Positions 1-64,000 of a DNA stretch of 64,000 nucleotides are shown here, one piece after another (positions within the stretch are counted from its first letter, which is position 1; every line of letters begins with the position of its first letter). This DNA is from an uncultured Rhodospirillaceae bacterium (GTDB lineage: Bacteria; Pseudomonadota; Alphaproteobacteria; Reyranellales; Reyranellaceae): NCBI GenBank assembly GCA_945952105.1, contig CAMFGZ010000008.1, positions 124,001 through 188,000 of the forward strand, read 5' to 3'. The notes beneath the pieces were generated by a model, which saw only the letters and a list, made by a program, of their open reading frames with translations, did no database searches and was not told where the DNA came from. Made by a program: the position numbers and the translations under genes.

Positions 1-292
1 GCACGGTGCGATAGCGAAGGTTGTTGCCGCCGCGGGTCTCCTCGGCATCGAGCTTCGACGACAAGGCCATCTTCCATGAGGCGGTCAGGGCGATCTCGGA
101 GGCGATGTCCCGCTTCAGATGCCAGCCCGCGCAATCCTGCGACAGGTCCTGGATCGCCGTGCCGATTCGCGGCGCATTGGCGGCAGCGCCCAGCCGAAGC
201 ACATACTCCGCTCGATGGGGCTGCATCTGCGCGTAGGCGAGTTGCGGCCCACTCACCAGAGCGGCGACGGCGAGGCACAAGAGACGATGCAT
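1..292 (-). CDS. DUF1849/EipB-like periplasmic protein, partial (N-terminal part; runs off the window start)
   Basis: Reverse strand from ATG at 292 reads MHRLLCLAVAALVSGPQLAYAQMQPHRAEYVLRLGAAANAPRIGTAIQDLSQDCAGWHLKRDIASEIALTASWKMALSSKLDAEETRGGNNLRYRTV: signal peptide then EipB/DUF1849-like start. Open at the window edge, so absent from the ORF track. Confidence 0.7.
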   Translation of the reverse strand, partial: MHRLLCLAVAALVSGPQLAYAQMQPHRAEYVLRLGAAANAPRIGTAIQDLSQDCAGWHLKRDIASEIALTASWKMALSSKLDAEETRGGNNLRYRTV

Positions 293-385
293 CGAGTCAC
301 CTTGCGCACCGGCTTGCGCCGGGTCAATCGTGCTTCGCATGAAATTGCGAGAGATCGTGGCCGGATTCAGGCAGGTGCAGGCGCC

Positions 386-1081
386 ATGAACAGGCTAGGA
401 TTCGTGTGCGCGGGCGAGCCGCTCGAAGCGCTGCCGATGGGCGCCCTTTATTGGCCCGCCGAACGGCTGCTGGCGGTGGCGGATCTCCATCTCGAAAAGG
501 GCTCCTCCTATGCCGTCAACGCGCGCAAGCTGTTGCCGCGGTACGACACGCGCCAGACCTTGGGCGCGCTCGCGGCACTGATCGAGGCCGTGCAACCGCG
601 TACGGTGGTTTGCCTGGGCGACTCTTTCCATGATCGTGCCGCGGTCGAGCGCATGCCGGAAGCGGAGCAGGCCCTGATCGGGCGTCTGACCACGCGTACG
701 CGCTTCGTGTGGATCGCGGGCAATCACGATCCCGCACCCCCTCCGTCTGGCTGGGGCGAAGTGGCGGAAGAAATCAGGTCGGGACCGCTGGTGTTCCGCC
801 ACGAGGCGCTGTTCGGACCCGCCGATGGCGAGGTGTCCGGGCACTATCATCCGGTAGCAGCCCTCACGGTGAGGGGGCGCGGCTTGCGGCGGCGCTGCTT
901 CCTCACCGATGGGAGGCGCCTCATCCTTCCGGCCTTCGGCGCCTATGCGGGAGGTCTCAACGCGCTCGATCCGGCGATCGCCCAGCTCTTCCCCGACGAC
1001 TACGATGCACTGGTCGTCGGAAAGGACGCGGTCCGCCGTCTTTCATGGCGGCGACTGCGTCCCGACGCGACTTTCGTGTAA
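386..1081 (+). CDS. pdeM: Ligase-associated DNA damage response metallophosphoesterase/endonuclease PdeM
   Basis: Calcineurin-like motifs VADLHLEKG, LGDSFHD, GNHD, SGHYHP; start MNRLGF at 386 preferred over the longer ORF at 119. Confidence 0.8.
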   Translation: MNRLGFVCAGEPLEALPMGALYWPAERLLAVADLHLEKGSSYAVNARKLLPRYDTRQTLGALAALIEAVQPRTVVCLGDSFHDRAAVERMPEAEQALIGRLTTRTRFVWIAGNHDPAPPPSGWGEVAEEIRSGPLVFRHEALFGPADGEVSGHYHPVAALTVRGRGLRRRCFLTDGRRLILPAFGAYAGGLNALDPAIAQLFPDDYDALVVGKDAVRRLSWRRLRPDATFV

Positions 1082-1191
1082 TGCGAAGCACCTCGACGGA
1101 GCGCATGACCCGAGCTGTGCTCTAGATTCGTCGGGCATCGGGACATGAACGCCTCAGGAGTGGGAGCGCTCCATGGCCGACGCCTTTGTGA

Positions 1192-1992
1192 TTATTTCGG
1201 CAGTTCGTACTTCAGCGTCACTTCGCCGAGGCCCTCGATCCTGCCGGTGGCGGTGCTGCCCGGCGGCACGAACTGGCAGGCGACCATGCTGCCCGACGAG
1301 ACGATCATACCCTTCTTGAGGCGCTTGCCGTGATCGCCGAGCTTGTTGGCGAGCCAGGCCAGCGCGTTGTAGCAATGGCCCAGCACGTCGCCCGAATGGC
1401 CTTCGCGCACCACCTTGCCGTCGAATGAGATGGAGCCGTTCAGGTTGCCGAGGTCGAGCCTGGCCCAGTCCTTGTTCGGCCGGGCGAGCAGCGAGCCGCC
1501 GTTCCAGCCGGCGTCCATGATCAGTGGATTGACGGCGAGGCGGCTGTAATCGGCGCCGCGATCCTCGATCAGCTCGAAGCCCGCGCGTGCCTCGCCGACA
1601 TACTGCGCGATCGAGTCCCTGTCATAGGGCTTGGCCTTCGGTGCCGGCACGTCCGCGTTCACGGTCAGGATGATCTCGAGTTCCGCACCCAGCCGGGTCC
1701 AGCGATCGGCGCGAACAGTCGCCTTGTGCTCGAACACACGCTTCTTGCGGATCGGTCCGTAGGCGGGGCCCTTGAGGCCGGTCTGGGCCAGGATTTGCGG
1801 CGAGGTCAACGCGATCTTGTAGCCGACCAGGGGGCCCTGCTTGACCATCTGCTTCTTGAGGAAGGCGTCCTGCACCTTGTAGGCGAGGCGTTCGTCGTCG
1901 GTCGCGAATTGCTCTGGCCACCAGCCGACCACGGCGCGTGACTTGTCGACCTGATGCAGCCACGTGGCGACCTTGGCGACGCTGAACGTCAT
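1192..1992 (-). CDS. 2-keto-4-pentenoate hydratase / fumarylacetoacetate hydrolase-like protein
   Basis: Hydratase-like sequence (VGYKIALTSP, GAELEIILTVNADVP, GSMVACQFVPPGSTATGRIEGLGEVTLKYE); start MTFSVAKV. Confidence 0.7.
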   Translation of the reverse strand: MTFSVAKVATWLHQVDKSRAVVGWWPEQFATDDERLAYKVQDAFLKKQMVKQGPLVGYKIALTSPQILAQTGLKGPAYGPIRKKRVFEHKATVRADRWTRLGAELEIILTVNADVPAPKAKPYDRDSIAQYVGEARAGFELIEDRGADYSRLAVNPLIMDAGWNGGSLLARPNKDWARLDLGNLNGSISFDGKVVREGHSGDVLGHCYNALAWLANKLGDHGKRLKKGMIVSSGSMVACQFVPPGSTATGRIEGLGEVTLKYELPK

Positions 1993-2030
1993 CGTTTCTT
2001 CCCCTTGCCTGATCTCTTCGTCCCCGCATA

Positions 2031-2735
2031 GTGCCACTCATGGCGGCGAAAGCGTTGCGAAATCTGGGGCCGGTGCGCAGCGGCGCGGTGGTCGGTGTCG
2101 TGCTGGCGGGCGGCGAGGGACGGCGCATGGGGCCGGGACCGCTGAAGCCGCTGCGCCCGCTCGCCGGCAAGCCGATGATCGCCCATGTGGTCGAGCGTCT
2201 GCGGCCGCAGGTGATGGATCTGGTGATCGTGGCCAACGATCCCGATCCCGCTTTCCAGGCGCTCAATGTCGCCGTCGTCTCCGATGCGCCCGACATCCAG
2301 CAGGCGGCCCGTCTGGAAGGCCGGCGCCTCGGACCCCTGGCGGGCATCCTGGCCGGCATGGAATGGGCGCTGAAGCATCACCCTCATTCCGGCTGGATCC
2401 TGACCGCGCCGGCCGACGTGCCGTTCCTGCCGCTCGATCTCACGGTGCGCCTGTGCGGCCTGATGCACGTGCCGGAGCCGGACGTGCTGATGGTGCGTCA
2501 CGGCAAGCGGCGAGAGCATACGCTCGCGATCTGGTCGGTGAAGCTGGCGGCCGATCTGCGGCGGGCGATCCTCGAAGAGGGGATGCGGCGGGTCGAAACC
2601 TTCGCCCAGCGCTATGCCTTCGAGGAACTCGTCTGGCCCGGCAATGCCGCACCGTTCCTCAACGTCAACACGCCGGTCGAACTCAGCGAGGCGCTGGCTC
2701 GTCTGGAACCAGTTCGATCACGTTCCCGTCGATGA
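2031..2735 (+). CDS. mobA: Molybdenum cofactor guanylyltransferase / NTP transferase
   Basis: VLAGGEGRRMGPGPLKPLRPLAGKPMI nucleotidyltransferase signature, LTAPADVPFLP. Confidence 0.8.
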   Translation: MPLMAAKALRNLGPVRSGAVVGVVLAGGEGRRMGPGPLKPLRPLAGKPMIAHVVERLRPQVMDLVIVANDPDPAFQALNVAVVSDAPDIQQAARLEGRRLGPLAGILAGMEWALKHHPHSGWILTAPADVPFLPLDLTVRLCGLMHVPEPDVLMVRHGKRREHTLAIWSVKLAADLRRAILEEGMRRVETFAQRYAFEELVWPGNAAPFLNVNTPVELSEALARLEPVRSRSRR

Positions 2736-2877
2736 CCACCTTGCCCGCATTCTCGAAGTTCACGGTGATCCGGTGGCCGATCATCGACTGGATCTGTCCG
2801 GGGCCCCAGTCGGGCCGGCCGGGATGGCGCACGAAGTCGCCGGGGCTGAGGAGGCCGTTACCGGGTTGCTCGAACAA
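2683..2877 (-). CDS. DUF3553-type small protein
   Basis: MFEQPGNGLLSPGDFVRHPGRPDWGPGQIQSMIGHRITVNFENAGKVVIDGNVIELVPDEP; converges with and overlaps the mobA 3' end. Confidence 0.7.
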   Translation of the reverse strand: MFEQPGNGLLSPGDFVRHPGRPDWGPGQIQSMIGHRITVNFENAGKVVIDGNVIELVPDEPAPR

Positions 2878-2978
2878 GTTTTCGTTATTCCTGCGTGTGG
2901 GTACGATGAGGGACGCGTGACGCCTTGCGGCCTTAATCCCGAGTATAGACTGGGCGTCGTCATGTCATGGAGGACACA

Positions 2979-3227
2979 ATGAGCCATACCCGCCTTGCCA
3001 TCGCCTCGGCCCTTGCCGCCGCGCTTGTGCTTCCGGTCGCCACCAGCCACGCGCAGGGCAACATGGAGAAGTGCTACGGCATCGCGAAGGCCGGCAAGAA
3101 CGACTGCCAGACCGCGCATTCGTCCTGCGCCGGCACGTCGAAGAAGGATGCGCAGCCTGACGCCTGGATCTCCGTCCCGAAGGGCGCCTGCGAGAAGATC
3201 ATCGGCGGCAAGCTCACCCCGAGCTGA
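2979..3227 (+). CDS. DUF2282 small secreted protein, bufferin-like RiPP precursor (BufA1-like)
   Basis: Signal peptide, four Cys (EKCYGIAK, NDCQTAHSSCAG, KGACEKIIGG), ggagg RBS at 2969; followed by DUF692 and DUF2063 genes. Confidence 0.82.
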   Translation: MSHTRLAIASALAAALVLPVATSHAQGNMEKCYGIAKAGKNDCQTAHSSCAGTSKKDAQPDAWISVPKGACEKIIGGKLTPS

Positions 3228-3229
3228 CC

Positions 3230-4069
3230 TTGAATCCGGCCGCCGGCATCGGATTGCGCGCGCCGCATCTCGCGGAGATCGTGCGTGACCGTCCGGCGGC
3301 CGGCTTCCTGGAGATCCACGCCGAGAACCATCTCGGTGCCTCTCCGGCACGGCAGGCCCTGGAAGGGCTGCGCCGGGACTACGCTTTGTCGGTTCATGCC
3401 GTGGGGCTCTCGCTTGGCTCGGTCGAGGGGCTGGACGAGGCGCACCTCGATCGAGTCGCCACCCTGATCGATCGCCTGCAGCCGGCTCTCGTTTCCGATC
3501 ATCTTGCCTGGAGTGTCGCCGGCGGCCGCTACTTCAACGATCTCCTGCCGCTGCCCTACACGCAGGAAGCGCTCGAGGTCGTCGTGCGCAACGTCGACCG
3601 CCTGCAGGAACGGCTCGGGCGGCAGGTCCTGGTCGAGAACCCTTCCTGCTATCTGGCATTCGCGCACTCGACCCTGTCGGAGGCGGAATTCCTGGCCGAA
3701 CTGGCACACCGCAGCGGATGCGGCCTGTTGCTGGACGTGAACAACATCGTCGTGACGGCGCACAATCTCAGGCTCGATCCGATGGACTGGCTCGAAAAAC
3801 TGCCGGCGTCCGCTGTCGGCGAATATCATCTGGCCGGCCATGCCGTGAACGATGCCGATGGAGATACCATCCTCATCGACGATCACGGCAGCCGGGTGAG
3901 CGAGGGTGTCTGGAAGCTGTTCGGCGAGGTCGTGGGCCGCTTCGGTCCGAAGCCGGCGCTGGTCGAGTGGGACACGGACCTGCCCGACGTGAACGTGCTG
4001 CTCGCCGAGGCGGATCGGGCCCGTGCCTTTCTCGACGCGGAGGGCGGTGCCGATGCTCGGGCTGCGTGA
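3230..4069 (+). CDS. DUF692 family multinuclear iron oxygenase (BufB/MbnB-like)
   Basis: GIGLRAPHLAEI, FLEIHAENHL, VSDHLAWS, LVENPSCYL, LLLDVNNIVVTAHN; TTG start 2 bp after the DUF2282 stop. Confidence 0.85.
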   Translation: MNPAAGIGLRAPHLAEIVRDRPAAGFLEIHAENHLGASPARQALEGLRRDYALSVHAVGLSLGSVEGLDEAHLDRVATLIDRLQPALVSDHLAWSVAGGRYFNDLLPLPYTQEALEVVVRNVDRLQERLGRQVLVENPSCYLAFAHSTLSEAEFLAELAHRSGCGLLLDVNNIVVTAHNLRLDPMDWLEKLPASAVGEYHLAGHAVNDADGDTILIDDHGSRVSEGVWKLFGEVVGRFGPKPALVEWDTDLPDVNVLLAEADRARAFLDAEGGADARAA

Positions 4070-4835
4070 CCTGCAGGCGGCGTTCGCGGCCCATCTCGTG
4101 GGCGAGGATCGAGCCGACCTCGCGAGCGCAGTCGTCGGCGACACGATTCCGGCCGCTTCCCGTCTGCGCGTTCACCGCCATCATGTTGGCCAGAGCCTCG
4201 CCAGCGCGCTGGCGAGCACGTTTCCCACCGTTCAAGCGCTCGTTGGCCAAGCCTTCTTCCAGGGTATGGCGCGGGCGTTCATCGTCCGGGAGCTGCCGGG
4301 GCAACCGGTGCTGGCCGAGTATGGGGAGGGCTTTCCGGATCACGTTGCGGCCTATGGCCCGGCGGCGTCCTTGCCCTATCTCGCCGACGTGGCGCGGCTG
4401 GATTGGGCCCTCAACCTCGCCTTTCAGGCCCCGTCATCGGGCAGGCTGACGAGAGAGGACTTGTCCGCCATCGAGCCGGAACGGCTGCTCGGGCTGAAAC
4501 TTTCCCTGGCCGTCGGTTCGACGCTGATCGAGTCACCCCATCCGATCGACCGGATCTGGCGCGCCGCCCGGCCGGATGGCCCGGATGAACCAATAAGCCT
4601 GGAGGAGGGGCCTGCGGCCCTCCTCGTCCTGCGCGGGGAGGACGACGCCGGATTTCTGACCTTGGGTCCCGCCGAGGCCGCCTTCATCCTGTCCCTCGGG
4701 GCGGGGGGCTCGCTGGAGGAGGCCTCCCGATCCGCGTTCGCCCGCGAACCCGGCTTCGACCTCTCTACAACTTTTGCGAGGCTCGTTGCCTCGAAGGCGT
4801 TTGCTGCGTTGCAGCATAAATCGATGAGCTGCTGA
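4053..4835 (+). CDS. DUF2063 family putative DNA-binding domain protein (BufC-like)
   Basis: LRDLQAAFAAHL, RLRVHRHHV, ALASTFPTVQALVGQAFF; overlaps the end of the DUF692 gene. Confidence 0.82.
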   Translation: MLGLRDLQAAFAAHLVGEDRADLASAVVGDTIPAASRLRVHRHHVGQSLASALASTFPTVQALVGQAFFQGMARAFIVRELPGQPVLAEYGEGFPDHVAAYGPAASLPYLADVARLDWALNLAFQAPSSGRLTREDLSAIEPERLLGLKLSLAVGSTLIESPHPIDRIWRAARPDGPDEPISLEEGPAALLVLRGEDDAGFLTLGPAEAAFILSLGAGGSLEEASRSAFAREPGFDLSTTFARLVASKAFAALQHKSMSC

Positions 4836-4923
4836 TCAAAATCCTTACATTTCCGTGAATATTTTGTGGGCACTCTCTTTGCTGCAGTGCACGACTGAAT
4901 CGCTCGCCGGACTCTAAACGTTC

Positions 4924-4951
4924 TTGCAGCGAGAGGGCCCGTCCCTATACT
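4924..4951 (+). promoter_or_regulatory. Candidate sigma70-type promoter for dksA (TTGCAG-16 bp-TATACT)
   Basis: -35 TTGCAG at 4924-4929, -10 TATACT at 4946-4951, about 70 bp upstream of the dksA start. Confidence 0.5.
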
Positions 4952-5019
4952 CCGCGCGCTTCGAAAAGGGTCCGCCTTCCCCTGGTGGACTGTCGTGGCT
5001 GCGAGTGGAGTTGCCGACG

Positions 5020-5445
5020 ATGTCGATTACGTTGCCGCAGAATTATCGGCCGACAGAGCGTGAAGCGTTCATGAATCCGATGCAGCAGGAGTACTTCCGG
5101 CAGAAGTTGCTGAAGTGGAAGGGCGAGCTGATCGATGAGTCCAACCAGACCCTGCAGAACATGCAGGAAGAGAGTCTGGCGCAGCCCGACCTCGCCGATC
5201 GCGCGACCGCCGAGACCGACCGTTCCCTGGAACTGCGGACGCGCGATCGCTTCCGCAAGCTGATCTCCAAGATCGACCAGGCGATGAAGTCGATCGAGGA
5301 GGGCACCTACGGCTATTGCGAGGAAACGGGCGAGCCGATCTCGCTCAAGCGTCTGGAGGCGCGGCCGATCGCGACCCTCTCGGTCGAAGCGCAGGAACGC
5401 CACGAACGCATGGAGCGGACCCGCCGCGACGAAGGCGCCGACTGA
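5020..5445 (+). CDS. dksA: RNA polymerase-binding transcription factor DksA
   Basis: C-terminal YGYCEETGEPISLKRLEARPIATLSVEAQERHERMER; start MSITLPQNY. Confidence 0.9.
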   Translation: MSITLPQNYRPTEREAFMNPMQQEYFRQKLLKWKGELIDESNQTLQNMQEESLAQPDLADRATAETDRSLELRTRDRFRKLISKIDQAMKSIEEGTYGYCEETGEPISLKRLEARPIATLSVEAQERHERMERTRRDEGAD

Positions 5446-5453
5446 ACGAAACA

Positions 5454-5484
5454 AAAAGGCCCGCATCGAGCGGGCCTTTTCTTT
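5454..5484 (+). terminator. Rho-independent terminator after dksA
   Basis: aaaaggcccgc-atcga-gcgggcctttt, perfect 11-bp stem with T-rich tail. Confidence 0.85.
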
Positions 5485-5506
5485 TCCGGCAATCGCCTCG
5501 CAGCGA

Positions 5507-6967
5507 TCAGGCTTTTGCTTCGGCCTGCATCTCCTGGCGCTTGAGCGCACGGCCGGCCTTGCCGTCGCCTTGCTTGCCGTCGCGCCAGACGATGGCGCCG
5601 TTGCACAGCACCGTGTCGATGCCCTTGGCCGGCGAGATCGGCTTGTCGAAGGTCGCGGTGTCGATCACCGTCGCCGGATCGAACACGCAGATGTCGGCAT
5701 AGAAGCCAGGCTTCACCTCGCCGCGCTTGGCGAGATGGAAGCGCTGCGCCGAGTAGGAAGTCATGCGGCGTACGGCATCCTCCAGCGGGAAAAGCTTGAG
5801 GTCGCGCGAGTAGTGGCCGAGCACGCGGGGGAAGGTCCCCCACAGGCGCGGATGCGGATGGGCGTCGAACGGGATTCCGTCCGAGCCGATCATGGCGCCG
5901 GGATGGGACATCGCGGCCTGCACGTCCTTCTCGTCCATCATGAAGTAGATGGCGCCGGCCGGCTGGATACGATCGGCGGCTTCCTTCATCGAGCAGCCCA
6001 TCTCGTCGGCGATCTCCTTGAGGTCGCGGCCGCTGAGGCCCGGCACCTTGTCGGACCAGGTGATGAGCACCTTGTCGGCGCGCTCCAGCATGTCGCTGCG
6101 CAGGATCGTGGAGCCCGCGACGTAGGGATAGACGTCGAAAGCGATCTGCTGCTTCTTCATCGCCTCGTTGAAGAGCGGCAGCGTCTCCTTCATGCGGCCG
6201 AAGTTGGAACGGCCCGAGCACTTGTGGTGCGAGACGATGATTTCGGCGCCGACGCGGCGGCCGATCTCGAACGTCTCGTCCATCGCCTTCAGGATATGGT
6301 CACCCTCGTCGCGCATGTGAGCGGTGTAGACGCCGCCCCACTTGCCAAGCGGCTTGGCCACTTCGACGACCTCGTCGGTCGAGGCGTGGCTCGACACGGC
6401 GTAGAACAGGCCACTCGACATGCCGATCGCGCCCTGTTCGAGGCTCTGATCGAGCAGCTCGCGCATCTGCTTGATTTCGGGCGCCGTGGCGACGCGGTTG
6501 AGGTCGTCACCCATCGAATTGATGCGCAACGTGCCATGGCCGATCAGGAAGGCGCCGTTGATCGCGGGCTTCGCCGCGTCGACCTTGCCGGCGAACTCGG
6601 CGAAGCTGGAGGCGAGGTTCTCCTTCTTCTTGATGATCAGCGACATCCAGTGGCCGACGTCGGGCCTGACATAGGGCGCGGCCGAGACGCCGCAATTGCC
6701 GCACACCACGGTGGTGACGCCCTGGCTGGCCTTCATCGCCATGCCGGGATTGTCGATCAGGGCGGTGTCGTCGTGCGTGTGCACGTCGATGAAGCCCGGC
6801 GCCACGACCTTGCCCGCGGCGTCGATCTCATTGTCGCCGCGCAGCGTGCCCGGCGCCTCGACGGCGGCAATGCGATCGCCTTTCAGGGCGACGTCGGCGG
6901 CGAACAGCTTCTTGCCGGTGCCGTCGGCCACCTGGCCGTTGCGGATGACGATATCGTAAGTGGCCAT
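5507..6967 (-). CDS. N-acyl-D-amino-acid deacylase / D-aminoacylase family amidohydrolase
   Basis: APGFIDVHTHDD, VVCGNCGVSAAP, SHHKCSGRSNFG, SDGIPFDAHPHPRLWGTFPRVLGHY. Confidence 0.85.
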   Translation of the reverse strand: MATYDIVIRNGQVADGTGKKLFAADVALKGDRIAAVEAPGTLRGDNEIDAAGKVVAPGFIDVHTHDDTALIDNPGMAMKASQGVTTVVCGNCGVSAAPYVRPDVGHWMSLIIKKKENLASSFAEFAGKVDAAKPAINGAFLIGHGTLRINSMGDDLNRVATAPEIKQMRELLDQSLEQGAIGMSSGLFYAVSSHASTDEVVEVAKPLGKWGGVYTAHMRDEGDHILKAMDETFEIGRRVGAEIIVSHHKCSGRSNFGRMKETLPLFNEAMKKQQIAFDVYPYVAGSTILRSDMLERADKVLITWSDKVPGLSGRDLKEIADEMGCSMKEAADRIQPAGAIYFMMDEKDVQAAMSHPGAMIGSDGIPFDAHPHPRLWGTFPRVLGHYSRDLKLFPLEDAVRRMTSYSAQRFHLAKRGEVKPGFYADICVFDPATVIDTATFDKPISPAKGIDTVLCNGAIVWRDGKQGDGKAGRALKRQEMQAEAKA

Positions 6968-6975
6968 GGGAACTC

Positions 6976-8496
6976 CTAGGCTTCGTTGCGGCCGAGCCGC
7001 ATGTCGAGGTCGAACGGGTAGAGCGGCCGCTTGACCCGTTCGTACTTGAACAGCTTGAGGTCGGAGGCGGTGCAGCCGTCGCCGTCACACATCACGATGT
7101 GCTTGGCGATGGGCTCGAAGCCGGCGCGGAAATGCTGGCGCGACTTGATCAGCACGTACTTCTTGCGGCGCGGATCGATGCCGCAATGGGTGAAGACGCC
7201 GAGATCGTAGGGCTCGGCGCGCTTCTCGGAGACGACGATCTGCATCCTGCCGGTGTCGAGCACGGCGGTGCGGCCCATGCGGACGGTGGTGCCGGTCGCC
7301 ATCGGGCCAGTCACGACGAACTGGCCGTCGGTGATCGCCTTCACCTTGCCAGTGATCTTGAGCGGCTTGCCCTTCAGGCCCATGGCCGGCATGTCGATCT
7401 TGCCGCCCAGTTCGAGCGTCACTTCGGCGCCGACGCCGGCCTTGATCATCTGCTCGACGCAGGCCGGGTCGCAGATCGGGCCGGCACAGGCATCCTCGAG
7501 CTCCTGCTTGATGGCCTCCTCGATGACACTCATCACGTCCTGGGTGCCGCCCGACGCGGTGTTGTCGCCGTGGTCGGCCATGACGACGGGATAATCCGTG
7601 TAGCCCTTGGCGCGGCCGACCTGGACCGACAGCGGCTCGGGATGGAACAGGAAGCCTTCGCGCTTCTCCCACGCGGTATCGAGGATCTTGTTGAGCAGGA
7701 TCTCGCCCTCGGCCGTGCGCTTGTCGCAGACGATAACCGAGGACAAAGCGAGGTGAGGGATGTCGGCCTGCGGGAAGCCGCCAAACACCGAGGCATTGAG
7801 CACCGCGCCGGTATCCTCGGCCTGGTTGGCCATCCCCATGAGAGTCTTCATCGGCTCGCGCGAGGGCGTGTGGACCAGCGAACTGCTCATGATCGGGCGG
7901 TTGCCCCAGACCATCTTCGGCTCGACCTCGCCGGCCATCATCCGGATCAGGGTGCGGCCGGCGCGGCGGGCCGTGTCGGCCATGTCGATATGGGGATAGG
8001 TGCGATAGCCCGTCATGATGGTCGCGCCGTTCACCATCGCGTCGGTCATCTGCGTGTGGAAATCGAGGGCCACCGCAATCGGCACGCCGGGAGCGATCTT
8101 GCGGATGCGGTTCAGCAGCTCGCCCTCGCCGTCGTCATAATGCTCGGCCACCATTGCACCGTGCAGGGCGAGCAGGACGGCGTCGCAGCCCTTCTTCACC
8201 TCGTCGACGATGGCGGTCGTCATCTGCTCGTATGCCGCTTTCGTGACCAGGCCCGATGGATGGGCAGAGGCGGCCATCGGGACAGTGAACTCGGCTCCGG
8301 CCTTGCGCGCCACCTCGATGAAGCCGCCGAGGGACGTGTTGGTGCCTTCGGCCTCGTTGATGGCCGAGGGTCCGTTCAGGGCCCCCAGCCCGCCGCCTCG
8401 GGCGAAGGACTCGATCGGCGTGGGCAGCGGCGAGAACGTATTGGTCTCGTGCATCATCATTGCGACTACGAACTTCTTGGCCAACAACCCCTCCAT
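6976..8496 (-). CDS. M81 family metallopeptidase (MlrC-like)
   Basis: VAMMMHETNTFSPLPT, LLALHGAMVAEHYDDGEGELL, ADHGDNTASGGTQD. Confidence 0.85.
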   Translation of the reverse strand: MEGLLAKKFVVAMMMHETNTFSPLPTPIESFARGGGLGALNGPSAINEAEGTNTSLGGFIEVARKAGAEFTVPMAASAHPSGLVTKAAYEQMTTAIVDEVKKGCDAVLLALHGAMVAEHYDDGEGELLNRIRKIAPGVPIAVALDFHTQMTDAMVNGATIMTGYRTYPHIDMADTARRAGRTLIRMMAGEVEPKMVWGNRPIMSSSLVHTPSREPMKTLMGMANQAEDTGAVLNASVFGGFPQADIPHLALSSVIVCDKRTAEGEILLNKILDTAWEKREGFLFHPEPLSVQVGRAKGYTDYPVVMADHGDNTASGGTQDVMSVIEEAIKQELEDACAGPICDPACVEQMIKAGVGAEVTLELGGKIDMPAMGLKGKPLKITGKVKAITDGQFVVTGPMATGTTVRMGRTAVLDTGRMQIVVSEKRAEPYDLGVFTHCGIDPRRKKYVLIKSRQHFRAGFEPIAKHIVMCDGDGCTASDLKLFKYERVKRPLYPFDLDMRLGRNEA

Positions 8497-8700
8497 CCCG
8501 GGCTTAAGTGTTTGAACACACTACAAAAACGCACACCTCGCGCGTTTGCTGAAGCAATGCACCTCGTGCAAGGCTGCATCGCACTATTCTTGTGCGTTGC
8601 AAAAACAACACACCCAGTCCCAGACATCAACGAACGCTAAATATGTGAATTCAGGGATCTTTTTCGCTCTTGCATTCTCTTCGCAGGTGCACCATTCTTA

Positions 8701-8803
8701 GCGGGCAGCAAACGCTACCTCGGTAGCCTCTTTGTTTGCTGTATGCCCGTCTTGGGCGTTTCCTCCCTAAACTCGGGCCGTGCTTGTCACGGCCCCTTTT
8801 TTT
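8701..8803 (+). ncRNA. Candidate small RNA with 5' stem-loop, unpaired CCUCCCU segment and intrinsic terminator
   Basis: Stem-loop cgggca/gcaaac/gctacc-tc-ggtagc/gtttgc/tgcccg (8702-8749), unpaired gtttcctccctaaact, then terminator gggccgtg-cttgt-cacggccc-c-ttttttt (8775-8803); intergenic, no ORF. Confidence 0.65.
8775..8803 (+). terminator. Rho-independent terminator of the candidate sRNA
   Basis: Perfect 8-bp stem, 5-nt loop, 7-T tail. Confidence 0.85.
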
Positions 8804-8838
8804 GCCCGAACGGCTGATCGTGGGCGCCAGCGCTGCCC

Positions 8839-9738
8839 TTATTCGGCGGCAAGGGGATGGGGCTGCAGCGTTTCCAGTGCTTGCCGGCCCATCTCCTCCA
8901 GCAGACCGGTGATCAGCGTGGCGAAGACGCCGGCCACCGGCAGCCGCTCGTGCCGTGCCTCATCCATGTAGAGCGCCCGGTTGATCTCGATCTGGAGTGT
9001 ATGCCGGGCCAAGGCCGGTCGGCCGTAGCGTTGCGTCGTGAAACCGCCGGCATAAGGCTGGTTTCTCAGGACTCGCAGGCCCCGTGCGCGAAACCAGCGT
9101 TCCGCCGCCAGCACGAGTTCGGGCGAGCAGGCCTCGCCGTGATTGTCGCCCAGCACGATGTCGACCCGCTGGTCCCGGTCGCGCGAACCGAGGCCGGAGA
9201 CGGAGGAGGGCATCGAGTGGGCATCGATCAGCAAGGCCCCACCGAACGAGCTGTAGGTATTTTCCACCAGCAGCGAGAGAGCCTGGTGATAGGGGCGCCA
9301 GCAGGTTTCCAGGCGGTGCTCGATGGTTTCGGCCGGGACGCGGCCGCGATAGATCGCCTCGCCGCTCGCCGCGACGCGGGGGATCATGCCGAGCCCCGCC
9401 GCAACGCGGGTGGTGCGGTGGTTCAGGGGGCGGGGCAGCGGCCCCTCGAACATCCCCGGGTCCAACTCGTAGGGCTCGCGATTGGCATCGACATAGGAAC
9501 GAGGAAAGCGCGCGGCCAGGAACGGTATGCCCAGCGACGGGGCTGCAGCGAAAAGCTCGTCGACGAAGGCATCCTCGGCGCGGCGCAGCGCGGAAAGCGG
9601 AACGACCGCCTGTTCGAGAAAGGCCGCAGGATAGATCGAGCCGCTGTGCGGCGAAGCGACGACCACGGGAACCGTCTGGCGGGCGGGGAGCCGGCAATCC
9701 AGGGCCTCGTGGTCGGGCAGGACCGGAAGAAAATCCAT
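8839..9738 (-). CDS. N-formylglutamate amidohydrolase family protein
   Basis: VVVASPHSGSIYPAAF, DAFVDELFAAAP, YVDANREPYELDPGMF, LIDAHSMPS, ALARHTLQIEINRALYM. Confidence 0.85.
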   Translation of the reverse strand: MDFLPVLPDHEALDCRLPARQTVPVVVASPHSGSIYPAAFLEQAVVPLSALRRAEDAFVDELFAAAPSLGIPFLAARFPRSYVDANREPYELDPGMFEGPLPRPLNHRTTRVAAGLGMIPRVAASGEAIYRGRVPAETIEHRLETCWRPYHQALSLLVENTYSSFGGALLIDAHSMPSSVSGLGSRDRDQRVDIVLGDNHGEACSPELVLAAERWFRARGLRVLRNQPYAGGFTTQRYGRPALARHTLQIEINRALYMDEARHERLPVAGVFATLITGLLEEMGRQALETLQPHPLAAE

Positions 9739-9864
9739 TCGACGGTCATAGCGGCTGGAACCGGGCGCGTCACGCTTCGCGCTCTTGCCAATCCGTTTCC
9801 CGCGATGTAGACGACCGGGCTTCCGCGCTACCGGATGGTTTCGACCCCGGCAGCAGCAGGTGAT

Positions 9865-9939
9865 GGGCGCGTAGCTCAGCGGTAGAGCACTGTCTTGACA
9901 TGGCAGTGGCCACAGGTTCGATCCCTGTCGCGCCCACCA
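9865..9939 (+). tRNA. tRNA-Val (anticodon GAC), intact cloverleaf with encoded CCA
   Basis: Acceptor GGGCGCG/CGCGCCC, D stem GCTC/GAGC, anticodon arm CTGTC-TTGACAT-GGCAG, T arm ACAGG-TTCGATC-CCTGT, ACCA 3' end. Confidence 0.93.
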
Positions 9940-9944
9940 TCGCC
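9867..9944 (+). repeat. Left attachment site (78-bp direct repeat, within the intact tRNA-Val)
   Basis: gcgcgtagctcagcggtagagcactgtcttgacatggcagtggccacaggttcgatccctgtcgcgcccaccatcgcc, identical to 22075-22152. Confidence 0.95.
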
Positions 9945-10504
9945 TCCGACCACGGTTGGGTCGGAAAAGCCTGCTACGGCAGCAAAATACGTTCTTTCAG
10001 CACCAGCCCTGAGGTTCCGGTCACGAACATGATCAGGCAGCCCCGAATGGGCATCTGTCAACCCACGCGGCGACCGATTGTGACCGGCGGTGTGACCGTC
10101 TTTGCCTTGGGATCAGCATGGATTCGCGAGGTGGAGCGACACGGTTAGTAGGGCAGGAAGGGGGGGATGATTTTCCTGGTGCGGCGGTCCGAGGCGGTTT
10201 CATAGATGCAAATTTGGCTGAATGAAAATTTGGATAATTCGGACCTTTCAAACTGCGCCATGGACTGCTCGGGCCGGTTCCAAAGCGCCGTATGGGTTCT
10301 CACCGGTCGGACGTGGGACCAACTGCGGAGTAGGCACTGGCCGGAGAGGAATATCGGCTTCGCAGCCTGAAGCCCTAGCCACGCCCTTGACGTTTGAGAG
10401 GGAAGTACCTAATTTCAGAGCACGCGCACCAAGGTGTGCACCGATATAAAGGCAACGCTCAGGCGTACAGGGCAATTCTGGTTCGTCCAGCTTGCTTCAA
10501 AGCC

Positions 10505-11313
10505 TCAAGCCGCGCCTCCCCTACGTAACACGGGCCGCCTTTTTGGCGGCCCGATGTATTTGGGGACATCCTTCACGAACGGAAGGTAGACCTTGAAGAC
10601 CCGGTGCTTCAGGTCGTTCCATGTTCTCTTCGTAAGCCGTTGATGGATCGCCGGACGATTACCGCCGGTGATGTGATGCTTCGGATCGAGCGTGTCGATC
10701 ATCGCGTGAAGCACGGTTGTATAGCGAAGAAGTTCTTGTCGCTCGGTTGTATGAAGCGTGCGGGTGATCACGGTCAGCAACGGCGCCAGCCACCGCCGCG
10801 ACACTCCATTGTCATCTTCGAAGCTCGCCACGAATGCGATGAACGTCCGAGGCTGATTTTTGTCGTCAAGCAGGCATTCGCCAATCGCCCGCTGTTGGAC
10901 GCGGTTCACGATCCTCACACGTCCCGACTCCAGGCAATCCAGAAACGTCTTGAGTTGCCTGCCACGCTCGGTTTCCGCCATCTGGACCGACATGCCGTCG
11001 TGCCGAATGCGCTCGATGCGAGCCCAGAAAATTCCGAAGAGATACGCCAGGCTTCCGAGGTCGTGGTTTCGTAGACAGTCGCGATCCGCACGTACGTGAT
11101 GGACAGGCCGGAAGTCCTCCGTCGCCAATGAGCGTAATTTGGAGAAGAGCTCGTCGGTTGCCTTGAGTAGCGGATCAAGGTGCTGCTGTACGAATTGCTC
11201 GCGAGCGTCGGCTTGAGCTTTCCGTTTCGCGAAGTAGCCGATTACGGCTCCCCCTATCTTTACGGCCGCACCACCCGAGAGGAAGGTGATGACATCTTTC
11301 CAAGGAATATCCA
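10505..11313 (-). CDS. Hypothetical protein with N-terminal hydrophobic/TM segment
   Basis: Long island ORF; probable GTG start at 11313 (VDIPWKDVITFLSGGAAVKIGGAVIGYFAKRKAQADAREQF); track start 11464 overlaps the neighbouring gene. Confidence 0.55.
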
Positions 11314-11420
11314 CGCAAGCGCCCCCGCCTTTTTCATATACGCTATGCCCATCAGGCGCGGGCCACCATCCCCATGCACTCTCGCCCTTGAGCGATGCGA
11401 TGCCCGAGTATTTGCGACCG

Positions 11421-11939
11421 CTAAGTGGGCTTATGGGCCTTGATGTACGTCGCGTCAGGGCCAAGAGAGTCTAGGTACTCCTCCCATCTCTTGATGCCAC
11501 CGAGGTCCATGCCCGCCTCTCGCGCATCCCACGAGACTTCGCGAATATCGTCGTTGAATGCCTCAATCTCGGCTGGCGCTCGTTCGTCAGTCACCAATTT
11601 CTTGTCCTTCCGCCGCACGTAGCTGCGGCGGAAGATACTTGTTTCGGCATCAACCCATAGGTGAGCGTGGGCAAAATTGTTGCGATCATCCAAGAACTCA
11701 CGCGCATTCTTAACGATCTTCTCCAGTCGCGCGCGTGTCTTCGGCTCCTGCTTCTTGGCAACCGCGTCCAGCATCTTGAGCTTTTCGTCGAGGTACTTGG
11801 CTTCATCGTCAGGCTTCGCTTCGCCCATGACATCAAGGATGTAATAGATGTTCGCTTCGAGCGAGTTCATGCCAAGGATGACGAGTCCGATCGAGCGCGC
11901 GTAAGCCTCGTACTTTTCGATGAATTGGTCAGTGTTCAC
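11421..11939 (-). CDS. Hypothetical protein with HEPN-like RX4H motif
   Basis: MNTDQFIEKYEAYARSIGLVILGMNSLEANIYYILD...EFLDDRNNFAHAHLWVD; RNNFAH fits the RX4-6H HEPN motif. Confidence 0.6.
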   Translation of the reverse strand: MNTDQFIEKYEAYARSIGLVILGMNSLEANIYYILDVMGEAKPDDEAKYLDEKLKMLDAVAKKQEPKTRARLEKIVKNAREFLDDRNNFAHAHLWVDAETSIFRRSYVRRKDKKLVTDERAPAEIEAFNDDIREVSWDAREAGMDLGGIKRWEEYLDSLGPDATYIKAHKPT

Positions 11940-12326
11940 GACAAGCCTCCGCTATCCCCAGCCGCGTCAGATGTACTCGCGATGTGCGGATACGCGACCA
12001 TAATAGACAGCAACGTGCTCTGGAGAGCGCTACATTGTTTCTGCTGTGGTCAAAAATAAACCTCAGTCCGTAAACGCCGTATTCTCCCTTGTGGAGCAAT
12101 GGATGCCGCTTGGTCGGGTACCAGTATTCTATTCTATTTTCTCTACAGATTGGCGCAGCAATCCTCTTCAGCCTCCGGACATTTGAGGCACAGATCTGGG
12201 AAATGAAGATCGACGGCTGGCCACGCTAACGCATCAGAAACGGTGCTGAGGTAATCGTGCGCGTCCCCGAGTTCTTCTGTGAATCCGAGGAGGCACGAAA
12301 CGAGTTTCTAACCGATGCGGCACCCC

Positions 12327-13052
12327 CTAAAGGCCCTTTAGCTTCGCTCGTAGCGCGTCGATCCGCGTTTTGCGGATCTCCAGAATTTCTATAAGGGCGT
12401 CTTCGAGTAATTCTATCGCATCTAGCACGCTCTCGGTGGTTATCTCGCTGCCGTGAGCACCCAAATTCCCTGCGTTTCTGAGGGCGTGCAGCGATTCCTT
12501 CTCGTTCGGATTGCTTGCCGCGAGAACGTTAATTCTCTTGGCTAGAGCCATATAGTCGCCACTCGGATAATGCTTGGGCACTTGTAAGTGATCGAGTAGC
12601 CGCTCGACTGCCGCTCGGAGCGCGGCGGCGCAGGCCTGATCGTCCACCCAGTAGAGCTCGAAGGCTCGCTTGATCTCGAATTGAACCGCTCGCGGAACTA
12701 AATCTGGAATTTGAAACATCCTCAACGGAGGATATACCGCGCGTACCCGCAGGATTTCGGAGACGACATGTCTCTCGTCTAATTCGTCGTCAACCCATTC
12801 CGAGCTGCCAGATACGATGACGGGCTCGCCGCACAACGAGTTATCGCAAGTCATGCAGATGGCGAACGTGGCGTAATCGTCATAGGGCTCCCAATTCTCG
12901 GTACCCTGACGAGCATCCACATGGGACGGTGTCTTTTTAATCCGGTCCGTCTTGTTTGCTTTTAACGTGCCCTTTTCACACGTCGGGCAACGCCACGAGG
13001 GTAACTTGGTCTCGTTGACGTGCTTGAGCCAAAGGTCTCTATCAATCGGCAT
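12327..13052 (-). CDS. DUF4145 domain-containing protein with N-terminal zinc-ribbon-like cysteines
   Basis: WRCPTCEKGT, CMTCDNSLCG, then RAFELYWVDDQACAAALRAAVERLLDHL and LHALRNAGNLGAHGSEITTESVLDAIELLEDAL. Confidence 0.7.
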   Translation of the reverse strand: MPIDRDLWLKHVNETKLPSWRCPTCEKGTLKANKTDRIKKTPSHVDARQGTENWEPYDDYATFAICMTCDNSLCGEPVIVSGSSEWVDDELDERHVVSEILRVRAVYPPLRMFQIPDLVPRAVQFEIKRAFELYWVDDQACAAALRAAVERLLDHLQVPKHYPSGDYMALAKRINVLAASNPNEKESLHALRNAGNLGAHGSEITTESVLDAIELLEDALIEILEIRKTRIDALRAKLKGL

Positions 13053-13083
13053 TCGTGATCACCCCTGTATCTTTGCTACACTG

Positions 13084-13983
13084 CTACTCATACCAATTAT
13101 CCCAAAGGTCTTGGCACGCAGCCCGGAAGGCGTCGTAGTCGGCCTTGTTCCAGCACACGTCCGAATTCTCGCGGATGAGCCAGTAGAGGTCGTTGGCGCA
13201 GGCCAACTTTGTGCTGTCCGCTTGCTTGAGCCACGCCAAACACGCTCGGACTGTGGCCGAGTAGCTCGCAGCGAAGAGTTCGTTAGGCACGTTCCACAGC
13301 ATGCCTTCGACGAAGTAGGAAGGCGCTGAGCCCGGCTTGATGATCTCGTGCGCCGTTAGCCGATTACGTATGTTCTTGAATATTCGGACGGTGCGCTTGA
13401 AATAGTGGTTGGTGGCCTGATGCTTCGCCACGCAGTTGTCATAGTGCTGGACCGGAAAGTTGTTGACGCCCTTGCCGTCACTCTTGATGAAGTAGATGCC
13501 CTCGTTGAAGTTCCCGTCGTTGCCGTTGCTGCTCTGCCGATACCGGCGAAACGAAATACAAGGGAGAACGTCTGCATTCCGCCGAGCCCCATTGGCCTTG
13601 ATGCGGATCGCCTTCGAGCCAAGTGACACGTCCGACCCGTACACCTTCTCCAATTGTGCTGTGACATCAGCCTTGAAGTTGGAGAAGCGGTATGTTGCAT
13701 CCTTCGGGTGAGTCTGGCGAAAGTTCGCCTGACCGGCTTCGTTCATCGCCGTGAGGTCGTGGCTGAAGGTATCCTCATAGCAACACACGATGTCGACATC
13801 GCTATCGACACCGTAGACGTTCGTGTGATTACCGTATGACCCTTGCAGGTACACCGATATCTTGCCGGCGAAGGGCGCGTTCTGGTTTTCGAGAACGGCC
13901 TTGATCGACGCGTAGGTGGTGCTCGATTGCTGGATGGATCCCTGCTTTGTCCACGTCTCGAGTTGGCTCTCCGGTATCGGCAT
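13084..13983 (-). CDS. CD-NTase (cGAS/DncV-like nucleotidyltransferase), CBASS signalling enzyme
   Basis: GSYGNHTNVYGVDSDVDIVCCY (GS...DxD nucleotidyltransferase motif), VQHYDNCVAKHQATNHYFKRTVRIFKNIRN; adjacent to a patatin effector. Confidence 0.85.
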   Translation of the reverse strand: MPIPESQLETWTKQGSIQQSSTTYASIKAVLENQNAPFAGKISVYLQGSYGNHTNVYGVDSDVDIVCCYEDTFSHDLTAMNEAGQANFRQTHPKDATYRFSNFKADVTAQLEKVYGSDVSLGSKAIRIKANGARRNADVLPCISFRRYRQSSNGNDGNFNEGIYFIKSDGKGVNNFPVQHYDNCVAKHQATNHYFKRTVRIFKNIRNRLTAHEIIKPGSAPSYFVEGMLWNVPNELFAASYSATVRACLAWLKQADSTKLACANDLYWLIRENSDVCWNKADYDAFRAACQDLWDNWYE

Positions 13984-13994
13984 TCGAATGGTCC

Positions 13995-14936
13995 TTAGAG
14001 GAGAAACTTCCTGAAATCGTCTTGTTGCTTAGCGTAGCTGTCCCGGCCCTGCTGGAAGAGCTTGTCGAGCCTACCGAGGTTGTATTCGAGCAGGTCGGTC
14101 GCGAGCTCGGGCGTCATGAACTTGTCGCTCACCCGAATCGTCTGGATGTGCTTGAACAGCACGAACCGGAGTACGTTCATGGACTGCGTGTTGACCTCCA
14201 GCGTCTTCTGTAGGAGGCGCACGATAGGGGAGAGGTCGAACCACCACCGCGGATGCCAGAAGTAGCGCTTGGGGGAAGGGTACTCGCCCACACCGATGCT
14301 CACCATGCGGATGTTCTCGGGTGGAATCTTCATCGCCACGGTCGCATCAGCGAGCGCGTACAGGGTGGGATTATTTGCGCAGAACCCGCCGTCGAAGAGC
14401 TCGACGCGTTCCTTCTTCGAGGTAGTCACGACTTTTCGGGAGAAGAACGGGTAGGCCGAGCAGGATGCCTGGACTGCCTCGCCGACCGTAACGCCGAAGC
14501 CGGGGACGAAGCTCTCCTGCTGGCCGTGAGCCTGTGACAGATCGTTTTTGAAGATCATCGGCCGCTCTTCGAGCCACCGGGTGGCCACGATGCCCACCCG
14601 CGTCTTGACAGCGTCGAAGCCGGTCTCCCCGAAAATGTCGTCCGAGAGCTTTTTGAGTGCCGCTGACTTCTTCGACGGCAGCAGCGTCTTCATGACGGTT
14701 GGTACATGGTCCCGGTACAGCGTGTGGACCTCATCCACTGGCTTCCCGAGGGCTAGGAGGGCGGCGATGATTGCGCCGGTGCTGGTCCCGAAGATCAAAT
14801 CAAAACGTTCGTGGATTCCCTGCTTCCGGTGGTGCTGGAGCAGCGCCTCAATCTCGGACAAGACGCCCAAGGTGTAGAAACCCTTCGCGCCCCCGCCATC
14901 GAGGCTCAAGACGCGGAAAATCCTCTGCTCTTCCAT
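13995..14936 (-). CDS. capV: Patatin-like phospholipase, CBASS effector (CapV-like)
   Basis: FRVLSLDGGGAKGFYTLGVL glycine-rich loop, FGTSTGA Ser nucleophile, FDGGFCANNPT Asp motif; 11 bp upstream of the CD-NTase; start MEEQRIF. Confidence 0.88.
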   Translation of the reverse strand: MEEQRIFRVLSLDGGGAKGFYTLGVLSEIEALLQHHRKQGIHERFDLIFGTSTGAIIAALLALGKPVDEVHTLYRDHVPTVMKTLLPSKKSAALKKLSDDIFGETGFDAVKTRVGIVATRWLEERPMIFKNDLSQAHGQQESFVPGFGVTVGEAVQASCSAYPFFSRKVVTTSKKERVELFDGGFCANNPTLYALADATVAMKIPPENIRMVSIGVGEYPSPKRYFWHPRWWFDLSPIVRLLQKTLEVNTQSMNVLRFVLFKHIQTIRVSDKFMTPELATDLLEYNLGRLDKLFQQGRDSYAKQQDDFRKFLL

Positions 14937-14991
14937 GCGTTGCCCTGTGTTTAGGCCACTCTTGTAGACCCCACCGGGCAGCCTCGAAATT

Positions 14992-15020
14992 ATTGTATCT
15001 AGAAATAGAAATGCACCCAA
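14992..15020 (-). promoter_or_regulatory. Candidate promoter for the capV-CD-NTase operon (TTGGGT-17 bp-TACAAT)
   Basis: Reverse strand: -35 TTGGGT (15020-15015), 17-bp spacer, -10 TACAAT (14997-14992), 56 bp upstream of the capV start. Confidence 0.5.
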
Positions 15021-15199
15021 TACAATCTAGGGTGTTGCCTGTGAATATCGTGGCCAAACGCATGTTCTCTGCGCTGCCGCTGAAGCGCCTGATAGGTGAA
15101 GACGGGCAGAACACAGAACCGAACGCGGTTCGCTGGCGGCAGGCTCGCTCTACCGTAATACCGAGCCAAAGCTGATGGCCATCAATTCGGATCTGCCGA

Positions 15200-16057
15200 T
15201 TACGATTGTTTATTAGGCCAGTGGTAACGTCTGCTACCTGGTTGGTTCAAATCCGGTCGCACGGGGAAACTGGCACCATGGTAGCTGAGGAAGTATGAAG
15301 GAATAGGGTGAAGGCGCAGAAATTCACCTAACATTTGCGGCGTCATAAGTTTTGTTCGTAGTGACGTGAATGGCTCCCGATCCCGGACCTCTTCAAATTT
15401 TTTGAGTAGCTCAAAATCCATCGTAAGGAAACAGAAGCAGTCGTGCGCTTCTGCCGTACGAAGGTGCCACGCGTCTTGGCTCCGTCTTTGTTCAAGATGG
15501 GCTACTAGGCTGCGGTACAGCGGGTCACGCGATGTATCCAGTCTCGCGCGTTGGTGCTTTTTGCCGGACAACTCTTCCATCGTATAGCCACCAAACGGCA
15601 GCGGATCGAGATTGTCGGGTCTGATGTCATGAAAAATGTTGTAGTCGTATACTCCCCCGCCGTGCAGGCGCGCGGGTGACAGGCGATACTCTTCCGCCTT
15701 GAGTTCGGTTGATGTTTTCAGGGCGATAAACCCGAGACGTGCTAGGTGGGCAATGCTCGGGAGGAACTCGACGCTTCTATAGAGGTCTGTGCTACAGTCG
15801 CGTGCGTGCACAGGGACACGCGCGAAATAGCCCAGCTCGGTCCGCCAAAGACTCGAATATCCAGTCGATACCCACTGTGTTTCGTGAGTAACACCGTGGG
15901 CGAAGATGTTCACGTCCATCAGCACCTTGAGAGGGGCGCTACGTAACCGTCTTCGTGCTTGGTAGGTCGATAGGTGAATTAACCAGTCCATGCATCGAGG
16001 TAGGTAGCGAAAGCAAATTCGCTCTCTCCAGCGATCCAGAGTCTGCTTTGCTTGCAT
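15200..16057 (-). CDS. Hypothetical protein with PIN-like features
   Basis: LKVLMDVNIFAHG, AHDCFCFLTMDFELLKKF, LMTPQMLGEFL: acidic residues spaced like a PIN-fold nuclease; weak call. Confidence 0.5.
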   Translation of the reverse strand: MQAKQTLDRWRERICFRYLPRCMDWLIHLSTYQARRRLRSAPLKVLMDVNIFAHGVTHETQWVSTGYSSLWRTELGYFARVPVHARDCSTDLYRSVEFLPSIAHLARLGFIALKTSTELKAEEYRLSPARLHGGGVYDYNIFHDIRPDNLDPLPFGGYTMEELSGKKHQRARLDTSRDPLYRSLVAHLEQRRSQDAWHLRTAEAHDCFCFLTMDFELLKKFEEVRDREPFTSLRTKLMTPQMLGEFLRLHPIPSYFLSYHGASFPVRPDLNQPGSRRYHWPNKQS

Positions 16058-16125
16058 TGTCTCCGCTCAGAAGACGACTTCAGTGTTCACGGTTTATACG
16101 TGTCGTTCAAAGAAGCGACAAATTT

Positions 16126-16398
16126 TTAGGGTTGATTGAGTTTCGCTAAAGATCGGATCAGTTTGGACGCATCCAGCTTGAGCGCCACTGCAACGTCCAA
16201 GAACTCAATCACATCCAGCCGCCGTTCGCCGTTCTCATACTTTGCCACATACGACTGAGGGCGGCCCAGTAGCTCGGCGACCTGTGCCTGGGTCAGGCCC
16301 GCTTCTTTTCTCGCGTCCTTGAGCAGGCGTCGAAACTGCTTGTATCGAGTCGTGTGGCGGGACGGTGGCGTCGGGCTCTCGCGGAGGCCCAGATGAAT
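16126..16398 (-). CDS. XRE-family HTH protein; no ATG/GTG/TTG start found in frame
   Basis: Reverse frame: TRYKQFRRLLKDARKEAGLTQAQVAELLGRPQSYVAKYENGERRLDVIEFLDVAVALKLDASKLIRSLAKLNQP*; start unclear (CTG/ATT region) or the gene is 5'-damaged. Confidence 0.6.
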   Translation of the reverse strand: MHLGLRESPTPPSRHTTRYKQFRRLLKDARKEAGLTQAQVAELLGRPQSYVAKYENGERRLDVIEFLDVAVALKLDASKLIRSLAKLNQP

Positions 16399-16441
16399 GA
16401 TCCCGATTCCGGATTATCCCAAAAGAGGATAGTGTTGCGGC

Positions 16442-17110
16442 TTGAATCAGGGAGAGATCGTGACCCGCAGAACTGGCTTCCTTCAGCTTGCCTTCTTCGC
16501 CCTTGGCCTATTGGCAGTGGCCTCGGCCTGGGCCCAAGTTACCGAATTTGTATTTGAACAGAGCCTGACGCCGAAGGACACAATTCATACGAGTGAATTC
16601 AGGTCCGATTTCGATGGCAGGACAATCACACTTACGTCGCCCCTTTATTTGGTGGACGCTGCTCTGACGATGGAAGATACGACGCCACCGGCTTTGTTCG
16701 TCGCATCCTGCAGGCCGGGGCGGATCGCCGTGACGTTATCCGTTACCAAGTACTTGGGTGGGTACATGGGACGCGCATTGCCTGAGGGCACCAAGAGCGC
16801 GGCCACCAAATGGGTGATTATGACGAGGGCCAAAGTACTGGATGCCCAACTTGCTATTCAGGAACCGGGGAGGGTGCTCATCACTTTTAGCAACCAGTCA
16901 GCTGTCGACATTCTTGCAGCACTATACGAAGTGACAACGCCAGTTACCCTATTCCTGCATGAGGTCGAAGGTAGCCACCTAGCTCCCATTGACTTAGCTC
17001 GGTCCATCCCTGAATTCCGCTTCGGCATTAACCGAGCAAAGAAAGATTCAATGGCAGCGCTGGCTCAGACATTCTCTTATTGCGAGACGATGGTAGTGGC
17101 GCGACGCTGA
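16442..17110 (+). CDS. Hypothetical secreted/periplasmic protein
   Basis: N-terminal signal peptide (RTGFLQLAFFALGLLAVASAWAQ); no recognised domain. Confidence 0.6.
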   Translation: MNQGEIVTRRTGFLQLAFFALGLLAVASAWAQVTEFVFEQSLTPKDTIHTSEFRSDFDGRTITLTSPLYLVDAALTMEDTTPPALFVASCRPGRIAVTLSVTKYLGGYMGRALPEGTKSAATKWVIMTRAKVLDAQLAIQEPGRVLITFSNQSAVDILAALYEVTTPVTLFLHEVEGSHLAPIDLARSIPEFRFGINRAKKDSMAALAQTFSYCETMVVARR

Positions 17111-17189
17111 GAATGACATTCATGGACGCCAGTGGGAAACTATGGGAGGGGTGACAGCTACCGCCAAATTGGCAGTGACCGAAGATGTA

Positions 17190-17217
17190 CGAGACGCAGG
17201 CGCTTACCTGCGTCTCG
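17190..17217. terminator. Possible bidirectional terminator hairpin between convergent genes
   Basis: cgagacgcagg-cgctta-cctgcgtctcg, perfect 11-bp stem, no T-tract. Confidence 0.45.
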
Positions 17218-17258
17218 ATCATCGAGTTTAGTGAGTGTGTCCAACAAACCAGTGCCCG

Positions 17259-17693
17259 TCATTTCCTTGCACGTGACAGGGGGAGAAGGCCGTTAGACGA
17301 AGTTTGGCGTTTGGCAGACCGTTCCAAGCGTTCCTGATCACGTCGATCCAGTCTCAAGCGTCTAGCGTGTTCCCGGTACTTCCGGCTTTCCCGCCGCAGC
17401 GCCCCGATGGCCATCGCGAAGTCTTGTCGGATCGCATTGAGGCGCACGAACCAACTTAGGTCACCACCCGTGACAATGCGGTACTGAACCAGAGGAAGTT
17501 CAGAACACCTTGAGGTATGGATACCAAGATCAATGGGCTCGATCCCGTTGCAGTAGCCGCCAGGCACAGTGACATTGTGCTCGTGATGCAACGCACATTG
17601 TGGGCACCTAACCAAAGCAATGAGTCCATTCTCAGAGATGTGCCCATCGACGGAAGGAACGCTCACTATATTTCTAGTCATAACACTCTCCAC
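17259..17693 (-). CDS. Hypothetical protein with Cys/His cluster
   Basis: VRCPQCALHHEHNV; adjoins the downstream end of the HTH gene. Confidence 0.5.
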   Translation of the reverse strand: MESVMTRNIVSVPSVDGHISENGLIALVRCPQCALHHEHNVTVPGGYCNGIEPIDLGIHTSRCSELPLVQYRIVTGGDLSWFVRLNAIRQDFAMAIGALRRESRKYREHARRLRLDRRDQERLERSAKRQTSSNGLLPLSRARK

Positions 17694-18085
17694 TAAGCTG
17701 CAGTTACGAAATTGGAAATAAGCAAGCCTTGAGGCTTGCGGGTTCTTGCTACGAGATTCGCCTCCTCCAAAAATGCGGTAAATGAGTCAAGGTTGTCCGC
17801 CGTCACCGCGAAGTGCGGGAACCGCTCGTGAATCCAAGTAATGATTATGTCGTGCGGGGATCGATCTTTTTCGAGCCAGCTTTGTACATCGGCTAGTCGG
17901 TACCAGTTTCGACGAGACCGATCTTGGATCGATGTTGGTCCTTGGCCTCTAACCCGCCAATTCCAAACCGTCTGCATTGAGACGCCGCAGAGCCTGGCAA
18001 GCTCGCTAGAGCGAACGTACCCCCATGGCGGAAAATCGGGATTGGCCACCGCAGGTGAGCGGCGGGCAGAGCTATCGTCATTCAT
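17693..18085 (-). CDS. MerR/excisionase-like helix-turn-helix protein
   Basis: YVRSSELARLCGVSMQTVWNWRVRGQGPTSIQDRSRRNWYRLADVQSWLE. Confidence 0.7.
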   Translation of the reverse strand: MNDDSSARRSPAVANPDFPPWGYVRSSELARLCGVSMQTVWNWRVRGQGPTSIQDRSRRNWYRLADVQSWLEKDRSPHDIIITWIHERFPHFAVTADNLDSFTAFLEEANLVARTRKPQGLLISNFVTAA

Positions 18086-18142
18086 TTTATCCTCCTTGCC
18101 TCTCGCTAATTGCGAGCCTTTCTACTAACCAAAGCGGTTCAT

Positions 18143-18283
18143 GTGCGCGTGTGCACGTGTGCAGACTCTTTCATTGGATTGCTAAGTTTCTAGTATCTCT
18201 GACGGTGCGACCTCTGACCGAACCTTGCCGATACTGCCGTGGCAGTATCCATTGAACATCTCTGCACACGTGCACACGTGCAC
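18143..18283. other. Candidate replication origin / control region of the element
   Basis: 23-bp inverted repeats (22/23 match; 18 bp perfect) built from TGCACACGTGCAC at 18143-18165 and 18261-18283, flanking palindrome gatactgcc-gt-ggcagtatc (18230-18249); between the HTH and primase-helicase genes. Confidence 0.55.
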
Positions 18284-20574
18284 TAGAGTGATATCTGTGC
18301 TGGAGCCGAGGGCGTCAGGTACGGTCGGAGCCCGTCTTCCGCTAGCTGCTGCCGGATCTCGTTCGGGCCCTGCGCCGCCCAGTGATCCGGGCGGCGAACG
18401 GCGTAAAGCGTGACTTGGGAGCCCGATAGGCGGGTCCGACTCAGCTTGCGAGCCCCCATAGATGTTAGAGCGCGCACTACCTGCTGGATGGTCGCGCTCT
18501 GGACGGTCTCGCGGATGAAGGCAAAGAGCTGGTCTAGCTGCACTAGGTCGCGATCAAACGGGTAGGCCAGATCGTCCAGGCGCTCCTTCAGGAACCATTC
18601 GACCGGCGGCAAGCTCGCCCGAACAAGGCGTTGCTTGTCCTTGGTGATGGGAGGAGCCGCGTTCGGGTTGAACCCGCTTATATCCATCGTCATTAGATGG
18701 TTCTTGATCACCCCCGCGTTCTTGACCGTCCATTGCTCAAGGTCGGAGTAGTAGGACGGCGCAAGCGGCTCGGCGGGACTGCGATAGAACCACCAACGCC
18801 TATCTCCTTCCTCGATGTAGATCGGGTCTTCGTAGTTGGTCGTGCAGAAGAAGGAGGCCAGATTCCTGATTTGGTAAACCACCTTGTGCTTCTCATTTAT
18901 ACGAATCACTTCCTGCGTGAGGATCGGCTTCAGCTTGTTGGCCAGCTCAAGTCGTCCTTGTGCCATTAGCTCTTCAATGAGGATGATCTGTTTACCTTCA
19001 AGCCAGCCAGTGAACTGGCCATGCAATTCGTCGACCGAAACCTCATGCACATTGGAGCGACCGTGAAGGAGCTTCAGGACCCTCGCGAAGTAGCTCTTAC
19101 CCGTGCCTTGCTTGCCAGACAGAATGAGGGCGTGCTTCACGCGCTCGGCCGGCCTCTGGACGGTGAACGCAAGCCACGTCAGCAGGTGGTTTCTCGCGTC
19201 CGGATCAGGCACCAGGTACTGGATATGCTCCAAGAACGGTGTGGGATCACCATCTTGAGCTGCCACTCCGTCATTAACCCACAGATTGATCCGGGTTTCA
19301 TCGTCACTGATTAGGATCGTGGGACTGCCGGGCCGGTAGTCGTAGCCGGCCGCCCTAATGAGATTCGAGCATTGGAGAACCTGTGAGGCAGCGCCTCGTG
19401 AAAGGACGTCGGCATGCAAGTCCGAAAACTGTTCCTTCCTAAGCCTGCGATGGGTTTTATGATGGAAGAATTCGAGAGCATCGATAGAGTAGGCATACTC
19501 CGCCGCTAGTGCGTAGTCTGGCTGCTTGAGCATCATCGGTGTGCGAATGCGGTCACCGTATTTGCAGCCCGAACAGTATTCGGCTCCGTTGAGTTTCTCG
19601 CGAATGCCGGAACACGTGAATGGTCCGGGAGAGTCGTTGGCGTGCCTGAACTTGGAAAGTGTCGCCGCTTCCGAATATTCGGGATGTCCTTTGGACCAGT
19701 CTTGAGCGTGAGCAAGGCCATCTTGGCAGAATGTCAGAAGCGTAAGTAGACTATACCACTCTGGCTCTGGAAGGGACGCGGCGTCGTCTACGCAGTGCTG
19801 TACCCAAGGACATTGTAGAAGATGTGGAGCCTCTGACGGGGCGCCGTCGCTGTTGGGGGCTTGCTTGTTGGAGGACTGCTTGGTCGACGATCTTTTGGAG
19901 GTCGACGCCGCCGCGACCCCGGACACTTTCTCAAGTTCCTCGATGTCGTAGCGAATGCCGCTCCAGTCAATTACCGAAACGGGCCGGGGGACTTCGGTTT
20001 TGCGGTTAAACGTGCCGGGCAGGCGCAATACGCGGGCGAGGTCCGATGTGGTGTCCAGCTTTAGACCGAGCTCAGACGCTTTGGCGAGAATCTTTCGCTG
20101 CCAATTTGTCGACAGGCTCTGAAACCGCTTGCGTTCATTAGGGGTATCGAAGCGCCAAAGATGTGTACCCAGCCAGTAGGCATGTACTCCCCCGCCGCTA
20201 TGAATCAGTGCGGTCGGCGGCACTGGCAACTGCGCCACGAACTCCCGCACTTCATCGAGCGTTTTGGGAAGCCTGCTCTGGGCATGACCGTCGCCCGCGA
20301 TGTCGATGTCGAACCAAAGGCCACCTAGCGCACATGTGGTGTCGCTCTTGCCTCGGCTCTGTCCAACGGGCTGCTGCGCTTGGAGGCCAAGCCCATAGTA
20401 GACTTCACCCACGGAACCGATGGTAAGCGCGGCCTCGCTCGCGATGTCGAGACTCTTGGCTGGGAACGAGACGGTGCTTTTCGTGGTCTTTTCCCAGAGG
20501 ACCAGGAAGCCTGGCGCTTCTGAGCCATACATTTCACGAAGCCAATCGCTGGCCGTGGCAGGAGGGGTGCTCAT
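18283..20574 (-). CDS. Phage/plasmid-type primase-helicase (VirE/D5-like superfamily 3 helicase)
   Basis: HALILSGKQGTGKSYFARVLKLLHG Walker A, KQIILIEELMAQGR Walker B, FFCTTNYEDPIYIEEGDRRWWFYRSP; N-terminal primase-like region; start MSTPPATAS at 20574. Confidence 0.85.
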   Translation of the reverse strand: MSTPPATASDWLREMYGSEAPGFLVLWEKTTKSTVSFPAKSLDIASEAALTIGSVGEVYYGLGLQAQQPVGQSRGKSDTTCALGGLWFDIDIAGDGHAQSRLPKTLDEVREFVAQLPVPPTALIHSGGGVHAYWLGTHLWRFDTPNERKRFQSLSTNWQRKILAKASELGLKLDTTSDLARVLRLPGTFNRKTEVPRPVSVIDWSGIRYDIEELEKVSGVAAASTSKRSSTKQSSNKQAPNSDGAPSEAPHLLQCPWVQHCVDDAASLPEPEWYSLLTLLTFCQDGLAHAQDWSKGHPEYSEAATLSKFRHANDSPGPFTCSGIREKLNGAEYCSGCKYGDRIRTPMMLKQPDYALAAEYAYSIDALEFFHHKTHRRLRKEQFSDLHADVLSRGAASQVLQCSNLIRAAGYDYRPGSPTILISDDETRINLWVNDGVAAQDGDPTPFLEHIQYLVPDPDARNHLLTWLAFTVQRPAERVKHALILSGKQGTGKSYFARVLKLLHGRSNVHEVSVDELHGQFTGWLEGKQIILIEELMAQGRLELANKLKPILTQEVIRINEKHKVVYQIRNLASFFCTTNYEDPIYIEEGDRRWWFYRSPAEPLAPSYYSDLEQWTVKNAGVIKNHLMTMDISGFNPNAAPPITKDKQRLVRASLPPVEWFLKERLDDLAYPFDRDLVQLDQLFAFIRETVQSATIQQVVRALTSMGARKLSRTRLSGSQVTLYAVRRPDHWAAQGPNEIRQQLAEDGLRPYLTPSAPAQISL

Positions 20575-20765
20575 CGCGTGCCTCCATCGATCTCTTGTGC
20601 ACGCATCCAGTCTTGAACCGCCGAGCGCCGATAGACGATCAGCGTTCCAATCTTTGACCGTGGAGGCCCTTGCCGATTGGAGTGCCATCGTTGAAGCGTG
20701 CGGGGGGATCGGCCGAGCATGTGGCTCAGCTCGGCAGCGGTAAAGAAGTCGTTATTGGCGGTCAT
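20571..20765 (-). CDS. AlpA-like HTH / excisionase-type regulator
   Basis: MTANNDFFTAAELSHMLGRSPRTLQRWHSNRQGPPRSKIGTLIVYRRSAVQDWMRAQE; ATGA overlap with the primase-helicase. Confidence 0.72.
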   Translation of the reverse strand: MTANNDFFTAAELSHMLGRSPRTLQRWHSNRQGPPRSKIGTLIVYRRSAVQDWMRAQEIDGGTR

Positions 20766-20860
20766 GTGACGCTCCTTGGCGGTCATTGGAACGTCGCTGT
20801 TAGACTCCTCCGGAATCGCCAGAGCAAGGTTTTTGTTTGAATCAATCGACCCCGGGTTGC

Positions 20861-20890
20861 ACCACTTTGAACCACTTTGAACCACGTCGA
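20861..20890. repeat. Three tandem 10-bp iterons ACCACTTTGA / ACCACTTTGA / ACCACGTCGA
   Basis: Read directly; ~95 bp upstream of the AlpA-like gene. Confidence 0.75.
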
Positions 20891-20988
20891 ATAGTAAGCA
20901 GGGTAGTGGATGGAGTTTGTGTAGTGCGTTTTGCAGAAGAGTTTTCGGGTACTGTTTGGATAGGGAGAAATAATCGTAATAAGTGTGG

Positions 20989-21996
20989 TCAGGAAGTCTC
21001 CGCCCTTTCGATCACTGCAAGACGTTTGGCCACATCCTCAGCCTTCAGGTGCGTGTATCGGAACAGCATCCGCACATCCTTGTGGCCGCTGATCAGGGCT
21101 ACTTCCGGCACCGTTAGCCCGACCTCGAACAGGTGGCTGATGGCCTCGTGCCGCAGGTCATGGAAGTTGAAGTCTAGGACCTTGGCCCGCCGGCAGGAGC
21201 GGTCCCATGACTGCCGAAGCGCGTTTGCCGTCAGCGGGAAGACGAGTCCGCTGTCTTGCCAGGTAAGGTCGTTCAGGACGCCAATAGCGGCGCTGCTGAG
21301 GGGAATTGTTCGGGGGTGACCATTCTTGGTCTCAGGAATGAGAACGGTCCTGCGAGCGAGGTTAACGTGCTCCCAGCGCAGCCTCAGTAGCTCTCCCCGG
21401 CGCATGGCCGTTTCCAGCGCAAATCGGACGACTGCCGGGACCAGCCGGTTCCTGACCTTTGCAAACGCGTCCAGCAGCCGCGACGCCTCCTCGTCGGTGA
21501 GTCGGCGATTCCGGGGCAGGCCCTGAGGTGGAGCCTTCAGCTCTGCCAGTGGATTGGCGGTAAGGGGCAGATTCCACTCGTGTTGCGCTATCCGGAACGC
21601 GTGGTGGAAGAGGGCCATTTCCTTCCGAACGGTAGCCGGGGCGACCTCGGTCAGCCGCTGGTCCCGGTACTCGGCAAACTTGTCGGGGGTCGCAGCAGCG
21701 AGGGACAGTCTGGCGACCGCGCTCCGGCGCATGCGGCTGATCCGAGCCGCCTCAGGGGCCCGCCCTCGCTTGGTGATGGTGATTGTCCGGACGTACCTCT
21801 CCAAGAGATTGTCCACGGTGGAGCTGCGGAGTGCCCGGTTATCCACAGCCGTGAAGCCGCGCTCCTGCTTGGCCTCAATATCCCTAGCCCAGGTCAGGGC
21901 ATCCTTTCGAAGTGTAAAAGTTCGGGATAGGGCGGGCTGCCCCTCCCGCCTGACCTGAACCTGCCACTTCCCTCGACGCTTCCGAAACGTTGCCAT
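20989..21996 (-). CDS. int: Site-specific tyrosine recombinase / integrase
   Basis: ETAMRRGELLRLRWEHVNL, HDLRHEAISHLFEVGLTVPEVALISGHKDVRMLFRYTHL (R...HxxR...H...Y). Confidence 0.93.
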   Translation of the reverse strand: MATFRKRRGKWQVQVRREGQPALSRTFTLRKDALTWARDIEAKQERGFTAVDNRALRSSTVDNLLERYVRTITITKRGRAPEAARISRMRRSAVARLSLAAATPDKFAEYRDQRLTEVAPATVRKEMALFHHAFRIAQHEWNLPLTANPLAELKAPPQGLPRNRRLTDEEASRLLDAFAKVRNRLVPAVVRFALETAMRRGELLRLRWEHVNLARRTVLIPETKNGHPRTIPLSSAAIGVLNDLTWQDSGLVFPLTANALRQSWDRSCRRAKVLDFNFHDLRHEAISHLFEVGLTVPEVALISGHKDVRMLFRYTHLKAEDVAKRLAVIERAETS

Positions 21997-22074
21997 TCTC
22001 TCGATCCCACTGTGACACCAGCGTGACTGCGCCCTCTCTGGGCAGAGAAATTGGCAGTAAAAGCAGCGTTTTCT

Positions 22075-22152
22075 GCGCGTAGCTCAGCGGTAGAGCACTG
22101 TCTTGACATGGCAGTGGCCACAGGTTCGATCCCTGTCGCGCCCACCATCGCC
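22075..22152 (+). repeat. Right attachment site: near-complete tRNA-Val copy lacking the two 5' G residues
   Basis: 78-bp identity with 9867-9944; positions 1-2 read CT and cannot pair with CC of the acceptor stem. Confidence 0.93.
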
Positions 22153-22219
22153 CTTCTTTCCAGCAGCCCTTGATTGGAAAACCCCGCCGGGGCACCAGTA
22201 GGCGATGGCTGGAGTTCCG

Positions 22220-24280
22220 ATGTCCGATTTCTATTCTCTCTATTCCCACGAGTTCGTGCGCGTGGCGTGCTGCGTGCCTCGCACCCGCGTGGCCGATGCC
22301 GCCTACAATCTCAGCGAGACACTGAAGCTCGCCGCGCGAGGCGACAAGGCCCGGGCCGCCGTCATGGTGTTCCCGGAACTCGGCCTGTCCTCCTACGCCA
22401 TCGAGGACCTGCTGCTGCAGGACGCGCTGCTTGACGAGGTCGAGCGGTCGATCGCCCGCGTCGTCGAAGCCTCGCGCAAGCTCTTCCCGGTCCTGATCGT
22501 CGGCGCGCCGCTGCGCGTCTCGGGTCGCCTCTACAACACCGCCGTCGTCGTCCATCGCGGCAAGGTGCTGGGCGTGGTGCCCAAGACCTACCTGCCGAAC
22601 TATCGCGAGTTCTACGAGAAGCGGCATTTCATCTCCGGCGCCAACGTGCTCGGCCACGAGATCGAGCTGCTGGGCGAGACCGTGCCGTTCGGAACCGACC
22701 TGCTCTTCAAGGCGGCCGGCATCGACCTCACCTTCCACGTCGAGATCTGCGAGGACGTGTGGGTGGCGATTCCGCCGTCGAGCCATGCCGCGCTCGCCGG
22801 CGCCGAGTTGCTGGTGAACCTGTCGGCCAGCAACATCACAATCGGCAAGGCCGAGGCGCGGCGCCTGCTGTGCGGCAGCCAGTCGATGCGCGCGGTCGCG
22901 GCCTATGCCTATTCGGCGTCGGGGCCCGGCGAGTCGACGACCGATCTCGCCTGGGACGGCCATGCCGCGATCTACGAGCTGGGCGACCAGCTCGTCGAAT
23001 CATCGCGCTTCGAGAAGGAGTCGACGATGATCCAGGCCGACGTCGATGTCGGCCGCATCCGGCAGGAGCGCCTGCGCTACAACGGCTTCGCCGATTGCGC
23101 GCTGCAGGAGAAGGAGCGGGTCGAGCGCTTCCGGACGCTGCCGTTCGCGTTCGATCCGCCGAAGGACAGCGTCGCGCTGGAGCGGCCCATCGAGCGCTTC
23201 CCCTACGTGCCGTCCGATCCCGCCAAGCTGCGCGACAACTGCTACGAGGCCTACAATATCCAGGTTCAGGGCCTGGCGCAGCGGCTGCAGTCGAGCCGCA
23301 CCGAGAATGCCGTCATCGGCGTCTCGGGCGGCCTCGATTCGACCCATGCGCTGATCGTCATCTGCCGCGCGATGGATCGCCTCGGCCTCAGCCGCAAAAA
23401 CGTCTTCGCCTACACGATGCCGGGCTTCGGCACGTCGGATAAAACCCACACCAATGCCTGGCGGCTGATGAAGGCGCTGGGCGTGACGGCGGCGGAGATC
23501 GACATCAAGCCGGCGGCAACGCAGATGCTGGCCGATATCGGTCATCCGTTCGGCCGCGGAGAGAAGGTCTACGACATCACCTTCGAGAACGTGCAGGCGG
23601 GCCTGCGGACCGACTACCTGTTCCGCCTGGCCAACCAGCAGCGCGGCATGGTCGTCGGCACCGGCGACCTCTCCGAGCTCGGCCTCGGCTGGTGCACCTA
23701 CGGCGTGGGCGATCACATGTCCCACTACAATCCCAATGGTTCTGTATCCAAGACGCTGATCCAGCACCTGATCCGCTTCGTCGCCGCATCCGGCGACGTC
23801 AGCGCCGAGACCGCCGACATCCTGCACGACATCCTGAACACCGAGATCTCGCCCGAGCTCATTCCGGCCGGCGAGAAGGGCGTGGTGCAGGCGACCGAGA
23901 GTTTCGTCGGTCCCTATGCGCTGCAGGATTTCAACCTCTTCTACCTGACGCGGCTGGGCTATCGCCCGTCGAAGATCGCCTTCCTGGCGTGGAACGCCTG
24001 GCACGACATCGGGAAGGGGGCCTGGCCCGCCAATATGGAAGAGGGAACGCGGCGCGCCTACACGCTGGAGGAAATCCGCAAGTGGCTGGCGCTTTTCCTG
24101 CGGCGCTTCTTCACCAACCAGTTCAAGCGATCGGCGGTGCCGAACGGGCCGAAGATTTCGTCGGGCGGTTCGCTGTCACCGCGCGGCGACTGGCGCGCGC
24201 CGTCGGACGGCAGCCCCGACATCTGGCTCGAGGAGATGAAGGCCATTCCCGAGGCCAAGGGCAAGGCCAGGAAGAAGTAG
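22220..24280 (+). CDS. nadE: Glutamine-dependent NAD+ synthase
   Basis: Nitrilase domain ([41 protein letters not shown]) plus synthetase [14 protein letters not shown] and [25 protein letters not shown]. Confidence 0.93.
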
Positions 24281-24360
24281 CCGGCTTCGGCGTCGCTGTC
24301 GTTTGCCTGTTCGGGCCAAAATGCTACCAAGGCCCGAAGGTGCAGCGCAGGGAGGGTTTG

Positions 24361-24768
24361 ATGCCGCTCGAGATCAAGAAGACGGTCCAGCAGATGGTCG
24401 ACGAGGCCAACAGCCAGATCGAGACGTTGCCGCTCGCCGAAGCGATGAAGATGCACGGCCAGCCCGGCGTCACCTTCATCGACATCCGCGATCCGCGCGA
24501 ACTGTGGCGCGACGGCACGATCCCCGGCGCGATCAACGTGACTCGCGGCATGCTGGAAATGTGGATCGACCCGAAGAGCCCGTATGCCAAGGACTATTTC
24601 CAGACCGGCAACAAGTTCGTGTTCTTCTGCGCCGGCGCCTGGCGCTCGGCGCTGTCCACCAAGACCGCGCAGGACATGGGCCTGACGCCCGTCGCGCATT
24701 TCGAAGGCGGCTTCGGCGCCTGGAAGAAGGCCGGCGGTCCGGTGGAGACGGTCGAGCCGAAGAAGTAA
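24361..24768 (+). CDS. Rhodanese-like domain protein
   Basis: GVTFIDIRDPRELWRDGTIPGAINVTRG, FVFFCAGAWRSAL; start MPLEIKK. Confidence 0.85.
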   Translation: MPLEIKKTVQQMVDEANSQIETLPLAEAMKMHGQPGVTFIDIRDPRELWRDGTIPGAINVTRGMLEMWIDPKSPYAKDYFQTGNKFVFFCAGAWRSALSTKTAQDMGLTPVAHFEGGFGAWKKAGGPVETVEPKK

Positions 24769-24778
24769 GTCGCGGCTC

Positions 24779-26392
24779 ATGAGCCCGGACCAGCCCGCCA
24801 GCCAGCCTGTCGTTCCTCAGCCGGTCATCGACGACATTCCCGATTTCACGTCGATCCCGGCGCTGGTGGCGCGCCATGCGCGAAACCATCCGGACAAGCC
24901 GGCAGTAAAGTGCGACGGGGTGGTGCGGAGCTGGGCCGAATTCGACGGGCGCGTCAACCGGATCGCCCGTCGCCTGTCGGAGATGGGGCTGGGGCGCGGC
25001 GACAAGATCGCCATCCTTGCCGCCAATTCGATCGAATATCTCGAGACCTTCATGGGCGGGCTGCGCGCCGGCGCCTGCGTGGTGCCGCTGTCGACCATGG
25101 CGGCAGCGGATGCGCTCGAGAAGATGCTCGACGATTGCGACGCCAAGGTGCTCTTCCTGTCGGACCAGTATCGCGCACTGGTCGAGCCCTACGAGGCGCG
25201 GCTCGCCAAGCTCGTCGAGGGCGGCCGCATCGCCTACGATTTCGCGCGGCAGGGCTGGCGGGATTTCGAGGCGTGGCTGGCGCCCGCCAGCGACGCGCCC
25301 TTCGCCGCGGCCATCGAACCGCTCGACGACTTCAACATCATCTACAGTTCGGGCACGACCGGCCTGCCCAAGGGCATCCTCCACTCGCATGCCCTGCGCA
25401 GCCAGCTTCCGATCCGGTTTCCTGCCTTCGACTACGGTCCTGACACGATCTCGCTCGTGTCGACGCCGCTCTATTCCAACACCACGCTGGTGGCGCTCTT
25501 GGCGACCGTGGGCGTCGGCGGCACGTCGATCCTGATGCGCAAGTCCGACGTCGTGAAGTTCCTGGAGCTCGCCCAGTCCGAGCGCGTGACTCATGCGATG
25601 CTGGTGCCGGTGCAATACCAGCGTATCCTGGCGCATCCAGACTTCGACAGATACGACCTCGGCGCCTTCAAGACCAAGCTTTCGACCAGCGCGCCGCTCC
25701 GGGCGCAGGTCAAGGCCGACTGCGTCAAGCGCTGGCCTGGCCGGCTGATCGAGATCTACGGTCTCACCGAAGGCGGCGGGAGCTGCATGCTCGAAGCCAA
25801 CCTGCACCCGGACAAGCTCCACACGGTGGGCACACCCGGCTTCGGCGTCGAGCTAAGGATACTCGACGAGCAGGGCAAGGAATTGCCGCGCGGCGAGGTC
25901 GGCGAGATCGCCGGCCGCGCCGAGATGATGATGAAGGGCTACTACAAGCAGGACGACAAGACGCGCGAGTTGTTCTGGTACGACGAGAACGGCCGGCTGT
26001 TCTTCAAGTCCGGCGACATGGGCCGGATCGACGAGGACGGCTTCCTGATCCTGCTCGATCGCAAGAAGGACATGATCATCTCCGGCGGCTTCAACGTCTA
26101 TGCCGCCGACATCGAAGTACTGCTGCTGAAGCATCCGGACGTAACCGATGCCGCGGTGATCGGCGTGCCGAGCGATCAGTGGGGCGAATCGCCGATGGCA
26201 CTGTGCGTGCGCCGCGACGGCGCCATCATGAGCGAGGAGGCGTTGCGCGATTGGGCGAACGGCCAGCTCAGCAAGACGCAGCGACTCGTCGCCGTCGAGT
26301 TCCGCGACTCGCTTCCGCGCAGCACGATTGGCAAGATCATGAAGCGCGAACTCCGGGCCCCTTATTGGGAAGGCCGGACGGCCAGGATTTGA
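24779..26392 (+). CDS. AMP-dependent acyl-CoA synthetase/ligase
   Basis: IIYSSGTTGLPKGILHSH, EIYGLTEGGG, ILLDRKKDMIISGGFNVYAADIE, PRSTIGKIMKREL. Confidence 0.88.
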   Translation: MSPDQPASQPVVPQPVIDDIPDFTSIPALVARHARNHPDKPAVKCDGVVRSWAEFDGRVNRIARRLSEMGLGRGDKIAILAANSIEYLETFMGGLRAGACVVPLSTMAAADALEKMLDDCDAKVLFLSDQYRALVEPYEARLAKLVEGGRIAYDFARQGWRDFEAWLAPASDAPFAAAIEPLDDFNIIYSSGTTGLPKGILHSHALRSQLPIRFPAFDYGPDTISLVSTPLYSNTTLVALLATVGVGGTSILMRKSDVVKFLELAQSERVTHAMLVPVQYQRILAHPDFDRYDLGAFKTKLSTSAPLRAQVKADCVKRWPGRLIEIYGLTEGGGSCMLEANLHPDKLHTVGTPGFGVELRILDEQGKELPRGEVGEIAGRAEMMMKGYYKQDDKTRELFWYDENGRLFFKSGDMGRIDEDGFLILLDRKKDMIISGGFNVYAADIEVLLLKHPDVTDAAVIGVPSDQWGESPMALCVRRDGAIMSEEALRDWANGQLSKTQRLVAVEFRDSLPRSTIGKIMKRELRAPYWEGRTARI

Positions 26393-26400
26393 GGAACAGT

Positions 26401-26871
26401 ATGACCGAACCGACTCTGCGTTCAGCCCATCTCTTCACGCTGACCCTCCAGGTCGATCCGAACTTCACCGACGTCGGTGAGACACCCTATGGCCGCCGCC
26501 GCATCGCGACGGTGACGGGCGGCACTTTCGAGGGCGAGGAACTGCGCGGCACGGTGCTGCCGGCGCCGGCCGGCGACTGGCTGCTGCAGCGGCGCGACGG
26601 CATCCTGCAGCTCGACGTGCGGCTCACGCTCAAGACCGACGACGGGCATCTCGTCTATATGAGCTATCGCGGCATGCGGCACGGTCCGGCCTGGGTGATC
26701 GAGCAGCTCAACAAGGGCGAGAAGGTCGATCCCAGCCAGTATTACTTCCGCGCCACGCCGTGGTTCGAGACGGCCTCGGAAAAGTATCGCTTCCTCAATC
26801 GCATCGTCTGCGTCTCGACCGGCCGCCGCGAACCTGCCGGTCCGGTCTACGAGGTCTTCCAGATCCTCTGA
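26401..26871 (+). CDS. DUF3237 domain-containing protein
   Basis: RRRIATVTGGTFEGEELRGTVLPAPAGDWLLQRRDGILQLDVRLTLKTDDGHLVYMSYRGMR. Confidence 0.8.
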   Translation: MTEPTLRSAHLFTLTLQVDPNFTDVGETPYGRRRIATVTGGTFEGEELRGTVLPAPAGDWLLQRRDGILQLDVRLTLKTDDGHLVYMSYRGMRHGPAWVIEQLNKGEKVDPSQYYFRATPWFETASEKYRFLNRIVCVSTGRREPAGPVYEVFQIL

Positions 26872-26942
26872 GGGTCGATCTTTTGACCTTGGTACTGTTC
26901 GGCGTTGCGGCACCGTCTTCGCCGGGAGTAGGGCCCACCTGT

Positions 26943-27027
26943 CATCCTGAGCGAAGCGAAGGATCTGGCGCGCGAGCCACGCAGCGCCCTGGTCGTCATG
27001 TGAGGTCCTCTGCCGAGCTCAGGACGG
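26943..27027. repeat. Dispersed-type intergenic repeat (TCATCCTGAGCGAAGCGAAGGATCT) with degenerate inverted partner
   Basis: 26943-26967 tcatcctgagcgaagcgaaggatct; degenerate inverted copy aggtcctctgccgagctcaggacg at 27004-27027. Confidence 0.6.
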
Positions 27028-27876
27028 CGGAATGGCCGCGATCTTCTCCAGCACCGGCAGGATGTATTCTCGGAACTTCGCCGGGTTCTCGCTCATCGGG
27101 AAATGGCCGAGCTCCTTCATGACCTGAACCTCGGCGCCGGGAATCTGCGCCGCCGTGCGCAGCGTGTCCTCGGCGGTGCAGGAGAAGTCGTACTCGCCGG
27201 TCAGCAGGTAGAGCGGGCAGATGCTGGTGTCGATCGACTTCACCTTTTCGCGCAGGTCGCCGTCGACGCGATAGAAATAGAGATCGCCTTTGAAGATGCC
27301 CGGCCCGCCCTGCATGTACATCCACAGCGTCTCGTGGCGGCTGACCGGCGGGCTCTGCGGCGCGATCAGGCCGGAGATCAGCGCGGCGCAGACCTCGCCG
27401 CCATGGACGTCAGGACGGTGCAGCCACGCCGTGTCGTACCAGGGCTGCTGGAAGTCGGCGGCCTCCAGGGCGACCAGTGCACGGAATTCGGCCGCGTGGG
27501 CGATGGCGAGATTGAGCACGATGCGCCCGCCGATGGAGCAGCCCATGACGACTGGCCTGTCCAGTTCCATGGCCTGGCAGAAGGCGCGGATGGCGGCGGT
27601 GTAGGAGGCCGTCGTCAGCCGGTACTCGGTCTTCTCCCAGCCGGTGGGTGGTGTCGACTTGCCGTGCCAGGGCATGTCGAAGGCCAGCACGCGATAGCGG
27701 CTGGTGATCGCCGGATCGGCCAGCAGGTGACGGAACTGGCGATTGTCGGCGCCGGCCGTGTGCAGGCAGACGAGTGGGATACCCTCGCCGGCTTCCTCGA
27801 AGTAGATCCGGTGCGGCGTGCCGTCGATGTCGAGCCGCACGTAGCGGCCAACCATGGGGTCCAGAACCGGCGCCAT
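27019..27876 (-). CDS. Alpha/beta hydrolase
   Basis: GIPLVCLHTAGADNRQFRHLL, VLAFDMPWHGKS, VVMGCSIGGRIVLNLA, ELGHFPMSENP. Confidence 0.87.
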   Translation of the reverse strand: MAPVLDPMVGRYVRLDIDGTPHRIYFEEAGEGIPLVCLHTAGADNRQFRHLLADPAITSRYRVLAFDMPWHGKSTPPTGWEKTEYRLTTASYTAAIRAFCQAMELDRPVVMGCSIGGRIVLNLAIAHAAEFRALVALEAADFQQPWYDTAWLHRPDVHGGEVCAALISGLIAPQSPPVSRHETLWMYMQGGPGIFKGDLYFYRVDGDLREKVKSIDTSICPLYLLTGEYDFSCTAEDTLRTAAQIPGAEVQVMKELGHFPMSENPAKFREYILPVLEKIAAIPPS

Positions 27877-27877
27877 G

Positions 27878-28261
27878 TCAGGAAGCCTCCGGCAGACGGC
27901 GCGGCAATGCCAGCAGGTCCTTGAAATATTGCAGGTTCTGCAGCAGCGGCCGCAGGTCGCCTTCCAACGAGGCCGCGCCGCGCTTGGTGAGGGCGAACAG
28001 GTCGTGCCAGCCGGGTTCGGGCATCCTCTGCCAATGGTGCCGCCAGGCTTCGTCGGTGCCGCGTATCGTGAAGACCGTCGACCGCATCAGTCGCGGGCCG
28101 CGATCGAGCGCGGCGAGGGTGCCTTCGCGGAGGGTGAGGTGGAAGGGCTCGGGGCCGATGTCGACACGGCACTCGACGTTCAACCAGCGGCCGCGTCGCA
28201 GCAGGTCGCCATCGTCGGCCAGGAGTTCGGGCAGCTTCGCGAAACGATCCGCAGGGGTCAT
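27878..28261 (-). CDS. Hypothetical protein
   Basis: MTPADRFAKLPELLADDGDLLRRGRWLNVECRVDIGPEPFHLTLREG; ATGA overlap with upstream gene at 28258. Confidence 0.6.
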   Translation of the reverse strand: MTPADRFAKLPELLADDGDLLRRGRWLNVECRVDIGPEPFHLTLREGTLAALDRGPRLMRSTVFTIRGTDEAWRHHWQRMPEPGWHDLFALTKRGAASLEGDLRPLLQNLQYFKDLLALPRRLPEAS

Positions 28262-28962
28262 TCCTGCAGTATGTACTCGATGGTCGATCCGTCGGAAGCC
28301 TTGAAAGCCGCCTTCACCCAGCGGCCCTTGTCGTCGAACCACTGGTCCATCTGGACGTCGCCGGTGTAGCTGTAGCGGGTCGCCTGCAGGGTGCCGTTGG
28401 CGGTCTTGATCGTCTCGCGGCCCCGCGGCGTGATCTGGATCTTCGCCAGATCGCCATTCTGCGTATTCAGCATCGCAGACTGCTTCACCTGATTGAGGTT
28501 CCAGTGCGTGGAGGGAAGAGTGCTCGCCGGCATAGTGGTCTGCCGGGCGGTATTGCCCTGCTGGAAGCCGACATCGTTCGACGCCAGTTTCGGCGCGCCG
28601 CCGCCTTCGCGAACCACCGACACGCCGTTGGCGTCATGACGGGCCTTCACACCGTACTTGGTGCCATTGTCTTCCGTCTGGGTCGAAATCGATTCGAAGG
28701 TATTGCCGTTCCAGATTTCCTGGCCGCGATGCATGTAGCGATACATCGTCAGGCCGAGCGCCTTGACCGAAAAATCGATCGAGGTCGTGACTGTTCGCTT
28801 GTCGCCGTTCTGCTGGAAGGTGAGCGTATGCGTGCCGATCCGCTCGCCGTTCCGGAAAGCGGCGAAAACATGGCTGGGGCCGTAGGGAAAATCCGACGTG
28901 GCCTGGGCGGCGGCGGTACCGCAGCCCATGAGCATCAGTGCGAGGATCAGACGACGCTTCAT
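28258..28962 (-). CDS. DUF6134-like secreted protein
   Basis: Signal peptide; FPYGPSHVFAAFRNGERIGTHTLTFQQNGDKRTVTTSIDFSVKALGLTMYRY. Confidence 0.65.
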   Translation of the reverse strand: MKRRLILALMLMGCGTAAAQATSDFPYGPSHVFAAFRNGERIGTHTLTFQQNGDKRTVTTSIDFSVKALGLTMYRYMHRGQEIWNGNTFESISTQTEDNGTKYGVKARHDANGVSVVREGGGAPKLASNDVGFQQGNTARQTTMPASTLPSTHWNLNQVKQSAMLNTQNGDLAKIQITPRGRETIKTANGTLQATRYSYTGDVQMDQWFDDKGRWVKAAFKASDGSTIEYILQE

Positions 28963-29012
28963 CGGTGCCTCCTGGTCCCCCTTATACGCAAGGGGAGGCC
29001 GGCGGATCCCCC

Positions 29013-30197
29013 TTAGACGACCCGGTCGGCCTTGAGCCGGGCAATAACGGACGGATCGTAGCCCAGTTCCTGCAATATCTGTTCCGTGTGCTCGCCGAGT
29101 TGCGGTGCCCGGCGGCGGATGGTGAGGGGGGTGCGGGAGAGCTTCACGGGCTCCTGAAGCACGGGCACGGCCATCTTGGCGCCAGGATATTCCATCGGAT
29201 GGAAGAACCCGGCCTCCTGGACGTGCTTGTCTTCCAGAGCCTGCTGGGGGGTGTAAACCGGCCCGGCGGGAATGCGGTTGGCCTCCAAAGCGGCCAGCGC
29301 CTCGGCGACTGTGCGGGTGTCGCACCACGTCTGCATGATGGCAGAGAGGGCCTCGCCGTTGTCGCCGCGGGCGAGGTCGTCCTTGAAGCGCGGATCGGCC
29401 GCCAGCGTGGCGTCGCCCATCAGCTTGCACCAGCGCACGAACAGGGGCTGGCCGATGGTCATGGCGTAGATCCAGCCATCCTTGCACTTGAACGTGTCCG
29501 ACGGGCCGGCCGTGAAGCCGCGATTGAGCGTGGCGATGCGGTTGAGGTCGAGCATCGCCTGCTCGATGAGGTGGCCGTTGGTGATGTTGATGGCGGTGCG
29601 CAGCAGGGCCGTCTCGACCTTCTGGCCCTTGCCGCTCTTGGCGCGGTCCATGAGGGCGGCGAGGACGCCCACCGTGTTCAGCAGCGCGGTACCGAAATCG
29701 ACGAACGGGGCGTTCATGCGGGTCGGCGTCTCGCCGTCGCCGGAGAGGTGCATGGCGCCGGACATCGCCTGGCCGATCGTGTCGAAGCCGACGCGGGTCT
29801 TGTAGGGGCCTTCCGAGCCGAAGGTCGAGGTCGTGGCGAGGATGATGCGCGGGTTGATGGCCGAGATCGTCTCGTAGTCGATGCCCATCTTCTGCAGGTC
29901 TTCGTAGGGCAGGTTGGCGATCACGACGTCCGACGTCGCGACCAGCTTCTTCACGATCTCGCGGCCCTCGGGTTTCATCGGGTTGAGGGTGAGACCGAGC
30001 TTGTTCCGCCCCATCTGGAGGAACATCGCGCCTTCGCCGCCCTCGACGACCGGGGTCACCCAGCGATCCTCGCTGCCCTCGAGCTTCTCGACGCGGATCA
30101 CCTCGGCGCCGAGATCGGCCAGCATGGTGCCGCAGAACGGACCGGCGATGTAGCGGCCGAAATCGAGTACGCGAATGCCTTCGAGAACGCCTGACAT
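29013..30197 (-). CDS. CaiB/BaiF (family III) CoA transferase
   Basis: GIRVLDFGRYIAGPFCGTMLADLGAEVIRVEK, NRNK-like GRNKLGLTLNPMKPEG, TIRRRAPQLGEHTEQIL. Confidence 0.9.
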   Translation of the reverse strand: MSGVLEGIRVLDFGRYIAGPFCGTMLADLGAEVIRVEKLEGSEDRWVTPVVEGGEGAMFLQMGRNKLGLTLNPMKPEGREIVKKLVATSDVVIANLPYEDLQKMGIDYETISAINPRIILATTSTFGSEGPYKTRVGFDTIGQAMSGAMHLSGDGETPTRMNAPFVDFGTALLNTVGVLAALMDRAKSGKGQKVETALLRTAINITNGHLIEQAMLDLNRIATLNRGFTAGPSDTFKCKDGWIYAMTIGQPLFVRWCKLMGDATLAADPRFKDDLARGDNGEALSAIMQTWCDTRTVAEALAALEANRIPAGPVYTPQQALEDKHVQEAGFFHPMEYPGAKMAVPVLQEPVKLSRTPLTIRRRAPQLGEHTEQILQELGYDPSVIARLKADRVV

Positions 30198-30273
30198 GTG
30201 ACCTTATCCTCCCTCGCGCCGGGCACGTACGGGCCGGCTGCGAGGGAGCATTAGCAGAGGTCGCGGGCTGGTT

Positions 30274-30630
30274 CTAATCGAAGAAAGTGTTGGGCTTCAG
30301 GAACACCGCGAGCATAAGGCAGCCTTCGTCGGTCCAGGCATCGTGGCGGCTTCCCGCCCGGCGCCAGACATAGTTGCCGGCCCGGCAGACGCCGGCGTGA
30401 TCGGCAAAGGATCCTTCCAGAACGTAGGTCTGCTCGATCGCGACATGCTCGTGCCGTGGCAGGCGGGTGCCGGGCGCCCAACGCATCAGCACCGTCGAGA
30501 GGCCGGTCTCCTTCTGCTCCATCAGGATCTTCCATTCGATCCCGGGGAAGCGCGTCGGCTGCCACGGCACGTCCTTGACGTCGACGTAGGTCGAGTCCGG
30601 GACCATGCCGGCCAGCGTCTCCGCGTTCAC
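30274..30630 (-). CDS. Cupin domain protein (ChrR-like)
   Basis: GLSTVLMRWAPGTRLPRHEHVAIEQTYVLEGSF; GTG start overlaps the upstream stop (GTGA). Confidence 0.78.
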   Translation of the reverse strand: MNAETLAGMVPDSTYVDVKDVPWQPTRFPGIEWKILMEQKETGLSTVLMRWAPGTRLPRHEHVAIEQTYVLEGSFADHAGVCRAGNYVWRRAGSRHDAWTDEGCLMLAVFLKPNTFFD

Positions 30631-31583
30631 GCGGCCACCTTGCGGCGCGCCGCCTTCAACGTGCCGCCGCGCATCACATGGCCGGGCAGGGGACGGCCGA
30701 CGATCTCCTCGGCGAGCTTGGCGACGTCGATCAGGCGCTCGATGTCGAGGCCGGTCTCCACGCCCATCTCCTCGCACATGAAGGCGAAGTCCTCGGTGCA
30801 GATGTTGCCGGCCGCACCGTCGGTCGCCGCGAAGGGGCAGCCGCCAAGTCCCGCGACGGAGGCGTCGAACCGGGTGACGCCCATGCGCAGGCCGGCATAG
30901 GCCGCCGCCGCGCCGGTGCCGCGCGTGTCGTGCAGGTGGAGGGAGATTTCGAGATCGGGCCACTTCGAGCGCACCGCGCCGATCAGGCGCTCGACCGAGG
31001 CGGGCGTGGCCCAGCCCATCGCGTCGGTGAGCTTGATACCCTTGAGCTTGAAGCCGGCCAACTCGGCCTCGTCGAGCGCCAGCTGGACGCGCTGCAGGAT
31101 GAGGTCGGTCGAAAGCTCGCCCTCGTAATTGCAGCCGAAGGCGCCGAGGATGGTGCCCCACTCGACCGGCATGCCGCGATCCTTGAAGGTCTTGAGCGAC
31201 ATGCGCTGCTCGACCATGGCGTCGGGGACCGACTTGCCGATGTTCTTGCGCGAAAAGGTATCGGAGGCGGTGACGCGGACCCCGCCGTCGACGTGCAAAG
31301 GGCCCCGGAGCGCGCGCTCGAGGCCCTGCTGGTTCAGCCACAGCGCGCTGTACTGCACGCCGGGCTTGAGGTTGATCCTGCTCGCCACCTCCTCGGCGTC
31401 GGCCATGGTCGGCACGCGCTTCGGGTTGACGTAGGAAACACAGGCGATGTGCTCCAACCCGGTGTCCGCAAGCGCCTCGATGAGGCGGACCTTGTCGGCC
31501 ACCGGGATCATCTTCTTCTCGGACTGGAAGCCCTCGCGAGGACCCTCCTCGTTGATCGTCACTCGCTTGGGCAGGTCCGACAT
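30627..31583 (-). CDS. Hydroxymethylglutaryl-CoA lyase family protein
   Basis: INEEGPREGFQSEKK, VSYVNPKRVPTMADAEEV, SLHLHDTRGTGAAAAYAGLRMGVTRFDASVAGLGGCPFA. Confidence 0.88.
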   Translation of the reverse strand: MSDLPKRVTINEEGPREGFQSEKKMIPVADKVRLIEALADTGLEHIACVSYVNPKRVPTMADAEEVASRINLKPGVQYSALWLNQQGLERALRGPLHVDGGVRVTASDTFSRKNIGKSVPDAMVEQRMSLKTFKDRGMPVEWGTILGAFGCNYEGELSTDLILQRVQLALDEAELAGFKLKGIKLTDAMGWATPASVERLIGAVRSKWPDLEISLHLHDTRGTGAAAAYAGLRMGVTRFDASVAGLGGCPFAATDGAAGNICTEDFAFMCEEMGVETGLDIERLIDVAKLAEEIVGRPLPGHVMRGGTLKAARRKVAA

Positions 31584-31614
31584 GGTCTTCCTCCGAATTC
31601 CTTGGAGGAGGGCG

Positions 31615-33123
31615 TCAGCCCTCCTCTTCGACAAAGGCTTCTTTGCGCGCCTTCTTGAAGCTGGGCAAGGCCATCAGGAGCAGCAGGAGCGCCGTCGTGA
31701 TGAGCAGGCCGAGGCTGATCGGCCGCTGCAGGAAGACCATGGCATCGCCACGCGAGAGCAGCATGGCGCGCCGGAAGTATTCCTCCATCTGAGGTCCGAG
31801 AACCAGGCCCAGCAGGAACGGCGCACCCTCGCAGCCGAGCTTGACGAAGACGTAGCCCAGGATGCCGAAGATCGCGACCTGCATGACGTGGAACGTGCTG
31901 TTCTGCAGACTGTATGCGCCGATGCAGCAGAAGAGCAGGATGGCCGGCGCCAGGAAGCGGTACGGCACGGTCAGCAGCTTCACCCACATGCCGATCATCG
32001 GCAGGTTGATGATCACCAGCATGGCGTTGCCGATCCACATCGAGACGATCATGCCCCAGAAGAGATCCGGCTTCTTGGTCATGACCTCGGGCCCCGGCTG
32101 GATGCCCTGGATGATCATGGCGCCGACCATCAGCGCCATGACGGCGTTGGACGGGATGCCGAGCGTGAGCATCGGGATGAACGAGGTCTGCGCGGCGGCA
32201 TTGTTGGCCGCCTCCGGTGCCGCGACGCCCTCGACCGCGCCCTTGCCGAACTGGCCGGGATTCCTCGAGATCTTCTTTTCGAGCGTATAGGACGAGAAGG
32301 CGCCAAGCGTCGGACCGCCGCCGGGCAGAACGCCCAGCGCCGCGCCGAGGAAGGTGCCGCGCAGGGCCGCCGGGACGGCACGCCGGACTTCTTCCATGGT
32401 CGGCCACAGCGACGTCACCTTGATGGTGCCGCCGGTGCGGGTGAGATGTCTCTCCAGGTTGACCACGATCTCGGCGATACCGAAGAGGCCCATGGCGATC
32501 GGCGCAAAGTCGATGCCGTCGGACAGTTCCGGAATGTCGAAGGTGAAGCGCTGGGCGCCGGTGTTCACGTCGGTGCCGACCAGGCCGAACAGCAGCCCGA
32601 GGAAGATCATCGCGATCGCCTTGACGACCGAGCCGCTGGCCAGGATGACGGCCGCGACGAGGCCGAGGGCCATCAGCGAGCAGTAGTCGGCAGGACCGAA
32701 CTTCTGCGCCATGCGCGTCAGCGGTTCGGCGAACATCACGATGATGAACGTTCCGACCGTGCCGGCGAAGAACGAGCCGACCGCGGAGATCGAGAGTGCC
32801 GCGCCGGCGCGCCCGTTGCGGGCCATCTGGTAGCCGTCGAGGCAGGTCACGACCGAGGACGCCTCACCCGGCAGGTTCACCAGGATGGATGTCGTCGAAC
32901 CGCCGTAGGCCGCGCCGTAGTAGATGCCCGCGAGCATGATCAGCGACGCGGTCGGCGGCAGGTGGAAGGTGATCGGCAGCAACATGGCGATGGTCGCCAC
33001 GGGGCCGATACCGGGAAGAACGCCGATCAGTGTGCCGAGCAGACAGCCCAGCAGCGCGTAGGTCAGGTTCTGGAACGAGAAAGCGACGCTGAAGCCCAGC
33101 GCGAGATTGTCGAGAAGTTCCAT
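31615..33123 (-). CDS. tctA: Tripartite tricarboxylate transporter permease, TctA family
   Basis: GVLPGIGPVATIAMLLPITFHLPPTASLIMLAGIYYGAAYGGSTTSILVNLPGEASSVVTCLDGYQMARNGRAGAAL. Confidence 0.93.
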   Translation of the reverse strand: MELLDNLALGFSVAFSFQNLTYALLGCLLGTLIGVLPGIGPVATIAMLLPITFHLPPTASLIMLAGIYYGAAYGGSTTSILVNLPGEASSVVTCLDGYQMARNGRAGAALSISAVGSFFAGTVGTFIIVMFAEPLTRMAQKFGPADYCSLMALGLVAAVILASGSVVKAIAMIFLGLLFGLVGTDVNTGAQRFTFDIPELSDGIDFAPIAMGLFGIAEIVVNLERHLTRTGGTIKVTSLWPTMEEVRRAVPAALRGTFLGAALGVLPGGGPTLGAFSSYTLEKKISRNPGQFGKGAVEGVAAPEAANNAAAQTSFIPMLTLGIPSNAVMALMVGAMIIQGIQPGPEVMTKKPDLFWGMIVSMWIGNAMLVIINLPMIGMWVKLLTVPYRFLAPAILLFCCIGAYSLQNSTFHVMQVAIFGILGYVFVKLGCEGAPFLLGLVLGPQMEEYFRRAMLLSRGDAMVFLQRPISLGLLITTALLLLLMALPSFKKARKEAFVEEEG

Positions 33124-33124
33124 C

Positions 33125-33574
33125 TCACCAGACTCCGCTCACGATGGAGATGTTCATGCCCAGCCCGACCTTGAAGACGAGCGTGCACAGCACGGACAGG
33201 ACGACGATGTTGCCGAGCACCTCGGTGAGCTTGAATTCCTCGCCGGCCAGGGAGGCGATCATGATCAGAACCACGAGGGCGGGGATGAGGCCGGCGCGCT
33301 CGAAGAGAAGCGCGAAACAGACGATGCCGAGAGTCACCAGGGTGATCGGCTTCCACTTCGGACGCTCGACCGGCTCGCTGCCGCTCACGACGGCGATGAT
33401 GCAGACCAGCAGTCCCAGACCCAGAAGTGTCAGGGAAAGCATCCGCGGCACATAGCCTGGTCCCATGCGCACCGGCGTGCCGAGTGCGAGTTTTTGCCCG
33501 AAATAGAGGGCGATCAATCCAAAGCCGATGAACATCAGCCCGGACAAGAAGTCCTTGCTCAGGAATCGATTCAA
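33125..33574 (-). CDS. tctB: Tripartite tricarboxylate transporter small subunit, TctB family
   Basis: Four-TM-like protein upstream of tctA; GTPVRMGPGYVPRMLSLTLLGLGLLV. Confidence 0.85.
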   Translation of the reverse strand: MNRFLSKDFLSGLMFIGFGLIALYFGQKLALGTPVRMGPGYVPRMLSLTLLGLGLLVCIIAVVSGSEPVERPKWKPITLVTLGIVCFALLFERAGLIPALVVLIMIASLAGEEFKLTEVLGNIVVLSVLCTLVFKVGLGMNISIVSGVW

Positions 33575-33699
33575 CGATGCCTCCCCAGAAACGCGTCGTC
33601 TTCAGTGTGCTGTTGGGTCCGAACCCCCGGACCGCCACCAGCTAAACACGATTTGGCCGCTTTGCCCAAGTGCCAAGTGCATTACAAGTGATAAGTGCA

Positions 33700-34515
33700 C
33701 TAGCGCAGAAGCATACGGACTGCGATTATGGCGAGACAGGCGCAAAACAGGCGCCGGAGCAAAGACACCGGCGCCCTTGCAGACCATCGGGCGGCCAGCG
33801 GCGCGACAAAGAGCGCGGGCAGCGACAGGGTCGCAACGCAAAACAACGCGACATCGCCTAGCGCATCAAAGGGACGGCCCGGCGTATGCCGATCGATCAG
33901 CAGGAACACGATGGTCGCCGGAATGGCGATGACCAGATTGAACAATGCACCTGCACCGATCGCCCTTCGGATGGAAAATGAGAAGAGCGTCAGGGTGGGA
34001 GTGCTCAGGGTGCCGCCGCCCACGCCGACGGCGGCTGCCAGGCCACCGACCACGGCCGGAGCAATATACGAGAAGGGTCGGTCCGGTTGGCGCTGCCCAA
34101 TAATTAGGCGGTCTCCCGCCGCCATCTTGATGGCGAGCCCGGCGGCGACCACGGCGAAGAGGGTCGTCAGGACCCGTGTGGGCGCCAGGGGACCGAGGAC
34201 CAGGCCGATCGCGGCCCCCAGCATCAGCGCGGGCAACCAGGACCGAACCAGATCCAAATCGATTGTCCTGGCCCGCCAGTGGGCCCCGACGGCTGTGACC
34301 GAGGCTATCAGGATGCTTGCCTGCGCCGTGCCGACGGCCAAGGGCACAGCGAGCGGCTCTCCGATGCCGATATATTCAAAGATTTCAAGGAGGATGGGCA
34401 CGGCGACGACACCGCCGCCCACGCCCAGCAAACCGGCAAGCAGCCCGATGAGGACGCCGGTCGCAAGCAACGCGGCCCAGGCGCCCGGTGGATATGTCGA
34501 CAGCAGTGATTCCAA
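33700..34515 (-). CDS. Sulfite exporter TauE/SafE family (TSUP) membrane protein
   Basis: LLAGLLGVGGGVVAVPILL and GGLAAAVGVGGGTLSTPTL duplicated GGG motifs; likely TTG start at 34515. Confidence 0.85.
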   Translation of the reverse strand: MESLLSTYPPGAWAALLATGVLIGLLAGLLGVGGGVVAVPILLEIFEYIGIGEPLAVPLAVGTAQASILIASVTAVGAHWRARTIDLDLVRSWLPALMLGAAIGLVLGPLAPTRVLTTLFAVVAAGLAIKMAAGDRLIIGQRQPDRPFSYIAPAVVGGLAAAVGVGGGTLSTPTLTLFSFSIRRAIGAGALFNLVIAIPATIVFLLIDRHTPGRPFDALGDVALFCVATLSLPALFVAPLAARWSARAPVSLLRRLFCACLAIIAVRMLLR

Positions 34516-34641
34516 GCGGCCGTGTTCCCCGTTGGTCGATATTGCGTGTACCCCATCGTACGAGCAAACTCCTGGCCAATGTAAACGCTCGTTCAGGAGG
34601 CTTTCCGGGTGGCACGGCGGGGCGACGATTTCATCGGCACG

Positions 34642-35688
34642 ATGGCGGTGCAGGAAAAGCACCGGTTCGACGAGCAGCCGCTCGCGAGGTTCATGGCCGC
34701 AAACGTCGAGGAGTTCACGCCGCCGCTGACGGTGGAGCAGTTCCGGGGCGGCCAGTCCAACCCGACCTATCGCCTGACCGACGGCGCGGGACGCCGCTAT
34801 GTGCTGCGTCGCAAGCCGCCGGGCAAGTTGCTGCCCTCCGCCCATGCGGTCGACCGCGAGCTCCGCGTGATCGCGGCCCTCAACCGTACCGACGTGCCCA
34901 CGCCCCGCGCCTACGCGTCGAGCGACGACGAAAGCGTGGTGGGCACTCCTTTCTATATAATGGAATATTGCGACGGGCGGGTTCTGTGGGATCCGACCTT
35001 GCCCGATGTTCCCAGGGAAGGGCGCCTCGCCATCTATCGCGCCAAATTCGAGGCGCTAGCCCGCCTGCACCGCGTCGACTACACCGCGCTCGGTCTTGCG
35101 GACTTCGGCCGCCCCGGCAGCTATGTCGCCCGCCAGATCTCGCGGTGGGGAAAACAGTACAAGGCGTCCGAGACCGAGAAGATCGAAGCGATGGACCGGC
35201 TGTTCGAGTGGCTGCCGGCCAACCTGCCGGCGAACGACGAGACGGTGCTGGTGCACGGCGACTTCCGTCTCGACAACATGATCTTCCATCCGAGCGAGCC
35301 CCGCGTGCTGGGCATCATCGACTGGGAGATCTCGACGCTGGGCGATCCGCTGGCCGAACTCGCCTATCTCTGCATGCTGTGGCGCACGCCGAAGGAGTGG
35401 AACGGCCTGCTGGGGCATGATCTCGGTGAATTGGGCCTTCCGACCGAGGCGGAGATGGTGGGCCACTACAGCGAGCTCGCCGGGCGCGCCGCGCCAGAGG
35501 CCGCGCTCTGGGAATTCTACATGGCCTACAATCTGTTTCGCGTGTCCTGCATCCGTCAGGGCGTCTATGCGCGATCGCTCGACGGAACTGCGTCGAACGT
35601 GCGGGCCGCCGAGTCCGGCAAGCTGGTGAAGCCGGCGGCCGATCTCGCCTGGTCGATCGTCGCCAACATGGCCGGAGCATCGAGATGA
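34642..35688 (+). CDS. Aminoglycoside phosphotransferase-like family protein (acyl-CoA metabolism type)
   Basis: FRGGQSNPTYRL, YVLRRKPPGKLLPSAHAVDRE, LVHGDFRLDNMIFHPSEPRVLGIIDWEISTLGDPLAEL. Confidence 0.87.
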   Translation: MAVQEKHRFDEQPLARFMAANVEEFTPPLTVEQFRGGQSNPTYRLTDGAGRRYVLRRKPPGKLLPSAHAVDRELRVIAALNRTDVPTPRAYASSDDESVVGTPFYIMEYCDGRVLWDPTLPDVPREGRLAIYRAKFEALARLHRVDYTALGLADFGRPGSYVARQISRWGKQYKASETEKIEAMDRLFEWLPANLPANDETVLVHGDFRLDNMIFHPSEPRVLGIIDWEISTLGDPLAELAYLCMLWRTPKEWNGLLGHDLGELGLPTEAEMVGHYSELAGRAAPEAALWEFYMAYNLFRVSCIRQGVYARSLDGTASNVRAAESGKLVKPAADLAWSIVANMAGASR

Positions 35689-36344
35689 GCAAGCGCAAGA
35701 CCGCCAGCGCCGGCGAGGGGCTGCCGGAGGCCGCGGAACGCGAAGCGCGGCCGCCGGTCGAGGCCATCCGCGCCGCCGCCTTCGCGCAGTTCGCGGAGCG
35801 CGGCTACCCGGTCGTCACGGTGCGGGACATCATGAAGGCCTGCGGCCTCACGCAGGGCGCCCTCTACAATCACTTCAAGTCCAAGGACGAGTTGCTGCAC
35901 GACATCATCGCCTCGACCCAGGGCGAACTGGAGCGGTTGTGCCAGCAGGCGGTGTCGGGGGCGGGAGCCGATCCGCGTGCGCAACTCGCCGCCTTCGTCC
36001 GCGTCTATGTGATGCGGCACTGCCGGCTGCGCATCGAGGCGCTCGTCGCCAACCGGGAAATCGGATGGCTCGACACGGCACGCGTAGCCGATATCCGCCG
36101 CAGCCGCCGAGCCATCCGCGACATCGTCGTGACCATCCTGGCGCGCGGCGTGGAGAGCGGTGTCTTCGACCCGCCGCGCATCGAGGGCAGACACGATCTC
36201 AAGGCGATCGCCATGGCGCTGCTCGACCAGTGCACCCACGTCTCGATGTGGTACGGTCCGGGCGGCGATCTCGCTGAGGAGCAGATGGCGAAGCTCTATA
36301 CCGACATGGCGCTGAGGGTCGTCGGAGCCAAGCCGCAGGCGTGA
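35685..36344 (+). CDS. TetR/AcrR family transcriptional regulator
   Basis: AAAFAQFAERGYPVVTVRDIMKACGLTQGALYNHFKSKDELL; ATGA overlap with previous gene. Confidence 0.88.
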   Translation: MSKRKTASAGEGLPEAAEREARPPVEAIRAAAFAQFAERGYPVVTVRDIMKACGLTQGALYNHFKSKDELLHDIIASTQGELERLCQQAVSGAGADPRAQLAAFVRVYVMRHCRLRIEALVANREIGWLDTARVADIRRSRRAIRDIVVTILARGVESGVFDPPRIEGRHDLKAIAMALLDQCTHVSMWYGPGGDLAEEQMAKLYTDMALRVVGAKPQA

Positions 36345-36368
36345 TTTGACGAGCGGGAGCGGGAAGGC

Positions 36369-37136
36369 ATGTTGGTTCGCGTCGTTGCCCTGGTCGCGTT
36401 GCTGGCCTCGCTCGTAGCCTGCACACCGGACTCCGATGCCGCGCCTCCCGACGGTCGCGCAACGACGCCTGCGGCGCTACCGGCCAGTATCCCGGCGGCA
36501 CGCTGGCATGCGGTCCTGATCGCCGGCGACAACAACAGCCCTGCCTTCGACAACGGTGTCGACGCCCTGCGCGACAGGCTGATGGCGCGCGGCGTGCGGG
36601 ACATTCACCTGTTGACCTCCGATCCCGATCGCAATCCCTCGGCGGTGGTCGCCAGCGCCGCGAACGTCTCGAATGCCCTGCGCAATGCGGGCGGCGCGGA
36701 AGCCTGCCTCGCCTTCATCACCAGCCATGGCACCGAAGACGGTGTCGTGCTGCGCCAGGCCAACGGCTTGATCCAGCCGGGCACGCTCGACGATGCCCTG
36801 GACGCCGGTTGCGGCGCGCTGCCGACGGTGGTCGTGGTTTCGGCCTGCCACAGCGGCGTCTTCCTGACGTCGGCCATGCGCCAGCCCAACCGCGTTGTGC
36901 TGACGGCCGCGGCGTCCGATCGCGTGAGCTTCGGCTGCGGCGAGGGCGACCGCTTCACCTACTACGACCAGTGTCTCCTTCAGCAGTTCGACGCCGCCAC
37001 GACCTGGAACCAACTCGCCCAGGCCACGCGTGCCTGCGTTCAGGCGCTCGAGAAGACCATGGGCGTCCGGACACCCTCTAGGCCGCAGATCTTCGTCGGC
37101 TCCGCGGTCGCCAACCTCAGGATTCCGGGGCGTTAG
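36369..37136 (+). CDS. Caspase-like C13-family peptidase lipoprotein
   Basis: Lipobox LASLVAC; AVLIAGDNNSPAFDNGVDALRDRL, FITSHGTEDG (His), VVVVSACHSG (Cys). Confidence 0.72.
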   Translation: MLVRVVALVALLASLVACTPDSDAAPPDGRATTPAALPASIPAARWHAVLIAGDNNSPAFDNGVDALRDRLMARGVRDIHLLTSDPDRNPSAVVASAANVSNALRNAGGAEACLAFITSHGTEDGVVLRQANGLIQPGTLDDALDAGCGALPTVVVVSACHSGVFLTSAMRQPNRVVLTAAASDRVSFGCGEGDRFTYYDQCLLQQFDAATTWNQLAQATRACVQALEKTMGVRTPSRPQIFVGSAVANLRIPGR

Positions 37137-37169
37137 AACGGACGGGTTTTAGGATTTCGCTTCTTGTCG

Positions 37170-37559
37170 TCACCCGCCGATAACGGCGGTGAAGTCGCAG
37201 GTCACGTGGTGCGGGCTGTCGCCCGAAAGCTGAAGCGTGTGACGTGCGGGGCGCGAGGCCTCGTCGGGAAACATCTTCACCCACTCGTCGTTCAGCGCGG
37301 CTCGTCCGGTGGACGGCTGCTTCATCCAGAAGTTCACCTTGATGATGTCGTCGGGCGTGCCGCCTGCCGCCTCGATGCACAGCCTGATGTGCTTGAAGAT
37401 GTTGCCGACCTGGGTGGCGAGGTCGGGCGGGACGTTGCGGGTGCCCGGCTCGGTACCGTTCATGATGCTCGACATCACGATGTTGCCGATACGGCTGGCA
37501 TTGGGAATCGGGTTCTGGTGGCTGTAGCCCGAGTAGTTGACGCTTTTGCGCTTGGCCAT
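37170..37559 (-). CDS. RidA family protein
   Basis: NYSGYSHQNPIPNASRIGNIVMSS, EAAGGTPDDIIKVNFWMK. Confidence 0.8.
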   Translation of the reverse strand: MAKRKSVNYSGYSHQNPIPNASRIGNIVMSSIMNGTEPGTRNVPPDLATQVGNIFKHIRLCIEAAGGTPDDIIKVNFWMKQPSTGRAALNDEWVKMFPDEASRPARHTLQLSGDSPHHVTCDFTAVIGG

Positions 37560-37633
37560 CGTTTCTCTCCCTTTCGAAGCGGCAGCATTGCATTTCCGGC
37601 CGGCGGGGCAAATGCTCCGCTTCAGGAGGAACG

Positions 37634-38104
37634 ATGACCCAAACCCAGACAGGTCCCCTCGTCGAGTACGAGCGGGACGGCGAGATCGTCACCCTGACGC
37701 TCAATCGCCCCGACAAGCTGAACGCCTTCAACGACGAACTGGTCGGCGCCCTCTCGGACGCGCTGCATCGCTTCGACATGGAGGACGAGGCGCAGATCGC
37801 GATCATCACGGGCCGCGGCCGCGCCTTCTCGAGCGGCGCCGACGTGAAGCAGCGCCAGTTGCGCAGCCGCGAGGAGTTCCTGCGGCTCGGCGGACCGCAG
37901 GGGCGGGCACGCATTCCGCCGACCTGCTGACCAGGGCGGTCATCTGGAAGCCCGTCATTGCCGCGCCGCAGGTACATGGACCGCATGACGCGCGAGATCA
38001 TGCATCAGACCGCGCCCGAGCGGCTCTATCTCTCGGAAGACTTCCAGGAAGCTGCGCGCGCCTTCGCCGAGAAGCGCAAGCCGGCGAAGTTCACGGGGCA
38101 GTGA
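37634..38104 (+). pseudogene. Enoyl-CoA hydratase/isomerase, frameshifted and internally deleted
   Basis: N-terminal frame VTLTLNRPDKLNAFNDEL...GRGRAFSSGADVKQ stops at 37930; HSADLLTRAVIWKPVIAAPQ continues in a shifted frame; the C-terminal part YMDRMTREIMHQTAPERLYLSEDFQEAARAFAEKRKPAKFTGQ* follows directly, so the central domain is missing. Confidence 0.8.
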
Positions 38105-38120
38105 GACGAAGACTATCGAT

Positions 38121-38148
38121 GGAGCGCGCAACTCCAGTTGCGCGCTCC
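38121..38148. repeat. REP/BIME-like palindrome
   Basis: ggagcgcgcaact-cc-agttgcgcgctcc, perfect 13-bp stem. Confidence 0.8.
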
Positions 38149-38159
38149 AATGACGATAT

Positions 38160-39755
38160 TCAAAGCCGTTCCAGCGCCATGTCGCGCAGGCGGGCGCGCT
38201 GTATCTTGAAGCCGTTGGGCGAGGGTGTCTTGGGGAAGTCGTCGACCGCGAAGACGCGCATCGGCACCTTGTAGTTGGCGAGGCCGTGCCTGCAGTGCGC
38301 GATGGCGGCGGCCTCGTCGAGCGTCCTGCCCGAGTCGAGGATCACGAAGGCGACGGCGCGGACGCCCTCGGGGCGAGGTACGGCGATGACCTGGCAGCCG
38401 GCGATGCCGGACAGCTTCTGCAGGTGGGTCTCGATCTCCAGCGGATTGACCAGGAAGCCCGACAGCCGCAGCACGTCGCCCATGCGGCTGAGGAACGTGA
38501 AGCCGCCACGACCGTCGAGTTCGGCGAGGTCGCCGGTCCGGACATAGCCGTCGGTGGTCACGGTCTCGGCGGTGGCCGCGTCGTTCCCATAGTAGCCGAC
38601 CATCAGCGAAGGGCCGGCGCATTCGAGCATGCCCGGCTGGCCGACCCCCAGCAGTTCGCCGGTCTCCGGATCGCGGACGCGGACATGACCGAGCGGCGAG
38701 GTCGGGACGCCGCCGCCCTTCTTGCGAAATGCGACCTCGGAGTTGATCGGCTGCAGGGAGTAGAGCGCCTGGACCTCGCTCATGCCGTAGAGGCCACACA
38801 GGCGCAGGCCGCGAGTCTCGGCGGTCTCGGCGATGCCGTCGAGCGAGGCATTGAAGGCGGCGTAGCCTGCCCACTTCACCGAGGGGAAGGGACGGTCGCC
38901 CGGCACGGCATCGAGCAGGCGCGCATACATGTCGTCGCTGCCGAACAACGTCGTGGGCCGATGAAGCGCGATCAGGCGCGCGATCTCATCGATTTCATAG
39001 GACTCGACCAGCACGCACGGCTTGCCGGCGGCCAGGGTCGCCATCGTCTGGTCGAAGCCATAGACGCCGCACAGGGGAAGGATCGACAGCGACAGGGTAT
39101 CGGGCGCGGTGAAGCCGAAGGCGCGCGCGACCTGCTGGGCATGGCTCGCGATCGCGCCCTGGCGATGCAGCACGAATTTGGGCGCGCTGGTCGTGCCGGA
39201 GGTCGTGAAGATGTTGCAGGGGGCGCTCGCCCGGGCGTTGTTCAGGCCGAGTCGCGGCCTCGACAGCAGGCGTTCATAGGGAACTCTCCGTAGCCGTTCG
39301 ATCGCGGACGGGATCGCTACCGGCTCGTCGCCGACGGTCACGATGGCCGCGAGCCTGTCGAGCGCGTCCGGTTCGATGCCGGCAAGGATCGAGAGGAAAT
39401 CGATGCGCCGGAAGCCGGGCGCGCAGGCCAGCACCTTGGCACCGGAGCGCCCCACGATGTCGGCGACCTCGACCGCGCGATAGCGGGTGTTCACCGCGAC
39501 GGCGATGGCGCCCAGCCGCACGCAGGCGAGATAGAGGATCGGATAGGCCGGCACGTTGGGCAACCACAGCGCGACGCGATCGCCGACGCCGACACCGAGA
39601 TCGGCGAGCCCCTGGGCGGCGCGTCGCGCGCTTTCGGTCAACTCGAGGAACGAAATCGTCCGGTCGCCCTGAAGAAGGGCCAGAGCATCGGGCGTCTGTC
39701 CTGCGACGTCGGCGACCAGCGTCCAGACATCGGCGGCGGGTTGGGCGAGAGGCAT
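38160..39755 (-). CDS. AMP-dependent acyl-CoA synthetase/ligase
   Basis: IFTTSGTTSAPKFVLHRQGA, GLYGMSEVQALYSL, GYVRTGDLAELDGRGGFTFLSRMGDVLRLSGFLVNPLEIE; start MPLAQPAADV. Confidence 0.87.
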   Translation of the reverse strand: MPLAQPAADVWTLVADVAGQTPDALALLQGDRTISFLELTESARRAAQGLADLGVGVGDRVALWLPNVPAYPILYLACVRLGAIAVAVNTRYRAVEVADIVGRSGAKVLACAPGFRRIDFLSILAGIEPDALDRLAAIVTVGDEPVAIPSAIERLRRVPYERLLSRPRLGLNNARASAPCNIFTTSGTTSAPKFVLHRQGAIASHAQQVARAFGFTAPDTLSLSILPLCGVYGFDQTMATLAAGKPCVLVESYEIDEIARLIALHRPTTLFGSDDMYARLLDAVPGDRPFPSVKWAGYAAFNASLDGIAETAETRGLRLCGLYGMSEVQALYSLQPINSEVAFRKKGGGVPTSPLGHVRVRDPETGELLGVGQPGMLECAGPSLMVGYYGNDAATAETVTTDGYVRTGDLAELDGRGGFTFLSRMGDVLRLSGFLVNPLEIETHLQKLSGIAGCQVIAVPRPEGVRAVAFVILDSGRTLDEAAAIAHCRHGLANYKVPMRVFAVDDFPKTPSPNGFKIQRARLRDMALERL

Positions 39756-39855
39756 GCGCGCGGAGACTACCCGAAGACCGCTCCATCTCAAGCACGCTGC
39801 CTTGACCCGGCACGGCCCTTGCCTGACGCTCCGCAATTGGGAACTGGGGGTCGTG

Positions 39856-40824
39856 ATGTTTCGTCGAAGCCTGCTCGCCGCTCCGCTCGTTCTTGCGGCC
39901 ACATCCGCGCGCGCCCAGCAATGGGTGCCGAAGCAGCCGATCAAGATCCTTGTGGGCTATGCGCCCGGCGGTACGGCAGACATCGCCGCCCGCATCGCTG
40001 CCGAGACCATCCAGCGGCAGCATGGCTACACCGTCGTGGTCGACAACAAGACCGGTGCCGGCGGCTTCATCGCCCTGAAGGCGGTAGCGCAGGCTCCGGC
40101 CGACGGATACACGGTGGGCATCGGCATCATGGGCCAGCTCGCGGTCGGGCCGGTGGTGCCGGGCTCGCAGATTCCGCTCGACCTCGACAAGGAGCTGACT
40201 CCGATCTGCAATCTGGTCGGTGTGCCGATGGCGCTGATCGTGCGCATGGATGCGCCGTTCAAGACCATTCCGGAGTTCGTTGCCTACGCAAAGGCCAATC
40301 CTGGCAAGGTGAGCTACGCCTCGACCGGTCTCGGTTCCACCAACCAGCTCGGCGCGGAGTTCCTGGCGGCGGAGGCCGGCGGCCTGAAGCTGATCCACGT
40401 TCCCTATCGCGGCGGCGCACCGGCGATCGCCGACGTGGCGGCGGGCAATGTCGATCTGTTCTTCGGCAACGTCTCCGAACTGATCGGGCAGGCCCGCGGC
40501 GGCAAGGTTCGCGTGCTGGCGCTCGCCTCGACCAAGCCGACGGCACTGGCGCCCGAGCTGCCGCTGCTCACCAAGGACATTCCGGCGCTCGACATCAACA
40601 ACTGGTTCGGACTCGTGGGGCCAGCCGCTTTGCCGGCCGACATCAAGAGCGCGCTCGCCAAACTGTTTCTCGAGGCGATGGCTGACCCGAAGAATGCCGA
40701 GACCCTGGCCAAACAGGGGCTTGAGCCGATCGGGCAGGGGCCCGATGCTTTTGCGGCCTACATCGTCAAGGACCGCGAGCGCTGGGCGAAGGTCGCCAAG
40801 CAGGGCAATGTGAAGGCCGAATAA
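39856..40824 (+). CDS. Bug/TctC-family tripartite tricarboxylate transporter substrate-binding protein
   Basis: Signal peptide; PIKILVGYAPGGTADIAARIAAE, VPYRGGAPAIADVAAGNVDLFFGN. Confidence 0.9.
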   Translation: MFRRSLLAAPLVLAATSARAQQWVPKQPIKILVGYAPGGTADIAARIAAETIQRQHGYTVVVDNKTGAGGFIALKAVAQAPADGYTVGIGIMGQLAVGPVVPGSQIPLDLDKELTPICNLVGVPMALIVRMDAPFKTIPEFVAYAKANPGKVSYASTGLGSTNQLGAEFLAAEAGGLKLIHVPYRGGAPAIADVAAGNVDLFFGNVSELIGQARGGKVRVLALASTKPTALAPELPLLTKDIPALDINNWFGLVGPAALPADIKSALAKLFLEAMADPKNAETLAKQGLEPIGQGPDAFAAYIVKDRERWAKVAKQGNVKAE

Positions 40825-40838
40825 GCAAAGGACGTGTA

Positions 40839-42908
40839 ATGAGTGCGCCGCTTTCCCTGGGGATCGACATCGGGGGAACCTTCACCGACCTCGTCATCCA
40901 CGATCCGCGCACCGGGCGGGCCGTCATCTGGAAGGAAAGCACGACGCCGGACGATCCGGCCCGCGGCGCCCTCGAAGGAACGCGGAGGGTGCTGGAGAAG
41001 GCCGGGGCGAAGCCGCAGGAGATCGGCCGCGTCGTGCATGCCACGACGCTGTTCACCAACGCGCTGATCGAGCGCAAGGGCGCGAAGACGGGCCTGCTCA
41101 CGACCGCGGGCTTCGGCGACGTTCTGGAGATCGCGCGCGAGCGCAAGTACGAACTCTACGATCTCTTCATCGAGATGCCCAAGCCGCTGGTGCAGCGCGC
41201 CTGGCGCCGCGAGGCAAAGGAGCGGCTGGCTCCCGATGGAACGGTCGAGATTCCCCTCGATGTCGACGCGGCCCTCGCAGAGGTCGCCGACCTGGTGAAG
41301 CAGGGCGTCGAGAGCCTCGCCATCTGTTTCCTGCATTCCTATGCCAATGCGGCGCACGAGCGGAAGATCGGCGCCGCGGTCGCCGAGCGCTTCCAGAACC
41401 TGTCGATTTCGCTCTCGTCCGACATCGCGCCGGAGATTCGCGAGTATCTGCGTGCCAGCACGACGGTGGCCAATGCCTATGTGCGGCCGCTCGCCGAGAT
41501 CTATCTCGAGCGGCTCGAGCAGGCGTTGCGCGCCGAGGGGATTCCCGGCGGGCTCTTCCTGATGCTGTCCAACGGCGGTCTCACCCATGTGAGCGAGGCC
41601 AAGCGGGCGCCGGTGCAATTGCTGGAAAGCGGCCCCGCGGCGGGCGCCCTGGCCGGCGCCTGGTTCGGGCGCAATGCGGGGCTGGAACGCGTGCTGGCCT
41701 TCGACATGGGCGGGACGACCGCGAAACTGGCGCTGGTCGACGACGGCGAGCCGCTGGTCGCGTGGGGCTTCGAGGCGGCGCGCGAGAAGCGTTTTTTGCG
41801 CGGCTCGGGATTGCCGATCCAGATCGCAACCGTCGAGCTGATCGAGATCGGAGCCGGCGGCGGCTCGATCGCCCACCGAAGCGACCTCGGCACGCTGAAC
41901 GTCGGCCCCGAGAGCAGCGGCGCGCAGCCCGGGCCTGCCTGCTACGGCCGCGGCGGCAGCGAGGCGACGGTGACGGATGCAGATCTGACCCTGGGCTACC
42001 TCAACGCCGACTTCTTCCTGGGCGGCGCGATGAAGATCGATGCCGTGGCGACCAATGCGGCGTTCGGCAAGCTCGCTGGCGCGCTGGGCGTCGAGCCGGG
42101 CCGTGCGGCCTTCGGCGTGCACGACGTGGTGAACGAGAACATGGCTGGCGCGGCACGCGTCGCCATCGCCGAGCGCGGCCGAGTGCCGTCGGAATATGCG
42201 CTGCTGGCGACCGGCGGGGCGGGGCCGGTCCATGCCTGGCATGTGGCGCGCAAGCTGGGCGTCAGCCGCGTCGTCTGCCCGCCGGGCGCGGGGGCGGGCA
42301 GCACCATCGGCATGCTGATGGCGCCCGCGCGTGTCGATCGCGTCGCGAGCTTCACGACGCCTCTGGCGGGCGCCGATCTCGCCGCGGCAAGACGCATCTT
42401 CGCCGGCCTGGAAAAGGAGTCGCTCGACGTGCTGCGCCTCACCGGCGCCGACGTCGAGGGACGCACCGTGCGGCGTCTCGCCGACATGCGCTACATCGGG
42501 CAGGGCAGCGAAATCACCGTCGTGTTGCCGGACGAGCTGAGCGAAGCCGCGGTGAAGGTGGCCTTCGAGGCCGCCTACAAGGCCCTGTTTGCCCGCACGC
42601 CGCCGGGTGCCGCGATCCAGTTCGTGGCGCTGCGCCTGTCGGTCAGCGCGCCGATGCCCGGCACCGGCGGCAAGCTCGAACTGCCACGTCACGCCTCGGC
42701 CGCCGCGCTCAAGGGCACGCGGCCGGTGTTCTTCCCCGACGAGGGCAAAACGCTGCCGACGCAGGTCTGGGACCGCTACGCGCTCGAACCCGGCGTCAGC
42801 ATCGACGGCCCTGCCGTGTTCGAGGAAAACGAAAGCACCTTCATCGTCGGGCCGAATTCCAAGGCGCGGTTGCTGGACGACGGCTCCATCCTGGCGGAGG
42901 CAAACTGA
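40839..42908 (+). CDS. hyuA: Hydantoinase/oxoprolinase family protein, subunit A
   Basis: LGIDIGGTFTDLVIHDPRTG, VVHATTLFTNALIERKGAKTGLLTTAGFGDVLEI, AFDMGGTTAKLALV. Confidence 0.92.
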   Translation: MSAPLSLGIDIGGTFTDLVIHDPRTGRAVIWKESTTPDDPARGALEGTRRVLEKAGAKPQEIGRVVHATTLFTNALIERKGAKTGLLTTAGFGDVLEIARERKYELYDLFIEMPKPLVQRAWRREAKERLAPDGTVEIPLDVDAALAEVADLVKQGVESLAICFLHSYANAAHERKIGAAVAERFQNLSISLSSDIAPEIREYLRASTTVANAYVRPLAEIYLERLEQALRAEGIPGGLFLMLSNGGLTHVSEAKRAPVQLLESGPAAGALAGAWFGRNAGLERVLAFDMGGTTAKLALVDDGEPLVAWGFEAAREKRFLRGSGLPIQIATVELIEIGAGGGSIAHRSDLGTLNVGPESSGAQPGPACYGRGGSEATVTDADLTLGYLNADFFLGGAMKIDAVATNAAFGKLAGALGVEPGRAAFGVHDVVNENMAGAARVAIAERGRVPSEYALLATGGAGPVHAWHVARKLGVSRVVCPPGAGAGSTIGMLMAPARVDRVASFTTPLAGADLAAARRIFAGLEKESLDVLRLTGADVEGRTVRRLADMRYIGQGSEITVVLPDELSEAAVKVAFEAAYKALFARTPPGAAIQFVALRLSVSAPMPGTGGKLELPRHASAAALKGTRPVFFPDEGKTLPTQVWDRYALEPGVSIDGPAVFEENESTFIVGPNSKARLLDDGSILAEAN

Positions 42909-42915
42909 TGTCTTT

Positions 42916-42996
42916 GCTGGGAGCGCACCACTCCAGTGGCGCATCTTCGTCTGTTGCAAGTTCCCATGAGCGCCACTGGAGTGGCGCGCTCCCAGC
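42916..42996. repeat. Inverted pair of REP/BIME-like units between hyuA and hyuB
   Basis: gctgggagcgcaccactccagtggcgc (42916-42942) and gcgccactggagtggcgcgctcccagc (42970-42996), inverted complements with 1 mismatch in 27 bp. Confidence 0.85.
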
Positions 42997-43011
42997 CATG
43001 AGGGCGTTCCC

Positions 43012-44643
43012 ATGAGCCGCACCTTCGATGCCATCGAACTGGAACTGCTGTGGCGGCGGCTGATCTCGCTGGTCGACGAGGCGGCGGCGGCGATGGTTCG
43101 CACGTCTTTCTCGACCTTGGTACGCGAAAGCTACGACTTCTCCTGCGTCGTGACCGATGCGACGGGGCAATCGCTGGTACAGGCCAGCGAGAGCATCCCG
43201 AGCTTCATCGGCACGCTGCCGGAGACGGTGAAGCACTTCCTGCGTCACTTCCCGGAAGATCAGCTCTCGCCCGGCGACGTGCTGATCACCAACGACATCT
43301 GGCTGGGCACCGGCCACCTGCCTGACGTGACGCTGGCCAAGCCGATCTTCCGCAACGGCAAGCTGATCGCGTTCAGTGCTACGACGGCGCATGTGCCCGA
43401 CATCGGCGGCAAGATCCGCAGCCCCGAGCCGCGCGAGGTCTTCGAGGAAGGGCTGCAGATCCCGCCGATGAAGATGATGGCGGCCGGCAAGACCGACGAG
43501 ACATTGGTGGCGCTGATCCGCAAGAACGTGCGCACGCCGGACCAGACGATGGGTGATCTCTATGCCCAGATCGTAGCGCTCGATCTCATGGAAGATCGCC
43601 TTCTGGTCCTGATGGAGAATTACGGGCTGCCCGATCTCACCGATCTCGCGCGCGAGATCCAGGGCCGCTGCGAGGCGGCGATGCGCGCCGCGATTCTCGA
43701 ACTGCCGGACGGAACCTATCACAGCGAACTCAAGACCGACGGCATCATGGACAAGCCCATCACCATCAAGATGGCGCTCACGATCAAGGGCGACGAGATC
43801 CTGATCGACTTCGCCGGTACCGACGCCCAGGTCGATCGCGCGATCAACTGCGCCATGTGCTACACCAATGCGATGTGCATGTATGGGGTGAAGGTCTGCA
43901 CCAACTCCAACCTGCCCAACAACGAAGGCGCGTGGCGGCCGATCACGCTCACCGCGCCGCCGGGCTGCATCGTCAATCCGCAATTCCCCGCGCCGGGCGG
44001 CTCGCGCATGTTGATCGGCCATTACATCCCGATGCTGGTGTTCGGCTGCCTTGGCCAGATCGTGCCGGAGCGCGTGATGGCGGCCTGCGGTTCGCCGATG
44101 TGGGGCATGAACCAGTCGGGCGTGCGCGAAGGCGGCAAGCCCTACGCCAACATGTTCTTCTACAATGGCGGCATGGGCGGCAACACGCAGCGCGACGGCG
44201 TCACCTGCCTTTCGTGGCCGTCCAACGTCAGCTCGACCTCGATCGAGATCAGCGAGCACATCGCGCCGCTGCGCTTCCACCACAAGAAGCTGCGTCCCGA
44301 CTCCGGTGGCGCCGGTCGTCATCGCGGCGGGCTGGGCCAGGAGATCCTGATCGAGAGCCGCAGCGAGACGCCGATCGCGGTGTCGTTCCTCGCGGAGCGG
44401 ACTCTCTTTCCGGCCTTCGGCATCGAGGGCGGCAAGGACGGCGCGCCGGGCGAGCTGCGCATCAATGGCGAGAAGACCGATCCCAAGAAACAATATGTGC
44501 TCAACAAGGGCGACACGGTTTCGCTCGGCACGCCGGGCGGTGGAGGGCATGGCGATCCGAAACTTCGCTCTGCAGCATCGCTCGCCGCCGACATCGCGGC
44601 GGGATACGTGACGGTGCAGTCAGCGTATCAAGGCGACGACTGA
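43012..44643 (+). CDS. hyuB: Hydantoinase/oxoprolinase family protein, subunit B
   Basis: FDAIELELLWRRLISLVDEAAAAMVRTSFSTLVRESYDFSCVVTDATG, PGDVLITNDIWLGTGHLPDVTLAKPIF. Confidence 0.92.
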   Translation: MSRTFDAIELELLWRRLISLVDEAAAAMVRTSFSTLVRESYDFSCVVTDATGQSLVQASESIPSFIGTLPETVKHFLRHFPEDQLSPGDVLITNDIWLGTGHLPDVTLAKPIFRNGKLIAFSATTAHVPDIGGKIRSPEPREVFEEGLQIPPMKMMAAGKTDETLVALIRKNVRTPDQTMGDLYAQIVALDLMEDRLLVLMENYGLPDLTDLAREIQGRCEAAMRAAILELPDGTYHSELKTDGIMDKPITIKMALTIKGDEILIDFAGTDAQVDRAINCAMCYTNAMCMYGVKVCTNSNLPNNEGAWRPITLTAPPGCIVNPQFPAPGGSRMLIGHYIPMLVFGCLGQIVPERVMAACGSPMWGMNQSGVREGGKPYANMFFYNGGMGGNTQRDGVTCLSWPSNVSSTSIEISEHIAPLRFHHKKLRPDSGGAGRHRGGLGQEILIESRSETPIAVSFLAERTLFPAFGIEGGKDGAPGELRINGEKTDPKKQYVLNKGDTVSLGTPGGGGHGDPKLRSAASLAADIAAGYVTVQSAYQGDD

Positions 44644-44711
44644 CACAGCGATTGAACCTCCGGGCAGCGGTCGTTACGCTCGCTGCAAATAAGAGCCAAT
44701 CGGAGGAAACA

Positions 44712-45794
44712 ATGAAGCTGATCGCTGCCGCGTCCGCGGCCCTGTGCGCTATGGCCTGGGTCGTTGCCTCTCCGGCGTATGCCCAGGCCAAGCTCTGCGA
44801 CAACCCCAGGCAGATGGAGGGCTTCAAGACCTGCGCCAACATCGACAAGGCCAAGGCCGAGGGGGCGTTCACGCTCTACTCGACCGATCCCGAAGCCGGT
44901 CAGGTGAAGCTGCTAGCGGCCTTCAACAAGATGTTCCCCGAGATCAAGACCAGCTATGTGCGCCTGCAGGCCGGCGCCCTTTACGCCAAGGTGCTCTCGG
45001 AGCGGCAGGCCAAGTCGTACCTGGTCGATGTCATCCAGCTCTCCGACATGGGCATGATCCTGGACTTCCAGCGGAAGGGTGGCTTCCGCCAGTATGTCTC
45101 GCCGGAGATGCAGTTCTTCCCGAAGGAGGCGAAGAGCCAGCCTGAGGGTTTCTGGACATGGGGCTCGGTCATCATGGCCGGCATCGCATACAATCCCAAC
45201 CAGGTCTCGGCCGCCGACGCGCCCAAGAAGTGGGAAGACCTGCTCGATCCGAAATTCAAGGACAGCATCAACGTCAAGGTCTCGAACTCGGGCCTGCAGC
45301 ATGGCGTCTGGTACATGCTGATGCCGATCCTGGGCGCCGACTACTTCAAGAAGTTTGGCGAGCAGAAGCCGCGCGCCTTTGACTCCTACGTCCAGCAGTA
45401 CGGTCGGCTGGTCGACGGGCAAGACAAGGTCATCATGGGCGCGCAGTATTCGGGTTACATCGAGTTCAAGGCCAAGGGTGCGCCGCTCGCCTTCGTCTTC
45501 CCGGAGACCGGCGTGCCGGCCGTGCCTGAGACCTATGGCATCGTCGACCAGGCGCCGCATCCCAACGCTGCCGAGCTGTTCATGGACTGGTTCCTCTCGC
45601 CGGTCGGACAGAAGGCCCTTGCCGACGCTCTGCTGCTTCACTCGCCGCGGTCGGATGTGCCGCCCCCGGGTGGCGCCGACACGGTGCCGCTGAGCAAGAT
45701 GAAGCTGCTGTCGCCGGCCGACTGGAACGCCTTCGAGAAGGACCGTCCAGCGTTCGCCAAGGAATGGAACCGCATCGTCGGCACCGGGCGCTAG
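44712..45794 (+). CDS. Extracellular solute-binding protein of an ABC transporter (Fe3+/spermidine-type)
   Basis: Signal peptide; GAFTLYSTDPEAGQVKLLAAFNKMFPEIKTSYVRLQAG. Confidence 0.87.
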   Translation: MKLIAAASAALCAMAWVVASPAYAQAKLCDNPRQMEGFKTCANIDKAKAEGAFTLYSTDPEAGQVKLLAAFNKMFPEIKTSYVRLQAGALYAKVLSERQAKSYLVDVIQLSDMGMILDFQRKGGFRQYVSPEMQFFPKEAKSQPEGFWTWGSVIMAGIAYNPNQVSAADAPKKWEDLLDPKFKDSINVKVSNSGLQHGVWYMLMPILGADYFKKFGEQKPRAFDSYVQQYGRLVDGQDKVIMGAQYSGYIEFKAKGAPLAFVFPETGVPAVPETYGIVDQAPHPNAAELFMDWFLSPVGQKALADALLLHSPRSDVPPPGGADTVPLSKMKLLSPADWNAFEKDRPAFAKEWNRIVGTGR

Positions 45795-45797
45795 GCT

Positions 45798-47519
45798 TTG
45801 GCTGATGGTCCTCAGGCGTTTGGTGTGGGGGGCGTTCTGCGCCCTCGCATAAACTGGCAGTCCCTGACGACGCTCGCGGTCCTGGCGATCGTGGGCTTCC
45901 TGGTCCTGCTTCCGATGGTCTTCCTGGTCGAGGAGTCGCTGAACGTCGGCGATCCGATGGCGTTTCCGCCCGTCGAGTTCGGCATCGCCAACTACATCTC
46001 GATCTTCGAGGAAGACCTCAAGACGGTCTGGAACACGCTGATCATCGCGGTGATGGCCACGGTGATGGCCATCTTCATCGGCTTCGTGCTCGCCTGGATC
46101 CTGACGCGCACCAACGTGCCGGGGCGGGAGAAGCTCGAGCGGCTGATGGAGTTGCCGTACTACATGACGCCGCTGGTGGGCGCGCTTGCCTGGGCGGTCA
46201 TCGCGGGGCCCAAGAGCGGCTTCCTGAACCAGATGTGGAAGGCGGTGGGCGGCACTGGCGACATTGCCGACATCTACACCCATTTCGGCATCGCCTGGGT
46301 GATGGCGCTGTTCGAAGGCACGGTCGCCTTCGTGATGATCTCGGCGTCGATGAAGTCGATGGACCCGGCGCTCGAAGAGTCGGCGCGCGTGATGGGGGCC
46401 TCCAAGCTGCGCACCATGCTGACCGTGACCTTGCCGCTGGTGATGCCGGGCGTGCTGGGCGCCATGCTGTTCGTCTTCGCCGAGATGCTGGGCTCGTTCG
46501 CCGCCGCCCTCGTGCTGGGCATTCCCGGGCGAATCTACGTCATCACCACGGCGATCTGGGATTCGACGCTTTCCTATCCCCCCGACTACGGCCGCGCTTC
46601 GGCGATGGGCCTGTCGCTGTTCGCCGTCATGTTTCTGATGCTGTCCTTCTACAGGCGGATGATCAGTCGCGGCACCTTCACAACCATCAGCGGCAAGGCG
46701 TTCCGGCCGCGGCCGATGGACATGGGCAGGCTGGCCTGGGTGCTGTTCAGCGTCTGCGCGCTCTACGTGGCGCTGGCGGTGGTCTTTCCCATCGCGGCGC
46801 TTCTCATGACCTCTCTGCAGCGCTTTGCAACGGTTCTTCTCGGCCAGGCGCAGTGGACACTCGCGAACTACGAGACCGCGCTGTCGCTCGGGCCGGTGCG
46901 GACGGCCCTGTTCAACAGCATCATGCTGGGTCTGGGCGTCGCCACGGTCGGCGTGGTGATCATGGCGCTGCTGGTCTGGATCATCTACCGCTCGCAACTA
47001 CGGGGCAGGGGCGCCATCGAATATCTCGTGATGTTTCCGCAGGCCGTGCCGCGCCTCGTGTTCGGACTGGCGCTGCTGTGGGCGTGGCTCAACATCCCGA
47101 TCGGCATCTACGGTACCCTGTGGCTGCTGGCGCTGGCCTACTTCACGGTGATGCTGCCGCTCGGCGTTCGCACCCTGGCGGGCGTGGTGCTGCAGATCGA
47201 CAAGAGCCTGGAGGAGTGCGCGCGCGTCTGCGGTGCTTCCTGGGCCTACCAGATGCGGACCGTCACCTTGCCCCTGCTGAAGCCCGGCATCCTGGCGGCG
47301 TGGCTGCTGATCTTCATGGCCTGCGTGCGTGAACTGGGTGCTTCGGCGTTCCTGATGGGCCCCAACGCCAAGGTGATCGCGCCGTCGATCGTCAGCGCCT
47401 TCGCCGCCAGCGGCACGGAGCTTACGGCGGCGATGGCCCTGATCCAGACCTTCACCGTGGTCGTGGCGTTGGTGATCCTGTTCCGCGTGGCACGCGGCAT
47501 GACCAAGGAGTTGCAGTGA
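45798..47519 (+). CDS. ABC transporter permease (fused two-domain, FbpB-like)
   Basis: Two EAA-type loops: EESARVMGASKLRTMLTVTLPLVMPGVLG and EECARVCGASWAYQMRTVTLPLLKPGILA. Confidence 0.9.
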   Translation: MADGPQAFGVGGVLRPRINWQSLTTLAVLAIVGFLVLLPMVFLVEESLNVGDPMAFPPVEFGIANYISIFEEDLKTVWNTLIIAVMATVMAIFIGFVLAWILTRTNVPGREKLERLMELPYYMTPLVGALAWAVIAGPKSGFLNQMWKAVGGTGDIADIYTHFGIAWVMALFEGTVAFVMISASMKSMDPALEESARVMGASKLRTMLTVTLPLVMPGVLGAMLFVFAEMLGSFAAALVLGIPGRIYVITTAIWDSTLSYPPDYGRASAMGLSLFAVMFLMLSFYRRMISRGTFTTISGKAFRPRPMDMGRLAWVLFSVCALYVALAVVFPIAALLMTSLQRFATVLLGQAQWTLANYETALSLGPVRTALFNSIMLGLGVATVGVVIMALLVWIIYRSQLRGRGAIEYLVMFPQAVPRLVFGLALLWAWLNIPIGIYGTLWLLALAYFTVMLPLGVRTLAGVVLQIDKSLEECARVCGASWAYQMRTVTLPLLKPGILAAWLLIFMACVRELGASAFLMGPNAKVIAPSIVSAFAASGTELTAAMALIQTFTVVVALVILFRVARGMTKELQ

Positions 47520-48580
47520 GCGAGACGCGTATCAAGGTGCAGGATCTGGTCGTGCGTTACGGCGATCAGGTCGCGGTGAACGGGGTGAGCTTCACGGTCG
47601 GCCGGGGCGAGCATCTCACCCTGCTGGGCCCCTCGGGCTGCGGCAAGACCACGACCCTGCGCGCCATTGCCGGCCTCGAGCAACCGACGGGCGGCAGCAT
47701 CAGCATCGAGGGCCGGGCGGTCTACGACGCTGCGACGCGCACCAACGTACAGACCGAGCAGCGTGGCGTGTCGATGGTGTTCCAGTCCTACGCGATCTGG
47801 CCGCACATGAGCGTGTTCGACAACGTTGCCTACGGGTTGCGCGTGCGGAACAAGGGCAAGGACGACATCAAGACCAACGTCGAACGCGCGCTCGACCTGG
47901 TGCAGATGCGCCATCTCGCCGAACGCGGCGCGTCGAAACTGTCGGGCGGCCAGCAGCAGCGCGTCGCGCTGGCCCGCGCGATTGCCTTCTCACCCAACGT
48001 CGTGCTGTTCGACGAGCCGCTCTCCAATCTCGACGCCAAGCTGCGTGCGGAGATGCGGGTGGAACTGCGCGAGCTGCAGCGGCGGCTCGGAATCACCTCG
48101 GTCTATGTCACGCACGACCAGGAAGAGGCGCTGGCGATCTCCGACCGCGTGATCGTCATGAACGTGGGGGTGATCGAGCAGATCGGCACGCCGGAGGAAA
48201 TCTACAACAAGCCGCGCAGCCGCTTCGTCGCGGACTTCGTGGGCTCGGCCAACCTGATCAAGGGCAGGCTCGCCGACGACGGCACCTTCGTAACCGACGG
48301 TGGCACCGCGCTCAAGGTCATGGCGCCGCACAAGCCGCACGGCCGCGAGACAGAGGTCGCCGTCCGCACCGCCTATATCGGACTGGAGCCGCTGCCCGGC
48401 GAGAACCATGTGCCGGGCAAGGTGCGACAGCGCCTGTTCCACGGCGACTTCGTGCAATACGTCGTCGACAGTCCGGTCGGCGCCATCATCGTGCGCCGCC
48501 CGCCGACCAACCTCCTGCCGGAAGGGGCGGACGTCACGCTCTCCTTCTCGCCAGAGCATTGCGTGCTGCTCGAAGCCTGA
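47516..48580 (+). CDS. ABC transporter ATP-binding protein
   Basis: LLGPSGCGKTTTLRAIAGLEQP Walker A, KLSGGQQQRVALARAIAFSPNVVLFDEPLSNLDAKLR, TOBE-like C-terminus. Confidence 0.95.
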   Translation: MSETRIKVQDLVVRYGDQVAVNGVSFTVGRGEHLTLLGPSGCGKTTTLRAIAGLEQPTGGSISIEGRAVYDAATRTNVQTEQRGVSMVFQSYAIWPHMSVFDNVAYGLRVRNKGKDDIKTNVERALDLVQMRHLAERGASKLSGGQQQRVALARAIAFSPNVVLFDEPLSNLDAKLRAEMRVELRELQRRLGITSVYVTHDQEEALAISDRVIVMNVGVIEQIGTPEEIYNKPRSRFVADFVGSANLIKGRLADDGTFVTDGGTALKVMAPHKPHGRETEVAVRTAYIGLEPLPGENHVPGKVRQRLFHGDFVQYVVDSPVGAIIVRRPPTNLLPEGADVTLSFSPEHCVLLEA

Positions 48581-48589
48581 TGAGCGGAA

Positions 48590-48608
48590 CGCGCCACTCC
48601 AGTGGCGC
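48590..48608. repeat. REP/BIME-like palindrome
   Basis: cgcgccact-cc-agtggcgcg (partner base 48609 g completes the stem), same family as 38121 and 42916. Confidence 0.8.
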
Positions 48609-48622
48609 GCTCTAATGAGGCT

Positions 48623-49462
48623 CTAAAACGGCTCCGTGCCCGCCACGATGACGCGGTGCATCAGCCTGCGTTCGCCTTCGGGATAGTCGGCATTGGCCTT
48701 GTGCATCGTGCAGCGATTGTCCCAGATCACGATGTCGCCCTGCCGCCAGACATGGCGGTACTGGTATTTCGGCTGTGTCGCATGGGCGATCAGTTCGTCG
48801 AGAAGCTTGTCGCTCTCGGCGCGGTCGAGGCCCTCGATCTGTTCCATGCGGTTGGGATTGAGATAGAGCGACTTGCGGCCGGTCTCCGGATGGGTGCGCA
48901 CCAGCGGATGCGTCGCCTCGGGCATCGCGGCCATTTCCTCGGCCGGGCGCGTCGAGATGCGGCTGAGCTTGCGGCTCGAATGGTACTTGTGGATCACCCG
49001 CATCGGATCGATGCGCGCCTTCGTCTCGGCCGGCAGATCCTCATAGGCGGCGTACATGTTGGTGAACTGCGTGTCGCCGCCGCGCGACGGGACTTCGACG
49101 CCGTAGAGCATGGTGAGCGAGCAGGGGGCTCGCATGAAGCTGTCGTCGGTGTGCCAGTTGGCGCCGTTCACGATCTTCTTGCCGTCGCCCAGCACGTCGC
49201 GGTCTTCGCTGGAGATGATGTTCACCTCGGCGCATTCCGGTGTGCGGGTGAGTTGCAAGCGCTGCATCGGCGTTCCGAACTTCGACATGGCCGCGAGGAA
49301 GGCCGGCGGCGCGAGGTGCTGGCTGCGGATGCAGATCACGAGATTGTCGTGCAGCACGTCCGTCAGTGCCGCCTGGGTGGCTTCGTCGGCCGGCTTGTTG
49401 AGGTCGATGCCGCTGACTGCAGCGGCCATGTGGGGGCCGAGTTTCTCGGTCTGGAAAGTCAT
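48623..49462 (-). CDS. TauD/TfdA family Fe(II)/2-oxoglutarate dioxygenase
   Basis: NWHTDDSFMRAPCSLTMLYGVEVPSRGGDTQFTNMYAAYEDL, WRQGDIVIWDNRCTMHKANADYPEGERRLMHRVIVAG. Confidence 0.92.
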   Translation of the reverse strand: MTFQTEKLGPHMAAAVSGIDLNKPADEATQAALTDVLHDNLVICIRSQHLAPPAFLAAMSKFGTPMQRLQLTRTPECAEVNIISSEDRDVLGDGKKIVNGANWHTDDSFMRAPCSLTMLYGVEVPSRGGDTQFTNMYAAYEDLPAETKARIDPMRVIHKYHSSRKLSRISTRPAEEMAAMPEATHPLVRTHPETGRKSLYLNPNRMEQIEGLDRAESDKLLDELIAHATQPKYQYRHVWRQGDIVIWDNRCTMHKANADYPEGERRLMHRVIVAGTEPF

Positions 49463-49526
49463 GGCGTTGCTCCCGGTATGCGCGATAACGTGCGCGCCGA
49501 TCCGACGAATCTCAAGGGGGACCGCC

Positions 49527-50123
49527 ATGAAGATCGCCTATTCCGCTGCAAGTCCGTATGTCCGCAAAGTGATGGCTTGCGCCATCGCGCGCGGTCTCAA
49601 CGACAAGATCGAGCGCTGGAAGATCGGCACGACCGATCCCGCTCTGCTGCCGGTCAATCCGCTCTCCAAGGTACCGACGCTGATCACCGACGACGGCGTT
49701 TCGATCTACGACAGCCCGGTGATCTGCGAATACCTCGACAGCATCGGCTCAGCGCCGAAACTGTTCCCGCCGGTCGGCCCGGCCCGCTGGAAGGCGCTCA
49801 CGCAGGAAGCGCTGGCCGACGGCATCCTCGATGCCACCCAGCCGCGCCGCCGCGAGATCGCGCTGCCGCAGGACGAGGGCCGCCAGAGCTACATCGCCCT
49901 GCAGCAGGGCAAGGTCACGCGCGCGCTCGCCGAGCTGGAGAACCAGGCCGACTCCTTGGGCGACCTGACGACGGTCGGCGAAATCTCGATCGGCTGCGCG
50001 CTGGGCTATCTCGACTTCCGCTACGCCAACGAGCCGTGGCGTCCGGGCCACCCCAAGCTCGACGCGTGGTATGCAAAGGTCGTGAAGCTCGCGCCTCTTG
50101 CCGAGACGATGCCGGTGGGGTGA
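49527..50123 (+). CDS. Glutathione S-transferase family protein
   Basis: MKIAYSAASPYVRKVMACAIARGL, NPLSKVPTLITDDGVSIYDSPVICEYLDSI. Confidence 0.88.
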   Translation: MKIAYSAASPYVRKVMACAIARGLNDKIERWKIGTTDPALLPVNPLSKVPTLITDDGVSIYDSPVICEYLDSIGSAPKLFPPVGPARWKALTQEALADGILDATQPRRREIALPQDEGRQSYIALQQGKVTRALAELENQADSLGDLTTVGEISIGCALGYLDFRYANEPWRPGHPKLDAWYAKVVKLAPLAETMPVG

Positions 50124-50168
50124 GACTGTCGCTCGTTGGTGCCCCTCACGGAAACGGAAGGGAAATCG

Positions 50169-50474
50169 ATGAGCGATATCGACGCCAAGCCCCAGGCTGT
50201 AGAGCGGACCAAGACCAAGCAGCCGCCGCTCTACAAGGTGATCCTGTTGAACGACGACTACACGCCACGCGAATTCGTGGTCGTCGTCCTGAAGGCGGTC
50301 TTCCGGATGACCGAGGACCATTCCTACGTCGTGATGATGACCGCCCATCAGCGCGGCGCCTGTGTCGTGGCGACCTACACGCGCGACATCGCCGAATCCA
50401 AGGCCTCGGAGGCCAATGACTTGGCCCGCGGCGCCGGCCATCCGCTGGAGTTCAGCACGGAGTCTGAGGAATAG
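50169..50474 (+). CDS. clpS: ATP-dependent Clp protease adaptor ClpS (ClpS2-like)
   Basis: PPLYKVILLNDDYTPREFVVVVLKAVFRMTEDHSYVVMMTAHQRGACVVATYTRDIAESKASEANDLARGAGHPLEF. Confidence 0.88.
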   Translation: MSDIDAKPQAVERTKTKQPPLYKVILLNDDYTPREFVVVVLKAVFRMTEDHSYVVMMTAHQRGACVVATYTRDIAESKASEANDLARGAGHPLEFSTESEE

Positions 50475-50665
50475 GGCGCGCCATTGGGGCGGTTTCGCCC
50501 GCCAAGCCCTTGTGATCATTGACAAATCCCGCAAGGCGCCGCAAAACGGGCCGAGAAAGTTCGGTTGAAAATCAATGGGTTGACGGGAGCGGCTTCGATC
50601 CGTATTTTCCGCCCGCTTTCGGAATTCACCCCGGCACGGCCGGGGCTTTTTGTTGAGTTAGGGCC

Positions 50666-50791
50666 ATGAAGATCCGTCATTCTCTCAAGTCGGTGAAGCT
50701 CCGTCACAAGGACTGCCGCATCGTGCGCCGCAAGGGCCGCGTCTACGTGATCAACAAGACCAACCCGCGCTTCAAGGCCCGCCAGGGCTGA
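50666..50791 (+). CDS. rpmJ: 50S ribosomal protein L36
   Basis: [41 protein letters not shown] read directly; too short for the ORF track. Confidence 0.93.
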
Positions 50792-50815
50792 AGACGGCTT
50801 CGGCGTCTTGATGGA

Positions 50816-50851
50816 AAAAAGCGGCGGAGGCTTCGGCTTCCGCCGCTTTTT
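50816..50851 (+). terminator. Rho-independent terminator after rpmJ
   Basis: aaaaagcggcgga-...-tccgccgcttttt, 13-bp stem ending in T run. Confidence 0.8.
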
Positions 50852-50872
50852 CATTTGGCGTATGAGCGAAGC

Positions 50873-52360
50873 ATGGAGATGCCGCCGCTCGATCCCGCCA
50901 TTCTCGCCCGCCGCTCGGATATCGTCGCAGCGCTGCGGGCCATCGTTCCAGGCGAGGGCGTGATCGACGATCTCGACGGCATGCGTCCCTATGAGTGCGA
51001 CGCCCTGTCGGCCTACCGGCAGATGCCGATGGTCGTGGTGTTGCCCGAGACCGCCGCCCAGGTCGCCGCCATCCTGCGCTACTGCCAGGACCATAAGGTG
51101 AAGGTCGTGCCCCGCGGCGGCGGGACCTCGCTGTCCGGCGGCTCGATGCCGATCGGCGACGGCATCCTGCTGGCCATGGGCAAGTTCAACCGCGTTCTCG
51201 AGATCGACTACGCCAATCGCTGCGCGCGGGTGCAGCCCGGCGTCACCAACCTCGGCGTCACCAAGGCGGTCGAGCATGAGGGCTTCTACTACGCGCCCGA
51301 TCCCAGCTCGCAGATCGCCTGCTCGATCGGCGGCAACGTCGCGGAGAATTCCGGTGGCGTGCACTGCCTGAAATACGGTCTCACCACCAACAACCTGCTC
51401 GGCATCGAGATGGTGCTGATGAACGGCGAGATCGTGCGGCTGGGCGGCAAGCATCTCGACTCCGGCGGCTACGACCTGCTGGGCCTGATGACCGGCTCGG
51501 AAGGCCTTCTGGGCGTCGTCACCGAGGTGACGGTGCGGCTCCTGCGCAAGCCCTCGACGGCGCGTGCCGTGCTGCTGGGCTTCCCGACCGAAGCCGGCGC
51601 CGCCGACTGCGTCGCCGCCGTCATCGCATCCGGCATCATCCCCGGCGGCATGGAGATGATGGACAAGGACGCGACCAAATGCGCCGAGGCCTATGTCGGC
51701 GCGGGCTATCCGCTCGACGCCGAGGGGTTGCTGATCGTCGAGCTCGACGGGCCGCCGGTCGAGGTCGACTACCTGGTCGAGCGCGTCGCCGAAATCGCGA
51801 AGGGCCGCGGCGCCACGACGATTCGCGTGAGCCATGACGAGCAGGAGCGGGTGCTGTTCTGGGCCGGCCGCAAGGCCGCGTTTCCGGCCGTCGGTCAGAT
51901 CTCGCCTGACTATATGTGCCTCGACGGCTCGGTGCCGCGCGGCAAGCTGGTCGAGGTGTTGGCGGAGATGCGCCGGCTCTCTAAGCAGTACGGCCTGCGG
52001 GTCGTGAACGTGTTCCATGCCGGCGACGGCAATCTTCATCCGCTGATCCTGTTCGACGCCAACGATCCCGCCGAGCTGAAGCGTTGCGAGGAGCTGGGCG
52101 CGGACATCCTGCGGCTCTGCGTTCGGGTCGGTGGCGTGCTGACCGGCGAGCACGGCGTCGGCATCGAGAAGCGCGACCTGATGGGCGAGCAGTTCACGGA
52201 GATCGACCTCGAGCAGCAGATGCGGGTCAAATGTGCGTTCGATCCCGACCACCTGCTCAATCCCGGCAAGGTTTTCCCCAAGCTGCGCCGCTGCGCCGAA
52301 TTGGGCCGCCTTGTCGTGACGCAGAACAACATCCCGTTCCCCGATATTCCGCGGTTCTGA
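50873..52360 (+). CDS. glcD: Glycolate oxidase FAD-linked subunit GlcD
   Basis: VVPRGGGTSLSGGSMPIGDGILLAMGKFNRVLEID, VFHAGDGNLHPLILFD, GVLTGEHGVGIEKRDLM. Confidence 0.9.
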   Translation: MEMPPLDPAILARRSDIVAALRAIVPGEGVIDDLDGMRPYECDALSAYRQMPMVVVLPETAAQVAAILRYCQDHKVKVVPRGGGTSLSGGSMPIGDGILLAMGKFNRVLEIDYANRCARVQPGVTNLGVTKAVEHEGFYYAPDPSSQIACSIGGNVAENSGGVHCLKYGLTTNNLLGIEMVLMNGEIVRLGGKHLDSGGYDLLGLMTGSEGLLGVVTEVTVRLLRKPSTARAVLLGFPTEAGAADCVAAVIASGIIPGGMEMMDKDATKCAEAYVGAGYPLDAEGLLIVELDGPPVEVDYLVERVAEIAKGRGATTIRVSHDEQERVLFWAGRKAAFPAVGQISPDYMCLDGSVPRGKLVEVLAEMRRLSKQYGLRVVNVFHAGDGNLHPLILFDANDPAELKRCEELGADILRLCVRVGGVLTGEHGVGIEKRDLMGEQFTEIDLEQQMRVKCAFDPDHLLNPGKVFPKLRRCAELGRLVVTQNNIPFPDIPRF

Positions 52361-52364
52361 TTCG

Positions 52365-53534
52365 ATGACCGGTACGATCAAGCCGCGCGACGCGAAGGAG
52401 CTGCGGCAGGCGGTGGAGTGGGCGCTGAACGACGGCGTGACGCTCGACGTGCGTGGCGAGAGCAGCAAGCTCGCGCTCGGCAAGCCGATGAAGTGCGACC
52501 AGGTGCTCGATCTCTCGGGCATCTCCGGCATCGTCGACTACGCACCGGAGGAACTGGTCGTGACCTTGCGCGCCGGCACGCCGATGCGCGAGGTCGAGAC
52601 GCTGTTGGCCCAGCGCAACCAGATGCTGGCCTTCGAGCCGCCCGATCTCGGGCCCTTGCTGGGCCGCGAGGCGGGGCAGGGCACCCTGGTGGGTACGGTC
52701 ATGGGTAATCTCGCGGGCTCGCGCCGTCTCTCGGCAGGCGCTGCGCGCGATCACCTGCTGGGCTTCAGCGGCGTCAACGGGCGCGGCGAGGCCTTCAAGT
52801 CCGGCGGCCGCGTGATGAAGAACGTCACCGGCTACGATCTCTCCAAGGTCGTCGCGGGATCGTGGGGCACGCTGGCCGTGCTCGACGAGGTTTCGGTGAA
52901 AGTGCTCCCGGCGCCCGACCAGACCGCGACGCTGATGCTGCTGGGCCTCGACGACGCGGCGGCGGTGAGGGCGATGTGCGCGGCGATGGGCAGCCCGCAC
53001 GAAGTCTCGGGCGCCGCTCACTTGCCGGGCCGAACGGCGCTCCGGCTTGAAGGCGTGGCGCCTTCGGTCGAGGCACGGCTCAAGGGCCTGCGCGAGCTGA
53101 TGGCCGAGGCCGGCGCCGCGATGGAAGAACTGGGCACGCTGGAAAGCCGCGCCTTCTGGCGCGAGGTGCGCGACGTCGTCCCGCTGAAGGCCGCCGCCGA
53201 CGCCGTGATCTGGAAAATCTCCTGCCCGCCGACCGAAGGCCCGGCAATCCTGGCCCGTATCAAGGCGCAGCGGCTCGACGCGCAGGCCTTCTACGACTGG
53301 TCGGGCGGGCTGATCTGGCTCGCGCTGCCGCCGTCGAGCGACGCCGACCACACGATCGTGCGCGGCGCGCTGGGCACGACCGGCGGCCATGCGACACTGA
53401 TCCGCGCGCCCGAGACCGTGCGTGCCGCTGTGCCGGTCTTCCAGCCGCAGTCGCCTGCGCTCGCGACCCTCGCGACGCGGGTCAAGGAAAGCTTCGACCC
53501 CAAGGGTCTCTTCAATCCAGGCCGGATGGGCTGA
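52365..53534 (+). CDS. glcE: Glycolate oxidase FAD-binding subunit GlcE
   Basis: FAD-binding protein between glcD and glcF; GVNGRGEAFKSGGRVMKNVTGYDLSKVVAGSWGTLAVLDEVSVKVLP, PKGLFNPGRMG. Confidence 0.9.
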   Translation: MTGTIKPRDAKELRQAVEWALNDGVTLDVRGESSKLALGKPMKCDQVLDLSGISGIVDYAPEELVVTLRAGTPMREVETLLAQRNQMLAFEPPDLGPLLGREAGQGTLVGTVMGNLAGSRRLSAGAARDHLLGFSGVNGRGEAFKSGGRVMKNVTGYDLSKVVAGSWGTLAVLDEVSVKVLPAPDQTATLMLLGLDDAAAVRAMCAAMGSPHEVSGAAHLPGRTALRLEGVAPSVEARLKGLRELMAEAGAAMEELGTLESRAFWREVRDVVPLKAAADAVIWKISCPPTEGPAILARIKAQRLDAQAFYDWSGGLIWLALPPSSDADHTIVRGALGTTGGHATLIRAPETVRAAVPVFQPQSPALATLATRVKESFDPKGLFNPGRMG

Positions 53535-53535
53535 C

Positions 53536-54855
53536 GTGCAAACCAACTTCACCCTGGCCCAGCTTGTCGATCCCGAGACTGCGCGCAGCGAGCACATCCT
53601 GCGCAAGTGCGTGCATTGCGGCTTCTGCACCGCGACCTGTCCCACCTTCGTCCTGCTGGGCGACGAGCGCGACAGTCCGCGCGGCCGCATCTATCTCATC
53701 AAGGCGATGCTGGAGGGCGACCGGGCGCCGACGCAGCAGGAGGTCCGGCACGTCGATCGCTGCCTGTCGTGCCTGTCCTGCATGACGACCTGCCCCTCGG
53801 GCGTGAACTACATGCACCTGGTCGATCACGGCCGGCATCGCATCGAGGAGAGTTACCAGCGAACACCGGCGGATCGCTTCATGCGCAACCTGCTGGCCTG
53901 GCTGATGCCGCGGCCGGCGGCGTTCCGCTGGGCCATGGTGCTGGGCCGCCTCGCCAAGCCCTTGGCGCCACTCCTGCCGGCGACCAGCCCCGATCCCGGC
54001 GGCGCCACCTTCCTGCGGCGCCTGCGCGCCATGCTCGACGCCGTGCCGGACAAGGTGCCGCCGCCGTCGCCGGTCGACCGGCCGCAGACCTTTCCGTCGA
54101 AGGGCCTGCGCCGCAAGCGCGTGGCGCTGATGCCGGGTTGTGGCCAGCAGGTGCTGGCGCCGGAGGTCAACGAAGCCACCGTGCGGTTGCTGACGCGCCA
54201 CGACATCGAGGTCGTGAACGTCGCCGGCTCGGGCTGCTGCGGCTCCTCGGTGCTGCATGTTGGCCGCAACGAACAGGCGATCGCGCTGGCCAAGGCCAAC
54301 ATCACCGCCTGGCTGCGGGAGATCGACGGCGCGGGCCTCGATGCCATCGTGATCAACGCGTCGGGCTGCGGCACGACGGTGAAGGACTACGGCAATATGC
54401 TGGCCGATGAGCCGGAATGGCACGAGAAGGCGCTGCAGGTCGCCAGGCTCGCCAGGGACGTCAGCGAACTGATGCTGGAGATCGGCCTGGTGAACGTCGA
54501 GCCCAAGGGGCTGACCGTCGCCTACCATTCGGCCTGTTCGATGCAGCACGGCCAGAAGCTGAACGAACCGCCGAAGAAGCTGCTGCGCGACGCGGGGTTC
54601 GTCGTGAAGGACGTGCCCGAGGGCCATCTCTGCTGTGGCTGGGCCGGCACCTACCAGGTGCTGCAACCAGAACTGTCGCGCCGCCTGCGCGACCGCAAGG
54701 TGGCCAACATCGAGAGCGTGAAACCCGACGTGATCGCCGCCGGCAATTTCGGCTGCATCGGCAACATCGCTTCGGGCACCGGCATACCGATTGCACATAC
54801 GGTCGAACTGCTCGACTGGGCCACCGGTGGGCCGAGGCCAGCCGCTCTCGACTGA
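53536..54855 (+). CDS. glcF: Glycolate oxidase iron-sulfur subunit GlcF
   Basis: CVHCGFCTATCPTF and CLSCLSCMTTCPSGVNY ferredoxin motifs; CCG-type motifs; GTG start 53536. Confidence 0.92.
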   Translation: MQTNFTLAQLVDPETARSEHILRKCVHCGFCTATCPTFVLLGDERDSPRGRIYLIKAMLEGDRAPTQQEVRHVDRCLSCLSCMTTCPSGVNYMHLVDHGRHRIEESYQRTPADRFMRNLLAWLMPRPAAFRWAMVLGRLAKPLAPLLPATSPDPGGATFLRRLRAMLDAVPDKVPPPSPVDRPQTFPSKGLRRKRVALMPGCGQQVLAPEVNEATVRLLTRHDIEVVNVAGSGCCGSSVLHVGRNEQAIALAKANITAWLREIDGAGLDAIVINASGCGTTVKDYGNMLADEPEWHEKALQVARLARDVSELMLEIGLVNVEPKGLTVAYHSACSMQHGQKLNEPPKKLLRDAGFVVKDVPEGHLCCGWAGTYQVLQPELSRRLRDRKVANIESVKPDVIAAGNFGCIGNIASGTGIPIAHTVELLDWATGGPRPAALD

Positions 54856-54873
54856 CGGACCCGACGGAGGACC

Positions 54874-55470
54874 ATGACCGTTCTTCGCACTTGCCTTGCG
54901 GCCCTGCTCAGCGTGATCCTCGCGATCAACGTGCAGGCGCAGAGCGCCGGGAGCGGCACCGTGCTCGATACACTCTTTGCCAGGCTGCAGACCGCCACCG
55001 ATCCATCCGCCATCCGGTCACTGGAAGCGGCGATCTGGGAACAGTGGGTGATGGTCCCCGACATGGGCCAGCGCGCGACGATGATGCGCGGCATGGCCGA
55101 GATGCAGCAGCAGGAACTCAAGAGCGCGATCGAGACCTTCACGGGTCTGATCAACACGGCGCCCGATCTCTCCGAGGCCTGGAACAAGCGCGCGACGGCG
55201 CACTGGCTGATGGGCGACTTTCCCGCCTCGCTCGCGGATATCTGCGAGACGGTGAAACGCGAGCCGCGCCACTTCGGTGCCTATTCGGGCCTCGGCATGA
55301 TCCGTGCCGAGATGGGCGAGAACGCGCGGGCGATCGCGGCCTTCGAGTTGGCCCGCAAGTGGAACCCGCACATCGTCGGCATCGACAGCGAGATCGAGCG
55401 GCTGAAGGCTTTGGGCGGCGATAGCGGCGCCGGCACCGATCCCCTGGGCTGCGGCCGGCCCTCCACCTGA
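54874..55470 (+). CDS. Secreted TPR-repeat protein
   Basis: Signal peptide; LINTAPDLSEAWNKRATAHWLMGDFPASLADICETVKREPRHFGAYSGLGMI. Confidence 0.72.
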   Translation: MTVLRTCLAALLSVILAINVQAQSAGSGTVLDTLFARLQTATDPSAIRSLEAAIWEQWVMVPDMGQRATMMRGMAEMQQQELKSAIETFTGLINTAPDLSEAWNKRATAHWLMGDFPASLADICETVKREPRHFGAYSGLGMIRAEMGENARAIAAFELARKWNPHIVGIDSEIERLKALGGDSGAGTDPLGCGRPST

Positions 55471-55619
55471 ACTTGATGCACTGGCCGCGTAAGGTCGCCG
55501 TCAGCGAATCGCATCACTATCGAGGGGCGTTGCATTTCCCCGAGTGCGGCGTCGGCGCATGAAGCGGGCGCCGAGACGGTTCGCCCTCGCGGCTCCCACA
55601 GGTGCGAGCGAACGGTCGA

Positions 55620-55651
55620 CCCCACGCAGCGTACCTCCCCGCTGCGTGGGG
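55620..55651. repeat. Strong intergenic inverted repeat
   Basis: ccccacgcagcg-tacctccc-cgctgcgtgggg, perfect 12-bp stem. Confidence 0.7.
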
Positions 55652-55787
55652 CTCGCTTCTCTCCAGATTCATTTTTTCCCTGCCAGATTCTCCGTGCGTG
55701 CAAAGCAGCTGGCGCAACTCGGCCGGTCCTTGCCCAGCCGGAAGGGGAGAGGCAAAGTCATTCCACGTTTCAAATCGGGAGTAATTC

Positions 55788-57023
55788 ATGGCCACGCTGT
55801 ATGTCGGCGGCCGTCTGTTCGACGGCGAGAAGGTGCAGGACGGGCAGGCGGTGCTGGAAGAGGGCGGCCGCATCAAGCGCATCGGCCCGGCGGGCGAATT
55901 CAAGGGCTTCGCCGGCGAGCGGGTCGAGACCTCGGGCGCGACGCTGATTCCCGGCATCATCGATTGCCACGTCCATTCCCTGTCGGGGGCCGAGGGCAAT
56001 CCCGGTGCCGTGCAGGATCGCCTGAGCGCGGCTCAGCTGACAGTGCGCGGCATGGAGTTCATGCGCCAGACGCTCGAGGGCGGCGTGACCGCGGTGCGCG
56101 ACTGCGGCGGCAAGGACTATATCGAGTTTGCGATCCGCGACGCCTACAATGCCGGGCGTTTTCTCGGCCCGACGATGCGCTGCGCTGGCCGCATGATCTG
56201 CATGACCGGCGGTCACGGCAATCGCGTTGGCCGCGTCGCCGACGGTGTCGACGAGGTGATCAAGGCGGTGCGCGAGCAGGTCCATGCCGGCTCCGACCTG
56301 GTGAAGATCATGGCCACGGGCGGCGTCATGACGGCCGGCGTCAATCCGGAGGACGCCCACTACAGCGCCGAGGAGATGAAGGCCGGCATCTCGGAGGCGC
56401 ATCGCTTCCACAAATGTTGCGCCAGCCACGCGCAGGGCGCGCTGGGCATCCTCAACGCCGTGCGCGGCGGCATCGATTCCATCGAGCACGGCATCTTCAT
56501 GGACGAGGAATGCTGCCGCGAGATGAAGGAGCGCGGCGTCTGGCTGGTGCCGACGCTCGCGGCCGTGAAGAACATCCTCAAGGGCTACGACGAGGGCGAC
56601 CGCTCGATCCCCGACTATGTGATCGAGAAGAGCCGGCGTGTGTTCGACCGTCACATCGCCGCGACCAGGATGTATTACTCGGCCGGCGGCCGCATCGCGA
56701 TGGGCACCGACGCCGGCACGCCGCACAACCGCCACGGCGAGAATGCGCGCGAGCTCGAATTCATGTGCGACATCGGCATTTCGAGCCGCGATTCGCTGTT
56801 CTTCGCGACCGCGAGTGCGGCCGACCTGATGAGACTTGCCGACCATGGCCGCATCAAGGAAGGCAACGTCGCCGACTTCGTGGTCTGCGACGGCGACGCC
56901 CTGGCCGACATCAAGCGCGCGGCGCGCAAGGAGAACCACCGGCTGGTGGTGAAGCGCGGCATCGTCGCCCGCGACAACCGCGCGGCCTTCGCCTCGCAGG
57001 CTGCCCGCGTCGCGGCGGAGTAG
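55788..57023 (+). CDS. Amidohydrolase family protein (imidazolonepropionase/prolidase-like)
   Basis: GATLIPGIIDCHVHSL, ATGGVMTAGVNPED, HAQGALGILNAVRGGIDSIEHGIFMDEE, MGTDAGTPHNRHGENARELEFM. Confidence 0.88.
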   Translation: MATLYVGGRLFDGEKVQDGQAVLEEGGRIKRIGPAGEFKGFAGERVETSGATLIPGIIDCHVHSLSGAEGNPGAVQDRLSAAQLTVRGMEFMRQTLEGGVTAVRDCGGKDYIEFAIRDAYNAGRFLGPTMRCAGRMICMTGGHGNRVGRVADGVDEVIKAVREQVHAGSDLVKIMATGGVMTAGVNPEDAHYSAEEMKAGISEAHRFHKCCASHAQGALGILNAVRGGIDSIEHGIFMDEECCREMKERGVWLVPTLAAVKNILKGYDEGDRSIPDYVIEKSRRVFDRHIAATRMYYSAGGRIAMGTDAGTPHNRHGENARELEFMCDIGISSRDSLFFATASAADLMRLADHGRIKEGNVADFVVCDGDALADIKRAARKENHRLVVKRGIVARDNRAAFASQAARVAAE

Positions 57024-57053
57024 GGACCAGGGCAAGGCGATCCCGGAGCCTTC

Positions 57054-59699
57054 GTGGAAGAAATCTTCCTCATCCTCGTCGGGATCGCCTGGGCGCTCGG
57101 TACGCCGCTGATCGCCATCATGGCGCTGGTCCGCACCTCGGCCCTGCGGGCGCAGAACGAGCGTCTCTCCTCGGAACTGGCGGCGCTCCGCCGTCAGTAC
57201 GCTGCGGGAGGGTCGCCGCCAATTCGATCGTCTGTCGAGGCAACGCCCGCAGAGGCCACGCCGGTGGAGGCCATAGTGCCTCCACCTCCAGCGCCACCCT
57301 TCGTGCCGGAGCCGGAGGCGCCGCAGCAGGCGGAGCCCGAGGCAATCGTCATCGGCGAGGGCTTGCCGGTCGCCGCCACGACATCGCTTCAGCCACCCGC
57401 CCGCCCGGCCGTCGAGCCGGCGCGAGCAGGCTGGGAACAAAGGCTGGGCGCGCGTGCCTTCCTGTGGGTCGGCGCGATCACCCTGGCGCTCGCCGCCATC
57501 TTCCTCGTCCGCTATTCGATCGAGGAGGGGTATCTCTCGCCCGAGGTGCGCGTCATCCTGGCGGCTCTGTTCGGCTTTGCGCTGATCGCCGGGGCGGAGC
57601 GGCTGCGGCCGAGCGACGATCGCGTCTCCCAGGCCCTGGCAGCGGCCGGCGTCGCGGCGCTCTACGGAGCGCTCCTGTCGGCCGTGGCGCTCTACGGAAT
57701 GATCTCAAAGGTCGCGGCCGGCGGCGGCGCGGCGGCGCTCACGGCTTTCGCGATCGGCCTGTCGCTGCGGCACGGGATCCTCGTCGCCGCCCTGGCCTTC
57801 GTGGGCGGCTTCCTCTGCCCCGCGATCATCGGTAGCGAGCAGCCCAACACGCCGGTCCTCTTCGGCTACCTGCTGGCCATTGCGGCCGGCACCCTGGCTG
57901 TCATCCGCCTTCGCGGATGGTGGGTGCTGGGATGGGGCGTACTGGCAGGCTCGGCGCTGTGGACCGTGATCTGGATGCTGGCCGACCCCGACCAGTCCGA
58001 ACTCCATTGGGTCGGGATTTTCCTCGTGGCGGTTGCCGGCCTTTTTGTCTGGGCGACCTGGCGGCGCATGCAGGAGAGCGAGAATCCCCCTAAGGATGTG
58101 CTGGCGCTCGTCTGGGCGTCGCTGGCCACCACAGGGGGCTTGCTCGTGATTGCCATCGCGCAGGATGGCGGGCAGCAGACGGCCGGCTGGCTGTCCCTCG
58201 CCGTGCATGGCATCGGCATCTTCGCCTTCGCCCGCTGGACACCGCGCTTCCAGTTCGCCGGCGGCCTCGCGCCTTCCCTGTCGCTGGCCGCACTGGCGCT
58301 GTGGTGGTGGACTGGGAATGGCCTGACGGCCGACTGGAGCGATGGCCGCTTCAGCTGGCTGGTGACGGGCTTCGGCGGCCTCTACGCGGCCGCGTCCTTC
58401 GCGCTCCTGTGGAACGCCGCCCGACCGGGCTTCTGGGCGGCCCTCTCGGTGTCGGCGGCGCTCTCGCACTTCCTGTTTGCCTGGTACGTGCTGCGGGGCA
58501 TGCCGGGCGTGCCCTGGGGCCTGATCAGCATCGGCCTCGCCGTGCCGTTTTTCGTGGGCGCCGAGCGCCTTACGCGCTGGCGCGAGACGATGCCGGGCGC
58601 CACCGAGGCGCTGGGCTTCCTGGCGGCCGGCGTGACCTTCTTCATCGGCGCGGCCATCCCGCTCGAACTCGACCGCGAATGGATCACCGTCGCCTATGCG
58701 GTCGAACTGGCTGCGGTCGCCGCGATCTCCGCGCAGCTCGGGCTGGTGACGCTGCGCCGCCTGTGCTGGCCGCTGCTCGCCATCGTGGTCGTACGCTTCA
58801 TCGTCAATCCGGAGATCCTGAAATATCCGATCGGCCTCACGCCGATCCTGAACTGGATGCTGTGGGGCTACGGCATCTCCATTGCCGCCCTGGTCGTGGC
58901 GCTGCGCTTCCTGCGGCCGACCGGCGACGTGCGGCTGGTGCGCTCGGTCGAGGCCGTCGCCGCCTTGCTCACCTTCGTCCTGCTGACACTCGAAGTCCGC
59001 AGCGTCTTCCAGCCGGCCAGCATGATGGTGCCGGATGCGGGCTTCGTGGAGCGCTCCTTCTACGTGCTCGTGTGGGGCGCCTTCGCCCTGGCGGCCCTGT
59101 GGAAGACGCGCCTCGACGGCGACGTCGTGGCACTGTGGGCATGGCGCCTCAGCGCCGCTCTCACGGCCGTGGTGGTGCTCTTCCTGCAAGTGCTGGTCGC
59201 CAACCCGGTGGTCGAGCCAGCCGATGTCGGCCGGCTGCCGATCTTCAACGGTCTGTTGGTCGCCTACGCGATCCCGGCCGCCCTGGCGGCCCTGGCGCGG
59301 CACTGGATAGAGGGTGTCGAGCCCGACCGGCGGCTCGACATGGTCGTGGGCGCGGTGGCCTCGATCCTGGCCTTTGCCTACGTCTCGTTCGAGGTGCGCC
59401 ACTTCTTCGACCCGGGCTTCGAGCGGCGCGGCTTCGGGGCGCACGGACTCGAGCTCTACGCCTACTCGATCGTCTGGCTGCTGTTCGGCGTGGCCCTGCT
59501 GGCGCTGGGCTTCCTGCGGCAGGCGGCGGCATTGCGGCACGCCGGAATGGCGCTGGTCTGCATCGTCGTCGCCAAGGTGTTCCTGATCGACATGGCGGGG
59601 CTGCAGGGCCTGCTGCGCGTATTCTCGTTCCTGGGCCTGGGCGCGGCGTTGATCGGCCTCGGCTACGCCTATCGCCGGCTGGGCTTCGAGAGCAAATGA
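57054..59699 (+). CDS. DUF2339 polytopic membrane protein
   Basis: Very hydrophobic; WEQRLGARAFLWVGAITLALAAIFLVRYSIEEGYLSPEVRVILAALFG. Confidence 0.85.
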   Translation: MEEIFLILVGIAWALGTPLIAIMALVRTSALRAQNERLSSELAALRRQYAAGGSPPIRSSVEATPAEATPVEAIVPPPPAPPFVPEPEAPQQAEPEAIVIGEGLPVAATTSLQPPARPAVEPARAGWEQRLGARAFLWVGAITLALAAIFLVRYSIEEGYLSPEVRVILAALFGFALIAGAERLRPSDDRVSQALAAAGVAALYGALLSAVALYGMISKVAAGGGAAALTAFAIGLSLRHGILVAALAFVGGFLCPAIIGSEQPNTPVLFGYLLAIAAGTLAVIRLRGWWVLGWGVLAGSALWTVIWMLADPDQSELHWVGIFLVAVAGLFVWATWRRMQESENPPKDVLALVWASLATTGGLLVIAIAQDGGQQTAGWLSLAVHGIGIFAFARWTPRFQFAGGLAPSLSLAALALWWWTGNGLTADWSDGRFSWLVTGFGGLYAAASFALLWNAARPGFWAALSVSAALSHFLFAWYVLRGMPGVPWGLISIGLAVPFFVGAERLTRWRETMPGATEALGFLAAGVTFFIGAAIPLELDREWITVAYAVELAAVAAISAQLGLVTLRRLCWPLLAIVVVRFIVNPEILKYPIGLTPILNWMLWGYGISIAALVVALRFLRPTGDVRLVRSVEAVAALLTFVLLTLEVRSVFQPASMMVPDAGFVERSFYVLVWGAFALAALWKTRLDGDVVALWAWRLSAALTAVVVLFLQVLVANPVVEPADVGRLPIFNGLLVAYAIPAALAALARHWIEGVEPDRRLDMVVGAVASILAFAYVSFEVRHFFDPGFERRGFGAHGLELYAYSIVWLLFGVALLALGFLRQAAALRHAGMALVCIVVAKVFLIDMAGLQGLLRVFSFLGLGAALIGLGYAYRRLGFESK

Positions 59700-60985
59700 C
59701 CGGGACGCTCTTTCCCGAGTTCGGCCTGTCGCTCGATGCACTGCGGGCGCTGCAGCTCGACCGGCTGCGCGGCACGCTGCGTCATGCCTACGACAACCAG
59801 GCGCCGTATCGTGCCAAGTGCGAGGCCGCCGGCGTCCATCAGGACCAACTCGCGAGTCTCGACGATCTCGCGCGCTTTCCCTTCACGGAAAAGGGCGACC
59901 TGCGCGACGCTTATCCCTACGGCATGCTGGCAATCCCCCGCGAACGATGCGTGCGGGTCCATGCGTCGAGTGGCACGACCGGGCGGCCGACGGTGGTGGG
60001 ATATTCGGCGAAGGACATAGCCACCTGGGGCGAGCTGATGGCACGCTCGCTGTATGCGGGCGGCGCGCGGCCGGGCGACATCATCCACAACGCCTATGGC
60101 TACGGCCTGTTCACCGGCGGGCTGGGCGCGCACTACGGCGCTGAGCGGCTGGGCTGCACCGTCGTGCCCATGTCCGGCGGCTTCGGAGAACGGCAGGTCC
60201 AGCTCATCCGGGAGTTCGGTGCGAGGGTCGTGCTGATGACGCCGTCCTACATGCTGGCGATCGCCGACGAGTTCGAGCGGCAGGGCATCGACCCGCGCGA
60301 CACGGCCATGCGGATCGGCATCTTCGGTGCGGAGCCGTGGACCGAGGCGATGCGCGCCGAGATCGAGCGGCGGCTGGGGATCGACGCCGTCGACATCTAT
60401 GGGCTGAGCGAAGTGATGGGGCCGGGTGTCGCCTGTGAGTTCGTCGAGAGCAAGGACGGGCCGACGATCTGGGAGGATCATTTCTATCCCGAGATCGTCG
60501 ATCCGATGACCGGCCTACCTGTGGCCGATGGCGAGCCGGGCGAACTGGTGTTCACGACGCTGTCGAAGGAGGCGATGCCCGTCGTGCGCTATCGCACGCG
60601 CGACCTGACGCGGCTCCTTCCGGGCTCGGCGACGTCGATGCGGCGCATGGCCAAGATCACCGGCCGCAGCGACGACATGCTGATCGTTCGCGGCGTCAAT
60701 CTCTTCCCCAGCCAGGTCGAGGAGCAAATCCTGCGCGACCCGGCGCTGAGCGGCCACTACATCATCGAGTTGTCGCGCACCGGGGCGCTCGACGACCTGC
60801 TGGTGCGTGTCGAGGCGCGGGAGACTCAGAGAGAGGCGGAGAAGGCCCGTTCCGTCGCCGGGCTGACACAGCGCCTCAAGGGCATGTGCGGTCTCACGGC
60901 GGAGGTCGAGGTCGCGGCGCCGGGCGGGATCGAGCGATCGATGGGCAAGGCGCGCCGGGTCATCGACCGGCGCCCGAAGATATAG
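59696..60985 (+). CDS. paaK: Phenylacetate-CoA ligase-like enzyme
   Basis: LRHAYDNQAPYRAKCEAAGV, VHASSGTTGRPTVVGYSAKDI, DIYGLSEVMGPGVACE, GRSDDMLIVRGVNLFPSQVEEQIL; ATGA overlap with upstream gene. Confidence 0.85.
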   Translation: MTGTLFPEFGLSLDALRALQLDRLRGTLRHAYDNQAPYRAKCEAAGVHQDQLASLDDLARFPFTEKGDLRDAYPYGMLAIPRERCVRVHASSGTTGRPTVVGYSAKDIATWGELMARSLYAGGARPGDIIHNAYGYGLFTGGLGAHYGAERLGCTVVPMSGGFGERQVQLIREFGARVVLMTPSYMLAIADEFERQGIDPRDTAMRIGIFGAEPWTEAMRAEIERRLGIDAVDIYGLSEVMGPGVACEFVESKDGPTIWEDHFYPEIVDPMTGLPVADGEPGELVFTTLSKEAMPVVRYRTRDLTRLLPGSATSMRRMAKITGRSDDMLIVRGVNLFPSQVEEQILRDPALSGHYIIELSRTGALDDLLVRVEARETQREAEKARSVAGLTQRLKGMCGLTAEVEVAAPGGIERSMGKARRVIDRRPKI

Positions 60986-60994
60986 GCCCGACGC

Positions 60995-61246
60995 CTACAG
61001 GCCGGTCGCCAGGCGAATCCTGGCCTTGATCAGACCCGGATCGTCCGGAAGCTGACTGACCTCGGGTGAGATCAGGGAAGACTTCGACACGGGCGCTGCC
61101 TTGGCATGGCCCGTCGCGGCGTCGACGACGACCGCCAGGGTAAGCAGGGCGGCCACGACGACCAACAGATCGACCCAGGAAAAGCGCATCCGTCGATACT
61201 CATAGGGAATGGCGATGGCCCGGGGCTTGTTGCGGCCGGTTTTCAT
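60995..61246 (-). CDS. Small single-TM protein
   Basis: RRMRFSWVDLLVVVAALLTLAVVVDAATGHAK. Confidence 0.6.
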   Translation of the reverse strand: MKTGRNKPRAIAIPYEYRRMRFSWVDLLVVVAALLTLAVVVDAATGHAKAAPVSKSSLISPEVSQLPDDPGLIKARIRLATGL

Positions 61247-61348
61247 AGTGGCCTCTTGGGAGTTTTCGGCTGGGCTGGAATGGTTGCTTATGATTCCACT
61301 TTCAGTCGGGGCCGGGACCGGACTGAGGCGATACCAAGATCGATTGTG

Positions 61349-61453
61349 TCAGCCGTGTCCGATCGTGGCGCTCGCGACCGCGGCGAAGGTCAGGATCGAA
61401 GCGGCTATGACCAGGAAATCGATCCATCCGAGCGAGAGACGGCGGCGCTTCAC
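61349..61453 (-). CDS. Small single-TM protein (34 aa, GTG start, not in ORF track)
   Basis: MKRRRLSLGWIDFLVIAASILTFAAVASATIGHG*; GTGA overlap with the upstream stop; similar to 60995-61246. Confidence 0.55.
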   Translation of the reverse strand: MKRRRLSLGWIDFLVIAASILTFAAVASATIGHG

Positions 61454-61620
61454 GGCCGGTCTCCGGACGCGGTGGACGTGTCGCCCGCTTGCGGAGGCGC
61501 TGCGTGATTCGTGGTGTTCGGTGTCGAGGTGACGATCTGCGCAAGCGCTCCGCCCGCGAAGATCACGACGCAGGCGAGCGCAAGCAGGGCGTCGACAGTG
61601 GCGAAATTGCGGCGGGGCAT
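61450..61620 (-). CDS. Small single-TM protein
   Basis: MPRRNFATVDALLALACVVIFAGGALAQIVTSTPNTTNHAAPPQAGDTSTASGDRP. Confidence 0.55.
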   Translation of the reverse strand: MPRRNFATVDALLALACVVIFAGGALAQIVTSTPNTTNHAAPPQAGDTSTASGDRP

Positions 61621-61904
61621 GGAACCTCTCGTTGTGTCTTCACGAGACACTACGGCGAACGGTTCGCAATCATCCCTCGACGAAAATCATGCGCGCGGCG
61701 TGCGGTGTTCCGTGTTTTGAAGTCCCAGACAACGGCCTCACCCTGGGCTGCGGTTTGCAGGACCGCGTCTCGGAGGGTGGGCACGAGCACCACGTTTGGA
61801 GCCCATCCTTCGAGACGCCGCGCAGGCGCGGCTCCGCAGGATGAGGTGTGTTTTTGATTCACATAAAGCTGAAGGCCTCTGACGATGTCAGAGGTCGGCA
61901 CGCG

Positions 61905-63317
61905 CTAGACGTAGGCGATGCGCAGGATGTTGGTTGCGCCGGGCGTGCCGAACGGGACGCCGGCGGTGACGACGAGTCGTTCGCCTTCCTTGGCGATCTC
62001 CTGCTGGCGGGCCACGCGCACCGCGCGCTGGACCATGTCGGCGAAGTTGTGAGCGTCCTCGGTCTGCACGGGATGGACGCCCCAGGTGAGCGTCATGCGC
62101 CGCGCAGTGTCGAGGACCGGCGTGAGGCAGAGGATGCGCACGTCCGGCCGCTCGCGGGCGGCGCGCAGGGTCGTCGAGCCGGTGTTGGTGTAGGTGACGA
62201 TGGCGGCGGCCGAGAGCGTGTGCGCGCACTGACGTGCGGCGGCGCTGATCGCGTCGGCGGTCGTCGCTTCGGGCTCGTGGCGGCTGGCATCCATCAGGCG
62301 GCGATAGAGCGGGTCGCCTTCGACGCTCTTCAGGATACGGTCCATGATCGTGACCGCCTCGATCGGATAGTCGCCCGACGCCGACTCTGCGGAGAGCATC
62401 ACCGCGTCGGTGCCGTCATAGACGGCGGTCGCAACGTCGGACACTTCGGCGCGTGTCGGGGTCGGCGAATGGATCATCGACTCCAGCATCTGCGTCGCCA
62501 CGATGGTCGGGCGGCCGGCGACGCGGCAGGCGGCGAGGATGCGCTTCTGCAGCGGCGGCACCGCCTCGGGCGGCATCTCGACGCCGAGATCGCCGCGCGC
62601 GACCATGATGCCGTCGCTCTGCTCGATGATCTCGTCGAGATGCTCGATCGCCTGCGGCTTCTCGAGCTTGGCCATCACGGCGGCGCGGCCGGCGACCAGC
62701 TTCTTCAGCTCGGCGATGTCGTGGGCATGCTGCACGAAGGAGAGCGCCACCCAGTCGACGCCGAGCGACAGGCCGAACACCAGGTCCTTGTGGTCCTTCG
62801 GCGTCATCGGCGACATCGGCAGGACGAGGTTGGGCAGGTTGACGCCCTTGCGGTCGCTGATCGTGCCGGCGACCTCGACGACGGTATCGATGGTCTCGGC
62901 ATCATGCCCGACGATACGCAGGCGGACCTTGCCGTCGTCGACCAGCAGCAGGCCGTCCGGCTTCGCGGCCTTGAAGATCTCGGGATGCAGCAGCGGCACG
63001 CGCTTGGCGGTGCCGGGCGCCGGATCCATGTCGAAGCGCAGCTTCTGGCCCTTCTTCAGCTCCATCGGCCCCTTGGCGAAGGTGCCGAGGCGCAGCTTGG
63101 GGCCCTGCAGGTCCATCAGGATCGCGATCGGGTGCTTGTATTCCTTTTCGAGCGCGCGCAGCTGCTCGACCCGCTTCCGATGGTCCTCGTGCTGGCCATG
63201 ACTGAAGTTCAACCGGAAGACATCGGCACCGGCTTCGAACAGGGTACGCAGGCGCTCCGGCGAGGAAGAGGCGGGGCCCAGCGTGGCGACGATCTTGGTG
63301 AAGCGGTTGCGGCGCAT
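61905..63317 (-). CDS. pyk: Pyruvate kinase
   Basis: TKIVATLGPASSSPERLRTLFEAGADVFRLNFSHG, LMDLQGPKLRLG, IMVARGDLGVEMPPEAVPPLQKRI, ATQMLESMIHSPTPTRAEVSDVATAVYDGTDAVMLSAESASGDYP. Confidence 0.96.
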   Translation of the reverse strand: MRRNRFTKIVATLGPASSSPERLRTLFEAGADVFRLNFSHGQHEDHRKRVEQLRALEKEYKHPIAILMDLQGPKLRLGTFAKGPMELKKGQKLRFDMDPAPGTAKRVPLLHPEIFKAAKPDGLLLVDDGKVRLRIVGHDAETIDTVVEVAGTISDRKGVNLPNLVLPMSPMTPKDHKDLVFGLSLGVDWVALSFVQHAHDIAELKKLVAGRAAVMAKLEKPQAIEHLDEIIEQSDGIMVARGDLGVEMPPEAVPPLQKRILAACRVAGRPTIVATQMLESMIHSPTPTRAEVSDVATAVYDGTDAVMLSAESASGDYPIEAVTIMDRILKSVEGDPLYRRLMDASRHEPEATTADAISAAARQCAHTLSAAAIVTYTNTGSTTLRAARERPDVRILCLTPVLDTARRMTLTWGVHPVQTEDAHNFADMVQRAVRVARQQEIAKEGERLVVTAGVPFGTPGATNILRIAYV

Positions 63318-63326
63318 GTCGCCAGT

Positions 63327-64000
63327 CTACTTCAAAGGCGACGACACTTTGAAGTCACCTGCGGCTTCGTAAACTTTGACGACGGCGGCGTCATCGAGCT
63401 TGCCATGGCCGGCACCCGCGGCCGCGATGAAGAGCTGATGCGCGGCGGCGGCCAGCGGCAGCGGCAGGCGCAGCTCGTGGCCGGTGTCGAGCACCAGGCC
63501 GAGATCCTTTACGAAGATCTCGACCGCGGACAGGGGCGAATAGTCGTCGTCCAGCATGTGCGGCACGCGATTGCCGAACATCCAGGAATTGCCGGCACTG
63601 GCCGAGATCACCTCGTAGACCGCGCGCGTGTCGGCGCCGGCCTTGGCGGCGAGCGCCATGGCTTCGGCCGCCGTTGCGATGTGCACGCCGGCCAGGAGCT
63701 GGTTCACGGTCTTCACAAGCGAACCGATGCCGGCCTTGTCGCCGAGGCGGAACACTTTGGCCGAGGTGGCCGACAGGATCGATTCGGCCGCGGCAAAGGC
63801 GCCGGCGTTGCCGGAAGACATGAAGGTGAGCTCGCCCGATTCCGCACGGGCGCGTCCGCCGGACATGGGCGCATCGAGCAGTTCGTGGCCGCTTGCCACC
63901 AGACGCTCGTCGAGCTTGCGGATGAAGGCGGCGGGGCAAGTGGCGCACTGCATGACGAGGCCCCCCTTGCGCAGGGCCGATACCGCGCCGCCGTCGCCGT
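63327..64000 (-). CDS. 3-hydroxyisobutyrate dehydrogenase-family NAD(P)-dependent oxidoreductase (LtnD/GarR-like), partial
   Basis: LLDAPMSGGRARAESGELTFMSSG, GDKAGIGSLVKTVNQLLAGVHIATAAEAMALAAKAG; N-terminus outside the window. Confidence 0.85.
   Translation of the reverse strand, partial: GDGGAVSALRKGGLVMQCATCPAAFIRKLDERLVASGHELLDAPMSGGRARAESGELTFMSSGNAGAFAAAESILSATSAKVFRLGDKAGIGSLVKTVNQLLAGVHIATAAEAMALAAKAGADTRAVYEVISASAGNSWMFGNRVPHMLDDDYSPLSAVEIFVKDLGLVLDTGHELRLPLPLAAAAHQLFIAAAGAGHGKLDDAAVVKVYEAAGDFKVSSPLK

Follow-up and report, generated by a model that had tools for sequence, protein, structure and literature searches.

The RNA encoded at 8705-8803 on the forward strand of the window, the stretch of 64,000 nucleotides that was analysed, belongs to the known αR8/MmgR family of small RNAs; it is conserved and carries a 5' stem specific to the genus. 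With high confidence we regard it as the Reyranella orthologue of αR8 (MmgR, SisA, RF00519), acting by seed pairing. The Rfam covariance model RF00519 (suhB, described as MmgR; αR8), whose cut-off is 41 bits, scored 60.5 bits at positions 8738-8810 (+), and the match spanned the model from end to end (1-77 of 77). The first-pass annotation had proposed a small RNA that acts in trans, carries an anti-Shine-Dalgarno segment and ends in a terminator, and conservation and covariation both support this proposal. It had also called the RNA unannotated and its membership of a known family not shown, a description overturned by the very Rfam search that it suggested. In work on Caulobacter crescentus, members of αR8 have been described by the 10-mer 5'-UUUCCUCCCU-3' located 3' of a weak hairpin, by a terminator, and by a usual site beside the gene for N-formylglutamate amidohydrolase (FGase) (PMC12559287). 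All three traits were found at the 8705-8803 locus, whose features are collected in Table 1.

Table 1. Features of the αR8 locus and its surroundings, with the basis of each assignment.
Feature	Position	Strand	Basis or remark
M81/MlrC-type peptidase gene	6976-8496	-	Upstream neighbour of the sRNA
Second PhaR-like core, TGCATCGCA	8575-8583		Predicted; less conserved
PhaR (AniA)-like operator core, TGCGTTGCA, matching YGCRNYGCR	8593-8601		Predicted; near-invariant in 34 aligned loci
Putative promoter: -35 TTGCAT (8670-8675), 17-nt spacer, -10 CATTCT (8693-8698)	8670-8698	+	Sequence; conservation in the genus
αR8/MmgR-family sRNA, about 99 nt	8705-8803	+	RF00519; start placed from -10 spacing and onset of conservation
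5' stem-loop: GCAGCAAAC/GUUUGCUGU, then GCUAC-CUCG-GUAGC, with 6-nt bulge CUCUUU	8705-8742	+	MFE; compensatory changes
αR8 core hairpin, GCCC-GUCUU-GGGC	8745-8757	+	RF00519 structure line; invariant in 39 sequences
αR8 signature 10-mer, UUUCCUCCCU, unpaired anti-Shine-Dalgarno seed	8759-8768	+	Sequence; fold from 8705
Intrinsic terminator, 8-bp GC-rich stem and U-tract	8775-8803	+	Scan; Rfam; two pairs with compensatory changes
FGase gene (PF05013)	8839-9738	-	Convergent to the sRNA; marks the canonical αR8 locus

The RF00519 match is the sole one in the 5.46-Mb genome, and no second αR8 copy was found there. In a search of 61 genomes (60 relatives plus that of the window), a match above the cut-off was present in 43. 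A DNA pattern composed of the 3' half of the 5' stem and the core recovered 56 contigs, mostly labelled as Reyranella, Enhydrobacter aerosaccus or Rhodospirillales MAGs. Some Reyranella genomes (G012, G031, G022, G004, G025 and G003) have a second αR8-like locus (L038-L043) that lacks the GCAGCAAAC 5' stem; these loci contain the same 10-mer, except for L042, in which it is changed.

The 3' ends of the sRNA and of the convergent FGase gene are 36 nt apart. This arrangement was found in every Reyranella locus with sufficient downstream sequence and also in L003, L004 and L013, three loci that belong to other families. Adjacency to FGase is on record for most αR8 genes that occur as a single copy (PMC12559287). 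The short distance to the FGase gene would suit a cis element in place of a free sRNA: a neighbouring gene's leader, or its long 3' UTR or terminator. However, the FGase and M81 genes that flank the RNA are both on the opposite strand, the RNA has a conserved promoter and terminator of its own, and its homologues are present at unrelated loci. Corbino et al. 2005 (PMC1273637) dismissed a cis interpretation of the family, and we give one almost no credence for this locus. Farther downstream, in the region 9865-12000, the ORFs that come after a tRNA gene (9865-9936), such as 10505-11464 and 11421-11939 (-), have no evident function and might be an island inserted beside that gene.

The likeness to AbcR RNAs noted in the first-pass annotation was upheld for the principle of masking by a CU-rich segment and set aside for the family, which is αR8/MmgR (RF00519) and not αr15. 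An AbcR-type (αr15) sRNA repressing ABC-transporter mRNAs would likewise present an unpaired CU-rich segment ahead of its terminator, and αr15 members are partly homologous to RF00519 (PMC7143759). Yet RF00519, matched over its full length, was the only Rfam family above threshold, and the RNA has a single unpaired CU-rich (CUCC-type) motif where AbcR has two (PMC7143759). The gene is also a single copy beside FGase, whereas AbcR genes occur as tandem copies beside lsrB. Among overlapping matches of the same clan only RF00519 was kept, one unnamed match of lower score being dropped; the other Rfam matches, SorY (21 bits) and anti-hemB (14 bits), were far below their cut-offs. We took the RF00519 match together with the single motif to rule out AbcR membership and consider that reading highly improbable. 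Compared with AbcR1 and AbcR2, the αR8 RNA of Reyranella thus shares a CU-rich anti-Shine-Dalgarno segment as its working principle and differs in covariance-model family, in number of motifs and in locus.

A promoter-like TTGCAT...CATTCT had been noticed earlier, and it is indeed present on the forward strand and conserved in the genus, although a generic sigma-70 scan made no promoter call at 8670-8698. Both hexamers and the length of the spacer are kept across the genus, and in the genus alignment the spacer contains an invariant TTCGC and a nearly invariant CGCAGGTGCACC. Given the position of the -10 element, the 5' end of the sRNA likely lies near G8705, and most of the 8701-8706 strand would therefore fall outside the RNA. 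The terminator claimed in the first-pass annotation is present and covarying, and consists of GGGCCGTG-CTTGT-CACGGCCC (8775-8795) followed by CTTTTTTT (8796-8803). From these elements we infer transcription of approximately 8705-8803 (+) from the RNA's own promoter to its intrinsic terminator.

Positions 8701-8803 folded far better than dinucleotide shuffles (z -5.1; 0 of 200), and positions 8705-8804 folded better still (z -7.0; 0 of 200 shuffles). From 8705 onward the fold is made of three hairpins, the 5' stem, the αR8 hairpin and the terminator. A 48-nt 5' hairpin of three helices had been described from the sequence, and while non-random folding of the stretch was confirmed, the outermost helix of that hairpin was not. 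This helix, GCGGGC/GCCCGU (8701-8706 with 8744-8749), was rejected as it is not conserved and its 5' strand lies partly upstream of the probable start. In congeners that strand reads GTGGAC, GGGTGC or GGGAGC, varying without compensation, and the helix is probably not fully transcribed. When the bases before 8705 are left out, a two-part 5' stem (8705-8742) and a separate GCCC-GUCUU-GGGC are formed, and the MFE structures of nearly all congeners are the same. The GCCC strand in relatives instead goes into the αR8 hairpin, GCCC(GUCUU)GGGC, which is the hairpin of the Rfam model and follows an independent 5' stem. That 5' stem lies mostly beyond the Rfam model, and other families carry different stems at this place. 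Among congeners, GCAGCAAAC is nearly invariant, and so is the whole segment that starts with GUUUGCUG and closes with the 10-mer.

Across 39 distinct sequences, 100% of cells in the corrected fold were paired, a percentage that leans towards the model because the rows are related and the fold was derived from the same sequences. The informative part of the covariation is the pairs in which both partners differ, for instance CG/UA and AU/GC in the upper portion of the 5' stem. Changes on both sides were found in six pairs. Four of these are among the 14 pairs of the 5' stem, which has 0 broken pairs in the 39 sequences, and the other two belong to the terminator; in slid-partner versions of the corrected fold no pair had double-sided changes in the same 39 sequences. 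Covariation in homologues, the lack of which had been named beforehand as counting against the RNA, therefore came out in its favour, with zero broken pairs. The αR8 hairpin, being invariant in all 39 sequences, gives no covariation evidence either way.

The 10-mer at 8759-8768 is identical to that stated for all αR8 RNAs (PMC12559287) and is invariant in the 39 sequences; of 48 related loci, paralogues and loci from other families among them, 47 retain it intact. The 10-mer is single-stranded in the fold from 8705 and corresponds to the unpaired anti-Shine-Dalgarno segment that had been proposed. In Caulobacter, compensatory mutation has proven that SisA represses translation by pairing its 10-mer with the stretch ahead of the start codon, and SisA and CrfA inhibit each other in a strongly Hfq-dependent manner (PMC12559287). 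The Reyranella genome encodes Hfq, and the RNA most likely binds it; such Hfq dependence would be expected by analogy with MmgR and SisA. Through the exposed UUUCCUCCCU the RNA would base-pair with several mRNAs at Shine-Dalgarno sequences of the AGGGAGGAAA type, which would keep ribosomes from entering and promote mRNA decay. Repression of mRNAs by the Reyranella RNA is thus predicted from its relatives, and its transcription would probably be tied to carbon/PHB status via PhaR.

We think it very improbable that the RNA is mainly a sponge partner or decoy, for example under a CrfA-like G/A-rich sRNA, rather than an mRNA repressor. CrfA does sequester the 10-mer in Caulobacter (PMC12559287), but SisA itself represses mRNA directly (PMC12559287), and there is no CrfA-like RNA among the Rfam matches of the window. 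The four RNAs SisA-D of Caulobacter crescentus, also αR8 (PMC12559287), have the identical 10-mer as the Reyranella αR8 RNA, and sisA is likewise downstream of an FGase gene; in contrast, one copy rather than four was found in the Reyranella genome.

With RF00519 "suhB" (Corbino et al. 2005), or MmgR of Sinorhizobium meliloti, the Reyranella RNA shares the full-length match, the 10-mer, the short hairpin before the 10-mer, the terminator and the FGase neighbour. It differs in being longer, at about 99 versus 77 nt, and in the addition of the genus-conserved 5' stem-loop (GCAGCAAAC...GUUUGCUGU), mostly beyond the model. In S. meliloti, MmgR restrains the build-up of PHB and is itself under repression by PhaR/AniA (PMC8401924, PMC12542648), which acts on mmgR via a box in its promoter (PMC12542648). 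The PhaR-like core in Reyranella lies upstream of the promoter and not, as in S. meliloti mmgR, within the spacer.

The interval 8497-8700 holds only two cores of the form YGCRNYGCR, a consensus taken from PMC12542648, and the 64-kb window holds 66. Both lie in the gap that separates the M81 gene from the promoter of the sRNA. The better conserved one, about 105 nt 5' of the inferred start, is matched as TGCATTGCG in L002, a locus from another family of the order near which no M81 gene was found. As L002 keeps the core without the M81 gene nearby, the RNA is favoured as the regulated gene. The -35/-10 spacer (8676-8692) holds CGCAGGTGCA (YGCRNNYGCR), which is one base wider than YGCRNYGCR and nearly invariant in the genus; the spacer of L002 has the same wider form, CGCGATCGCA, and those of L003 and L004 have the standard YGCRNYGCR. 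The genome encodes PhaR (PHB_acc_N) and three phasin-type proteins, and PhaR-type cores are also found upstream of two of its phasin genes. We judge the case for control of the sRNA by PhaR to be evenly balanced.

Direct αR8 targets have been demonstrated in Caulobacter only, as far as found in the literature. Phasin mRNAs were rejected as direct seed targets in the window's genome, their leaders forming poor duplexes with the seed, and the link between MmgR and phasins is therefore unsupported as a direct effect here. The genome has a large expansion of genes for TctC/Bug-family substrate-binding proteins (PF03401), 108 in total, and in many of these the ribosome-binding site is of the GGAGGAAAC type and thus complementary to the seed. 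Sites of the form AGGGAGGA-N(2-10)-ATG, which are perfect seed complements, precede Bug genes in 9 of 29 cases, compared with 1 of 30 for AAGGAGGA, a control Shine-Dalgarno sequence that mismatches the seed (Fisher p 0.005), and GGAGGAAAC sites do so in 8 of 25 cases versus 8 of 75 for other GGAGGAA sites (p 0.017; among 100 listed of 222 sites), in a test that was conceived after the list had been inspected and in which members of a gene family are not independent. The enrichment was not repeated in a congener (1/29 versus 0/30 among the loci listed). Being post hoc and unrepeated, it is a lead and not a finding, and Bug/TctC genes were kept as a hypothesis rather than as an established target class. 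A redirection of αR8 in Reyranella from PHB control to the damping of tripartite-tricarboxylate (Bug/TctC) uptake, in which the genus-specific 5' stem-loop would have brought a new role (stabilising the RNA, positioning Hfq or offering another site for pairing), is on the whole unlikely.

An αR8 sRNA is now firmly placed in Reyranella, with its locus, its structure and a PhaR-like box 5' of its promoter. The corrected fold means that a deletion or a seed mutant can be placed at the right bases.
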